NCBI GenBank assembly: GCA_025928885.1
Contig: JAICIM010000004.1
Coordinates: 1 to 34,931, forward strand
DNA from: Ktedonobacteraceae bacterium
GTDB taxonomy: Bacteria > Chloroflexota > Ktedonobacteria > Ktedonobacterales > Ktedonobacteraceae
Direction of reading: 5' to 3'
DNA length: 34,931 nucleotides
In this document: one piece after another, positions 1 to 34,931 of the stretch
Layout: the number at the start of each line of letters is the position of its first letter
Numbering within the stretch: the first letter of the stretch is position 1
Program-made: the position numbers and the translations under genes
The notes under the pieces: model-generated
Told to the model about the DNA's origin: nothing
Seen by the model: only the letters and a program-made list of their open reading frames with translations
Databases searched by the model: none

Positions 1-437
1 TGGTGGCACAGAGCGTCCAGATCGCCCCTCTCCTTCTGCATACCGGAGTTGCAAGCCTTGAAAACCACGAGCCGCCATATGAAGAGTTTTATCGTGTGCC
101 TGCTGAAACGGCACGACTGGTGAATCAGACAAAAGCAGCCGGGAAGCGGGTCATAGCGGTGGGAACGACGGTCATACGTGCTCTCGAAACGGTGGTCGAT
201 GCCAGTGGCACCGTGCATCCTGGGGAGGGATGGACGCGCGTTATTGTCACCCCACAGCGCGGCATTCGTTCCGTCCATGCTCTGCTCACGGGCCTGCATG
301 AGCCACAAGCTTCGCATTTGTTGATGCTTGAGGCGCTGGCCCCACGAGAACATCTCAAAAAAGCATACCAGGAAGGCTTAGCGCAGGGCTATCTCTGGCA
401 CGAGTTTGGCGATCTACATCTGCTTTTGCCTTATTGA
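1..437 (+). CDS. queA: S-adenosylmethionine:tRNA ribosyltransferase-isomerase, C-terminal part (5' end outside window)
   Basis: QueA transfers and isomerises the ribosyl part of SAM onto 7-aminomethyl-deazaguanine in tRNA, giving epoxyqueuosine, in the cytosol. The visible 144 residues match the family C-terminal half: an ENHEPPYEEFYRVP segment, then INQTKAAGGRVIAVGTT-like text (here VNQTKAAGKRVIAVGTT), a VHPGEGWT stretch, LLTGLHEP, an LMLEALAPRE segment and a terminal YLWHEFGDLHLLL. The frame is open at the left edge, so the first GTG at base 3 is not a credible start. The stop codon TGA (435-437) coincides with the right end of the downstream IS element, so the last residue and the stop were probably supplied by the insertion. 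The N-terminal half is not visible. Confidence 0.9.
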   Translation, partial: VAQSVQIAPLLLHTGVASLENHEPPYEEFYRVPAETARLVNQTKAAGKRVIAVGTTVIRALETVVDASGTVHPGEGWTRVIVTPQRGIRSVHALLTGLHEPQASHLLMLEALAPREHLKKAYQEGLAQGYLWHEFGDLHLLLPY

Positions 438-600
438 CACTTCCCCGGCTGAAGCGCGGGGAATTCTTCTTTCACTCAGCCACCTTGCCCGTTGTCGGCT
501 TGCGCCGAGAACTGGTAGAGGGTGGCTGTCCAGAAGCGTTGTCTCCACCCGCTGATGGAGCCGTTTCTGTCTGCCCGACAGTACGGGATGCTTTGGCTAA
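434..600 (-). ncRNA. Predicted omega (guide) RNA scaffold at the right end of the tnpB element
   Basis: TnpB elements make a guide RNA from the 3' end of tnpB through the right end, with the guide taken from flanking DNA. Here that scaffold would cover the tnpB tail and the right-end hairpin (441-463). The guide would be minus-strand sequence just past 434, that is, the complement of the queA 3' end. The upstream limit is a guess. Only the hairpin and the terminal TCAA are directly visible. Confidence 0.35.
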
Positions 601-1674
601 AATGTTCAGAGCCGCGTTGTGGTCGCGATCAAGCACCACCCCACAGGAAGGACAGATGTGTGTCCTGATGGAGAGTGATTTCTTGACGCGTGCGCCACAT
701 GCGCTACAGTCTTGCGTGGTGTAGGCAGGCTCGACCCCGATCACCGGGATCTCATGGATCGCTCCATAATACTGCAACCAGAGAATGAAGCGCCCCCAGG
801 AGGCGTCACTGATCGACTTTGCCAGTTTCCTGTTTTTCACCAGATTGGCTATCCTCAGTTGCTCGTAGGCAAGCAGGTCGTGAGACGTGACAAGCGCGTT
901 CGCCGTTTTCCTGGCGAAATCTTCGCGCTGCCGACTGACTTTGAGATAGCCTTTTGCCAGCTTTTTCCTGGCCTTTTTCCGGTTCGCCGATTGCTTTTGT
1001 GTGCGAGAGAGACGACGGTGCAAGCGTTTGAGCTTCCTCTCAGCTTTGCGCAAATGGCGTGGGTTGGCAACGGTGTTGCCCTCGCTATCGGTCAAGAATG
1101 CCTTGAGGCCCAGATCAATGCCAGTCGCTTTGCCAGTGGGAACATGCTGCACGCGCCGAGAGGCATGCACCAGGAACTGGCAGAAATAGCCATCTGCGCG
1201 ACGAATGAGGCGTACTCGCTTGATCTGCTTGAGAGGGAACGTTTCGATGTCGCGGGTGCCAACGAGCCGGAGCCGCCCGATGTGGCAACCATCGGTGAAG
1301 GTGATATGGCGTCCATCTGGCTCGAAACGGTAGCCCGTTTGCTTATACTCCACGCTGCGGCAATCGTGTTGAAACTGCGGGTAGCCTTTTTTCCCCGGCT
1401 TGTGGTTGCGGCAGTTCTCATAGAAGCGAGAGATCGCCGCCCATGCTCGATCAGCGGCAGACTGCCGGGCTTGCGAGTTCAATGCTCTGGCAAAAGGATA
1501 TGATGACGCAAGCTCGGCGCAATAGCATTGCAAATCATTTCTGTTGATGCCACGAGTCTGCATCCAGAGGCGCAAGCATGTGTTGCGCACAAATTGTGTG
1601 GTCCTGATCGCCTCCTCGATGGCGCTATACTGGGCGTTGGTCCCGTCGAGCTTATACTCGTACATCACGGTCAT
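472..1674 (-). CDS. tnpB: RNA-guided endonuclease TnpB (IS200/IS605 OrfB)
   Basis: A full-length 400-residue TnpB. The RuvC-like nuclease parts are all visible: GIDLGLK with D187, LLAYEQL with E271, and LDRDHNAALNI with D349/D351. A four-cysteine zinc ribbon (CSAC at 323-326, CPSC at 341-344) sits between the second and third motifs, and a Lys/Arg-rich helix (about 208-250) lies after motif I. Family knowledge: TnpB is guided by an RNA made from the element's right end and cuts matching DNA next to a TAM, which helps retain the element. The start is supported by GAGGAG a few bases upstream of ATG (1674). It looks intact, with no frameshift. The tail after residue 365 is low-complexity and probably overlaps the guide RNA scaffold. 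Confidence 0.93.
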   Translation of the reverse strand: MTVMYEYKLDGTNAQYSAIEEAIRTTQFVRNTCLRLWMQTRGINRNDLQCYCAELASSYPFARALNSQARQSAADRAWAAISRFYENCRNHKPGKKGYPQFQHDCRSVEYKQTGYRFEPDGRHITFTDGCHIGRLRLVGTRDIETFPLKQIKRVRLIRRADGYFCQFLVHASRRVQHVPTGKATGIDLGLKAFLTDSEGNTVANPRHLRKAERKLKRLHRRLSRTQKQSANRKKARKKLAKGYLKVSRQREDFARKTANALVTSHDLLAYEQLRIANLVKNRKLAKSISDASWGRFILWLQYYGAIHEIPVIGVEPAYTTQDCSACGARVKKSLSIRTHICPSCGVVLDRDHNAALNILAKASRTVGQTETAPSAGGDNASGQPPSTSSRRKPTTGKVAE

Positions 1675-1751
1675 GACTTGCTCCTCTCTGGAATGTGTGA
1701 TACAGTATACACCTCAATAGGGACGTATGTCAAATAGGAAAGAAGAGTACT

Positions 1752-1949
1752 ATGCGCAAAGAACGGATCAATATATACATTACTGAGCGACAACGAAGAC
1801 AATTAGAGAAAAGGAGTGTTCAGGAAGATTTACCAATGGCTGAAATTATGAGAAGGGCATTAGATACGTATCTCGCCTGGGATGATCCGAGCTATCAACC
1901 GTCTCCTCCACTGCCCCAAACAAGAAAGGCCAGTTCATCCCCGGTATGA
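1752..1949 (+). CDS. Small ribbon-helix-helix (CopG/Arc-like) DNA-binding protein
   Basis: A 65-residue protein. Residues 1-45 have the RHH pattern: a basic beta strand (RKERINIYIT), helix 1 (ERQRRQLEKRSVQED) and helix 2 after LPMAEIMRRALDTYL. The rest is a Ser/Pro-rich tail. AGGAAAG lies 8-15 bases before the ATG. Such proteins dimerise and bind operators, often as antitoxins or small autoregulators, but no toxin partner is adjacent. It sits just outside the left end of the tnpB element. If the element is removed, its ATG lies about 22 bases after queA, so it probably belonged to the queA transcript. The stop codon falls in the loop of a 17-bp terminator-like hairpin. The fold is fairly clear, the role unknown. 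Confidence 0.72.
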   Translation: MRKERINIYITERQRRQLEKRSVQEDLPMAEIMRRALDTYLAWDDPSYQPSPPLPQTRKASSSPV

Positions 1950-1969
1950 ATGACCGGGGATGAACTGGC
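1929..1969. terminator. 17-bp perfect hairpin between convergent genes (RHH gene and comM)
   Basis: Bases 1929-1945 pair perfectly with 1953-1969 around a 7-base loop (1946-1952). The loop contains the TGA stop of the RHH gene. It lies between convergent transcription units, so it may serve both as a stem that stops transcription. There is no long T run on either side, so intrinsic termination is not certain. Confidence 0.6.
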
Positions 1970-2058
1970 TCGGTTTCTGTAAACGAGCAAGCCAATTGCC
2001 TATTGTAGCAACGATGCCGCTAAAGTGCGGCATCAACAGCGCGGCAGCAGCAACAGGG

Positions 2059-3582
2059 CTACATACCGGCTCTGGGTCTATACTGTACGGCCTCTGCAAC
2101 ATGGTTGGCGGCGATTACATCGCTTCCGGCAAGATCGGCAATGCTCCTTGCCAGCTTCAACACGCGATGAAAGGCACGAGCCGAAAGGTGCAATTGTTGC
2201 ATGGCCGCTTTCAGCAGCTTCTCTCCGGTGGCATCAACCTGGCAAAAATCGCGGACTTCTGCCGGTCCCATCTCCGCATTACTGGTCATTTTTGTACCGT
2301 GAAAACGCTGTAGCTGCCGCTCTCGCGCTGCCTGGACGCGCCCACGAACGGTCTTCGAGTTCTCAACCTGCCGCTTATCGGCCAACTTCTCATAATCCAC
2401 CCGTGGGACTTCAGCATGAATATCGATACGATCCAACAACGGACCGCTGATACGCTTCTGATAGCGAGCAATTGCCGTTGCTGAACAGGTACATTCTTTG
2501 ATGGGGTCACCATAAAAACCACAGGGACAGGGGTTCATGGCGGCCACCAACATAAAATTGGCGGGATAGGTAATCGTTCCCTGAGCACGTGAGATGGTCA
2601 CAACCTTATCTTCCAGCGGCTGGCGCAGCACCTCCAGCACATTCTTGCCAAATTCTGGCAGTTCATCGAGAAAGAGGACGCCGCGATGAGAGAGGCTGAT
2701 CTCGCCCGGGCGTGGGATGCGTCCCCCACCAACCAGACCGGCATGGCTGATCGTATGGTGAGGCGCTCGAAAGGGACGCTGTAATACAAGAGGCACCTCC
2801 GCCGGCAACATGCCACTCACACTATAAATCTTCGTGACATCTAAAGCCTCTTCAATCACCATGCGCGGCAAAATGGATGGAGTAGCACGAGCCAGCAACG
2901 TCTTGCCCGAACCGGGAGGGCCGCTCAACAAAATATTATGCCCACCGCTGGCCGCTACCTCCAATGCCCGCTTGACATGCTCCTGCCCACGAATCGCCGC
3001 CATATCCTGAGCATATTCGCCCTCGCTTGCCCGCTCCAGAATAGAGGGATCGCGCTTGAACGGCTCAATCAGCCGCTCACCATTGAGATGTGCCACCAGT
3101 TGCCCCAGCGATTCCACAGGATAGACGGTGATGCCATCTACCAGCGTCGCCTCCATCGCATCCACAGCCGGGACAAAAACCGTTTTGATATGCTTCTCTC
3201 GCGCAACCGCCACCATCGGCAATACCCCATTTGTATGGCGTACACTGCCATCCAGCGATAGCTCACCAAGAAACAGCACCTGCTCCTCTGTTGCCCGAAC
3301 CTGCGCTGAAGCAAGCAATATACCTACGGCTATAGGAAGATCGTACGCAGGGCCTTCTTTGCGCAGGTCCGCTGGCGCCAGATTGACGGTCAGACGTTTG
3401 AAGGGAAAAATGCAGCCGCTATTTTTGATCGCAGCCTTCACGCGCTCTTTTGCTTCATTCACGGCGGCATCGGGCAGGCCGACCATCGTAAAACCAGCCA
3501 TGCCGTTCGAGGTATCCACTTCAACTTCGACCAGAGCACCATCTAAACCGACAACCGCGCAGCTTCGTGCCATCGCCAACAT
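2059..3582 (-). CDS. comM: YifB/ComM family Mg-chelatase-like AAA+ ATPase
   Basis: A 507-residue ComM/YifB protein. ComM is a hexameric helicase that promotes branch migration during integration of incoming DNA in natural transformation; in many bacteria the function is untested. Domain order: N-terminal Lon-protease-like fold (about 1-175, with the family segment GLPDAAVNEAKERVKAA), AAA+ core with Walker A GPPGSGKT (221-228) and Walker B VLFLDE (302-307), the conserved NPCPCGFYGD motif (350-359) and a C-terminal helical domain (LSARAFHRVLKLARSIADL). The MLAMARS start is preceded by GAGGAGG; an internal ATG at residue 4 is the alternative. A good promoter lies at 3616-3644. The length is normal and the gene appears intact. 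Confidence 0.95.
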   Translation of the reverse strand: MLAMARSCAVVGLDGALVEVEVDTSNGMAGFTMVGLPDAAVNEAKERVKAAIKNSGCIFPFKRLTVNLAPADLRKEGPAYDLPIAVGILLASAQVRATEEQVLFLGELSLDGSVRHTNGVLPMVAVAREKHIKTVFVPAVDAMEATLVDGITVYPVESLGQLVAHLNGERLIEPFKRDPSILERASEGEYAQDMAAIRGQEHVKRALEVAASGGHNILLSGPPGSGKTLLARATPSILPRMVIEEALDVTKIYSVSGMLPAEVPLVLQRPFRAPHHTISHAGLVGGGRIPRPGEISLSHRGVLFLDELPEFGKNVLEVLRQPLEDKVVTISRAQGTITYPANFMLVAAMNPCPCGFYGDPIKECTCSATAIARYQKRISGPLLDRIDIHAEVPRVDYEKLADKRQVENSKTVRGRVQAARERQLQRFHGTKMTSNAEMGPAEVRDFCQVDATGEKLLKAAMQQLHLSARAFHRVLKLARSIADLAGSDVIAANHVAEAVQYRPRAGM

Positions 3583-3615
3583 AAACCCCGTGCCTCCTCA
3601 GTAGTTTCTGCCCTG

Positions 3616-3644
3616 ATTATGCCTGAAAGCTGCACAAAATGCAA
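3616..3644 (-). promoter_or_regulatory. Predicted sigma70-type promoter of comM
   Basis: On the minus strand, TTGCAT (3644-3639), a 17-base spacer and CATAAT (3621-3616), 34 bases before the comM start codon. Confidence 0.6.
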
Positions 3645-3729
3645 TAGTACCAGTACAAATTTCCATCCTCATTACATCAATCTATGATCGAGCTTCTGTT
3701 TATCAATCGATTTCTTGCTCCGACTGCCC

Positions 3730-5016
3730 TCACTCGACTTTCACGCGCAACAGGCGAGGAACGATGGCAGCAATCAACACGGTTGCAACGATACAGGCAA
3801 TGCCGCCACTGATCACGGAAATTTGCGGCGTGACAAAGCCAGCAACCACCCCGGATTCAAATTGTCCCAACATCGGACCACCAACCACAAACATCGCGTT
3901 CACGGCGCTGATGCGACCGCGAAACTCATCGGGGGTCGTCAATTGCACTACCAGACCGCGCAAGATCATGCTGATCATATCGGCAGCGCCTGCCCCCGCC
4001 AGAAAGAGGACCGAGAGCCAGAGCGGCCCCGACACCATCCCAAAAGCGACAATGCACACGCCCCACCCGATGATTGCCAGCACCACGCCAACGCCTTTAT
4101 AGCCAACGCGACCAATCAGGCCCGTCAGCGGCGTCAGCACAAGCGCTCCGATAGAGGTGGCGGCGAGCAGAATACCAAGTCCCTGGGGGCCAACATGCAA
4201 AATATCATTGGCATAGACTGGCAAGAGCGCTTTTGGCGAACCAAAGAAGGTGGCAAAAAAGTCCAGCGAGAGCACAGCCAGAATAATCGGATGCGAACGC
4301 AGAAAGTGGATGCCATCGGTAAACGCCCGCAAACCGGGTTGCGCACGCTTCTCAGCAGGAATAGCAGGTACAACCATCAGCAGAATGGTCGCGATGGCAA
4401 CCCCATATGTGATAACATCGAGCCAGTAGGTGTTGACCAGTCCCAGCCACGCTACGGTATAGCCGCCAAAGGCCGCGCCGATAGCAAATGTCAACTGCAT
4501 CATCACCGAGCTGAGCGAGACCGCGCTTGCCATCTGTGAGCGCGGCACCAGCGTCGGGATAATGGCCTGACGCGTGGGAAACTCGAAGGCCGAGACAGTT
4601 GCAGAGAGCAGCACAACGACATAAATAATCCAGATATTGATCACATGCTGCCAGGTGCAGAGCGCCAGCACAGCCGAGGCAGATGACATCGCAATCTCAA
4701 TCACCAGCAGCATTTTGCGTCGATCAAGCACATCAGCAAAAACGCCACCAACCAGCGAGAACAGCAGGCGCGGGATCGCCTGAAGTAGTCCAATAATGCC
4801 CAGGGCAACAGCGGAATGCGTGAGTTCATAAACCTGCCACGCCACGGCCACTATCTGCATCTGCGTACCAGCGGAAGAGATCAGATAGCCCCAGAACAAC
4901 AGCGCATAATCGCGGTTGCGCAAGACAGCCCAATAAGACGGTGTGGTAGCAATGGGAACGAGGGCAGGATCAACAGCGGAGTCAGGGGAAGTATTTTTCT
5001 GTGGTTCAGCCTTCAT
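3730..5016 (-). CDS. Major facilitator superfamily exporter (EntS/MFS_3-like)
   Basis: A 428-residue protein with about 12 hydrophobic segments after a 30-residue polar N-terminus. The NRDYALLFWGYLISSAGTQM opening, the inter-helix motif GGVFADVLDRRKML (MFS motif A) and the FEFPTRQAIIP segment are typical of the MFS_3/EntS-like exporters of siderophores and drugs. It sits in the cytoplasmic membrane and is expected to be a proton-driven efflux pump; the substrate cannot be read from sequence. The ribosome binding site is weak (ATCGGA before the ATG). It lies 132 bases after the MoaD-like gene on the same strand, possibly with its own promoter in that AT-rich gap. Confidence 0.85.
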   Translation of the reverse strand: MKAEPQKNTSPDSAVDPALVPIATTPSYWAVLRNRDYALLFWGYLISSAGTQMQIVAVAWQVYELTHSAVALGIIGLLQAIPRLLFSLVGGVFADVLDRRKMLLVIEIAMSSASAVLALCTWQHVINIWIIYVVVLLSATVSAFEFPTRQAIIPTLVPRSQMASAVSLSSVMMQLTFAIGAAFGGYTVAWLGLVNTYWLDVITYGVAIATILLMVVPAIPAEKRAQPGLRAFTDGIHFLRSHPIILAVLSLDFFATFFGSPKALLPVYANDILHVGPQGLGILLAATSIGALVLTPLTGLIGRVGYKGVGVVLAIIGWGVCIVAFGMVSGPLWLSVLFLAGAGAADMISMILRGLVVQLTTPDEFRGRISAVNAMFVVGGPMLGQFESGVVAGFVTPQISVISGGIACIVATVLIAAIVPRLLRVKVE

Positions 5017-5148
5017 GCAGTGTCCGATTTCTCTAGCTCAAAAACATGGTTAGATAGAAAACGATACGCTATAACAATACAATATATCATTACTGACGAG
5101 CTTGAGGTGGAGATTATGCTTGCAGACGGCTCGATCAGAAGTAAGGGG

Positions 5149-5439
5149 TTATGTGCCAGAAGTAGCAGGGAGCACAATGATCTCCTGACCTGATTTGAGG
5201 GGCGTTTCCAGACCTTGAGAGCCGGTAATCACGGCATTATTAACAAAGATTTTCACATGATCGCGCACATGCCCTTGCTGCGTGCAGAGGTATTCCCATA
5301 TCGAAGGGTGCTGTTTTTCAAGGAGACTCAAAAGCTGCTCAACCGTTTCAGCCTGCAAAACAATCTGACTCTTGCCACCACTGTACGCGCTCAGCGTTGA
5401 CGGCAGACGCAGCGTCACGACGGGCTTCTCTTTAGACAT
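5149..5439 (-). CDS. MoaD/ThiS-like beta-grasp protein with a non-canonical C-terminus
   Basis: A 96-residue ubiquitin-like protein: LRLPSTLSAYSGGK (strand 1), VEQLLSLLEKQHPSIWEYL (helix), VKIFVNNAVITG (the NG-type turn region) and GQEIIVLPATSGT at the end. MoaD, ThiS and CysO carry sulfur as a thiocarboxylate on a terminal Gly-Gly; here the end is Ser-Gly-Thr, so activation would need trimming or may not occur. GAGGAGC lies 6 bases before the ATG. It is downstream of a thiosulfate sulfurtransferase on the same strand, which suits a sulfur-transfer role, but a terminator hairpin separates the two. The family is recognised with fair confidence; the partner is unknown. Confidence 0.78.
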   Translation of the reverse strand: MSKEKPVVTLRLPSTLSAYSGGKSQIVLQAETVEQLLSLLEKQHPSIWEYLCTQQGHVRDHVKIFVNNAVITGSQGLETPLKSGQEIIVLPATSGT

Positions 5440-5618
5440 ACACGCTCCTCAACATCCCCTCTTGCAAAATATCTCCTCACAAACCAGGTACATACATACT
5501 CTCGTTGACCAGCTATTTGCCCTGTCAACAGCAAAAATGAACCTGACAACTTTTTTCGACTGGGCGCTCTTTGATACTATCTTATCACGATCCATACTGA
5601 AAAAACAACTCTAGACAA

Positions 5619-5662
5619 AGAAAAGATGTACGGCTACCATCAGATATGCGTACATCTTTTCT
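5619..5662 (-). terminator. Intrinsic terminator-like hairpin downstream of the sulfurtransferase gene
   Basis: A 14-bp perfect stem (5619-5632 with 5649-5662) around a 16-base loop. On the minus strand the right arm ends in a T-rich stretch (ATCTTTTCTTTG), fitting termination of the sulfurtransferase transcript before the MoaD-like gene. Confidence 0.65.
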
Positions 5663-5686
5663 CTCTTTTACACCTGACGCTACCAG

Positions 5687-5722
5687 ACGCTAACTGCTAG
5701 CTCAAGAGCCAGCAGTTAGCGT
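5687..5722. repeat. Inverted repeat enclosing the sulfurtransferase stop codon
   Basis: Perfect 12-bp arms at 5687-5698 and 5711-5722. The TAA stop of the sulfurtransferase (minus strand, 5718-5716) is inside the right arm. It may act in RNA 3'-end stability together with the hairpin at 5619-5662. Confidence 0.6.
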
Positions 5723-6567
5723 TCGATGGGTGCGCCGATCAAGCTGCCCCACTCGGTCCAGGAGCCATCGTAGTTGCGGACATTGTTGTAGCCAAGCAGG
5801 TAGTTGAGGACGAACCAGGTATGGCTGCTGCGCTCACCGATGCGGCAATACGCCACCACATTCTTATCGGACGTTACCCCTTTGCCACCATAAATTGCAT
5901 TGAGTTGGTCTGCCGACTTGAAGGTACCATCCTCACGAACCACGCTGGACCAGGGTACATTAGCGGCACCGGGGATGTGTCCACCGCGCTGAGCACCCTC
6001 TTGAGGCAGGTTAGCAGGAGCCAGCAGTTCACCGCTGAACTCGGCAGGGGAGCGCACATCGATCAGAGTGAAGCCCTCTTTGCCAAGCGAGCTGAGGATC
6101 TGATCGCGGAAGGCACGAATATCATTATTGGGTTCGCCCGCTTTGTAGTCAGTGCGAGCATAGGAAGGAACCTCAGTGCTAATTTCGCGCTTGTCAGCCA
6201 GCCATTTTACGCGACCACCATCAAGCAGGCGCACGTCCTTATGGTCGTAGTACTTGAGAATCCAGAGCGCCCAGGCGGCAAACCAGTTATTGTTGTCGCC
6301 ATACAGCACCACCGTTGTATCGTTGCTCACACCCGCACTGCTCAAGAGATCTTCCAGATGCGCCTTATCCAGAGGAGAACGCACAACCTGATCCTGCAAC
6401 TCTTTCTGCCAGTTGAAACCAACGGCACCAGGGATGTGGCCTTGCTCATAGGCTTTCGTGTCTACATCCACCTCAATCAAGCGCACTTTGGGGTCATTGA
6501 GATGTGCCTGGACCCAATCAGCATCTACCAGAACCTCTGGATGAACGTAACCTTTGTTCTCTGACAT
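5716..6567 (-). CDS. Thiosulfate sulfurtransferase, two rhodanese domains
   Basis: A 283-residue tandem rhodanese of the CysA/SseA type that moves sulfane sulfur from thiosulfate to cyanide or a protein acceptor. The N-terminal domain (about 10-130) is the structural copy: the active-loop cysteine is replaced (VVLYGDNNNWFAAW, Asp91). The C-terminal domain (about 165-280) carries the active loop AYCRIGERSSHTWF with C241. The start at 6567 (MSENKGYVHPEVLV) is chosen because GAGGAGAAG lies just upstream; a 13-codon upstream extension has no such site. Its promoter region contains an unusual three-copy repeat (6693-6741). No signal peptide is seen, so it should be cytosolic. Thiosulfate versus 3-mercaptopyruvate specificity is inferred only from the CRIGERS loop. 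Confidence 0.93.
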   Translation of the reverse strand: MSENKGYVHPEVLVDADWVQAHLNDPKVRLIEVDVDTKAYEQGHIPGAVGFNWQKELQDQVVRSPLDKAHLEDLLSSAGVSNDTTVVLYGDNNNWFAAWALWILKYYDHKDVRLLDGGRVKWLADKREISTEVPSYARTDYKAGEPNNDIRAFRDQILSSLGKEGFTLIDVRSPAEFSGELLAPANLPQEGAQRGGHIPGAANVPWSSVVREDGTFKSADQLNAIYGGKGVTSDKNVVAYCRIGERSSHTWFVLNYLLGYNNVRNYDGSWTEWGSLIGAPIER

Positions 6568-6679
6568 TTTCTTCTCCTCAAAACCGTAAGTCAAATAGAA
6601 ATACACGCGATGTACCGGTATTTATCGGCAGACCTTCCAACCCGGTGTAAACGCTCTACTGCCTGCTCCGATTATTATC

Positions 6680-6708
6680 AACATACCACATTTGAATCAT
6701 AATTGCAA
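6680..6708 (-). promoter_or_regulatory. Predicted promoter of the sulfurtransferase gene
   Basis: On the minus strand TTGCAA (6708-6703), a 17-base spacer and TATGTT (6685-6680). The -35 and spacer coincide with one copy of the repeated 16-mer TTGCAATTATGATTCA. Confidence 0.55.
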
Positions 6709-6741
6709 GTTATTTGAATCATAATTTGCAATTATGATTCA
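6693..6741. promoter_or_regulatory. Three-copy operator-like repeat (16-mer TTGCAATTATGATTCA)
   Basis: Copy A is on the minus strand at 6708-6693. Copy B is on the minus strand at 6731-6715 with one extra base. Copy C is on the plus strand at 6726-6741. B and C form a perfect 12-bp inverted repeat (6715-6726 and 6730-6741, spacer TGC). Copy A overlaps the -35 and spacer of the predicted sulfurtransferase promoter; the B/C palindrome lies just upstream and touches the stop codon of the ABC ATPase gene. The AT-rich dyad resembles Fur-family (Fur/Zur/PerR) boxes in style, but no regulator is assigned. Confidence 0.65.
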
Positions 6742-8094
6742 TTCGGGGGTGAATTGCGGTTCTATGGGGAGGGCGAGGCACTTTTTGACCATTTCAAGTG
6801 CTTCTCCTATTGATTGTACCACGACGGCATTAGATTGCAAGAGTATCTCCAGTGCTTTTATGCCCTCGCCCTGTGTATAATCACGAGCGGCGAATTCGCG
6901 GCGATACTTCCTCTCATGTGCCTCTTCCGATGCCACTTGCTGAGCAGAGGGAGCAACCAGCAGAAGCACGGGCAACCCATGACGAGCCGCCTGTGCAACT
7001 TCTTGCAGCAGGGGCAGGTTTCCCGGGCCAATGGGAGTGGGGCAGAGAATGAGCAACGATGCATGAGCAAGGCTGTTGCGAACCTGTGTCAACACCTCTG
7101 AGGAAATAGGGGCGTACGGCTGCTCCGTAATCACCTCGTCGGCTAAACGCAGAGCCAGTGTATGATCGCTATCGCCAATATTTAAAGCACCAGCAACAAA
7201 AGGAATGTGTGCATCGGCCAGCGCACGCATCAAGACCTCTCCACTGCCACCACCCGCCATCACATGCACATGCGATACATCGTTCCTCTCTTCTGGCTCT
7301 GACTGCATTTCACCAGCTGGCGGCAAGACGCTGAGATGGGCAGCGCCGCGCAAAATGCCGACCTGCACATTGACCCCATAGACGCGCCGCAATAATCCCG
7401 TCTCCAACACCTCAGCAGGCCCGCCATCAGCCACAACGCCACGTTGGAAGAGCAACAAACGCGGAAAGTATCGCGCGGCCAGATTCAAATCGTGAATGGC
7501 GGCAATCACAGTCACGCCGCGCTCTCGATTCAGCCTTTGCACCAGTTCCAGCGTCTCGATCTGATATTTGATGTCGAGGTGAGAGGTTGGTTCATCGAGC
7601 AGCAGCACACGCGGTTGTTGGGCCAGCGCCATTGCAATCGTCACGCGCTGCCGCTCTCCACCGCTCAACTCGTTAAAAATACGGTCTGCCATAGCCCCGA
7701 CTCCAGCGGCGTCGATCGCATCCTGCATAATCACCTGATCCTGGCGCGAGTGAGAGCCAAAGAAGGATGTAATAAAAGGCGTTCTTCCCAGGCTGACCAT
7801 ATGCTCGACGGTAAAGGCAAAGGGAACATGTAGCTCCTGTGGCACCAGGGCGATGCGCTGCGCCACCTTTTTGCGCCCCCATTGCTTCAAGTCGCGCTCC
7901 TCCAGCAAAATCTGCCCCTGCTGTGGCTGCAAGAATCCACTCATCAGGCGCAGCAGCGTCGTCTTGCCAGAACCGTTTGGTCCCAGCAATCCCACCATCT
8001 CTCCGGGCTGCACCTGGAGCGCAACGGTGTAGAACAGCGGCTGCGCATCATACCCGAAGGTGACATCGCGCACCTGTAAGACCGGCGCTACCAT
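6739..8094 (-). CDS. FecE/BtuD-type ABC transporter ATPase with extra C-terminal domain
   Basis: Residues 1-255 are the ATPase of an iron-siderophore, heme or cobalamin importer: Walker A GPNGSGKT (38-45), Q loop LVPQE, signature LSGGERQR (143-150), Walker B VLLLDEP (163-169) and H-loop AAIHD. Residues about 274-440 form a second domain, starting VHVMAGGGSGEVLMRALAD and containing ALNIGDSDHTLALRLADE. It resembles extensions I know from some BtuD-like ATPases of clostridia, archaea and Chloroflexi, with no role known to me. The gene overlaps the permease stop by 7 bases (ATGGTAG) and has GGAGGG 7 bases before ATG, indicating translational coupling. No substrate-binding protein gene is next to it. 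Confidence 0.9.
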   Translation of the reverse strand: MVAPVLQVRDVTFGYDAQPLFYTVALQVQPGEMVGLLGPNGSGKTTLLRLMSGFLQPQQGQILLEERDLKQWGRKKVAQRIALVPQELHVPFAFTVEHMVSLGRTPFITSFFGSHSRQDQVIMQDAIDAAGVGAMADRIFNELSGGERQRVTIAMALAQQPRVLLLDEPTSHLDIKYQIETLELVQRLNRERGVTVIAAIHDLNLAARYFPRLLLFQRGVVADGGPAEVLETGLLRRVYGVNVQVGILRGAAHLSVLPPAGEMQSEPEERNDVSHVHVMAGGGSGEVLMRALADAHIPFVAGALNIGDSDHTLALRLADEVITEQPYAPISSEVLTQVRNSLAHASLLILCPTPIGPGNLPLLQEVAQAARHGLPVLLLVAPSAQQVASEEAHERKYRREFAARDYTQGEGIKALEILLQSNAVVVQSIGEALEMVKKCLALPIEPQFTPE

Positions 8095-9197
8095 CGATAA
8101 TCCCTCCGACTTCTACGCAGCAGCAGCAGGAAAAATGGCGCTCCCACCAGAGCCGTAAAAACGCCGACGGGAAGCACTGCTGGAGCCACAACGATGCGTG
8201 CCAGTAGATCGGCAACGGTGAGGAAAATAGCGCCGCCAAGAGCAGAGGCCGGGAGCAAGGTGCGATGGTTGGGACCCAGCAGCAAGCGCATCACATGGGG
8301 CGTCACCAATCCAACAAAGCCAACCAGCCCGCTAATCGAAACGGCAGCGGCGGTCAGGCACGATGCGGTCACGACGATCACAAACTTGTAGCGCTCGACA
8401 TTCAATCCCAGATGACTTGCGCTCTCCTCTCCCAATGCCAGGCTATCCAGCACACGGGTGAGGCTCAGCGCCAGCGCCATCCCCAGCACCACGACAATAG
8501 CCACGCTGCCCAGAGGCAACCAGGTCGTTACCTGAATGCCGCCGGAGAGCCAGTTGAACAGCGCTTGAAGCTGGAACTCCTCGCGCGGGAAGAGCGCCAG
8601 GATCAGCGTTTGCAGCGCCACCAGCACAGCATTGACCACAACGCCTGCCAGCAACAACGTGACGACAGGAGTGCGCCCACCACTCCGCGCAATGCCATAG
8701 ACAAAAAATATGGTTACCAGTGCGCCAAGAAAAGCCAGAGCCATCGTCAGCGGAAAGAAGGTGCCATAGAACGTGGCAAAGGGCAGCACGAAGGCAATCG
8801 TCGCCCCCAACGCCGCGCCAGACGATGTGCCGATCAGAAAGGGATCGGCGAGGGGATTGCGCAGCATCCCTTGAAACAGCACGCCCGAGACCGCCAGAGC
8901 TGCTCCAACCAGGGCCGCACCGATAACAACTGGCATCCGCACCTGCCAGACGATAATCTCGACGGTCGCATCCCATTGCCGCACAAAGTGGAATAGCCCG
9001 GTGCCATTTAACAGGATACGCACAATGACAGGAAAAGGAATAGAGACGGAGCCAAAGCTGGTGGCCAGCACAATTGTTGTCAGCAATAATCCAGATAGAA
9101 TCACGTAGATCAAGATGTGAGAGAGCCGTTGCCGCTTTTTCAGCGAATGCTTCGGCTCCAAACCGCGTGTCGCCTGTTTCTGTGTTGCCAATTTCAT
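8088..9197 (-). CDS. FecCD/BtuC-family ABC transporter permease
   Basis: A 369-residue integral membrane protein with about 9-10 hydrophobic helices, preceded by a basic N-terminus (KLATQKQATRGLEPKHSLKKRQR). Family marks: WQVRMPVVIGAALVGAALAVSG with GVLFQGMLRNPLADPFLIGTS soon after, and GFVGLVTPHVMRLLLGPNHR in the C-terminal half. It forms the channel of a metal-chelate (siderophore, heme or cobalamin) importer with the ATPase encoded immediately after it. The ATG at 9197 is preferred because GACGAGG lies 6 bases upstream; the longer form would need TTG at 9212. A promoter with a palindrome lies at 9230-9273. The exact substrate cannot be told. Confidence 0.92.
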   Translation of the reverse strand: MKLATQKQATRGLEPKHSLKKRQRLSHILIYVILSGLLLTTIVLATSFGSVSIPFPVIVRILLNGTGLFHFVRQWDATVEIIVWQVRMPVVIGAALVGAALAVSGVLFQGMLRNPLADPFLIGTSSGAALGATIAFVLPFATFYGTFFPLTMALAFLGALVTIFFVYGIARSGGRTPVVTLLLAGVVVNAVLVALQTLILALFPREEFQLQALFNWLSGGIQVTTWLPLGSVAIVVVLGMALALSLTRVLDSLALGEESASHLGLNVERYKFVIVVTASCLTAAAVSISGLVGFVGLVTPHVMRLLLGPNHRTLLPASALGGAIFLTVADLLARIVVAPAVLPVGVFTALVGAPFFLLLLRRSRRDYRW

Positions 9198-9229
9198 TGC
9201 ATGCCTCGTCAAGAATAAAGGACATAGGG

Positions 9230-9258
9230 AGTATCCGACAAAACCAGAAGAGTGTCAA
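9230..9258 (-). promoter_or_regulatory. Predicted promoter of the ABC permease-ATPase operon
   Basis: Minus strand TTGACA (9258-9253), a 17-base spacer and GATACT (9235-9230), 33 bases before the permease ATG. The motif TTCTGGTT occurs in the spacer (9249-9242) and again at the -35 (9264-9257). Confidence 0.6.
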
Positions 9259-9273
9259 CCAGAATTTTCTGGT
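9258..9273. promoter_or_regulatory. Operator-like palindrome at the ABC operon promoter
   Basis: ACCAGAA (9258-9264) and TTCTGGT (9267-9273) form a 7-bp dyad around two bases, abutting the -35 box of the permease promoter; another ACCAGAA is at 9243-9249. It lies between divergent genes and could control either. Confidence 0.45.
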
Positions 9274-9302
9274 GCATCACAAAAAGGGATCAGGAGCAGC
9301 AT

Positions 9303-9332
9303 TTGACAGGATGATACAGAAAAAGATAAGAT
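9303..9332 (+). promoter_or_regulatory. Predicted promoter of the SDR gene at 9386
   Basis: TTGACA (9303-9308), an 18-base spacer and TAAGAT (9327-9332), 53 bases before the start codon. Confidence 0.5.
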
Positions 9333-9385
9333 CGATACAGAAGAAAAAGATGTCTGAAATGTTTCCCTGAAGGAAGGAGCGTTCC

Positions 9386-10225
9386 ATGCCATTGAAAGAC
9401 TTCGCCGGAGCAGTCGCGGTTATCACTGGAGGGGCAAGCGGGATTGGACTGGCAACGGCACGAGCTTTGTACGAGAAAGGTACACATGTTGTGCTGGCCG
9501 ATATCAATACTCAGGGACTACAGCAAGCGGGACAACTGGTGCGTGAAAGCAACACCAGTTCTTCAGAACAGGTTCTTGTCGTCACAACAGATGTCACGCA
9601 AGAAGAACAGGTCCAGGAGCTGATGCGCGAAGCTCTGACCACCTGTGGGCGCATCGATCTGGTGGTTACCTGTGCCGGGATCGGACAGGGAGGCCCGATA
9701 GACGCATTTACGGGCGATGAGATGCAGCGGCTGATGAACATCAACTTTATGGGGACCTATCACTGCGTCAGGGCGGCGCTGCCTACAATGAGACAGCAGG
9801 ATAGCGGTCACTTTGTGCTGCTCAGTTCGGTTGCGGGCAAACTATGTCCACCGATGCTCACAGGATACGCTGCCACAAAATGGGCCGTGCGCGGCTTCTC
9901 CTCAGCTTTACGAGCCGAACTCTATGGAACAGGAGCAAGCGGGATCGGCGTCACGACCGTCTATCCATCCTGGGTTGACACACCCATGATTCACCAGGAA
10001 CAAGATGCGATGAACTTACTCCATATCGAGGCCTTGCTTACGCCTGAACAGGTGGCCAGCGAAATCATCCAGGCAGTGCAGGACAACCGATCAGACCTGA
10101 CGTTAGCACCGAATCCCGATATTGCCCAGGCGCTCCAGTTCATGCAGAGCGATCAGGACAAAGCGGAACATCTGATTGGCGCAAGTTTTCAACAGCAGTT
10201 TCAGCGGCACGCGCAAGCTCAATGA
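9386..10225 (+). CDS. Short-chain dehydrogenase/reductase (classical SDR)
   Basis: A 279-residue NAD(P)-dependent oxidoreductase with a Rossmann fold. Cofactor motif TGGASGIG (14-21); VLADI after beta 2 (an Asp at that position favours NAD over NADP, inferred); CAG at 96-98 replacing the usual NAG; catalytic Asn region MNIN; Ser148, Tyr161 and Lys165 (LLSSVAG then YAATK). The C-terminal extension after residue 230 is longer than in FabG-type enzymes and ends with a Gln-rich helix. AAGGAAGGAG lies 8 bases before the ATG. It is divergent from the ABC transporter genes and not in an obvious operon. The substrate is unknown; it resembles the general SDR family of alcohol or sterol-like dehydrogenases. 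Confidence 0.9.
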   Translation: MPLKDFAGAVAVITGGASGIGLATARALYEKGTHVVLADINTQGLQQAGQLVRESNTSSSEQVLVVTTDVTQEEQVQELMREALTTCGRIDLVVTCAGIGQGGPIDAFTGDEMQRLMNINFMGTYHCVRAALPTMRQQDSGHFVLLSSVAGKLCPPMLTGYAATKWAVRGFSSALRAELYGTGASGIGVTTVYPSWVDTPMIHQEQDAMNLLHIEALLTPEQVASEIIQAVQDNRSDLTLAPNPDIAQALQFMQSDQDKAEHLIGASFQQQFQRHAQAQ

Positions 10226-10365
10226 GAAATGGCAGAGGTTCCAAAGAACGCCATCACAATAAGCCAGGCAATAATCAGAGCAAGCAATATTCGGATTGTC
10301 AGATTGGGGACATACCAGGGGCGACGGCGAGGAGTCGTCGTATTCGGCCCGGAGATTCCATTCAT
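10219..10365 (-). CDS. Small single-span membrane protein (48 residues)
   Basis: A short ORF beginning MNGISGPNTTTPRRRPWYVP, followed by one strongly hydrophobic segment (about residues 25-41: ILLALIIAWLIVMAFFG) and ending TSAISH. Arg residues before the helix predict the N-terminus inside (N-in, C-out). GAGGA lies 9 bases upstream of the ATG at 10365. The stop overlaps the end of the convergent SDR gene by a few bases. Support comes from the clean positive-inside/helix layout and the ribosome binding site, not from homology; no family is recognised. It is downstream of the DUF971 gene on the same strand, with a hairpin in between. Confidence 0.6.
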   Translation of the reverse strand: MNGISGPNTTTPRRRPWYVPNLTIRILLALIIAWLIVMAFFGTSAISH

Positions 10366-10417
10366 TAAAGATTGTCCTCAACAGTGTCTATACGCATTAC
10401 AACACAATAGCTTCAGG

Positions 10418-10447
10418 CGCTTCCTGGCTCAATGTTGCCAGGAAGCG
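10418..10447 (+). terminator. Hairpin terminator between the SDR and DUF971 regions
   Basis: An 11-bp perfect GC-rich stem (10418-10428 with 10437-10447), 8-base loop, followed on the plus strand by TACTACTTTTTATT. The T run suits rightward transcription from the SDR gene; it may also slow leftward transcription from the DUF971 gene into the small membrane gene. Confidence 0.6.
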
Positions 10448-10496
10448 TACTACTTTTTATTACAACGGTACATAACATAGATGTTAACATGCCTAC

Positions 10497-10838
10497 CTAT
10501 TTGGTTGGCTTGCGACACTTCTCACACTCACAAAGCGCACGTAGCTTCTCATAGGTGAAGATACCTGTTTTGTGTCCATCTTCCCAGATCGGCGTCAGCC
10601 CATAGCGGCCAACCGGCTCAAGATTCACCAGGGTCGTTTCGTCCACATTTAAGCTCTCCCTGCTTTGCAGCATACCAGGCTGTCCGCCCTCGCCAGCACA
10701 CCAGGCACAGGGACAGGCCCAGCGCAACGCTTCCCAACCGTACACGCTTTCATGCTCATCGCTCCACGATAGAATCAAGCGTCTATTCTCTTCATCCAAC
10801 AGAAATGAGGTGGGAACTGGATGATTATATTGTGACAT
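10497..10838 (-). CDS. DUF971 domain protein
   Basis: A 113-residue DUF971 (gamma-butyrobetaine hydroxylase N-terminal-like) protein. Visible family text: LILSWSDEHESVYGWEALRWACPCAWC, LEPVGRYGLTPIWEDGHKTGIFTYEKLRALC. It has five clustered cysteines: CPCAWC near residues 42-47 and CECEKC near the end, suggesting metal or Fe-S binding; the family is often linked with Fe-S assembly ATPases of the ApbC/HCF101 type (established only as an association). No such ATPase is nearby. A good -10 (TATAAA) ends only 8 bases before the ATG, so the mRNA may be almost leaderless; the nearest purine-rich site is 14 bases away. Confidence 0.88.
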   Translation of the reverse strand: MSQYNHPVPTSFLLDEENRRLILSWSDEHESVYGWEALRWACPCAWCAGEGGQPGMLQSRESLNVDETTLVNLEPVGRYGLTPIWEDGHKTGIFTYEKLRALCECEKCRKPTK

Positions 10839-10846
10839 AGTAATGT

Positions 10847-10875
10847 TTTATACCTCTCTTTAGACCGGGCAACAA
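10847..10875 (-). promoter_or_regulatory. Predicted promoter of the DUF971 gene (leaderless mRNA possible)
   Basis: Minus strand TTGTTG (10875-10870), 17-base spacer, TATAAA (10852-10847). The start codon is at 10838-10836, so transcription would begin within about two bases of the ATG. Confidence 0.4.
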
Positions 10876-11083
10876 TATGGCAAAAATCTAATGATGTTAC
10901 CGTCCTTATTATAGTAGGAACCTGCGCTCGGGTCCATATGGCAGATCGACCTACCAGTGTAACCCATTCTACCCACGAAATTCCTATACGATACGAGCCG
11001 CCCGTTGTTGTATCATGAGAGGGATGCAAAAAAGTCCCGCCGAATAACAAAAATATGTACTTATAGCATGATGGAGTACCACG

Positions 11084-12088
11084 ATGGCTGAAATGTTGTT
11101 AGTAGGGGCCATGATCTTATCACTTATCGCCCTTGCACTCTCCTTCATCACCTTGCGAATGCTGCGACGAACCAGTGCCAGGATGCAGGCACAACAACAG
11201 GCATGGGAACGAGCACAGGAGGTACGCCAGCAGCAATGGAAAATACAACAGGAGAATCAGACAGCAGATATAGAGAAACGTTTCACAGACAATATAAAAC
11301 AGTTAAAAAATCAGATTCAGCAACTACAAAACAGGTGGCAGCGGTTGGAGCAAGAACAGAAAGCAAATACAGAGGCGTTACAGCAACAATTTGATGTGAC
11401 ACTTCGACAGGCGCGGCAAGAATATGCACTGGCTCGTTTGCCACGCATAGAAGATACGCCGTTGCCGCTCAGGAGCCAGAGCGGACAAACCGGTCAACTC
11501 TCCTCGCAGCGAACTTTTGATCTTAAAGGGGCAGATTTATCGCAGCGAGACCTCTCATCACGTCTGCTCCAACATGCCGATTTACGCGACGCCAGATTAA
11601 CACAGGCCAATCTATTTATGGCCGATCTCTCATGGGCGCATCTGACGGACGCAAATCTGACGGGAGCCAACCTCTCCGCCGCCAACCTCTCCCATGCGGA
11701 TCTACGCGGTGCCAATCTGGAAGGCGCAAACTTTCTGGTGACGGATCTTGACAACACCATTCTGATCGGGGCAAACTTACAAAATGCTCATAACCTGACA
11801 GCAGAGCAGATCGGCACCACCATTTATAATGAAACCACTCGCTTCGATCGCGAGATTGTCCAGGCACTACGATTCGATGCCAGCGCACATCATGTAATAC
11901 CAGAAAATCAGGAGCAGAAAACAGCTGTCGAAGAAGAATCAACCAAATCGCCACATGGAGAAACGATAGAAGAAGATACTGATATTGAAAATGATATTTC
12001 TCCTTCAGAGGCAATAGATGAAGAGTTACATAATTCCGAAGGCAACGAGGTTGTAAAACAGCCAGAAGAGATAGCTGAAAACGCTTAG
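11084..12088 (+). CDS. Membrane-anchored coiled-coil protein with pentapeptide repeats
   Basis: A 334-residue protein in four parts. Residues 3-24 are one membrane helix (MLLVGAMILSLIALALSFIT). Residues about 30-115 are a Gln/Glu-rich coiled coil. Residues about 145-235 are pentapeptide repeats, A(D/N)LxxA in series (for example ADLRDARLTQANLFMADLSW), which fold as a right-handed quadrilateral beta helix. Residues 275-334 are a strongly acidic Glu-rich tail. GGAG lies 8 bases before ATG. The anchor is followed by RMLRR, so the bulk should be cytoplasmic. Some pentapeptide proteins mimic DNA and protect gyrase, but most have unknown roles; membrane anchoring argues for a scaffold. No operon partner is obvious. 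Confidence 0.87.
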   Translation: MAEMLLVGAMILSLIALALSFITLRMLRRTSARMQAQQQAWERAQEVRQQQWKIQQENQTADIEKRFTDNIKQLKNQIQQLQNRWQRLEQEQKANTEALQQQFDVTLRQARQEYALARLPRIEDTPLPLRSQSGQTGQLSSQRTFDLKGADLSQRDLSSRLLQHADLRDARLTQANLFMADLSWAHLTDANLTGANLSAANLSHADLRGANLEGANFLVTDLDNTILIGANLQNAHNLTAEQIGTTIYNETTRFDREIVQALRFDASAHHVIPENQEQKTAVEEESTKSPHGETIEEDTDIENDISPSEAIDEELHNSEGNEVVKQPEEIAENA

Positions 12089-12179
12089 AGTTGTGATACA
12101 CTTTGTAGGACCACGCCACGGGAGGAACACCAACAGAGTTCCATTCTTAGCATGAATAAAAAAGAGGGCTATAAATACA

Positions 12180-12947
12180 ATGGTAAACGAACAACGCTTT
12201 CCATTAGCAGGTAAAGTCGCGCTAGTGACGGGTAGCGGGCAGGGCATCGGTCGCGCCGCCGCCGAACATCTCGCACGCACTGGGGCCGATATCATCATCA
12301 ATTATCGCAGCAATGCCGCCGCCGCTGCCGAGGCCAGAGCCAGCATTGAAGCGATCGGAAGACGCTGTATCGCCATTCAAGCTGATGTCAGCCAGGAGGC
12401 AGAGGTCACCCGTCTTTTCGCAGAAGCAACACAAGAACTGGGGCAGATTACGGTCCTTGTGAACAATGCCGGCACCACGCGCGATAAACTGATTCTGCAA
12501 ATGTCGCTCAACGACTTCGAGCATGTCCTGGACAGCAACCTGCGCTCCACCTTCCTTTGCACCAGAACCGCCTTGCGCAGTATGATGAAAGCTCGCTGGG
12601 GCAGGATTGTAAATGTCTCTTCTACCGCCGGGCTGCTTGGCTCTCCGGGACAGGCTAACTACAGTTCATCGAAGGCCGCGATTATTGCTCTGACGCTCAG
12701 CACCGCTCGTGAAATGGCAAGCCGCAATATCACCGCCAATGCGGTCGCTCCCGGCTATATCCCAACCGAGCTGACAGCAAATTTGACCGAGCAGCAACGC
12801 AAAAATATCATGGATACCATCCCGTTGGATCGTTTCGGCACGGTTGATGAAATTGCCTCCGCTATTTGTTTCCTCTGCCAACCCGAAGCGGGATACATTA
12901 CTGGTCAGGTAATCACCGTTGATGGTGGTATGTCTATGCATATCTAA
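12180..12947 (+). CDS. fabG: 3-oxoacyl-ACP reductase-like SDR (FabG family)
   Basis: A 255-residue SDR with every FabG hallmark: cofactor loop TGSGQGIGRAAA (17-28), NNAGTTRD (95-102), Asn120 in the DSNL segment, Ser148, Tyr161 and Lys165 (NVSSTAG and NYSSSK), the NAVAPGYIPTELT segment and the C-terminal YITGQVITVDGGMSM. FabG reduces 3-oxoacyl-ACP with NADPH in fatty acid elongation; such genes also serve in polyketide or PHB paths. A single window cannot tell whether it is the housekeeping copy, since no acpP, fabD or fabF is nearby. The purine-rich GAGGG before ATG is rather distant (about 12 bases). A methyltransferase gene follows 74 bases later on the same strand. Confidence 0.88.
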   Translation: MVNEQRFPLAGKVALVTGSGQGIGRAAAEHLARTGADIIINYRSNAAAAAEARASIEAIGRRCIAIQADVSQEAEVTRLFAEATQELGQITVLVNNAGTTRDKLILQMSLNDFEHVLDSNLRSTFLCTRTALRSMMKARWGRIVNVSSTAGLLGSPGQANYSSSKAAIIALTLSTAREMASRNITANAVAPGYIPTELTANLTEQQRKNIMDTIPLDRFGTVDEIASAICFLCQPEAGYITGQVITVDGGMSMHI

Positions 12948-13021
12948 GCCAAAATGGTGAAACAAGTTGGCGATAAATCGTATCTAACTCCTTAACATAT
13001 ACTGCTAAGGAGACGACATAC

Positions 13022-13900
13022 ATGGGTTTAACTGAAACGGATGAAACAAATAAGTTTACATTTGAGCCTTTCGCCGCTCATCCATTTTATACCGAGGTCA
13101 ACCGAGCGCTTGTGCGACAGGCCCTCGCTCACCTGCCAGCACAGCCAAAGCACGGCCAATTTACGATCGTTGATATGGCCTGTGGCACCGGGGCTGTTAC
13201 CCGACTGATCGCAGAAGAGATGGCACGCCAGGGCCGTCTGGAGCAGACACGACTCATCGGTGTTGATCCATCAGCAGAAGCGTTGCGTCGGGCAGACAAC
13301 TCAATCAAGCATATGAACGAAGCGGGGATTAATGCTCAGGCCAGCTTCATCCAGGGAGAGGCCGACGACCTCCCCTCTATCGTTCATGACGCTGACGCGG
13401 CTTTCTTTTGTAACGCCATTCACCTTGTTCCCGATAAGATGAGTGCATTCCAACAGATGGCGACCATTCTCACCTCTGGCGGTATTTTCGCCTGCAACAG
13501 CGCCTTCTACGAAGGAACCTATGTGCCTGGAACCGAGCGGTTTTATCGCTTATGGACGCGGCGTGCGGTCAGCTGGCTCAAAAAAGAGCATCCAGAGGTT
13601 CATCTCTCACGCGAGGCAAAAGCGATGGCGATGCAATGGGTCACACCCGAAGGCTACGTCAATTTCTTTAAAGAGAGCGGTTTTAGCCACGTAGAGCTTG
13701 AGCGAACCGATGTCATGATCACAGTTGATGCCTGGAAAGATCTGGGGCAATACTGGCTCTTTATTGAAGGGGCGCTACCGGGAGTTCCGCTGGCCTACGG
13801 GGCAAAGGCGCTGGAGGTTGCCGTCTATCAGGCAGGGGAAGAACTCCAACTCACCGAAGTGCCGCGCACATGGCTGCAAATCGTCGCGACAAAAAGCTAA
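13022..13900 (+). CDS. Class I SAM-dependent methyltransferase
   Basis: A 292-residue protein. Motif I is VDMACGTGAVTRLIAEEM, followed by the acidic beta-2 segment LIGVDPSAEALRRA and the motif ADAAFFCNAIHLVPDK around beta 4. The region LTSGGIFACNSAFYEG fits motif post III of the UbiE/methyltransf_11 type. AAGGAG is 9 bases before ATG. The C-terminal third contains a large insert (RFYRLWTRRAVSWLKKEHPEV). The substrate is unknown; co-direction with a FabG-like gene suggests lipid or polyketide tailoring, which is only a guess. No signal peptide or membrane span is seen. Confidence 0.85.
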   Translation: MGLTETDETNKFTFEPFAAHPFYTEVNRALVRQALAHLPAQPKHGQFTIVDMACGTGAVTRLIAEEMARQGRLEQTRLIGVDPSAEALRRADNSIKHMNEAGINAQASFIQGEADDLPSIVHDADAAFFCNAIHLVPDKMSAFQQMATILTSGGIFACNSAFYEGTYVPGTERFYRLWTRRAVSWLKKEHPEVHLSREAKAMAMQWVTPEGYVNFFKESGFSHVELERTDVMITVDAWKDLGQYWLFIEGALPGVPLAYGAKALEVAVYQAGEELQLTEVPRTWLQIVATKS

Positions 13901-14050
13901 CAGCAACCCGTTCAGAACCATATTAACAATGCGCAAGAGGCTCTCCATGAGCATGGAGGGGATCACTATTTGCGACAACCGATTCACTTAAAGCAATAGA
14001 AGCTACATTTATAGTAGTTCCATTTTATCCTGATTTTAAGGTATTATCGC

Positions 14051-14086
14051 AGGAGAAAGGTTAACAGCAGAGTTAATTTTTCTCCT
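14051..14086 (+). terminator. 15-bp hairpin, probable end of the fabG-methyltransferase transcript
   Basis: Bases 14051-14065 pair with 14072-14086 over their full length, two pairs being G-U, with a 6-base loop. The loop bases 14066-14070 are complementary to 14094-14098, allowing a competing fold. A predicted promoter for the next gene lies downstream, so termination is the simplest reading. Confidence 0.5.
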
Positions 14087-14196
14087 CTTATCCCTGCTGT
14101 GTGCAAAATTGCGCTTCATTCTCCATCCACCTGTCAATGCAGGCAAGAGAGATAGCTATTTCTTTTCGCGGCGCTATTAAAATATTTTAACACCCG

Positions 14197-14225
14197 TTGA
14201 CGTTCATCCAACGAACTGCTATCAT
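14197..14225 (+). promoter_or_regulatory. Predicted promoter of the HTH-GAF regulator gene
   Basis: TTGACG (14197-14202), 17-base spacer, TATCAT (14220-14225), 48 bases before the ATG. Confidence 0.6.
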
Positions 14226-14273
14226 AAAACCCATGACGCGCTTGATGGTTATTTTAGAGGCAGGGGGAATGAT

Positions 14274-15272
14274 ATGCAAGAAGCAGAGACATGGCGAGAG
14301 TTGTTGGCAAAGATCATTAGCGATAGCAAAGAGAAGCAGCGCATCACTGAAGCGCTCAATATTACACCGATTACATTGACGCGTTGGATCAATGGGGAAT
14401 CAGCGCCACGTCCGCAGAATTTGCGTCATCTGATCACTATTTTACCTCTGCATCGTGAAAAACTGGTCAAGTTATTACAAGAAGAGCAAAGCGTTGGCGA
14501 TCTGGCACAAATTATACCAGAAGAGTCAGAAAAAGATATCCCGGCAGAGTTTTATGCACGCATCTTTACGGCTCGCGCCTCCACCACAGAAAATTTGCGC
14601 TTCTGGTCCACCTGCAACCTCATTTTACAGCAGGCGATAGGCCAGCTCGATCCTAATCGCTTGGGCATCTGTCTCTGGGTAGTGCGATGCATGCCGCTAT
14701 CGGGACCACACAACAAGGTCCGCAGTTTGCGCGAAAGTGTGGGATTAGGAACGCCGCCCTGGGTGGGAAACCTGGAGCAGCAGGCGATGTTCCTGGGAGC
14801 CGAATCGCTGGCTGGCAACGTCATCACGCTCTGTCGCCCCGGCATTATTCAAAATCTCGATGAAGAGCATAATCTCATGCCAGCACAGCGCGTTGAACAT
14901 GAGAAAAGCGCCGCCATCTTCCCGATTCTCTATGCTGGACGTATCGCCGGCGTCTTCCTCGTTTCCAGCGCACAGTACAGTTACTTTGTCTCGCAAGCAC
15001 GTACCTCGCTGGTACAGAAGTATGCGGATCTGCTAGCCCTGGCCTTCGAGCCAGAAGATTTCTATGCGCCAGAACAGATCGCACTGCATGTTATGCCGTC
15101 ACATGAGGAACAGAAGCAACATTTCTCCCAATTCCGGCAGCTGATTGCGGACACGATGATCACCGAGGCGTATCGAAATCGACCGGCCAATAACGTCCAG
15201 GCCGATTGGAAAGTGTGGCAACGATTGGAGGAAGAACTACTTGACTACGCCTCGCACAAAAAGATGCGGTAA
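14274..15272 (+). CDS. HTH-domain regulator with GAF-like sensor domain
   Basis: A 332-residue protein. Residues about 8-60 look like an XRE-type helix-turn-helix used with a single-target style: ITEALNITPITLTRWINGES followed by PRPQNLRHLITILP. Residues about 95-265 resemble a GAF domain: an N-terminal long helix with FWSTCNLILQQAIGQLD, a central SLRESVGLGTPPW, and a closing SAAIFPILYAGRIAGVFLVSS with two beta strands. GAF domains bind small ligands or heme; the ligand here is unknown. GGGGGA lies 6-8 bases before the ATG. The next gene begins 20 bases after the stop and is probably co-transcribed. Domain calls come from residue pattern only. Confidence 0.75.
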   Translation: MQEAETWRELLAKIISDSKEKQRITEALNITPITLTRWINGESAPRPQNLRHLITILPLHREKLVKLLQEEQSVGDLAQIIPEESEKDIPAEFYARIFTARASTTENLRFWSTCNLILQQAIGQLDPNRLGICLWVVRCMPLSGPHNKVRSLRESVGLGTPPWVGNLEQQAMFLGAESLAGNVITLCRPGIIQNLDEEHNLMPAQRVEHEKSAAIFPILYAGRIAGVFLVSSAQYSYFVSQARTSLVQKYADLLALAFEPEDFYAPEQIALHVMPSHEEQKQHFSQFRQLIADTMITEAYRNRPANNVQADWKVWQRLEEELLDYASHKKMR

Positions 15273-15292
15273 TTGCTCTCTGATACACCACC

Positions 15293-16090
15293 ATGTTTGA
15301 TGATTTCGACGCTGCTCTCGCTTCTTATTGGACACAAACGCGCCTGGGGCCAGGAACGCTTACCGTTTCGACCTCAACACTCCGGTTGGCTTTGTCAGAT
15401 GTGCAGAAAGGCAGCTATGCCGACGCGCAAATTGACGACTACGGCTCCTTAGCACGTTCCGCATTCCCCTGGAAACCGCCGCTACGCATGGAGGTGCGCT
15501 CTCGCACTTCGCTGCCAGCAGCCACCACCAACGATCTCAACGCGAACTTCTTGCGTGGCACCGCCGGCTTTGGCTTCTGGAACTATCCCTTCTCGGTGCG
15601 CGGCGATGTCTTAATGCTCCCGGAAGCCGTCTGGTTCTTCTATGCCTCTCCCCCCTCCAATATGGCACTTGTTCCGGGCGTTCCTGGTTGGGGCTGGAAG
15701 GCTCAGGTTATCCATAGTATGCGACCGGGCGCTCTGCTGGCAACGATACCGACCGCGCTCACCACGGGATGGGGCCTTCTGACCGGGAATACGCGACCGG
15801 CGGCGCACTGGCTTCAGCGACTCAGCGGTGCCAATGAAGCACTACTCAACACCGATATGACATCCTGGCATACCTATACACTTGAATGGCGCGAGACGGA
15901 CGCGACCTTCTTTGTCGATGGCATCTGCGTATTACGCGCTCCACAGCCACCGATTCGCGCACTCGGCTTCGTCGCCTGGCTCGACAATCAATACGCAATC
16001 GCCACGCCGCGCGGCACTTTGCGTTTCGGCACCGTCGCCAGCGGTCCGCAATGGCTTGACCTCGATTCTATCCGCATCGAGCCGCTGTAA
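15293..16090 (+). CDS. Jelly-roll (concanavalin A / GH16-like) domain protein, no catalytic motif seen
   Basis: A 265-residue protein with no signal peptide or membrane span. The segment TDMTSWHTYTLEWRETDATFFVDG with FVDGICVLRAP resembles the late strands of GH16 and laminin-G-like jelly rolls. The front part (FDDFDAALASYWTQTR, MEVRSRTSLPAATTND, GTAGFGFWNYPFS) also fits a beta-sandwich. The GH16 catalytic ExDxxE signature is not visible, so a carbohydrate-binding or orphan role is more likely than hydrolysis. There is no clear ribosome binding site before ATG; it follows the HTH-GAF gene by 20 bases and may be translated by coupling. It is convergent with the cupin gene. Confidence 0.7.
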   Translation: MFDDFDAALASYWTQTRLGPGTLTVSTSTLRLALSDVQKGSYADAQIDDYGSLARSAFPWKPPLRMEVRSRTSLPAATTNDLNANFLRGTAGFGFWNYPFSVRGDVLMLPEAVWFFYASPPSNMALVPGVPGWGWKAQVIHSMRPGALLATIPTALTTGWGLLTGNTRPAAHWLQRLSGANEALLNTDMTSWHTYTLEWRETDATFFVDGICVLRAPQPPIRALGFVAWLDNQYAIATPRGTLRFGTVASGPQWLDLDSIRIEPL

Positions 16091-16097
16091 TTCTTCC

Positions 16098-16517
16098 CTA
16101 TTGAGCCGCCTCTCGCTCGGGCGGACCATCAATGACGATAGCGGAGAGCGCCTCATCTTCCGTCCACACCATATGATCCAGGCCAGCGGGCCAGAGGACG
16201 GCATCGCCAGCCGTTACTGCACGCGTCTCGCCGTTCGGACCACCAATGCGCACAAAACCCTTTCCTTCTGTGACAAGAAACAGGATGGGAACATCTGTGC
16301 TATGCTCCTCCATATTGCCATGTGGCTCCAAATAAAACGCCACCACAAGCATTGGCCGATCCAGCAAAATAGGCAGGCCATTGACCCGTTGCGCCACCGC
16401 CTCCATTTGATCTTCGGGGATCATGCCGCGCTCAAACTGGATCGGGACGCCATATAATCCGGGGTGATTGCCCGGAATCTTTGTTTTCATATCGGGACTA
16501 AAACGACGAACTTGCAA
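16098..16517 (-). CDS. Cupin domain protein
   Basis: A 139-residue single-domain cupin. The beta-barrel motifs are LEPHGNMEEHSTDVPILFLVTEGKGFV (motif 1 with His and Glu candidates) and GDAVLWPAGLDHMVW (motif 2 with PAGLDH). It probably binds a divalent metal; the reaction cannot be named. The start is placed at TTG 16517 because GGAGG lies 6 bases upstream. Alternatives are an ATG at residue 10 of that form (MKTKIPGNHPG), lacking such a site, and an upstream ATG at 16553. The gene is convergent with the jelly-roll gene and stands alone on its strand. Confidence 0.78.
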   Translation of the reverse strand: MQVRRFSPDMKTKIPGNHPGLYGVPIQFERGMIPEDQMEAVAQRVNGLPILLDRPMLVVAFYLEPHGNMEEHSTDVPILFLVTEGKGFVRIGGPNGETRAVTAGDAVLWPAGLDHMVWTEDEALSAIVIDGPPEREAAQ

Positions 16518-16661
16518 GCCAGACCTCCCGAAAATAAACAACAATTCCCACATAACGGGCTTCTCACGGGCAATAGAGCCGCAAGAGCCATCAAAAACAT
16601 TGTCCGTCTGGACGATGTGCCAGCTTGCCTCATCATATCATAACAGGAAAAGAGCATAGGA

Positions 16662-16702
16662 AAAGCCGAGAAGCGCATGCAATAGACGCGCTTCTCGGCT
16701 TT
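16662..16702 (-). terminator. Terminator of clpP
   Basis: A perfect 15-bp stem (16662-16676 with 16688-16702) with an 11-base loop, starting about 20 bases after the clpP stop. On the minus strand the stem is followed by CTTTTCC, a short T run. Confidence 0.75.
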
Positions 16703-16721
16703 GCTCAAGTGGTGGGTGCCA

Positions 16722-17333
16722 CTATTTGAAAGAGGGTTTATCGGGAAAATTCACTATCTCATCGATAATACCGTACTCTTTGGCTTCGACGGCACTCATA
16801 TAATGGTCACGATCAAAATCGCGCCGGATACGCTCCAGAGGCTGGCCGGTATGCAAATGGATAATCTCATTCAATTCATCACGCATATGGACGATCTCGC
16901 GGGCCTGAATATCAATGTCAGATGCCTGCCCACTGACGCCCTGACCCAGCAGCGGCTGATGCTGATGAATACGCGCGTGCGGCATGGCGTAGCGCTTCCC
17001 TTTATCTCCTGCCATCAACAGGATGGTTCCGAAGCTGGCAGCGAAGCCCACGCATGTCGTCGCGATCGGGCAGCGCAGCACGCGCATCGTATCGTAAATG
17101 CCCAGGCCATCATAGACAGAACCACCAGGAGAATTGATATACATATTGATCTCGCGCTGGCTATCTTCCGCCTCTAAAAACAAAAGTTGAGCAATAACCA
17201 AGCTCGCCATACTTGCTTCAACTGGACCATTCACGATCACAATACGATCTTTCAGCAGCCGCGAGAAGATGTCGTACGCACGCTCCCCACGACCGGTATT
17301 TTCTAAAACGGTTGGGACCAACAAACTAGACAT
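16722..17333 (-). CDS. clpP: ATP-dependent Clp protease proteolytic subunit
   Basis: A 203-residue ClpP, the barrel peptidase fed by ClpX, ClpA or ClpC in the cytosol. The catalytic triad is visible: Ser100 in GFAASFG, His125 in IHQHQP, Asp174 in [14 protein letters not shown]. Family segments [18 protein letters not shown] and [11 protein letters not shown] are present. The start is ATG 17333 because AAGGAG lies 8 bases before it and the protein then begins [11 protein letters not shown]; an in-frame extension to 17390 has no ribosome binding site. The triad surroundings are a little divergent (GFAASFGT for the usual GQAASMGA), so it may be a second ClpP paralog. No clpX is nearby. Confidence 0.93.
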
Positions 17334-17439
17334 GATAAGGCTCCTTTTTATAGTGCTACCATAGCTGTCGCCCTGTAAAGAGGACAACAATACTACTGGT
17401 TGATATAGCTAGTAACATTCATCTGGCAACGCTTGCCAA

Positions 17440-17736
17440 TCATTCCTGTGGCCGACGCCCAAAGTAGTAATGGACGCGATGCCCTTTCCCCGAGACGCTT
17501 TCGTCCAGAATGCTCACCAGTATCCAGCCCTCTTTTCCCAGAGCATTCAACTGCTCGGCATCGGGCAGGGGTGCTTCGCGTACATCTACCGTCAGCACGT
17601 GGTACTCCCACTGCGCAGGTTCCGCTGCCACCTGCTCATAAACGGTTGGTATAAAGACTGATGGGCGGACATCTGGTTTATCGGCCATCGAGAGATGATT
17701 GTAACGCTGTGAGTGAAAGGGACGTGGACCAAACAT
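17440..17736 (-). CDS. Small conserved-looking protein, DUF4177-like
   Basis: A 98-residue protein. After a basic N-terminus (MFGPRPFHSQRYNHL), the core WEYHVLTVDVREAP, LNALGKEGWILVSILDES and HYYFGRRPQE follows the beta-alpha-beta pattern of DUF4177-like small proteins (WEYkv...lN.lG.eGWelv). AAAGGAG lies 8 bases before the ATG. An internal ATG at residue 17 is a weaker alternative. It stands divergently from the XRE regulator gene, and the regulator's putative operator region lies between them, so it may be co-controlled. Function unknown. Confidence 0.7.
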   Translation of the reverse strand: MFGPRPFHSQRYNHLSMADKPDVRPSVFIPTVYEQVAAEPAQWEYHVLTVDVREAPLPDAEQLNALGKEGWILVSILDESVSGKGHRVHYYFGRRPQE

Positions 17737-17794
17737 TGTTCTGCTCCTTTGTGAATACTCTCTTCATCTAGAGAATAGATCCGTTTTCCTTGTC

Positions 17795-17823
17795 TTGAAT
17801 ATAGCATGCCAATAGCTTATACT
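17795..17823 (+). promoter_or_regulatory. Predicted promoter of the XRE regulator gene
   Basis: TTGAAT (17795-17800), 17-base spacer, TATACT (17818-17823). A TAGCAT half-site is in the spacer at 17802-17807. Confidence 0.7.
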
Positions 17824-17837
17824 GATAGAGAGAATAT

Positions 17838-17879
17838 ATGCTGTTAGCATACCCTGTTTAAAAGCAATGCTAATAGCAT
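17838..17879. promoter_or_regulatory. Two palindromic operator-like sites in the XRE gene leader
   Basis: ATGCTGTTAGCAT (17838-17850) and ATGCTAATAGCAT (17867-17879) are 5-bp dyads around 3 bases, 29 bases apart centre to centre, just after the predicted transcription start. They fit autoregulation by the XRE protein. Confidence 0.65.
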
Positions 17880-17895
17880 AGGAAGGCACGTTTTT

Positions 17896-18294
17896 ATGGC
17901 AGATTTACAGGAAATTGTCGGAAAGGTCGTACGCCAGGAGCGGCAATTGCGCCAGCTTACCATTAAAGAGTTGGGTGAAAAGGCTGGTCTGTCTGAAATC
18001 TATGTAGGGGAGATTGAGCGCGGACAGAAATACCCTTCGGCGAAAGTGCTGGAAAGCCTGGCGCGTGCGCTGGATCTGGATCTGGCGGAGCTGCTGGAAT
18101 TAATGGCGGAAGAGATCCGCAGCGAGCGCGAACCACAGATGACCAGGGCCATCGGCTTCACCGTTCCCTCTGGTCCCGGGAAACCCCGCCGTCTGGTGGT
18201 CAAAAATATCCTCAATATGCTTGACGAAGGCGATGTCGAGAGCGTGGCCGACTTCAGCGCGTTCCTGCTCTCCAAACACCTCACACCAGTATAG
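17896..18294 (+). CDS. XRE-family helix-turn-helix transcriptional regulator
   Basis: A 132-residue protein. Residues 5-62 form a Cro/CI-type HTH: VRQERQLRQLTIKELGEKAG, then SEIYVGEIERGQKYPSAKVL and LARALDLDLAELL. The C-terminal half (FTVPSGPGKPRRLVVKNILNMLDEGDVESVADFSAFLLSK) is not a recognised sensor domain and may mediate dimerisation. AGGAAGG precedes ATG by 9-12 bases. A good promoter and two palindromic sites in its leader suggest negative autoregulation, perhaps extending to the divergent DUF4177-like gene. A strong terminator follows. Confidence 0.9.
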   Translation: MADLQEIVGKVVRQERQLRQLTIKELGEKAGLSEIYVGEIERGQKYPSAKVLESLARALDLDLAELLELMAEEIRSEREPQMTRAIGFTVPSGPGKPRRLVVKNILNMLDEGDVESVADFSAFLLSKHLTPV

Positions 18295-18305
18295 GGGCAT
18301 TCACA

Positions 18306-18345
18306 CAAAAAAACGAGGTGAGATCAGTCTCTACCTCGTTTTTTG
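18306..18345. terminator. Bidirectional intrinsic terminator
   Basis: The core stem pairs 18313-18319 with 18333-18339, extended by a run of A before and T after, so each strand reads a T tract after the stem. An inner GAGA/TCTC pairing may lengthen it. It separates the XRE gene and the convergent GlsB/YeaQ gene. Confidence 0.85.
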
Positions 18346-18368
18346 TATGTCATCAGATGTGTAATCCA

Positions 18369-18713
18369 TTAGAACCAGCGGCGACGTGTGCGGGGACGAC
18401 GGGCATAGGTGCCACGACGATAGGTATAACGTGAAGCATACGGGGCCACTCTATGATAGGCGAAACCACTCCACAGGATAACGAGAATTGCGGCAACCAG
18501 CACTGAACTGATTAGCGGAACGCCCTCGACGCGCGGCTCGCCAGCGATAGAAAAGTGGAACACGCCAACAATCAAGAGAATAGCAACAAAACCAAGAACG
18601 ATCGCTCCGACAATACCGCCCGGAGTGCGACGACGCGCCAGTACTTCGCCGATAATACCAACCAGGGCTGCGATGATCAACCAGATGACCAGAGTAGTAA
18701 ATGTAATAGTCAT
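18369..18713 (-). CDS. GlsB/YeaQ/YmgE-family small membrane protein
   Basis: A 114-residue integral membrane protein with three hydrophobic helices: ITFTTLVIWLIIAALVGIIG, VGAIVLGFVAILLIVGVFHF and VPLISSVLVAAILVILWSGF. The ARRRTPGGIVGAIVLGFVA segment is characteristic of the transglycosylase-associated/GlsB stress family, which normally ends soon after the third helix. Here a cytoplasmic or external tail rich in Arg and Tyr follows (residues 90-114: RYTYRRGTYARRPRTRRRWF). ATG 18713 is chosen because GGAGG lies 9 bases upstream; the upstream extension to 18785 lacks one. The family function is loosely stress related. Confidence 0.85.
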   Translation of the reverse strand: MTITFTTLVIWLIIAALVGIIGEVLARRRTPGGIVGAIVLGFVAILLIVGVFHFSIAGEPRVEGVPLISSVLVAAILVILWSGFAYHRVAPYASRYTYRRGTYARRPRTRRRWF

Positions 18714-18802
18714 GATTTTATACCTCCATGTCCTTAAACCCCATTTCATATAAGGCTTCCCTAGTAATACGAGTAAGCTCGTCATTCGGGTTCAACTTAT
18801 AT

Positions 18803-19618
18803 CTACCCCCCGCTGGTCAACATCCGCTTCTCCCGCCAGCGAGCCAGCAGCGACGTAACCCAACGATAGAGAAAGATGAACAGAAGCAGGTAGATGGCCC
18901 CTTCAAGATAGCCGCCAAGTACATCGGTCAGCCAGTGATCGCCCAACAGGACGCGGGAATAGCCGATCACAAGAATGTCGTAGACGGCGAAGAGTTGCAG
19001 CGGCAGAAGCCACCAGCGATAACGCCACTGGCGGACAGGTTTGGTGAAGGTCAGATACAATAGAAAACCATAATACGCAACATCATGTTCAGTATGCCCG
19101 GAAGGATAGGTCGGGAACGGGACGAGTGGCGTTTCCAGGCGAATCGGATATTTATGCGGATCGGGGCGTGGACGATTGACCAGAATGTCAACCATCACGT
19201 TCATAGCTGCCGAGCCTAAGACGGTCAGCGCAAAAAACAGGCCGTTCTGAAACCAGACCAGGGGAGATTTCTTGCGCAACCAGAAAACGATGCCCATAAT
19301 GAGCATGCCTGCCGACCAGAAAATGCCGCCCACCAGAGAGGGCAGGGGATTATCCAGCACGCTAGGAAAGCGGAGCACAGCATCAAGCCAGGGCCAGGGA
19401 TGCAGATGCTGCACCGTAATCGTGCTTGCAAGATCGATAGGATATGGGGCGGGATGAGCATGCACAAAGAAGCAGGAGATAATAAACAGCAGCAGGGCGA
19501 TGGCCCAGACAATCGCCTCTGCCCGATACCAGGGCAGGACCTCCTGACGCCTCTCACCACCTGCCGTCGTCGTAGCGGTCGGCGTCTGTATTCCTTCAGG
19601 ATCAGTAGTTTTACGCAT
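18803..19618 (-). CDS. PAP2-family phosphatase (membrane)
   Basis: A 271-residue membrane protein with about 6 helices after a 35-residue polar N-terminus. The PAP2 motifs are PSGHTEHD (motif 2) and GYSRVLLGDHWLTDVLGG (motif 3 with SR, H and D). Motif 1 (Lys-x6-Arg-Pro) is only partly kept: NRPRPD is present, but the leading Lys position reads Asp-Ile-Leu-Val. The enzyme should dephosphorylate lipid phosphates or undecaprenyl diphosphate, with its active site on the outer face. GAGAGGA lies 6 bases before ATG. Whether the altered first motif weakens activity is open. Confidence 0.88.
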   Translation of the reverse strand: MRKTTDPEGIQTPTATTTAGGERRQEVLPWYRAEAIVWAIALLLFIISCFFVHAHPAPYPIDLASTITVQHLHPWPWLDAVLRFPSVLDNPLPSLVGGIFWSAGMLIMGIVFWLRKKSPLVWFQNGLFFALTVLGSAAMNVMVDILVNRPRPDPHKYPIRLETPLVPFPTYPSGHTEHDVAYYGFLLYLTFTKPVRQWRYRWWLLPLQLFAVYDILVIGYSRVLLGDHWLTDVLGGYLEGAIYLLLFIFLYRWVTSLLARWREKRMLTSGG

Positions 19619-19788
19619 TGCAATCCTCTCACCAAAAACAGAGCTGATTTACCGTCATCACTATGATTACGGGTTAATTAGCTCGACTGGATGCAACGCA
19701 TATTCGTTGTTAACGGCGAGAAGGGGTGAGAGAACTGGCGCAGCCAGAAAGCTATGCTCACCAGAGCTTACGTATAATCGAGACCATT

Positions 19789-19820
19789 GGATCATCTCAA
19801 GTTGCAGAGCAAGATCATCC
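19789..19820 (-). terminator. Imperfect hairpin at the alcohol dehydrogenase 3' end
   Basis: Arms 19789-19797 and 19812-19820 pair except for one C-C mismatch, loop 14 bases; the stop codon (19817-19815) lies in the arm. No strong T run, so termination is uncertain. Confidence 0.35.
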
Positions 19821-20840
19821 GGCATGAATCACCACTTTCAAGGCTTCGCCGGGGCGGGCAACCAGGCGAAACGCCTCTGCCGCATCCTGAAGGGCGATGC
19901 GATGCGTAATGATCGTCTCGGGACGGATGCGACCCGATTGCAACAGAGCCAGCGCCTGCCTCGTCTCGTACGGCCCGGCTGAATAGCTGGTACGCAGCGT
20001 GATCTCCTGGAAGAAGAGGTAATTGGGTGTCAGCGTCAATTCCTCAGTTGGCGGGGGAGGAGCAAAGAGCAGCACAGTACCGCCGGGACCAACCAGTTCG
20101 ACCCCCTGCCGCATCACGCTCACATGTGAAGGCGTGACAATCACCACGTCAGGCTTGAGACCGTCGTTCGCCGCCAGTACCTGATCAAGCAGTGGTTGGG
20201 CCTGGGGATCAAATGCGCGATCAATGCCAGCCTCCAATGCACGCTCCCGCCGATAAGCGATGGGATCGGAGATCATTACCCGAATTGCGCCGCGCTGCTG
20301 AGCAAGTTGCGCCAGCATAAGGCCGTTACTTCCGGCTCCCAGCACCAGCACACGATCTCCAGGCTGGATATTCGCCCGTTGAACCCCACGAATACAGCAG
20401 GCCAGCGGCTCGATCAGTGTGGCCGCTTCAAACGAGAGGTCAGCAGGTAACGGGAGGACATCAAATTGCATATTCGGGGCCGGAACGCGCACATATTCTG
20501 CCAGACCGCCCGGATAGAGGCGCGTGCGGCGGAAGGTGGCACACTGCGAAAACGATCCGCGCTGACAGAAATGGCAGGTCATGCAGGGAACGTGGTGATG
20601 AAAAAATACGCGCTCTCCCGGCACAAAGTGCTCGACACCTTCGCCAACGCGCACAACCGTTCCAACCGGCTCGTGACCGGGATAGAGCGGAGCGCGTGGC
20701 CGCATATACCACTCCATCACATCGCTGGCACAAATGCCACAGGCGTTCAACTGGATCAACAACTCACCCGGGCCGATCTCTGGTACAGGCTGCTCAACAA
20801 GACGGATATCATCGTTCGCATGATACTCGACGACACGCAT
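19815..20840 (-). CDS. Zinc-dependent alcohol (polyol) dehydrogenase, MDR family
   Basis: A 341-residue medium-chain dehydrogenase. Catalytic zinc ligands: Cys34 or Cys37 (NACGICASD), His56-Glu57 (PGHEPVG). Structural zinc cysteines: C86, C89, C92 and C100. The Rossmann segment is VLVLGAGSNGLMLAQLA. These are features of the sorbitol/threonine dehydrogenase branch. The ATG 20840 has GAGAGGGAAG just upstream; a TTG at 20858 overlapping the previous stop by 4 bases is the alternative. It follows a cupin gene by about 14 bases and, upstream of that, dhaM and dhaL on the same strand, so it is probably the last gene of a polyol-use operon. The substrate is inferred from context only. Confidence 0.9.
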   Translation of the reverse strand: MRVVEYHANDDIRLVEQPVPEIGPGELLIQLNACGICASDVMEWYMRPRAPLYPGHEPVGTVVRVGEGVEHFVPGERVFFHHHVPCMTCHFCQRGSFSQCATFRRTRLYPGGLAEYVRVPAPNMQFDVLPLPADLSFEAATLIEPLACCIRGVQRANIQPGDRVLVLGAGSNGLMLAQLAQQRGAIRVMISDPIAYRRERALEAGIDRAFDPQAQPLLDQVLAANDGLKPDVVIVTPSHVSVMRQGVELVGPGGTVLLFAPPPPTEELTLTPNYLFFQEITLRTSYSAGPYETRQALALLQSGRIRPETIITHRIALQDAAEAFRLVARPGEALKVVIHAG

Positions 20841-20854
20841 ACAACGCTTCCCTC

Positions 20855-21235
20855 TCAACGTCTGGCTGGAACGACACAGAGAAAGCCAAACGGTTCATCG
20901 CCAACGGTGAAAAACTGATGCACTTCATTGCCGGAAATATAAACAATATCGCCGGTATGCACTTCATGCTCTGTATCTCCCAGCCGCAAACGGGCTATCC
21001 CATGCAGCACATAGACACCGTGATCGTGCTCATGCTGGTCAAGCGAGGTATAGCCGCCGGGCTGGACGGCAAAGTAGCGCATGTGGAAATGTGGCGAGCC
21101 TTCTTCGTTGCCAACGAGGATCTGACGTGTGGCACGATCCGCGCCGCTATTATCCGGCCCATACGCCCGCACCAAGACATCTTGCCAGCGTAGCTCCCCA
21201 TGTTCCGTCCCGCCAAAGCGATGAATCACACTCAT
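20855..21235 (-). CDS. Cupin (conserved barrel) protein
   Basis: A 126-residue cupin with complete metal-binding motifs: DQHEHDHGVYVLHGIARLRLG (motif 1: HxHxHG and later Glu-like position) and GDIVYISGNEVHQFFTVGD (motif 2 with His). It probably binds Mn, Fe or Zn; it may be an epimerase/isomerase-like or regulatory cupin. ATG 21235 is preferred because GAGGAG is 6 bases upstream; an ATG two codons earlier would place that site against the start. It is followed about 14 bases later by the zinc dehydrogenase gene and preceded by dhaM at 74 bases, all on one strand. Confidence 0.85.
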   Translation of the reverse strand: MSVIHRFGGTEHGELRWQDVLVRAYGPDNSGADRATRQILVGNEEGSPHFHMRYFAVQPGGYTSLDQHEHDHGVYVLHGIARLRLGDTEHEVHTGDIVYISGNEVHQFFTVGDEPFGFLCVVPARR

Positions 21236-21309
21236 ACCCATCTCCTCTTTATTTACAGCGCATGCTGATTGCTACCAGGATACACTTTTCCAGCCGATAG
21301 CGATGCTTC

Positions 21310-21720
21310 TCAGGAAGATTGATCAGATATTTTGGGTAAGAGATGAGCGTTGGTGGCGGCTGCTGCAACCTCATCCAGGCTGTTGCCGATCGAGGCTTCG
21401 ACGGCAGCAATCACCGCGCCTTCCACCAGAGGTGCGGGACTGATGATCACGCGGCGTGGTTGCTCTGCGGTAAAGGTTTCGACCGCTATTTCGGTTGTCA
21501 TCACCGCGCTGCCCAGATCGAGCAGCACTAGAATACCGTCAGGGCCATCTACCTGATGCAGCGCCTCCAACACCTTCTCCATCGTCGTACCAAGCGAACC
21601 ATCAGCCGTTCCACCAGCAGGGGCAATCGCAACCTTGCCCTGAGCCATCTGCCCCGCTAACTCCGCCACCCCTTCGGCCAGCTTCGCGCTATGTGAGACA
21701 ATGACTAAACCGACAGCCAT
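21310..21720 (-). CDS. dhaM: DhaM-like PTS phosphoryl carrier (EIIA-Man domain)
   Basis: A 136-residue single-domain DhaM. It starts VGLVIVSHSAKLAEGVAEL, where His10 is the phosphorylated histidine (SHS motif), and continues ILVLLDLGSAVMTTEIAVE and RRVIISPAPLVEGAVIAAVEA, family-typical text. In the PEP-dependent dihydroxyacetone kinase system DhaM passes phosphate from HPr to DhaL-bound ADP. It is 30 bases downstream of dhaL on the same strand. The length matches single-domain DhaM of Gram-positive type, without the HPr/EI extensions seen in enterobacteria. Confidence 0.92.
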   Translation of the reverse strand: MAVGLVIVSHSAKLAEGVAELAGQMAQGKVAIAPAGGTADGSLGTTMEKVLEALHQVDGPDGILVLLDLGSAVMTTEIAVETFTAEQPRRVIISPAPLVEGAVIAAVEASIGNSLDEVAAAATNAHLLPKISDQSS

Positions 21721-21750
21721 AAAGTAGAGACCTCCACAAAGCTAAAAACA

Positions 21751-22380
21751 CTATCCACAACTATCTGCCAACGTTTTCAGTATCAACCAGCTAGAGGTTG
21801 CCCCCGGATCTTGATGGCCGATGCTGCGCTCCCCCAGATAACTGGCACGCCCTTTGGTAGCCAGCAGCGGAATCGTCGCCTCCGCCCCCTGTTGAGCCGC
21901 CTCGCTGCTCTGTTTGAGGAGTTGGGGAAGATCCAGGCCAGCGCTTTCGGCTTTTCTGGCCGCATCCAGGGCTGGCTGCAAAGCATCAAGCATCGTTTTC
22001 TCGCCCGGTTGTGCCTTGCCGCGTGCCTTGACGCCCTCCACAAAAGCCGTCAACAGGGCAACCACGTCGGCTGCGGATAAGACCTGTTTTCCGGCAGTTG
22101 CGATACCTGCACGCAAGAAAGCAGTGCCATATAATGGTCCGCTGGCCCCGCCAACCGTGGAGACGAGCGTTGAGCCAACGGTCTTGAGGATTGCGCCAAT
22201 ATCTGCATTGGTGAGCGTCGCTAATTTTGCGGACACGGCCTTGAAACCACGATCCATATTCGAGCCATGATCCGCATCGCCAATCGCGGCATCAAGCTGC
22301 GTTAAATACTCGCGCTTCTCTTGCAGCACCTGAGCCAGCTGTTGCAACCAGCGCAAAACATCTTCCGTCGTCATAGACAT
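21751..22380 (-). CDS. dhaL: DhaL-like dihydroxyacetone kinase nucleotide-binding subunit
   Basis: A 209-residue DhaL. The ADP/Mg-binding loop is LDAAIGDADHGSNMDRGF with D30, D35 and D37; the glycine-rich GGASGPLYGTAFLRAG and the KGRASYLGERSIGHQDPGA segments are also diagnostic. DhaL holds a permanently bound ADP that DhaM phosphorylates, and transfers phosphate to substrate bound on DhaK. ATG 22380 is chosen since GGAGG lies 6 bases upstream; a TTG at 22392 is part of that site. No dhaK gene is in the window. It is the first gene of the probable dhaL-dhaM-cupin-dehydrogenase operon. Confidence 0.93.
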   Translation of the reverse strand: MSMTTEDVLRWLQQLAQVLQEKREYLTQLDAAIGDADHGSNMDRGFKAVSAKLATLTNADIGAILKTVGSTLVSTVGGASGPLYGTAFLRAGIATAGKQVLSAADVVALLTAFVEGVKARGKAQPGEKTMLDALQPALDAARKAESAGLDLPQLLKQSSEAAQQGAEATIPLLATKGRASYLGERSIGHQDPGATSSWLILKTLADSCG

Positions 22381-22933
22381 GGCAACCTCCAATCCAGCAA
22401 AACCTGCGACTTACATCTGCTGCTCTTCTCTCCTCAAGCTTCAACGCTCCCCTCATCAGACGGCCTCTGGAGAACAAAGAGTTATGGGTAGTATAGCACA
22501 CAGAAACGGTTGCCCTGATGCCCTCAACAACGATATACTGCAAAGAAATAAAGCAATGCCTGAGAGTGCTTGTTCCTCTACACAAAGATACCAGCTTCTA
22601 ACAAAACATAGTCTTGACCGGGAAGGAGAAGAAAAGCAACGATTCGCTCTCCCAAATCGCCTGTACGGCTGGCATACCAGCAAAAGGTTCCATATTATGG
22701 GTACATACTATGACCAATAGGCTATTCTCTCCTCACGACCACCTCTATGCGATATCATAAAGGTATATTTTTACAAGAGACTGAGAAGTCATTTTACGAC
22801 ATTTCTATGCCAGAACCTCACTACATACACAGAGCAATACAGCATCAATTGTCTATACAGGCGTTCTAAACTGTAGTATAGTACAGGTTGGGCTTTATTA
22901 CATACGATATTTTCTGTAGAGGTAAAAAAGAGT
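22381..22933. other. Intergenic region between divergent dhaL and first kinase gene
   Basis: About 550 bases. No credible gene is visible: short open frames here lack ribosome binding sites and family resemblance. The right half is AT-rich and presumably holds the kinase promoter (several TATA-like hexamers, none well spaced from a -35); the left half should hold the dhaL leader. Confidence 0.5.
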
Positions 22934-25162
22934 ATGAGAGATGGCGAAGCCGCACAACGCACAGCCGCCAGAAGCCTCGGTCGCTACCAGATTATCAGGC
23001 GCATCGGCAGAGGAGGGATGGGGGATGTATGGCTCTGCGATGATCCACGCCTGCATCGTCAGGTCGCCATTAAAACCTTGCCAGCTCAGAGCCAGCAGGA
23101 TCGCGAATTCGCTCAGCGCTTCGAACGAGAGGCTCAGGCATCAGCAGCGCTCGGTCATCCACACATTCTCCCTATCTATGACTATGGCGAACAACCCACC
23201 ACCAACGGGCAGATCATTACCTATATCGTCATGCCTTATATTTCAGGTGGCTCCCTGACAGAACGCATCGTCGCCTATCAATCGCAACACATGCTCATGC
23301 CGCCCCAGGAGGCGATCGCATATCTCTTACAGGCAGCCGAGGCGACTGATTACGCCCATGCGCAGGGAATTGTTCATCGCGATATTAAGCCCGGCAATAT
23401 GCTCTTGCGCGACGAGCGCTGGCTGTTGCTCACCGATTTTGGCATTGCTCAGATCCTCTCTAACGCGGAAAATGTGACGCAAACCGGCGCTGGCATCGGT
23501 ACCCCTGAATATATGGCCCCGGAGCAAGCGGAAGGCAAGGCAGAAGCCGCCAGCGATCTCTATAGCCTGGCCGTGCTGGCCTACTACCTTCTCGCAGGCC
23601 ACCTCCCATTCAATGCCGAAACAAGCTATGCGACAACCATCCAGCACATGACTATGCCACCTCCACCACCGCGCCAATTCAATCCAGCCCTCCCACCGGC
23701 ATTTGAGGCGGCGCTGCTGCGCGGACTCGCCAAACATCCCGCAGAGCGCCCGGCCTCGGCACGCGTATTTGTGGCCTCCTTGCAACAGGCATGTGCTGGA
23801 ACTCCCTTTGAGGCATTTATGGCCTCCGCAGCACACGCTCCTGTTTCCGCCGGGCAACCCAATACCTTCTCAACGATCACACAACCAACCATACCCGAAC
23901 TCAACAAGCAACCAGAGACGGATCAGAACACCCCTGCCCACCAGCCAGGAAACAGTCCTTTTTCTCGGCGCCAACTCATCATGGGTGGCAGCGCCGCGCT
24001 GCTGGTCGCGGGAGGACTGGGTACATGGGCAGTTGTCGCAAAATTTCACCAGACCACAACTCAGAAGGCACAAACCAGCTCGCCAGCACCAACGCCCAAT
24101 CCCAATGGCCCTGATCTGATCCTCCAGGGACATCTCAAGCCAGCCAGCTCGCTTGCCTGGTCGCCAAAAAAAAATGTGCTGGCCTCTATAGCCGATCAGG
24201 ATGATTTACTGCTCTGGGATATCACCAGACAACAAAGCGGCTCGCCTGACCCAATAGCGAGGCGCAAAGCGCGTAAAGGCAGTGCGATGCTGCTCTCCTG
24301 GTCGCCCGATGGCAGTATGCTGGCACTGGCAAACACGGGAGAAGAGCCGATCAGCCAGGACAACGCCTCGATCGATTTCTACACCAGCGATGTCAGCAAA
24401 TTCACTCCAGGTTTTACTAGCTATGCGGCGGGCGAGGGGACCTCTACAGTCTCAGGGATGTGCTGGGCCAACAAAACCACGCTGGTGACAGTGACACGTT
24501 CGCCCCTCAACAGCAACGATTCTAACCATTTTCGTCTGTGGGCAATGGATATCACGCAACCCAATCAACCCATCAAAGCAATTCCAATCGCAGGTTCGCT
24601 GGGAGACGGCTTCACCCTGAACACGCCTCCACAACAACTGGCAACATCGCCGGATGGAGCATTTATTGCGATCTCGTTATACAATACAATCGCCATCGGC
24701 AAGGTGAGTCTGGCTGCCAATACGGTGCAATGGCAACAAACCTCCACGCTCCAATTTGAGAAGAACGCATTTGCACAATCCACGGGTGTCTTCTGGGAAC
24801 CAGATGGGCGCAACGTCGGAACGTTTTATCAATCCAACGTCTCAAGCATCTATCTCTGGAACTGGCAAAACAACCAGAGCACGCCGATCAAAGAATTCGA
24901 TACCGACGCGAAGCTGATCACAATGGCGTGGTCGCCCGCACCGCAACATCCGCTGTTTGCAACGGCCTCTATGGATGGAAAAGTGCAGATCTGGAATCCG
25001 AACAAAGGCACCACTCCGGTGGGAACGCTCAATGGTGGCGATATCAGCAATAAAAAGGTCACGTCCCTGGCCTGGTCGTCTGATGGACAATGGCTGGCCG
25101 CCGGATATGACGACAATGACACGAGCATCCTTGTCTGGAACATACAGAGACGAGGATTTTGA
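22934..25162 (+). CDS. Transmembrane Ser/Thr kinase with WD40 propeller (paralog 1)
   Basis: A 742-residue protein. Residues 17-290 are a PknB-type kinase: IGRGGMGDVW (P-loop), Lys47 in VAIK, HRDIKPGN (148-155), DFG (168-170) and APEQ (195-198). All catalytic residues are present. A Pro/Gln/Thr-rich linker runs to about 342. Residues 344-368 read SRRQLIMGGSAALLVAGG plus more hydrophobic residues, a membrane helix preceded by a twin-arginine-like block (R345-R346). Residues 395-742 are WD40 repeats (for example VTSLAWSSDGQWLAAGYDDN). The propeller should be outside and the kinase inside. GAGG lies 10 bases before ATG. It is followed by two paralogs; substrates and the sensed signal are unknown. 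Confidence 0.92.
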   Translation: MRDGEAAQRTAARSLGRYQIIRRIGRGGMGDVWLCDDPRLHRQVAIKTLPAQSQQDREFAQRFEREAQASAALGHPHILPIYDYGEQPTTNGQIITYIVMPYISGGSLTERIVAYQSQHMLMPPQEAIAYLLQAAEATDYAHAQGIVHRDIKPGNMLLRDERWLLLTDFGIAQILSNAENVTQTGAGIGTPEYMAPEQAEGKAEAASDLYSLAVLAYYLLAGHLPFNAETSYATTIQHMTMPPPPPRQFNPALPPAFEAALLRGLAKHPAERPASARVFVASLQQACAGTPFEAFMASAAHAPVSAGQPNTFSTITQPTIPELNKQPETDQNTPAHQPGNSPFSRRQLIMGGSAALLVAGGLGTWAVVAKFHQTTTQKAQTSSPAPTPNPNGPDLILQGHLKPASSLAWSPKKNVLASIADQDDLLLWDITRQQSGSPDPIARRKARKGSAMLLSWSPDGSMLALANTGEEPISQDNASIDFYTSDVSKFTPGFTSYAAGEGTSTVSGMCWANKTTLVTVTRSPLNSNDSNHFRLWAMDITQPNQPIKAIPIAGSLGDGFTLNTPPQQLATSPDGAFIAISLYNTIAIGKVSLAANTVQWQQTSTLQFEKNAFAQSTGVFWEPDGRNVGTFYQSNVSSIYLWNWQNNQSTPIKEFDTDAKLITMAWSPAPQHPLFATASMDGKVQIWNPNKGTTPVGTLNGGDISNKKVTSLAWSSDGQWLAAGYDDNDTSILVWNIQRRGF

Positions 25163-25250
25163 GTGATGCAGGCTTGCCAGAAATGATATGCTGAACAGGA
25201 ATGAGCATACGGAGAGAATGGATAAACAGAAAAAACGCAGGAAATAGACG

Positions 25251-27506
25251 ATGAACGACGGTGACATTATGACAACAACCAGCTTAGGACGCTATCGTTT
25301 GCTCAAGCAAATCGGCAAGGGTGGCATGGGTGAAGTCTGGTTGGGCGAGGACCCGCGCTTACATCGTCAGGTCGCCATCAAAACTCTGCCAGTACAGAAG
25401 CAACAGAATAATGAGTTTCTGCTTCGCTTCGAGCGGGAGGCGCGTGCCGCCGCCGCGCTCAACCACCCCCACATTCTCCCTATTCACGATTTCGGCAAAC
25501 AGAACTTGCCCGACGATGAAGTCATCGCCTACATCGTTATGCCCTACATCACCGGGGGAACGCTCGCCGATCGCATCGACACACACACAGCCAATCAAAC
25601 GCTGATGCCACAACAGGAAGCCCTGGCATATCTTGCACAGGCGGCGCAAGCGATTGATTATGCACACAAACACAGTATTATCCACCGCGACATCAAACCG
25701 GCCAATATGCTCTTGCGCCACGATAATTGGCTGCTGCTCGGGGACTTCGGCATTGCGCGTCTCCTCTCCAGTACTGACAACCTCACGCGCACGGGTACTG
25801 GCACCGGCACCCCTGAATATATCGCGCCAGAACAGGCACAGGGGAGAGCAGAGGCCGCCAGCGATATCTACAGCTTAGCCATTCTTGCCTACTACCTTTT
25901 TACTGGAAAATTACCCTTTAAAGCGATCTCCCGCTATGGCACGATAGTACAGCATATCACTTCCTCGCCGCCACGGCCACGACAGATCAACCCGGCCCTC
26001 ACGCCTGAACAGGAGCTAGCGTTACTCCACGGTCTGACCAAACAGCCAGGGGAACGGCCATATTCGGCCAGAGAGCTGGTGGAAGAGCTACAGCAAGCAG
26101 CGGGCTACACATCGTTGCCCGGCCCTTCTACGAGTGCGCTCTCGCAACCAATCATTCCAGCACACAATCAGCAACCCATCACCGGACAACCTCACCAACC
26201 TCCGCTCAACCAGAGCGATGTCTTTCCAGAGGCAGCACATACATCCCAAATACGACAAGGAACATTCCATACCAGAGATGAAGCCCCGTCTCACCTACGA
26301 GACCCCCACACAACAAAAGCTAAATATGTGTCCCAAGCACAAGCAATTGCACCTGTTGAAGCAAGCAAACCAGTGCCAGCACAGATTTCACGGCGCTCTC
26401 TCTTCATTGGAGGAGGCGCAGCCCTTGCCCTCTTAGCGGGAGGCGTGAGTACATGGGCTTTTCTCAGCAACAGACAAAAACCTGAGCAAACTGGGCAACC
26501 CACCACAACCACTGCTGATCCCAATGGGCCGGATCTGATTCTGCGTGGGCATACAAAACCTGTCACCTCGCTGGCATGGTCTGCTCAATCACATCTCGCA
26601 TCAGCGGGCGAAGATGGCACGGTCCTGCTATGGACGCCACAACAGGGTACTCGACCTGCTGCCAGCGCCCGACAAACATTTCATACCACCAACCCCTTAC
26701 TCCTCTCCTGGTCTCCTGATGGGCAATGGTTGGCAATTGGCAATACAGGGCAGGGAACGTCGGCCTCGCTTGAGCTATATAGCAGCGACCTGCACACAAC
26801 GGCCCCTGGCTATAACACAGGAATATCTGTTCCCGGCACAACAGCCATCGCTGGCCTCGCCTGGCAGAATCGCTACCTTACAGCCGTAGGAGAGAAGCCG
26901 CTCCATCTGCATATCTGGAATACCCAGGAGCCGCAACGGCAGTTCGCTCCAATCGCGCTTCCCGGCACCCTTGCCACAACGCTATCGACCAGATCACCGC
27001 TACTTCTAGCCTCGCCTGACAGCACCCTGCTAGCGCTGGCTGAGGCTGAGGGGGTCATTACAGGACAGATCAAGCTCTCTGGCACAATGGCGCAATGGCA
27101 GCAGGTATTAAGCCCGGTCAAGCTCGATGGACACATCAAGGCTATAAGCTGGATGTCCAGCGGAACCGTCATGGGCGCACTCACCACCACAAACGAGCGG
27201 ACATTCTCCCTGGCACTCTGGACGCGGCAAAAACTGGAGCAGGACCTGCTCCCCACCGATGCAATACTCACCACGCTGGCATGGTCGCCTGCTGCAACAA
27301 GCGATCTCCTCGCCACTGGCAGCAAAGATGGACAGGTATTGCTCTGGAAATACTCAGGCAGCAATATTCCCGCACACCTGGATAGCAATTTGCAGGCAGA
27401 GGTCATCAGCCTGGCATGGTCGCCCGATGGGCAATGGCTGGCCGCTGGCTTTAACGATAAAGATGCAAGTATTCTGCTTTGGAACATACAGGGACGAGGA
27501 TTCTAA
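25251..27506 (+). CDS. Transmembrane Ser/Thr kinase with WD40 propeller (paralog 2)
   Basis: A 751-residue protein of the same plan as paralog 1. Kinase at 14-285: IGKGGMGEVW, Lys44, HRDIKPAN (145-152), DFG (165-167), APEQ (192-195). The linker is longer (about 286-379). The membrane block is SRRSLFIGGGAALALLAGG (380-398, twin Arg at 381-382), ending near Asn407. WD40 repeats cover about 428-751, and the final repeat (VISLAWSPDGQWLAAGF to GRGF) is almost identical to that of paralog 1, evidence of tandem duplication. AGGAAA is about 9 bases before ATG. It starts 88 bases after paralog 1 and ends 5 bases before paralog 3, so the three may share a transcript. Confidence 0.92.
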   Translation: MNDGDIMTTTSLGRYRLLKQIGKGGMGEVWLGEDPRLHRQVAIKTLPVQKQQNNEFLLRFEREARAAAALNHPHILPIHDFGKQNLPDDEVIAYIVMPYITGGTLADRIDTHTANQTLMPQQEALAYLAQAAQAIDYAHKHSIIHRDIKPANMLLRHDNWLLLGDFGIARLLSSTDNLTRTGTGTGTPEYIAPEQAQGRAEAASDIYSLAILAYYLFTGKLPFKAISRYGTIVQHITSSPPRPRQINPALTPEQELALLHGLTKQPGERPYSARELVEELQQAAGYTSLPGPSTSALSQPIIPAHNQQPITGQPHQPPLNQSDVFPEAAHTSQIRQGTFHTRDEAPSHLRDPHTTKAKYVSQAQAIAPVEASKPVPAQISRRSLFIGGGAALALLAGGVSTWAFLSNRQKPEQTGQPTTTTADPNGPDLILRGHTKPVTSLAWSAQSHLASAGEDGTVLLWTPQQGTRPAASARQTFHTTNPLLLSWSPDGQWLAIGNTGQGTSASLELYSSDLHTTAPGYNTGISVPGTTAIAGLAWQNRYLTAVGEKPLHLHIWNTQEPQRQFAPIALPGTLATTLSTRSPLLLASPDSTLLALAEAEGVITGQIKLSGTMAQWQQVLSPVKLDGHIKAISWMSSGTVMGALTTTNERTFSLALWTRQKLEQDLLPTDAILTTLAWSPAATSDLLATGSKDGQVLLWKYSGSNIPAHLDSNLQAEVISLAWSPDGQWLAAGFNDKDASILLWNIQGRGF

Positions 27507-27511
27507 AAATT

Positions 27512-29989
27512 ATGCTGACAAATCAAATGATAGATTGGCAAGGGGGAATGCTCGGGCGCTATCGCATGATACGCCTGCTGGGACGCGGCGGCATGGGCGA
27601 GGTCTGGTTGGCGGAAGATACTGAGCTACGCCGCCAGATCGCCGCCAAACTCTTGCCGTCCGTACTGGCATCTGACGAAAGCTATCTCCACGCATTTGAG
27701 TACGAGGCACGCACCGCCGCCGCGCTGGAACATCCCCATATCCTGCCCATTCACGACTTCGGAGAACAACACATCGCCGATGATGAAGTCGTCACCTACC
27801 TGATTACGCCCTATATGGCTGGTGGCTCTCTGCGCGACCTCTTACGCGCAACCACACACGTCCTTCCTCCACACGAGAGCCTGAACTATCTCAAGCAGGC
27901 CGCTCAGGCCATAGACTACGCACATAGCCAGAATGTCCTTCACCGCGACATCAAACCGGCCAATATGCTGCTTCAGGAAGGATGGCTCTTCCTCGCCGAT
28001 TTCGGCCTCGCTAAATTACTGAGCAGCGAGACGCAGCGCACCCGCACACATACAGGCTCCGGGACTCCCGAATATATGGCTCCTGAACAGGCGCAAGGCC
28101 ATGCCACTCCTGCCAGCGATCGCTACAGCCTGGCAATGACAGCCTACCAGATGTTAACGGGCGCCCTCCCCTTCAGAGGAGATAGCCCCTATGAAGTGCT
28201 CATCAAACAGATTAAAACGGCTCCACTCGCACCCACGCAATGGAATCCAACGCTCCCTCTGGCTGTCGAAGAGCTTCTCTTGCAGGGATTGGCAAAACGG
28301 CCCGAAGATCGGCTCTCAACATGTGTTGCTTTTGTCAATGCATTGGAACAGGCATTCGCTCCGTCACAACAAGCCATGTTAGACGATGCAGAGGTCACGC
28401 TCCCGGCCCCCTGGAACAAGCGCCTGCACAAAATAGTATTAACATCTCCATTACAGCAGCCGCTGACACCAACATTCACCACTCAGGACGCCTCGCTCTC
28501 GCAAACACCAACACAACCCTCTCTGTCGTCTCAACTTTCCCTACGGCGAGAACAAACAGTAACAACCCCCTCACATATCGGCTATCCCGTTACCCCCGAC
28601 CCTATCGTTGAGCCACAGCAAAACACTTACTCACCCACGCTTCACTATCCCCCTGTCCAGGATGCGCCAACACGGCAGGAGGGAACGCCTCCTCCGCAAG
28701 AACCAAAACGCAAGATTGGTCGCCGCGAACTGGTCATAGGGGGCAGTACCGCCGCTGCTCTCGCTGTTGCGGGAGGGGCCTCGTTCTTGATCTGGCAACA
28801 TACCAGTTCAACACCGGCATTGCTAGAGAGAGCTATTCCCGGCCCCCAAAAGCTCATGCCAGGGGTGCCACTCTTAAATATTACTCGCCATTTGCGCACC
28901 GTCTATAATGCCGTCTGGGACCCAACGGGACGCTATCTCGCCACGGCTGGAGAGGATCAAACGGTCATGCTCTGGGACGTGGGTAGCTATCTGGCAAAAT
29001 CGCCAAAAGAGGTCCAGACGCTCACAAAACCTGTACGCCGTTGGAGGCTGCCAGGCACAATTTTCAGCAATGCGCTGAGCTGGTCTTATGACGGACGCTA
29101 CCTCGTTGCAACGCCAGTCACAGGCGCAAATCAGATATTTCTCCTGGATGTTTTCGGCAAAGCCGACGATCCCATTATTTATAAAGACGGCAGCAAAACC
29201 GATGATATTGGCGGTCCCGATTTTTTATATAACGCCTGGTCGCCCACAACGAGTACATTTGCCGCCGCCGTCTCCAATACACAGAATGTGCTGCTCTGGC
29301 AACTCAAGCAACCAAACACGCCGATCAAAACGCTCTATAACGATCAGGGACCGCGCAAAGTCGATGGGGTAGCAATCTCAGTCGGCAATCTGGCCTGGTC
29401 AGCGGATGGAATGCTACTGGCGACGATGACCAATAACTTCAATCTGGCTATCTGGGACGTGAAAACAGGCAAGGTGAAATACTACATCAATGTCCCCGAC
29501 GCGCCCCTCACGCTACCTCCTGGCACACATGCCATTTTCGTGCTTCGCGATGCAATGCAATGGTCGCCGGCAGACAACCGCCTGCTCCTTGCCACCAATG
29601 CCAATATCGTGAACGTCTGGGACGTGCAGCAGGCAAAAAAACCGCGCTGGCAGCTTGGCACCAATGACAAAGACGCGCTGACGCCACCGCCCAACAATGA
29701 TACAGGGCTGGGCTTCAAATGGAATCCCAACATCACTGGCGTTAGCTGGTCGCCCAATGGACGCTATCTGACGGGCGGCTACGGGCGGAGCCACAAGATC
29801 CATATCTGGGATTTGCAGGAGAAAAAACCTGTCGTCTCCAAAGGGATACAAATGCCTAGCCTCCTCTTTGGAGAGTACAATGGACATGGCGACACGGTGA
29901 CCGATACGAGGTGGTCGCCGAATGGGCGTTATATCGCCACCAGCTCATTTGATACTACCGTGATCGTCTGGAAGGTTGATGAAGCCTAA
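27512..29989 (+). CDS. Transmembrane Ser/Thr kinase with WD40 propeller (paralog 3)
   Basis: An 825-residue, more diverged third copy. Kinase at 15-283: LGRGGMGEVW, Lys46 (IAAK), HRDIKPAN (144-151), DFG (163-165), APEQ (190-193). The linker is the longest (about 284-402) and rich in Thr, Pro and Gln. The membrane block is GRRELVIGGSTAAALAVAG (403-421, twin Arg 404-405). The WD40 propeller covers about 445-825 with longer inserts. The start at 27512 leaves 5 bases after the stop of paralog 2; ACGAGGA lies about 12 bases upstream, inside that gene. A longer reading from 27479 would overlap paralog 2 and is less likely. Co-translation with paralog 2 is probable. Confidence 0.92.
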   Translation: MLTNQMIDWQGGMLGRYRMIRLLGRGGMGEVWLAEDTELRRQIAAKLLPSVLASDESYLHAFEYEARTAAALEHPHILPIHDFGEQHIADDEVVTYLITPYMAGGSLRDLLRATTHVLPPHESLNYLKQAAQAIDYAHSQNVLHRDIKPANMLLQEGWLFLADFGLAKLLSSETQRTRTHTGSGTPEYMAPEQAQGHATPASDRYSLAMTAYQMLTGALPFRGDSPYEVLIKQIKTAPLAPTQWNPTLPLAVEELLLQGLAKRPEDRLSTCVAFVNALEQAFAPSQQAMLDDAEVTLPAPWNKRLHKIVLTSPLQQPLTPTFTTQDASLSQTPTQPSLSSQLSLRREQTVTTPSHIGYPVTPDPIVEPQQNTYSPTLHYPPVQDAPTRQEGTPPPQEPKRKIGRRELVIGGSTAAALAVAGGASFLIWQHTSSTPALLERAIPGPQKLMPGVPLLNITRHLRTVYNAVWDPTGRYLATAGEDQTVMLWDVGSYLAKSPKEVQTLTKPVRRWRLPGTIFSNALSWSYDGRYLVATPVTGANQIFLLDVFGKADDPIIYKDGSKTDDIGGPDFLYNAWSPTTSTFAAAVSNTQNVLLWQLKQPNTPIKTLYNDQGPRKVDGVAISVGNLAWSADGMLLATMTNNFNLAIWDVKTGKVKYYINVPDAPLTLPPGTHAIFVLRDAMQWSPADNRLLLATNANIVNVWDVQQAKKPRWQLGTNDKDALTPPPNNDTGLGFKWNPNITGVSWSPNGRYLTGGYGRSHKIHIWDLQEKKPVVSKGIQMPSLLFGEYNGHGDTVTDTRWSPNGRYIATSSFDTTVIVWKVDEA

Positions 29990-30063
29990 CACAGAGGGCC
30001 AGCAGGGCATATGCTATAATGGCGCATGGCCGGAAAGATCATCGTCTTTTGAAAGGAACTGCT

Positions 30064-31008
30064 ATGCGCGTTGTCTCTCTTCTGGCAAGCGCGACAGAAA
30101 TGATTGCCGCGCTCGGTTGCCTCGATCAGCTCGTAGGGCGCTCTCACGAATGCGACTATCCATCTGAAGTGCTGCAATTGCCGCTGGTCAGCACTGTACA
30201 AATCGATGTCAACGCAACCAGCGAGCAGATTGATGCGCAGATCAAGCAGCTTGCACGCACAAAGGATGCCGTCCGGGACAATGCGCTCAAGGCGCTGAGC
30301 ATCTACGCCATCGACACCAACCTCTTGCAACAGTTGCAGCCAGACATCATCTTTACACAAACACAGTGCGAGGTCTGTGCAGTTAGCGAGCGTGACGTAC
30401 TCCAGGCATTGCAGCAAGTTGCGAGCATTCAACCGCGTATCGTCTCTCTCGCCCCCTATTGTCTCAGCGATGTCTGGGTAGACCTGATACGTGTTGGAGA
30501 GGCGCTGGAGCGCAAAGAGCAGGCACAACAACTGGCGAACAAGTATCAGGAAAGGCTGAACCTGTTGGCGCAGACGACGGCTACATTGGGAGCCAAACCG
30601 CGCGTCGCCATCCTGGAATGGCTTGATCCACTGATGGCGGCGGGAAACTGGACGCCAGAGTTGCTCAACTATGCTGGCGGCTCGACGGTCTTTGGCAGGG
30701 TCGGAGAGCATTCGCCCTGGCTCACCTGGGAAGAATTGAGAGCCGCCAATCCCGACGTGCTGATACTTTCCCCCTGTGGCTTCGCGCTGGAACGCACCAT
30801 GCAAGATATCTCCCTCCTGCAACACCACCCACTCTGGCCGGAGCTACAAGCGGTACAACAGCAGCGTGTCTACGCCATCGACGGAAATTATTACCTGAAC
30901 CGCTCTGGTCCGCGACTGGTAGAATCTGCTGAGCTGCTGGCGCACGTGCTGTGGGGAGAACGTCTGACCATCAATGTGGATGAAACGGCCTGGAGAAGCA
31001 TCATATAA
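30064..31008 (+). CDS. BtuF-like cobalamin-binding protein without signal peptide
   Basis: A 314-residue member of the periplasmic-binding-protein-like (BtuF/FecB fold) family. Family text: MRVVSLLASATEMIAALGCLDQ, RSHECDYP, IFTQTQCEVCAVS with two conserved cysteines, and VAILEWLDPLMAAGNWTPELL. Unlike true BtuF, it begins right at the folded domain, with no signal peptide or lipobox, so it should be cytosolic. This cytosolic branch is widespread and usually labelled cobalamin-binding; its role is not settled. ATG 30064 is preferred for AAAGGA 7 bases upstream; a 15-codon extension from 30019 is unsupported. It starts 74 bases after the third kinase and could be an operon tail. Confidence 0.87.
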   Translation: MRVVSLLASATEMIAALGCLDQLVGRSHECDYPSEVLQLPLVSTVQIDVNATSEQIDAQIKQLARTKDAVRDNALKALSIYAIDTNLLQQLQPDIIFTQTQCEVCAVSERDVLQALQQVASIQPRIVSLAPYCLSDVWVDLIRVGEALERKEQAQQLANKYQERLNLLAQTTATLGAKPRVAILEWLDPLMAAGNWTPELLNYAGGSTVFGRVGEHSPWLTWEELRAANPDVLILSPCGFALERTMQDISLLQHHPLWPELQAVQQQRVYAIDGNYYLNRSGPRLVESAELLAHVLWGERLTINVDETAWRSII

Positions 31009-31090
31009 CGCGGACAAGCAGAGGGAGATATGACTATATGACAAATCTAGTACCCCCTCTGCTCGCTTCTGATCCAATAATTGCGGATGA

Positions 31091-31345
31091 TTATCTGTTT
31101 TCTTTTGGGGCCATTGCCCAGAAAAGCAGGATGACAAAGGCGAAGAAGACCACAATCATTAAAACCATCAATGGATCAACGACGCCACTGACAGGCCACT
31201 GAAAGACGACAGCGGCAATAACATAGGCCAGCCAGGCCAGGCCGAGAGACGGAATAATATACAGCCAGTTGAACCGTGAACGGAAATCGAGTCCACGAGA
31301 ACTGCCGCTTGTAGTGTATTCAAGATCTGTATCAATTGGCTCCAT
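31091..31345 (-). CDS. Small two-span membrane protein
   Basis: An 84-residue protein. A polar N-terminus (MEPIDTDLEYTTSGSS) precedes two hydrophobic helices: about 29-48 (YIIPSLGLAWLAYVIAAVVF) and about 58-76 (LMVLMIVVFFAFVILLFWAM), ending APKENR. ATG 31345 has GAGGAAGG 8 bases upstream; an upstream ATG at 31369 would place the site inside the gene. No family is recognised. Convergent with the BtuF-like gene. Confidence 0.72.
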   Translation of the reverse strand: MEPIDTDLEYTTSGSSRGLDFRSRFNWLYIIPSLGLAWLAYVIAAVVFQWPVSGVVDPLMVLMIVVFFAFVILLFWAMAPKENR

Positions 31346-31399
31346 GCAAATACCTTCCTCAAAGATCAAATGTCGTTCGCGAGATACGCGCGGTGGCGA

Positions 31400-31438
31400 G
31401 CCGAAATCTCATTACGCAGGTAAATAAGTTATTTCGGC
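31400..31438. repeat. Inverted repeat upstream of the small membrane protein gene
   Basis: GCCGAAAT (31400-31407) and ATTTCGGC (31431-31438) form a perfect 8-bp stem around 23 bases, 55 bases before the start of the minus-strand gene at 31345. Could be a leader structure or operator. Confidence 0.4.
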
Positions 31439-31557
31439 AACTTCGAGCAATGCATGCAGACTACGCATGATAGCCTGCATATGCTAGCTTAATACAGTCC
31501 TAATTATAGTCCTAACCTCCACCGAACGCAACCGCCTGCCCCCAATCTCTGATGAGC

Positions 31558-31583
31558 AATAAAAAAACGGCCAGAAAAGGCCG
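31558..31583 (-). terminator. Intrinsic terminator of the small HTH-like gene
   Basis: On the minus strand, CGGCC (31583-31579), 6-base loop, GGCCG (31572-31568), then seven T (31567-31561). It sits 8 bases after the stop codon of the gene at 31591. Confidence 0.85.
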
Positions 31584-31590
31584 ATGAGCG

Positions 31591-31806
31591 TTATGCGACA
31601 GAGATCTGGGAAGAGCCGGGCCATTGTTCAGAACCCGAAGACGCGGTAGGAGGTTGAGAGACGGAAGGAAGAGGACGAGACTTGTTGAAATAGCGGCGTA
31701 GTTCTCGTGCGTTGATCGTATACATGTCATCGTCAAGAGTCACGGAGACATGGCCCTCGGCAATCGCGCAACACACATCAGCAAGAGTCGGGATACGGTC
31801 GGTCAC
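31591..31806 (-). CDS. Small excisionase/HTH-like protein, GTG start
   Basis: A 71-residue protein from GTG 31806. GGGAGG lies 6 bases upstream, and a classic terminator follows the stop, which together argue for a real gene. Residues 5-45 (IPTLADVCCAIAEGHVSVTL then YTINARELRRYFNKS) resemble a small winged/MerR-type excisionase: a first helix, a turn, and a YxI-x3-ELRRYF ending. The tail is Ser/Pro/Gln-rich. It lies 190 bases after rimM on the same strand, in the place where trmD is usually found. DNA binding is inferred from pattern only. A perfect 12-bp palindrome (31893-31904) is upstream. Confidence 0.58.
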   Translation of the reverse strand: MTDRIPTLADVCCAIAEGHVSVTLDDDMYTINARELRRYFNKSRPLPSVSQPPTASSGSEQWPGSSQISVA

Positions 31807-31892
31807 AAGACACCTCCCTACGAAATACTGTGATGCTCTACGTATTGACGTAAGCTTCGGCAGGCTCTTTGAGAGAACAAGGCCCACACCAC

Positions 31893-31904
31893 CTACACGT
31901 GTAG
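31893..31904. promoter_or_regulatory. 12-bp perfect palindrome
   Basis: CTACACGTGTAG is fully self-complementary and lies about 90 bases before the small HTH-like gene, after rimM. It may be an operator; nothing in the window identifies the binder. Confidence 0.35.
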
Positions 31905-31996
31905 AGAACCCATCTGGTTTCAGCAAGCTCCACTATAAACAAGAACACAAGGTCGGTTCTCTTTATTCCTCCTGGCGAAAGAGAAAAAGCCGACGA

Positions 31997-32572
31997 TTAC
32001 ACCTCCTCTTCATCCTCAGATTCGGGGCCAGATGTATCGACGACGGCCTCATCATCGATCAACCCCTTGATAGGATCAATATACATCTTCCGGCGGATAA
32101 GGTCAACCTGTTTCACGATGGCCTTGACGGCGGGGATAAGGTATTGCTGCTTATCTGGTCCCTTCACAACATACACGTCGTTGCCACCGGTCGTAATAAT
32201 ATCAACAATAACGCCAATGACGCGATCCGCAAGCGTTGCGACCTGCAAACCCAGGATATCATGTTGATAATAGGAGTCGGGAGGCAACTCGGCCAGTTGA
32301 TCGAGGGGGATACACAAATCCTGATTGCGCAGTGGCTCGGCGGCGGTTGCATCCCCAATGCCGCGCAGTTTGAGCAGGAGCACATCGCCTTTATACGGGC
32401 GCACCCCTTCAATAACATAGCGCCGATGCTCGGAACCGACATACACGGCTTCGAGATTGGCAAAGCGGTCGGGAATATCAGAAAGAGATTTGACTTTGAA
32501 TTCGCCGCGCAAACCAAAAAGGGCCACTATTTTACCGATAGTAGCCCATTCTGTCTCGTTTTGCATTGGCAT
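31997..32572 (-). CDS. rimM: Ribosome maturation factor RimM
   Basis: A 191-residue RimM, which binds S19 and assists 16S rRNA maturation in the 30S head. Family text: ATIGKIVALFGLRGEFKVKS at the N-terminus, then VEGVRPYKGDVLLLK-like (here IEGVRPYKGDVLLLKLRG), and the PRC-barrel part DILGLQVATLADRVIGVIVDI, NDVYVVKGPDKQQYLIPAVKAIV. The Glu-rich tail (PESEDEEEV) is an ordinary extension. GAAGGC is 9 bases before ATG. It follows khpA by 54 bases within the S16 operon; the usual trmD and rplS are not found in the next 1 kb. Confidence 0.93.
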   Translation of the reverse strand: MPMQNETEWATIGKIVALFGLRGEFKVKSLSDIPDRFANLEAVYVGSEHRRYVIEGVRPYKGDVLLLKLRGIGDATAAEPLRNQDLCIPLDQLAELPPDSYYQHDILGLQVATLADRVIGVIVDIITTGGNDVYVVKGPDKQQYLIPAVKAIVKQVDLIRRKMYIDPIKGLIDDEAVVDTSGPESEDEEEV

Positions 32573-32626
32573 AACGCACTGCCTTCTACGTGATGCTTGC
32601 TCGACTATCCGAAGATCGCACGAACG

Positions 32627-32857
32627 TTAAATGATCTCCAGAGAAGTATGGCGACCTTCGCGCGTACCACCGGCACGCAAGAGGGTGCGCATAGCTTTGG
32701 CAACTCGCCCCTGGCGACCAATCACTTTGCCAAAGTCATCAGCACCGACGTGCAATTCCAACACTAAGGCATTGCGGTCGTTGCGCACTTCGCGAACCTG
32801 TACTGCCGAAGGATCATCCACCAGTGACTGAGCAACATACTCAATCAGTTTACGCAT
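32627..32857 (-). CDS. khpA: KH-domain RNA-binding protein KhpA
   Basis: A 76-residue KH protein: MRKLIEYVAQSLVDDPSAVQ, then LHVGADDFGKVIGRQGRVAK with the GxxG loop (GRQG) that contacts RNA, ending LRAGGTREGRHTSLEII. KhpA with KhpB influences RNA processing and cell-size control in Firmicutes and others. The length and position between rpsP and rimM are standard. AAGGT is 7-9 bases before ATG. It begins 21 bases after rpsP. Confidence 0.93.
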   Translation of the reverse strand: MRKLIEYVAQSLVDDPSAVQVREVRNDRNALVLELHVGADDFGKVIGRQGRVAKAMRTLLRAGGTREGRHTSLEII

Positions 32858-32878
32858 ATAACTACCTTACTTCAGACT

Positions 32879-33160
32879 CTACTGAGCGTCAGGAGCAGCA
32901 GTTGTCTGAGAGGAACGCTCGACGATGCCAGCACGCTGGAGCAGCGAAAGCACCGACTCGGTAGGCTGAGCACCTTTTTTGAGCCAGTCGAGAGCCTTTT
33001 CCTTGTCGATATTGATCGCGGAAGGCTCGACACGTGGGTTATACCACCCGATATTTTCAATGATACGACCATCGCGTGGAGAACGGGCATCTGCCACCAC
33101 AACACGATAGCTAGGGGCTTTCTTCATCCCCGTACGTTTTAAGCGAATCTTAACGGCCAT
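32879..33160 (-). CDS. rpsP: 30S ribosomal protein S16
   Basis: A 93-residue S16. It opens [20 protein letters not shown] and has [21 protein letters not shown] and [19 protein letters not shown], all typical. The start is ATG 33160; the in-frame extension to 33238 is unrelated to S16. GAGGTGAGAG precedes the ATG by about 11 bases. It is the first gene of rpsP-khpA-rimM, driven by a strong promoter at 33300-33328. Confidence 0.96.
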
Positions 33161-33299
33161 GCTTTTTCTACTCTCACCTCTTCCCCACTCAATGGGGTTG
33201 TTTGCACTTTCAGTTTTATACTTGCAGCAGCGCCACATGCGAGAGGTAGCGCCAACACCAGATATCTACCTGATAGTGATCCTGAACTTCGGCTAGACT

Positions 33300-33328
33300 A
33301 GGATAGCATGCGGCAAAAAAATTGTCAA
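33300..33328 (-). promoter_or_regulatory. Predicted sigma70 promoter of the rpsP operon
   Basis: Minus strand consensus TTGACA (33328-33323), 17-base spacer, TATCCT (33305-33300). It leaves a leader of about 133 bases before rpsP, long enough for autogenous control. Confidence 0.75.
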
Positions 33329-33360
33329 CTTTGTTTGAGAACCTTTTGCCTACCCAAAGC

Positions 33361-33389
33361 TTGCCCTCCTGCACGATACAGTGTACACT
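33361..33389 (+). promoter_or_regulatory. Predicted sigma70 promoter of pyk
   Basis: TTGCCC (33361-33366), 17-base spacer, TACACT (33384-33389), about 96 bases before the pyk start codon. Confidence 0.55.
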
Positions 33390-33485
33390 CCTCTTAGCAG
33401 CGGGACAGAGCGGTCCTTTTTATCTACCAGAGTCGCAAGACAAGAGCAATCATCCCATTATTAACGAATATAGAGGAATAGAACT

Positions 33486-34931
33486 ATGCGCCGAACAAAA
33501 ATCGTCTGTACCATCGGACCGGCGACCAGCAGTGAGGAACGTATCGAAGCGCTCATACGAGCAGGCATGAACGTTGCGCGGCTCAATTTCTCACATGGCA
33601 AGCAGGAAGAGCACGCCACCGTCATAACACGCATACGGGAGATCTCCGGTCGCCTCGGCTGCCCCATCGCCATCCTGCAAGACCTCCAGGGACCAAAGAT
33701 CCGCGTAGGATCGCTTCAGGACGGGAAACCAATTCAACTGGTCGATCAAACAGAAGTGATTATTACCAGCCGTCCGGTCGCGGGCAATTCGCAGACCATC
33801 CCCACCACCTACAAACAACTCCCCCAGGATGTAAAACCCGGCGACCGCATCCTCTTAGACGACGGCCTTATGGAGCTACGCGTTCTCAGTGCCGACGAGA
33901 GCGATGTCCGTTGTCAGGTTATTCACGGCGGACTGCTCAAAGAACATAAGGGCATTAACCTGCCCGGAGTAGCGGTCAGCACCCCGGCCTTAACGGAAAA
34001 GGATCGCGACGACTTACACTTCGGGATCACACATGGGGTCGATTACATCGCGCTCAGTTTTGTGCGTAGACCAGAAGACGTGATAGCAGCCCGCGAACTC
34101 GTCCACGAATATCAGGTCGAGCATCAGGGCAAAAACAGGCAGGCAGACATTCCTCTGATCGTCAAACTGGAGAAGCCAGAGGCAGTCGCACGTCTGGACG
34201 ACATTCTCAAAGTCGCGGACGGGATCATGGTAGCGCGAGGAGACCTGGGAGTAGAGATGTCGCTGGAAAAAGTGCCGCTGATCCAGAAGCGCGTGATCGC
34301 TCGTTGCAATCAGCTAGGACTGCCAGTCATCACAGCCACACAAATGCTGGAATCGATGATTATCAATTCCCGTCCTACTCGCGCCGAAGTCACAGATATA
34401 TCGAACGCCATTTTGGACGGAACCGATGCCATCATGCTGAGCGCTGAAACGGCCACTGGAGCCTATCCTATCGAGGCGGTCCAGATGATGGTAAGAATCG
34501 CTCTGGAGACCGAAGCGGGCGGGAGAACGGCTCAACAGCCAGAGTGCCAGCAACTCACGCAAACACGTGCCGTGAGCCATGCCGCCCGAGCGTTGGCGGA
34601 AGAGGCAAGCGTCAAAGCCATCATCGTCCTGACGCGTTCGGGAAATTCTGCTAACTTGATCTCCAAAGATCGCCCCCGCACACCGATCATCGCCTATACT
34701 CCTTCTGAACACGTCTATCGCCAGCTGACCCTCTGGTGGGGAGTCTGGCCATATTGCATTGAATTGAAAGGGACGACGGAAGACCTGATAGAGGCGGTGG
34801 AGCAGCGCTTGCTGGAAGATAAAATCGTGCTACATGGCGAAAATGTCGTCATTATGGGAGGCATGCCGGTAGCGAGTCGAGCACGCACGAATTTTGTGAA
34901 GCTGCATCATGTTGATCTCAATCATCGCTAA
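33486..34931 (+). CDS. pyk: Pyruvate kinase
   Basis: A complete 481-residue pyruvate kinase, ending with TAA at the last base of the window. It converts phosphoenolpyruvate and ADP to pyruvate and ATP, in the cytosol. Key parts: MRRTKIVCTIGPATSS and NVARLNFSHG at the N-terminus; a B domain (about 70-170); the active-site segment IVKLEKPEAV with its catalytic Lys; VARGDLGVE; and VITATQMLESMI. The C-terminal domain (about 355-481, with ALAEEASVKAIIVLTRSG) is the allosteric part; there is no extra PEP-utiliser-like domain. AGAGGA is 9 bases before ATG. It is divergent from the S16 operon. Confidence 0.96.
   Translation: MRRTKIVCTIGPATSSEERIEALIRAGMNVARLNFSHGKQEEHATVITRIREISGRLGCPIAILQDLQGPKIRVGSLQDGKPIQLVDQTEVIITSRPVAGNSQTIPTTYKQLPQDVKPGDRILLDDGLMELRVLSADESDVRCQVIHGGLLKEHKGINLPGVAVSTPALTEKDRDDLHFGITHGVDYIALSFVRRPEDVIAARELVHEYQVEHQGKNRQADIPLIVKLEKPEAVARLDDILKVADGIMVARGDLGVEMSLEKVPLIQKRVIARCNQLGLPVITATQMLESMIINSRPTRAEVTDISNAILDGTDAIMLSAETATGAYPIEAVQMMVRIALETEAGGRTAQQPECQQLTQTRAVSHAARALAEEASVKAIIVLTRSGNSANLISKDRPRTPIIAYTPSEHVYRQLTLWWGVWPYCIELKGTTEDLIEAVEQRLLEDKIVLHGENVVIMGGMPVASRARTNFVKLHHVDLNHR

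Follow-up and report, generated by a model that had tools for sequence, protein, structure and literature searches.

A probable internal twin-arginine signal-anchor in transmembrane kinases of Ktedonobacteria

Introduction

Ktedonobacteria are a class of soil bacteria. In the stretch of DNA analysed here (the window; 34,931 nucleotides of contig JAICIM010000004.1, from a member of the Ktedonobacteraceae), three tandem genes, designated K1, K2 and K3, encode proteins in which a kinase domain is joined to a WD40 propeller by a linker and a membrane helix. A twin-arginine (RR) block precedes each helix, and the original prediction read this block as a Tat signal, with the WD40 propeller folding inside and being exported while the kinase stays in the cytosol. 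WD40 propellers need no cofactor and have no general need for Tat. Known internal Tat signals come after Sec helices, mostly in cofactor proteins (PMC5449189). Is the RR block of these kinases a Tat signal, or is it the basic flank of an ordinary membrane anchor?

Results

Three tandem kinase-WD40 genes

Pfam places Pkinase at the N terminus and WD40 at the C terminus of K1, K2 and K3 (Table 1). The kinase motifs VAIK/IAAK, HRDIKPxN, DFG and APEQ are all intact; with these motifs and a helix after the kinase domain, the three proteins are Hanks-type transmembrane Ser/Thr kinases. Linkers of about 70–130 residues lead from the kinase to one single helix, immediately preceded by [S/G]RRxhhhGG. 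The sequences and positions of the block predicted before this sole helix were confirmed, and the span 23962–24040 first given for K1 proved correct to one base (the block starts at 23963 and the helix ends at 24040). RR starts at residue 345 in K1, 381 in K2 and 404 in K3 (counted from the ATG), an internal position unlike that of N-terminal Tat signals. The AlphaFold2 model of the C-terminal part of K2 contains 28 strands, forming seven four-stranded blades, with mean pLDDT of 81, and Foldseek matches this model to WD40 proteins in the PDB, e.g. Cdc20, RACK1 and G-beta.

Table 1. Coordinates of K1, K2 and K3 and their parts in the window
Feature	Position	Strand	Evidence or remark
K1: Ser/Thr kinase - linker - RR helix - WD40 propeller, 742 aa	22934..25162	+	ORF; Pfam Pkinase + WD40
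K1 kinase domain, PF00069 match, probably cytosolic	22985..23647	+	Pfam; catalytic motifs
K1 twin-arginine block SRRQLIMGG, residues 344-352	23963..23989 (RR 23966-23971)	+	
K1 weakly hydrophobic Gly/Ala-rich helix QLIMGGSAALLVAGGLGTWAVVA, hydropathy 1.73	23972..24040	+	
K1 WD40 domain, proposed exported cargo	24104..25159	+	Pfam, WD40 searches
K2: kinase - linker - RR helix - WD40 propeller, 751 aa	25251..27506	+	ORF; Pfam
K2 kinase domain	25293..26030	+	PF00069 match
K2 twin-arginine block SRRSLFIGG, residues 380-388	26388..26414 (RR 26391-26396)	+	
K2 weakly hydrophobic helix SLFIGGGAALALLAGGVSTWAFL, hydropathy 1.83	26397..26465	+	
K2 WD40 propeller, seven blades predicted	26523..27503	+	Pfam, AlphaFold2
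K3: kinase - linker - RR helix - WD40 propeller	27512..29989	+	ATG 27512; upstream TTG 27479 also possible
K3 kinase domain	27560..28324	+	PF00069 match
K3 twin-arginine block GRRELVIGG	28718..28744 (RR 28721-28726)	+	residues 403-411 from ATG 27512; 414-422 from TTG
K3 weakly hydrophobic helix ELVIGGSTAAALAVAGGASFLIW, hydropathy 1.66	28727..28795	+	
K3 WD40 domain	28898..29986	+	Pfam

A gene for a protein of the periplasmic-binding type (Peripla_BP_2; 30019–31008) begins 30 bases past K3 and may be co-transcribed. Elsewhere in the window, FecCD permease and ABC ATPase genes occupy 6739–9212 of the opposite strand, and an IS605 OrfB/TnpB-like gene, which encodes a Cas12f1-like TNB domain, is found at 472–1674 of the minus strand.

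The RR pair is invariant across the class

WD40 kinases of the class were collected by WD40-domain searches together with the best 70 kinase matches of a second genome, taken unselected, and helices were assigned from hydropathy profiles rather than by a trained predictor. The set comprises 65 helix-bearing WD40 kinases (60 distinct proteins; 52 clusters at 50% identity). In all 60 distinct proteins, RR is found no more than 16 residues ahead of the helix defined by hydropathy, so the block is more than a chance similarity. The original prediction survived its own test, conservation of RR beyond a general positive-inside pattern: RR is invariant in 52/52 clusters and K never takes the place of R. 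S or T is at −1 in 44 of the 52 clusters; V, L or F is mostly found at +3, L or I at +4, and G at +6 and +17. The upstream linkers are unconserved: columns −14 to −8 carry information near background, while RR is kept. An alignment of K1 and K2 orthologues, which are 28–39% identical to K2, has 22 invariant columns, and RR belongs to them.

Charge alone does not explain the pair, because R and K occur at similar frequencies outside it: only 47% of the basic residues near RR, the pair itself excluded, are R. If basic charge alone were responsible, RR in 52/52 clusters would have a probability of about 10^-34, an approximate value calculated without regard to shared descent. Just behind the helix, where dual Sec/Tat proteins carry additional positive charge, basic residues average 1.5 in the WD40 set versus 0.9–1.0 in other kinases, a difference that speaks clearly neither way.

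The RR block is absent from 15/15 helix-less WD40 kinases examined. Two further WD40 kinases, scored as helix-less because of one Glu in the helix and found by eye, also carry RR, and the segment for which L021 was scored as helix-bearing is a linker without RR. Cys content, considered as a marker of export, is the same in helix-bearing and helix-less WD40 domains. In tandem kinase-WD40 arrays, some WD40 matches cross one in-frame TAG or TGA stop (G033:C1:321450, G034:C1:5335200 and G032:C9:578093); these could be merged neighbouring matches or broken copies.

Comparison with Tat signals

Tat h-regions are less hydrophobic than Sec ones, with more Gly and less Leu; exchange of RR for K is hardly tolerated in Tat signals, and E. 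coli Sec signals contain an Arg pair only very rarely (PMC7317946). The WD40-kinase blocks of the class fit the Tat consensus S/T-RR-x-h-h followed by a weakly hydrophobic, Gly-rich h-region. The N-terminal Tat signals of the window's own genome are still less hydrophobic (hydropathy about 1.25), which places the internal RR helices between Tat and Sec and makes their insertion by Sec conceivable. The curated Tat HMMs TIGR01409 and PF10518 gave no significant match on the excised segments of K1, K2 and K3. The corresponding segment of a kinase-Rieske protein of the same genome (L044, see below) scored 15.5 bits, near but below the cut-off of 16.7 bits, and when the whole genome was scanned with TIGR01409, one kinase-Rieske protein was listed through its internal RR block, again below cut-off. 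The genome encodes TatC (E 4.5e-61) and two TatA-type genes.

RR and helix hydropathy follow the cargo

All 93 PF00069 matches of the window's own genome (G000) were taken, and 91 kinase reading frames were extracted. In all helix-bearing WD40 kinases among them (K1, K2, K3, L016, L023, L025 and L084), [STG]RRxhh immediately precedes a helix rich in Gly and Ala. RR together with a weak helix is found in 10/10 WD40 or Rieske kinases of this genome versus 1/35 other single-helix kinases (Fisher p = 3e-9), with median helix hydropathy of 1.86 and 2.80, respectively. In the second genome, with kinases chosen by kinase score alone, RR is present in 14/14 WD40 kinases versus 3/28 others; pooled, the two genomes give 24/24 WD40/Rieske kinases versus 4/64 other single-helix kinases. 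By cargo, median hydropathy is 1.86 for WD40, 2.02 for Rieske and 2.78–2.80 for other kinases, and Gly makes up 20–25% of the helix in WD40/Rieske kinases (25% in WD40) versus 5–10% in other kinases.

Where the C-terminal part is LamG-like, PASTA, ligand-binding or kelch (apart from kinase, WD40 and Rieske, domain names were assigned by reading the sequences), the helix is strongly hydrophobic and the motif is missing in most cases. One of the three RR exceptions in the second genome is L392 (G032), a kinase frame of 677 aa in which an SRRAVVGG helix is followed by another kind of propeller, lectin-like, with weak Pfam matches to PF03984/PF07938 (DUF346, fungal fucose lectin). Ordinary helices do occur in a small number of kinase-WD40 or kinase-kelch proteins, as well as in most of the kinase-WD40 proteins seen in other phyla (fewer than ten). 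In the class-wide set, six RR kinases that seemed to belong to the "other" group are actually WD40 kinases or their neighbours, most of them truncated at the locus edge, and for this reason the counts of other kinases are those of the two genomes' kinase sets. A contig search with the kinase-WD40 alignment returned mostly generic kinases and was kept as a control only.

In kinase-domain trees, RR kinases are interleaved with non-RR kinases, and K1, K2 and K3 form a starred clade; in the two-genome tree, cargo changes at least 12 times and RR changes 16 times. Well-supported branches provide four independent cargo contrasts, all of which agree (sign test p = 0.125); in random pairings, RR tracks cargo in nearly all and never runs opposite (median p 0.125). 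The contrast test agrees with RR following cargo rather than kinase ancestry, but weakly, because there are only four independent contrasts.

Kinase-Rieske proteins and the loss of cluster ligands

Three RR-block kinases of the window's own genome (L044/L093, L050/L114 and L072/L090) end in a Rieske domain with CxH...CxxH. A class-wide search of 47 genomes found 45 kinase-Rieske proteins, seen only in the window's own family and in most of its genomes (about 40 loci among L115–L183). Rieske matches elsewhere in the phylum are mostly shorter frames, with no kinase detected in those fetched. Some proteins of about 400–490 aa (L139, L141, L143, L160, L169 and others, as well as phylum matches) combine a DoxD/DoxX-like part (Pfam applied to L143) with an RR helix and a Rieske domain. 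This layout is that of dual Sec/Tat proteins; it is not among the families named in the accessible part of PMC5449189.

Rieske proteins are textbook Tat cargo, because their cluster is inserted in the cytosol (PMC7317946). RR is present in 42/42 kinase-Rieske proteins with intact CxH...CxxH, and their helix hydropathy is 1.5–2.5. In L156, L159, L179 and the later-found L343, both histidines are replaced (CTT...CPPD or CGAD), RR is absent and helix hydropathy is 2.8–3.0. In a Rieske tree of few columns and many open forks, these four proteins form one starred clade within the kinase-Rieske group; ligands and RR were therefore most simply lost once and together, probably as one event in one genus. 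QcrA mutants unable to bind the FeS cluster are not exported (PMC6708511). Since Tat refuses such cluster-free mutants, a ligand-less Rieske kinase would need to switch to Sec. The kinase-Rieske family and its apparent switch on ligand loss are the strongest evidence for the putative internal Tat signal.

Discussion

The RR block and helix of these kinases are, with high probability, an internal, uncleaved Tat signal-anchor through which an already folded propeller is exported and the kinase remains in the cytosol. The invariant RR, the weak Gly-rich helix, the Rieske fusions and the ligand-less relatives all favour the Tat reading of the original prediction, and we infer that K1, K2 and K3 depend on Tat. 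Specifically, the N-terminal Hanks-type kinase and linker would be synthesised first and remain in the cytosol. The C-terminal WD40 propeller, or the [2Fe-2S] Rieske domain of sister proteins, would fold in the cytosol because the helix is probably too weakly hydrophobic for efficient SRP/Sec insertion. TatC would then recognise S/T-RR-x-h-h and the helix would insert as a loop with the N terminus in; translocation of the folded C-terminal domain would leave a one-pass N-in/C-out receptor-like kinase, the topology predicted for K1, K2 and K3, in which the exported domain may serve as a sensor or adaptor.

The same topology would result from an ordinary Sec/YidC signal-anchor, in which basic residues set the N-in orientation and the WD40 domain crosses SecYEG unfolded. 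Basic residues do precede the helix in many single-helix kinases of this set, the RR helices are above typical Tat hydropathy, and WD40 or kelch kinases elsewhere have ordinary helices. Orientation by the positive-inside rule needs charge only, yet RR is invariant and never replaced by K, which is as common as R nearby; moreover, the helices are weak and Gly-rich, and the same block stands before Rieske cargo and is lost along with the FeS ligands. We therefore regard a Sec anchor as unlikely.

Two readings without any export function are less probable still. Gly-rich helices with GG spacing, common to kinases that might need dimerisation, could mark the RR-hhhGG helix as a conserved element for cytosolic or membrane interaction or for dimerisation (e.g. 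a Gly-zipper or a lipid-binding Arg pair). Such an element predicts no link to cargo type across unrelated kinase lineages, against the 12 or more cargo changes on the tree, and leaves its absence from ligand-less Rieske, LamG, PASTA or binding-protein kinases unexplained, which makes it very improbable. That one ancestral RR-helix-WD40 module was simply copied, with RR having no function, is scarcely credible: K1, K2 and K3, which share one clade, and the other WD40 kinases are indeed paralogues, yet RR was kept while the flanking linkers were randomised, WD40 and Rieske are unrelated folds behind the same block, and RR lineages are interleaved with non-RR kinases.

The proposed Tat signal-anchor has partial parallels in known systems. 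In actinobacterial Rieske proteins (Streptomyces Sco2149, QcrA) and other dual Sec/Tat proteins, as in K1, K2 and K3, an internal RR precedes the last, weakly hydrophobic helix, the C-terminal globular domain is exported and the N terminus is inside. However, two or four Sec helices come before the Tat helix of those proteins and their cargo binds a cofactor (PMC5449189), whereas a soluble kinase and linker precede the sole helix of K1, K2 and K3, whose cargo is a cofactor-free propeller; cofactor cargo is found only in the kinase-Rieske relatives. Bacterial Rieske proteins that keep an uncleaved Tat anchor at the N terminus likewise use a single Tat helix as a permanent anchor and carry the same kind of cargo as the kinase-Rieske proteins, but have no domain before the signal (PMC7317946). 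Tat tail-anchored proteins also have a single, non-N-terminal Tat helix with a domain ahead of it; there, the N-terminal folded domain is itself exported (PMC10924467), whereas in K1, K2 and K3 the N-terminal domain is proposed to stay inside and the C-terminal domain to leave. Planctomycetota transmembrane kinase-WD40/TPR proteins share the cytosolic kinase, the single helix and a WD40 domain predicted outside, and the paper describing them does not mention Tat (PMC11032199). The literature searched, from which subscription journals were mostly absent, holds no report of Tat-dependent kinases or kinase-Rieske fusions; as far as we found, an internal Tat export signal in kinases has not been described previously.

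On this comparative sequence evidence, Ktedonobacteria probably assemble a whole class of receptor-like kinases through Tat, with an internal signal-anchor that has no prior Sec helix and serves a swappable, pre-folded WD40, Rieske or lectin-like propeller cargo, and with ligand-less Rieske kinases returning to a Sec-type anchor. The ligand-loss clade would then offer a natural contrast of Tat and Sec anchors within one family, and scanning for RR helices would be a simple route to internal Tat signals overlooked by N-terminal predictors. If the proposal is correct, Tat would cope with a large folded domain ahead of its signal without the help of Sec helices, the kinase-Rieske proteins would become candidate redox-sensing receptor kinases, and Tat would build signalling receptors besides exporting redox enzymes.

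Follow-up and report, generated by a model that had tools for sequence, protein, structure and literature searches.

A tandem array of kinase-WD40 genes in a Ktedonobacteraceae bacterium carries a conserved Tat-like motif between kinase and propeller

The subject of this analysis is an array of three genes in the genome of a Ktedonobacteraceae bacterium (assembly GCA_025928885.1), lying within a stretch of 34,931 nt of contig JAICIM010000004.1 that is referred to here as the window. The genes K1, K2, and K3 (Table 1) share one domain order: kinase, Pro/Thr/Gln-rich linker, one short hydrophobic segment, and WD40 propeller. An earlier note on this DNA had described three complete kinases lying head to tail, and this was confirmed by the ORFs (22934-25162, 25251-27506, and 27479-29989) and by an alignment in which the Lys, HRDxKxxN, DFG, and APE residues were invariant among the three. 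Their Pkinase matches (E-values of 7.1e-43, 3.4e-43, and 6.7e-44 for K1, K2, and K3, respectively) were above the curated cut-off, and by this domain and the Lys, HRD, DFG, and APE residues all are Hanks-type Ser/Thr kinases. The C-terminal domains were identified as WD40 propellers by PF00400 matches above the curated cut-off in all three, by AlphaFold2 models of K1 (24038-25159, mean pLDDT 86.4) and of the post-anchor region of K3 (mean pLDDT 88.2), and by a PDB match of K1. The ORF of K3 is open from a TTG at 27479, with an ATG at 27512 (about 825 codons). The ATG, five bases past the K2 stop codon, is probably the start, and with so short a gap K2 and K3 are probably co-transcribed, while K1 and K2 are separated by 88 bases. 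Promoter-like sites (8, compared to 5.4, sd 2.5) and terminator-like sites (13, compared to 8.3, sd 3.5) were near the numbers in shuffled sequence. A gene for a periplasmic-binding protein (PF01497, window 30019-31008) follows immediately after the array on the same strand, and an ORF at 472-1674, which resembles TnpB/OrfB by its zinc-finger end, is presumably associated with a transposon of the IS200/IS605 type.

Table 1. Genes and features of the array and its conserved flanks (window coordinates)
Feature	Coordinates	Strand	Length, basis, or remark
EIIA-man domain gene, DhaM-like	21310-21720	-	PF03610; conserved flank
DAK2 domain gene, DhaL-like	21751-22392	-	PF02734; conserved flank
K1, type A kinase-WD40 receptor gene	22934-25162	+	742 aa; ORF, Pfam, A clade in both trees
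K1 kinase domain	22976-23803	+	PF00069, alignment
K1 internal Tat-like signal anchor, F-S-R-R-Q-L-I-M-G-G...	23954-24037	+	Arg-Arg at 23966-23971
K1 WD40 propeller, predicted outside the membrane	24113-25159	+	PF00400, AlphaFold2
K1 last blade, conserved across type A	25025-25159	+	
K2, type A kinase-WD40 receptor gene	25251-27506	+	751 aa; ORF, Pfam, both trees
K2 internal Tat-like signal anchor, I-S-R-R-S-L-F-I-G-G...	26382-26465	+	Arg-Arg at 26391-26396
K2 WD40 propeller	26526-27503	+	PF00400
K2 last blade	27378-27503	+	
K3, type B kinase-WD40 receptor gene	27512-29989	+	ORF, Pfam, B clade
K3 internal Tat-like signal anchor, I-G-R-R-E-L-V-I-G-G...	28712-28792	+	Arg-Arg at 28721-28726
K3 region after anchor, with WD40 propeller	28793-29986	+	PF00400, AlphaFold2
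rimM	31997-32572	-	PF01782; conserved flank
rpsP	32879-33238	-	PF00886; conserved flank
Presumed pyruvate kinase gene	33486-34931	+	conserved flank

A family-wide search recovered K1-like matches at E ≤ 1e-85 in 12 of 29 genomes (the window's own included) and K3-like matches likewise in 12 of 29, while 17 of the 29 had no match at E ≤ 1e-85. A scan of genome contigs with K1 gave a single match, to a distant kinase locus in Nannocystis. Nineteen stretches were retrieved round the best matches (20 kb each, or limited by the contig), and 17 of these, from 11 related genomes, have at least two kinases head to tail, a count that omits L027 (own genome, one kinase cut by the contig end) and L037 (no kinase found). 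Absence of the array from all relatives, one of the outcomes that the earlier note had named as contrary evidence, was therefore not seen. Trees of the kinases and of the propellers of 45 long proteins gave the same split, into 25 of type A and 20 of type B with 100% support; the types are two old clades, and both trees place K1 and K2 in type A, and K3 in type B. In 16 of the 17 stretches a type-B gene comes immediately after one of type A (the types being assigned from the trees or, for the cut genes in L025 and L026, by similarity), and the final array gene of L024, which is shortened, was given no type. This pairing suggests that the two types may work together. The layouts observed were A-B, A-B-A, A-A-B, and A-B-A-B, that of the window, A-A-B, being found also in L028 and L029. 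The dhaL/dhaM-like flank lay on the corresponding side of the array in L020, L024, L028, and L029, and the flank of rimM, rpsP, and the presumed pyruvate kinase gene in L020, L024, and L028; both flanks are common to these last three, L029 has the dha side alone, and L026 has in common only genes farther out on that side. Some genomes carry further A-B copies elsewhere. The shared layouts and flanks indicate that the array is an inherited locus, and a chance arrangement is excluded, as relatives have arrays of the same gene types, in some cases next to the same flanking genes. In the orthologous array of one relative (L024:7856-13141, genome G007) the kinase ORFs of the first and last genes are shortened, by decay or assembly error.

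The domains of these proteins have diverged to very different degrees. Between K1 and K2, identity was 64% in the kinase (176/276), 25% in the linker (12/48), and 38% in the propeller (122/321), and the ratio of propeller to kinase tree distances had a median of 2.41 in type A (above 1 in 120 of 120 pairs) and of 1.90 in type B (78 of 78 pairs). The rate of propeller evolution is about double that of the kinase, and equal branch lengths of the two domains were not seen, which supports the proposal in the earlier note of a duplication followed by faster divergence of the external domain. A recent local duplication giving rise to K1 and K2 is disfavoured, since the kinase most similar to each belongs to another genome (for K1, L022, 72%; for K2, L019 of a third genome, 67%), the forks that separate the two having only 84-86% support.

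The last propeller repeats of K1 and K2 had been called almost the same, which overstates their likeness, as 26 of 42 positions (62%) are identical within the final 45 residues. The RxGF end attributed to both was indeed seen in both, but it is not private to them: type-A proteins of four other genomes have similar tails (WKMQGRTF, WKTQGRGF, WKIEGRGI, and WKTQGRGY), and the remaining type-A proteins lack them. Among 19 type-A kinases the last blade had a mean pairwise identity of 0.45, compared to 0.57 for the kinase, mostly 0.17-0.27 for the remaining propeller (0.34 at its start), and 0.17 for the linker. Since type-A relatives in general conserve the blade, its likeness in K1 and K2 is sufficiently accounted for by constraint, structural or functional, on this closing blade, and the gene conversion offered beside it in the earlier note is not needed. 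Recent conversion between the two blades would fit the lower dS of the last blade (0.76, compared to 2.09 for the whole propeller) and the shared codons at identical residues (12/23, compared to 24/86 in the rest of the propeller, p = 0.044), but there is no such excess relative to the kinase (72/170, Fisher p = 0.38), and the K2 blade is as similar to that of L029, from another genus, as to that of K1 (0.62 in both cases), so that we regard this event as highly improbable.

The feature that most distinguishes these proteins lies between kinase and propeller. In all 45 long array kinases, from 12 genomes, the hydrophobic segment is immediately preceded by Arg-Arg within a Tat-like sequence (S-R-R-x-L/F-L), and the segment itself is weak and rich in Gly and Ala. 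Passages of PMC7317946 give the Tat consensus as S-R-R-x-F-L-K, and describe the substitution of Lys for Arg as poorly tolerated in Tat and neutral in Sec. For a wider comparison, 161 kinases with complete C-ends were collected, nearly all from related genomes, after leaving out C-truncated kinases and ORFs sharing the last 200 residues. They were labelled WD40 if they had at least three repeat matches or a propeller-profile match (including L025 13741, with its propeller cut). Membrane segments were called by home-made Kyte-Doolittle rules; earlier versions mis-picked the segment in L024, L030, L054, L132, and L133, and one call (L162) lay inside the propeller and was dropped by hand before counting. 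A strict rule (Arg-Arg no more than 8 residues from the segment, hydrophobic residues at +3 and +4) was satisfied by 56 of the 59 WD40 kinases in which a segment was called, compared to 5 of the 54 membrane kinases that have no WD40; the window's own genome gave 6/6 and 2/36, and outside arrays 12 of 15 WD40 kinases with a segment complied. The motif was absent from all three own-genome WD40 kinases judged by eye to have no segment. Within the set of 56 (L162 and the three exceptions having been left out beforehand), Ser occupied -1 in 33, Leu +4 in 40, and Gly +6 in 47, with hydrophobic residues at +3 and at +4 in every case.

Two further properties of the segment and its surroundings agree with a Tat signal. 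Lys and Arg were used equally in the 25 residues upstream of the segment in WD40 kinases (84:84), and none of 60 had only KK, KR, or RK at the motif, compared to 7 of 54 others. The median Kyte-Doolittle value over 15 residues was 1.91 for the 56 WD40 kinases with Arg-Arg and 2.90 for 46 single-segment controls (p = 9e-14); own-genome proteins matching Tat profiles had a median of 1.75 (11 of the 14 yielded a value), among them the internal signal of L189 and a probable transporter, L198, that is not a Tat protein. Twin arginines in an S-R-R-x-F-L-like context followed by a weakly hydrophobic segment are the marks of a Tat substrate, and the array kinases have both. Positive charges after the segment, considered as a Sec-avoidance feature, were set aside, as they differed little (1.71 in WD40 kinases, 1.41 in the others). 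TatC was found in all 41 relatives searched (40 over the cut-off), and TatA-like matches in the window's own genome.

Profile searches showed an enrichment in the same direction, though a weak one. They covered 45 of the 59 WD40 segments (the near-duplicates of L029, L034, L035, and L036 and the plasmid sequences L170 and L171 were left out) and, as controls, the 46 single-segment kinases of the 54 without WD40, and matches were accepted at E ≤ 1, which are weak scores, the best being 1.6e-6. Considering the best 25 of 31, 42, and 53 families, the WD40 segments matched TIGR02811 in 17 cases, TIGR01409 in 12, and PF10399 and PF10518 in 11 each, whereas the controls matched TIGR01409 once and the others in no case among the matches listed. 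Two non-Tat profiles also matched WD40 segments, CwsA (8/45) and CU044_5270 (7/45), and no Tat model was present among the profile matches of the K2 segment itself.

Kinase-like proteins with other sensor domains show the same kind of anchor. On contig C667 of the window's own genome, L078:1142-3067 (minus strand) specifies a pseudokinase, with HGTLK and GFG replacing HRDxK and DFG, followed by a Tat-like anchor and a Rieske 2Fe-2S domain (PF00355), and it is one of the two non-WD40 kinases of that genome within the strict rule. L078-like matches at E ≤ 1e-60 were found in 21 of 41 genomes, and some of them lack a Rieske domain; the Rieske motif was present at 16 of 20 returned pseudokinase loci. 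All 16 have Arg-Arg no more than 10 residues from a weak segment (14 satisfy the strict rule), while the four Rieske-less sisters, all from one genus, have none, and carry S-R-K-H or S-R-K-R before strong segments (3.07-3.17). The pseudokinase-Rieske protein may be a redox-sensing receptor, and Rieske domains are classical Tat cargo according to passages of PMC7317946. A Rieske-type motif, C-T-H...C-P-C-H, was also recognised by eye in L189 (own genome, contig C199), in which about 135 residues precede an internal twin arginine. Five non-WD40 kinases in all satisfy the strict rule, two of them with strong anchors, and one of the five (L150:2103-4730, G017) has a DUF346 repeat behind its Tat-like anchor. 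Two distinct Streptomyces kinases found on plasmids (L185 and L201) have a T/S-R-R motif before weak segments, and their sensors we take to be PQQ-type propellers, as in AfsK. Eleven plasmid kinases had been retrieved as outside controls, nine of which entered the analysis (L177 and L178 were left out, and L179 yielded no parsed entry). Most of the others were judged by eye to be soluble repeat proteins, short, or multi-pass, and were unusable as controls. A Ser/Thr kinase on contig C14 of the own genome (L076:728-3502), with a periplasmic-binding-protein/ANF receptor domain, has a strong anchor and no Tat-like motif.

Taking these groups together, among 135 kinases the strict rule was satisfied by 73 of the 78 whose sensor is WD40, Rieske, DUF346, or PQQ, compared to 3 of 57 others, the 'folded sensor' label of the DUF346 and PQQ kinases having been set after the data were seen. 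As many of the proteins are related, raw p-values overstate the link. Trait counts over six independent pairs on well-supported branches of FastTree trees gave 4.6 in agreement and 0.0 opposed (median p 0.0625), and the WD40 label alone gave four pairs (median p 0.25). A general rule that a propeller means Tat was rejected, because the WD40 kinases L171 (Nostoc), L170 (Chlorohelix), and L133 (4903; same order) and a mycobacterial PknD-type propeller kinase (L223) do not follow it. The argument for Tat draws instead on a combination: conservation of Arg over Lys, fit to the motif, weakness of the segment, profile matches, and the Rieske cargo.

From this combination of sequence features, we consider it likely that the propellers are exported in folded form by Tat, from the internal signal anchor of a one-pass receptor kinase. 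The propeller would fold in the cytoplasm, TatC would recognise the S-R-R-x-L/F-L motif that lies ahead of it, and the folded domain would cross the membrane through the twin-arginine translocase, with the weak hydrophobic segment remaining as membrane anchor. The kinase would stay inside, since the N-side of a Tat signal remains cytoplasmic upon insertion, and the propeller would be displayed outside, where the binding of ligands, or the pairing of propellers, may control kinase activity. The three may be receptors that respond to different signals, as the earlier note proposed.

Single-pass receptors usually use Sec, and the segment might be an ordinary Sec/SRP signal anchor whose arginines merely obey the positive-inside rule, the array then being a plain set of kinase-WD40 receptors. 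Propeller kinases elsewhere that are without a Tat-like motif (L170, L171, and L223) and the small difference in charge after the segment would agree with this. However, Lys never substitutes for Arg at the motif, even though it is equally common nearby, the membrane kinases that lack WD40 in these genomes are mostly without the motif and have stronger segments, Tat profiles match the WD40 segments more often than the controls, though weakly, and the same signal occurs in the Rieske family; a Sec anchor is thus unlikely, in our judgement. Alternatively, a segment so weakly hydrophobic might not cross the membrane at all, leaving the propeller in the cytoplasm, with Arg-Arg serving for docking, as a processing site, or for something else. 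That 17 of 77 WD40 kinases have no called segment points the same way, a number that includes at least three (L033 7313, L034 7518, and L151) whose segment, with its Arg-Arg, went undetected by the rule. This second alternative is less probable still, since both the position and the sequence of the motif match the Tat consensus, and Rieske domains lie behind the same kind of segment.

The array kinases differ in several respects from the systems they resemble. PkwA of Thermomonospora curvata also has a kinase followed by a WD40 propeller, and its WD40 domain (5yzv) was the best PDB match to the K1 propeller model (TM-score 0.87 by target), being matched as well by the type-B propeller profile. 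Unlike PkwA as described, the array kinases have one membrane segment, a Tat-like motif, and tandem A-B arrays; the main text of PMC6113231, on PkwA, uses neither 'membrane' nor 'twin'. PASTA kinases (PknB/Stk1) likewise have a kinase inside, one membrane segment, and a sensor outside, and NF033483 was the best NCBIfam match for K1, K2, and K3, but at 300, 283, and 257 bits, compared to a cut-off of 450, and no PASTA family was present among the Pfam matches listed for the three. The one PASTA kinase examined (L182) has a strong anchor and no Arg-Arg. The Streptomyces kinases L185 and L201 have a similar motif before a weak segment, but their propeller type and phylum are different.

A closer parallel is found in polytopic Tat proteins such as the actinobacterial Rieske protein Sco2149, in which, as described in parts of PMC5449189, a twin arginine directly precedes a last, weak segment that exports a folded domain. 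In such dual Sec-Tat proteins Sec-inserted segments come first and cofactor domains lie outside, as set out in the same parts. In contrast, the array kinases begin with a soluble kinase, have no segment before the motif, and have no known cofactor. Their kinase domains start at residues 15, 12, and 25, which leaves no room for an N-terminal membrane segment, and none was called between kinase and motif in K1, K2, or K3. Only kinase and propeller families were present among the Pfam matches listed for the three, whereas an outside cofactor domain does occur in the sister Rieske pseudokinases. The screen in PMC5449189 was searched by hand for cofactor domains, according to its account of the procedure, and the word 'kinase' does not occur in its main text.

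The literature titles and beginnings of abstracts included none linking a Tat signal with a Ser/Thr kinase, among the matches listed. In passages of PMC10924467 the only mention of a kinase concerns a neighbouring gene, and PMC10653824 contains both 'twin-arginine' and 'PknB'. In passages of PMC5587647 many of the WD40 genes found in Cyanobacteria and Planctomycetes are said to include a kinase domain as well, and PMC1262709 reports, for Streptomyces and Deinococcus, kinases that contain PQQ repeats, the words 'twin' and 'Rieske' not occurring there.

The usual view places Tat signals at the N-terminus or, in proteins that Sec has threaded, at the last segment, and WD40 propellers are usually cytoplasmic. 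An internal Tat signal between kinase and sensor would be an unusual receptor design. A signal preceded by some 300-460 residues of cytoplasmic kinase and linker would widen the range of Tat cargo, standard predictors could miss a group of receptors, and the array would offer a clean system for studying how Tat deals with signals whose N-side bears a folded domain. It is an evenly balanced question, in our estimate, whether kinases with sensors that fold before export (WD40, DUF346, and PQQ propellers, and Rieske domains) form a class of Tat cargo, defined by a soluble kinase-fold domain ahead of an internal Tat anchor and spread over at least two phyla. If they do, Tat proofreading would decide which receptors reach the surface, and exchanging the sensor domain would exchange the type of anchor. 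Tat export would also explain how bacteria can have WD40 propellers outside the cell.
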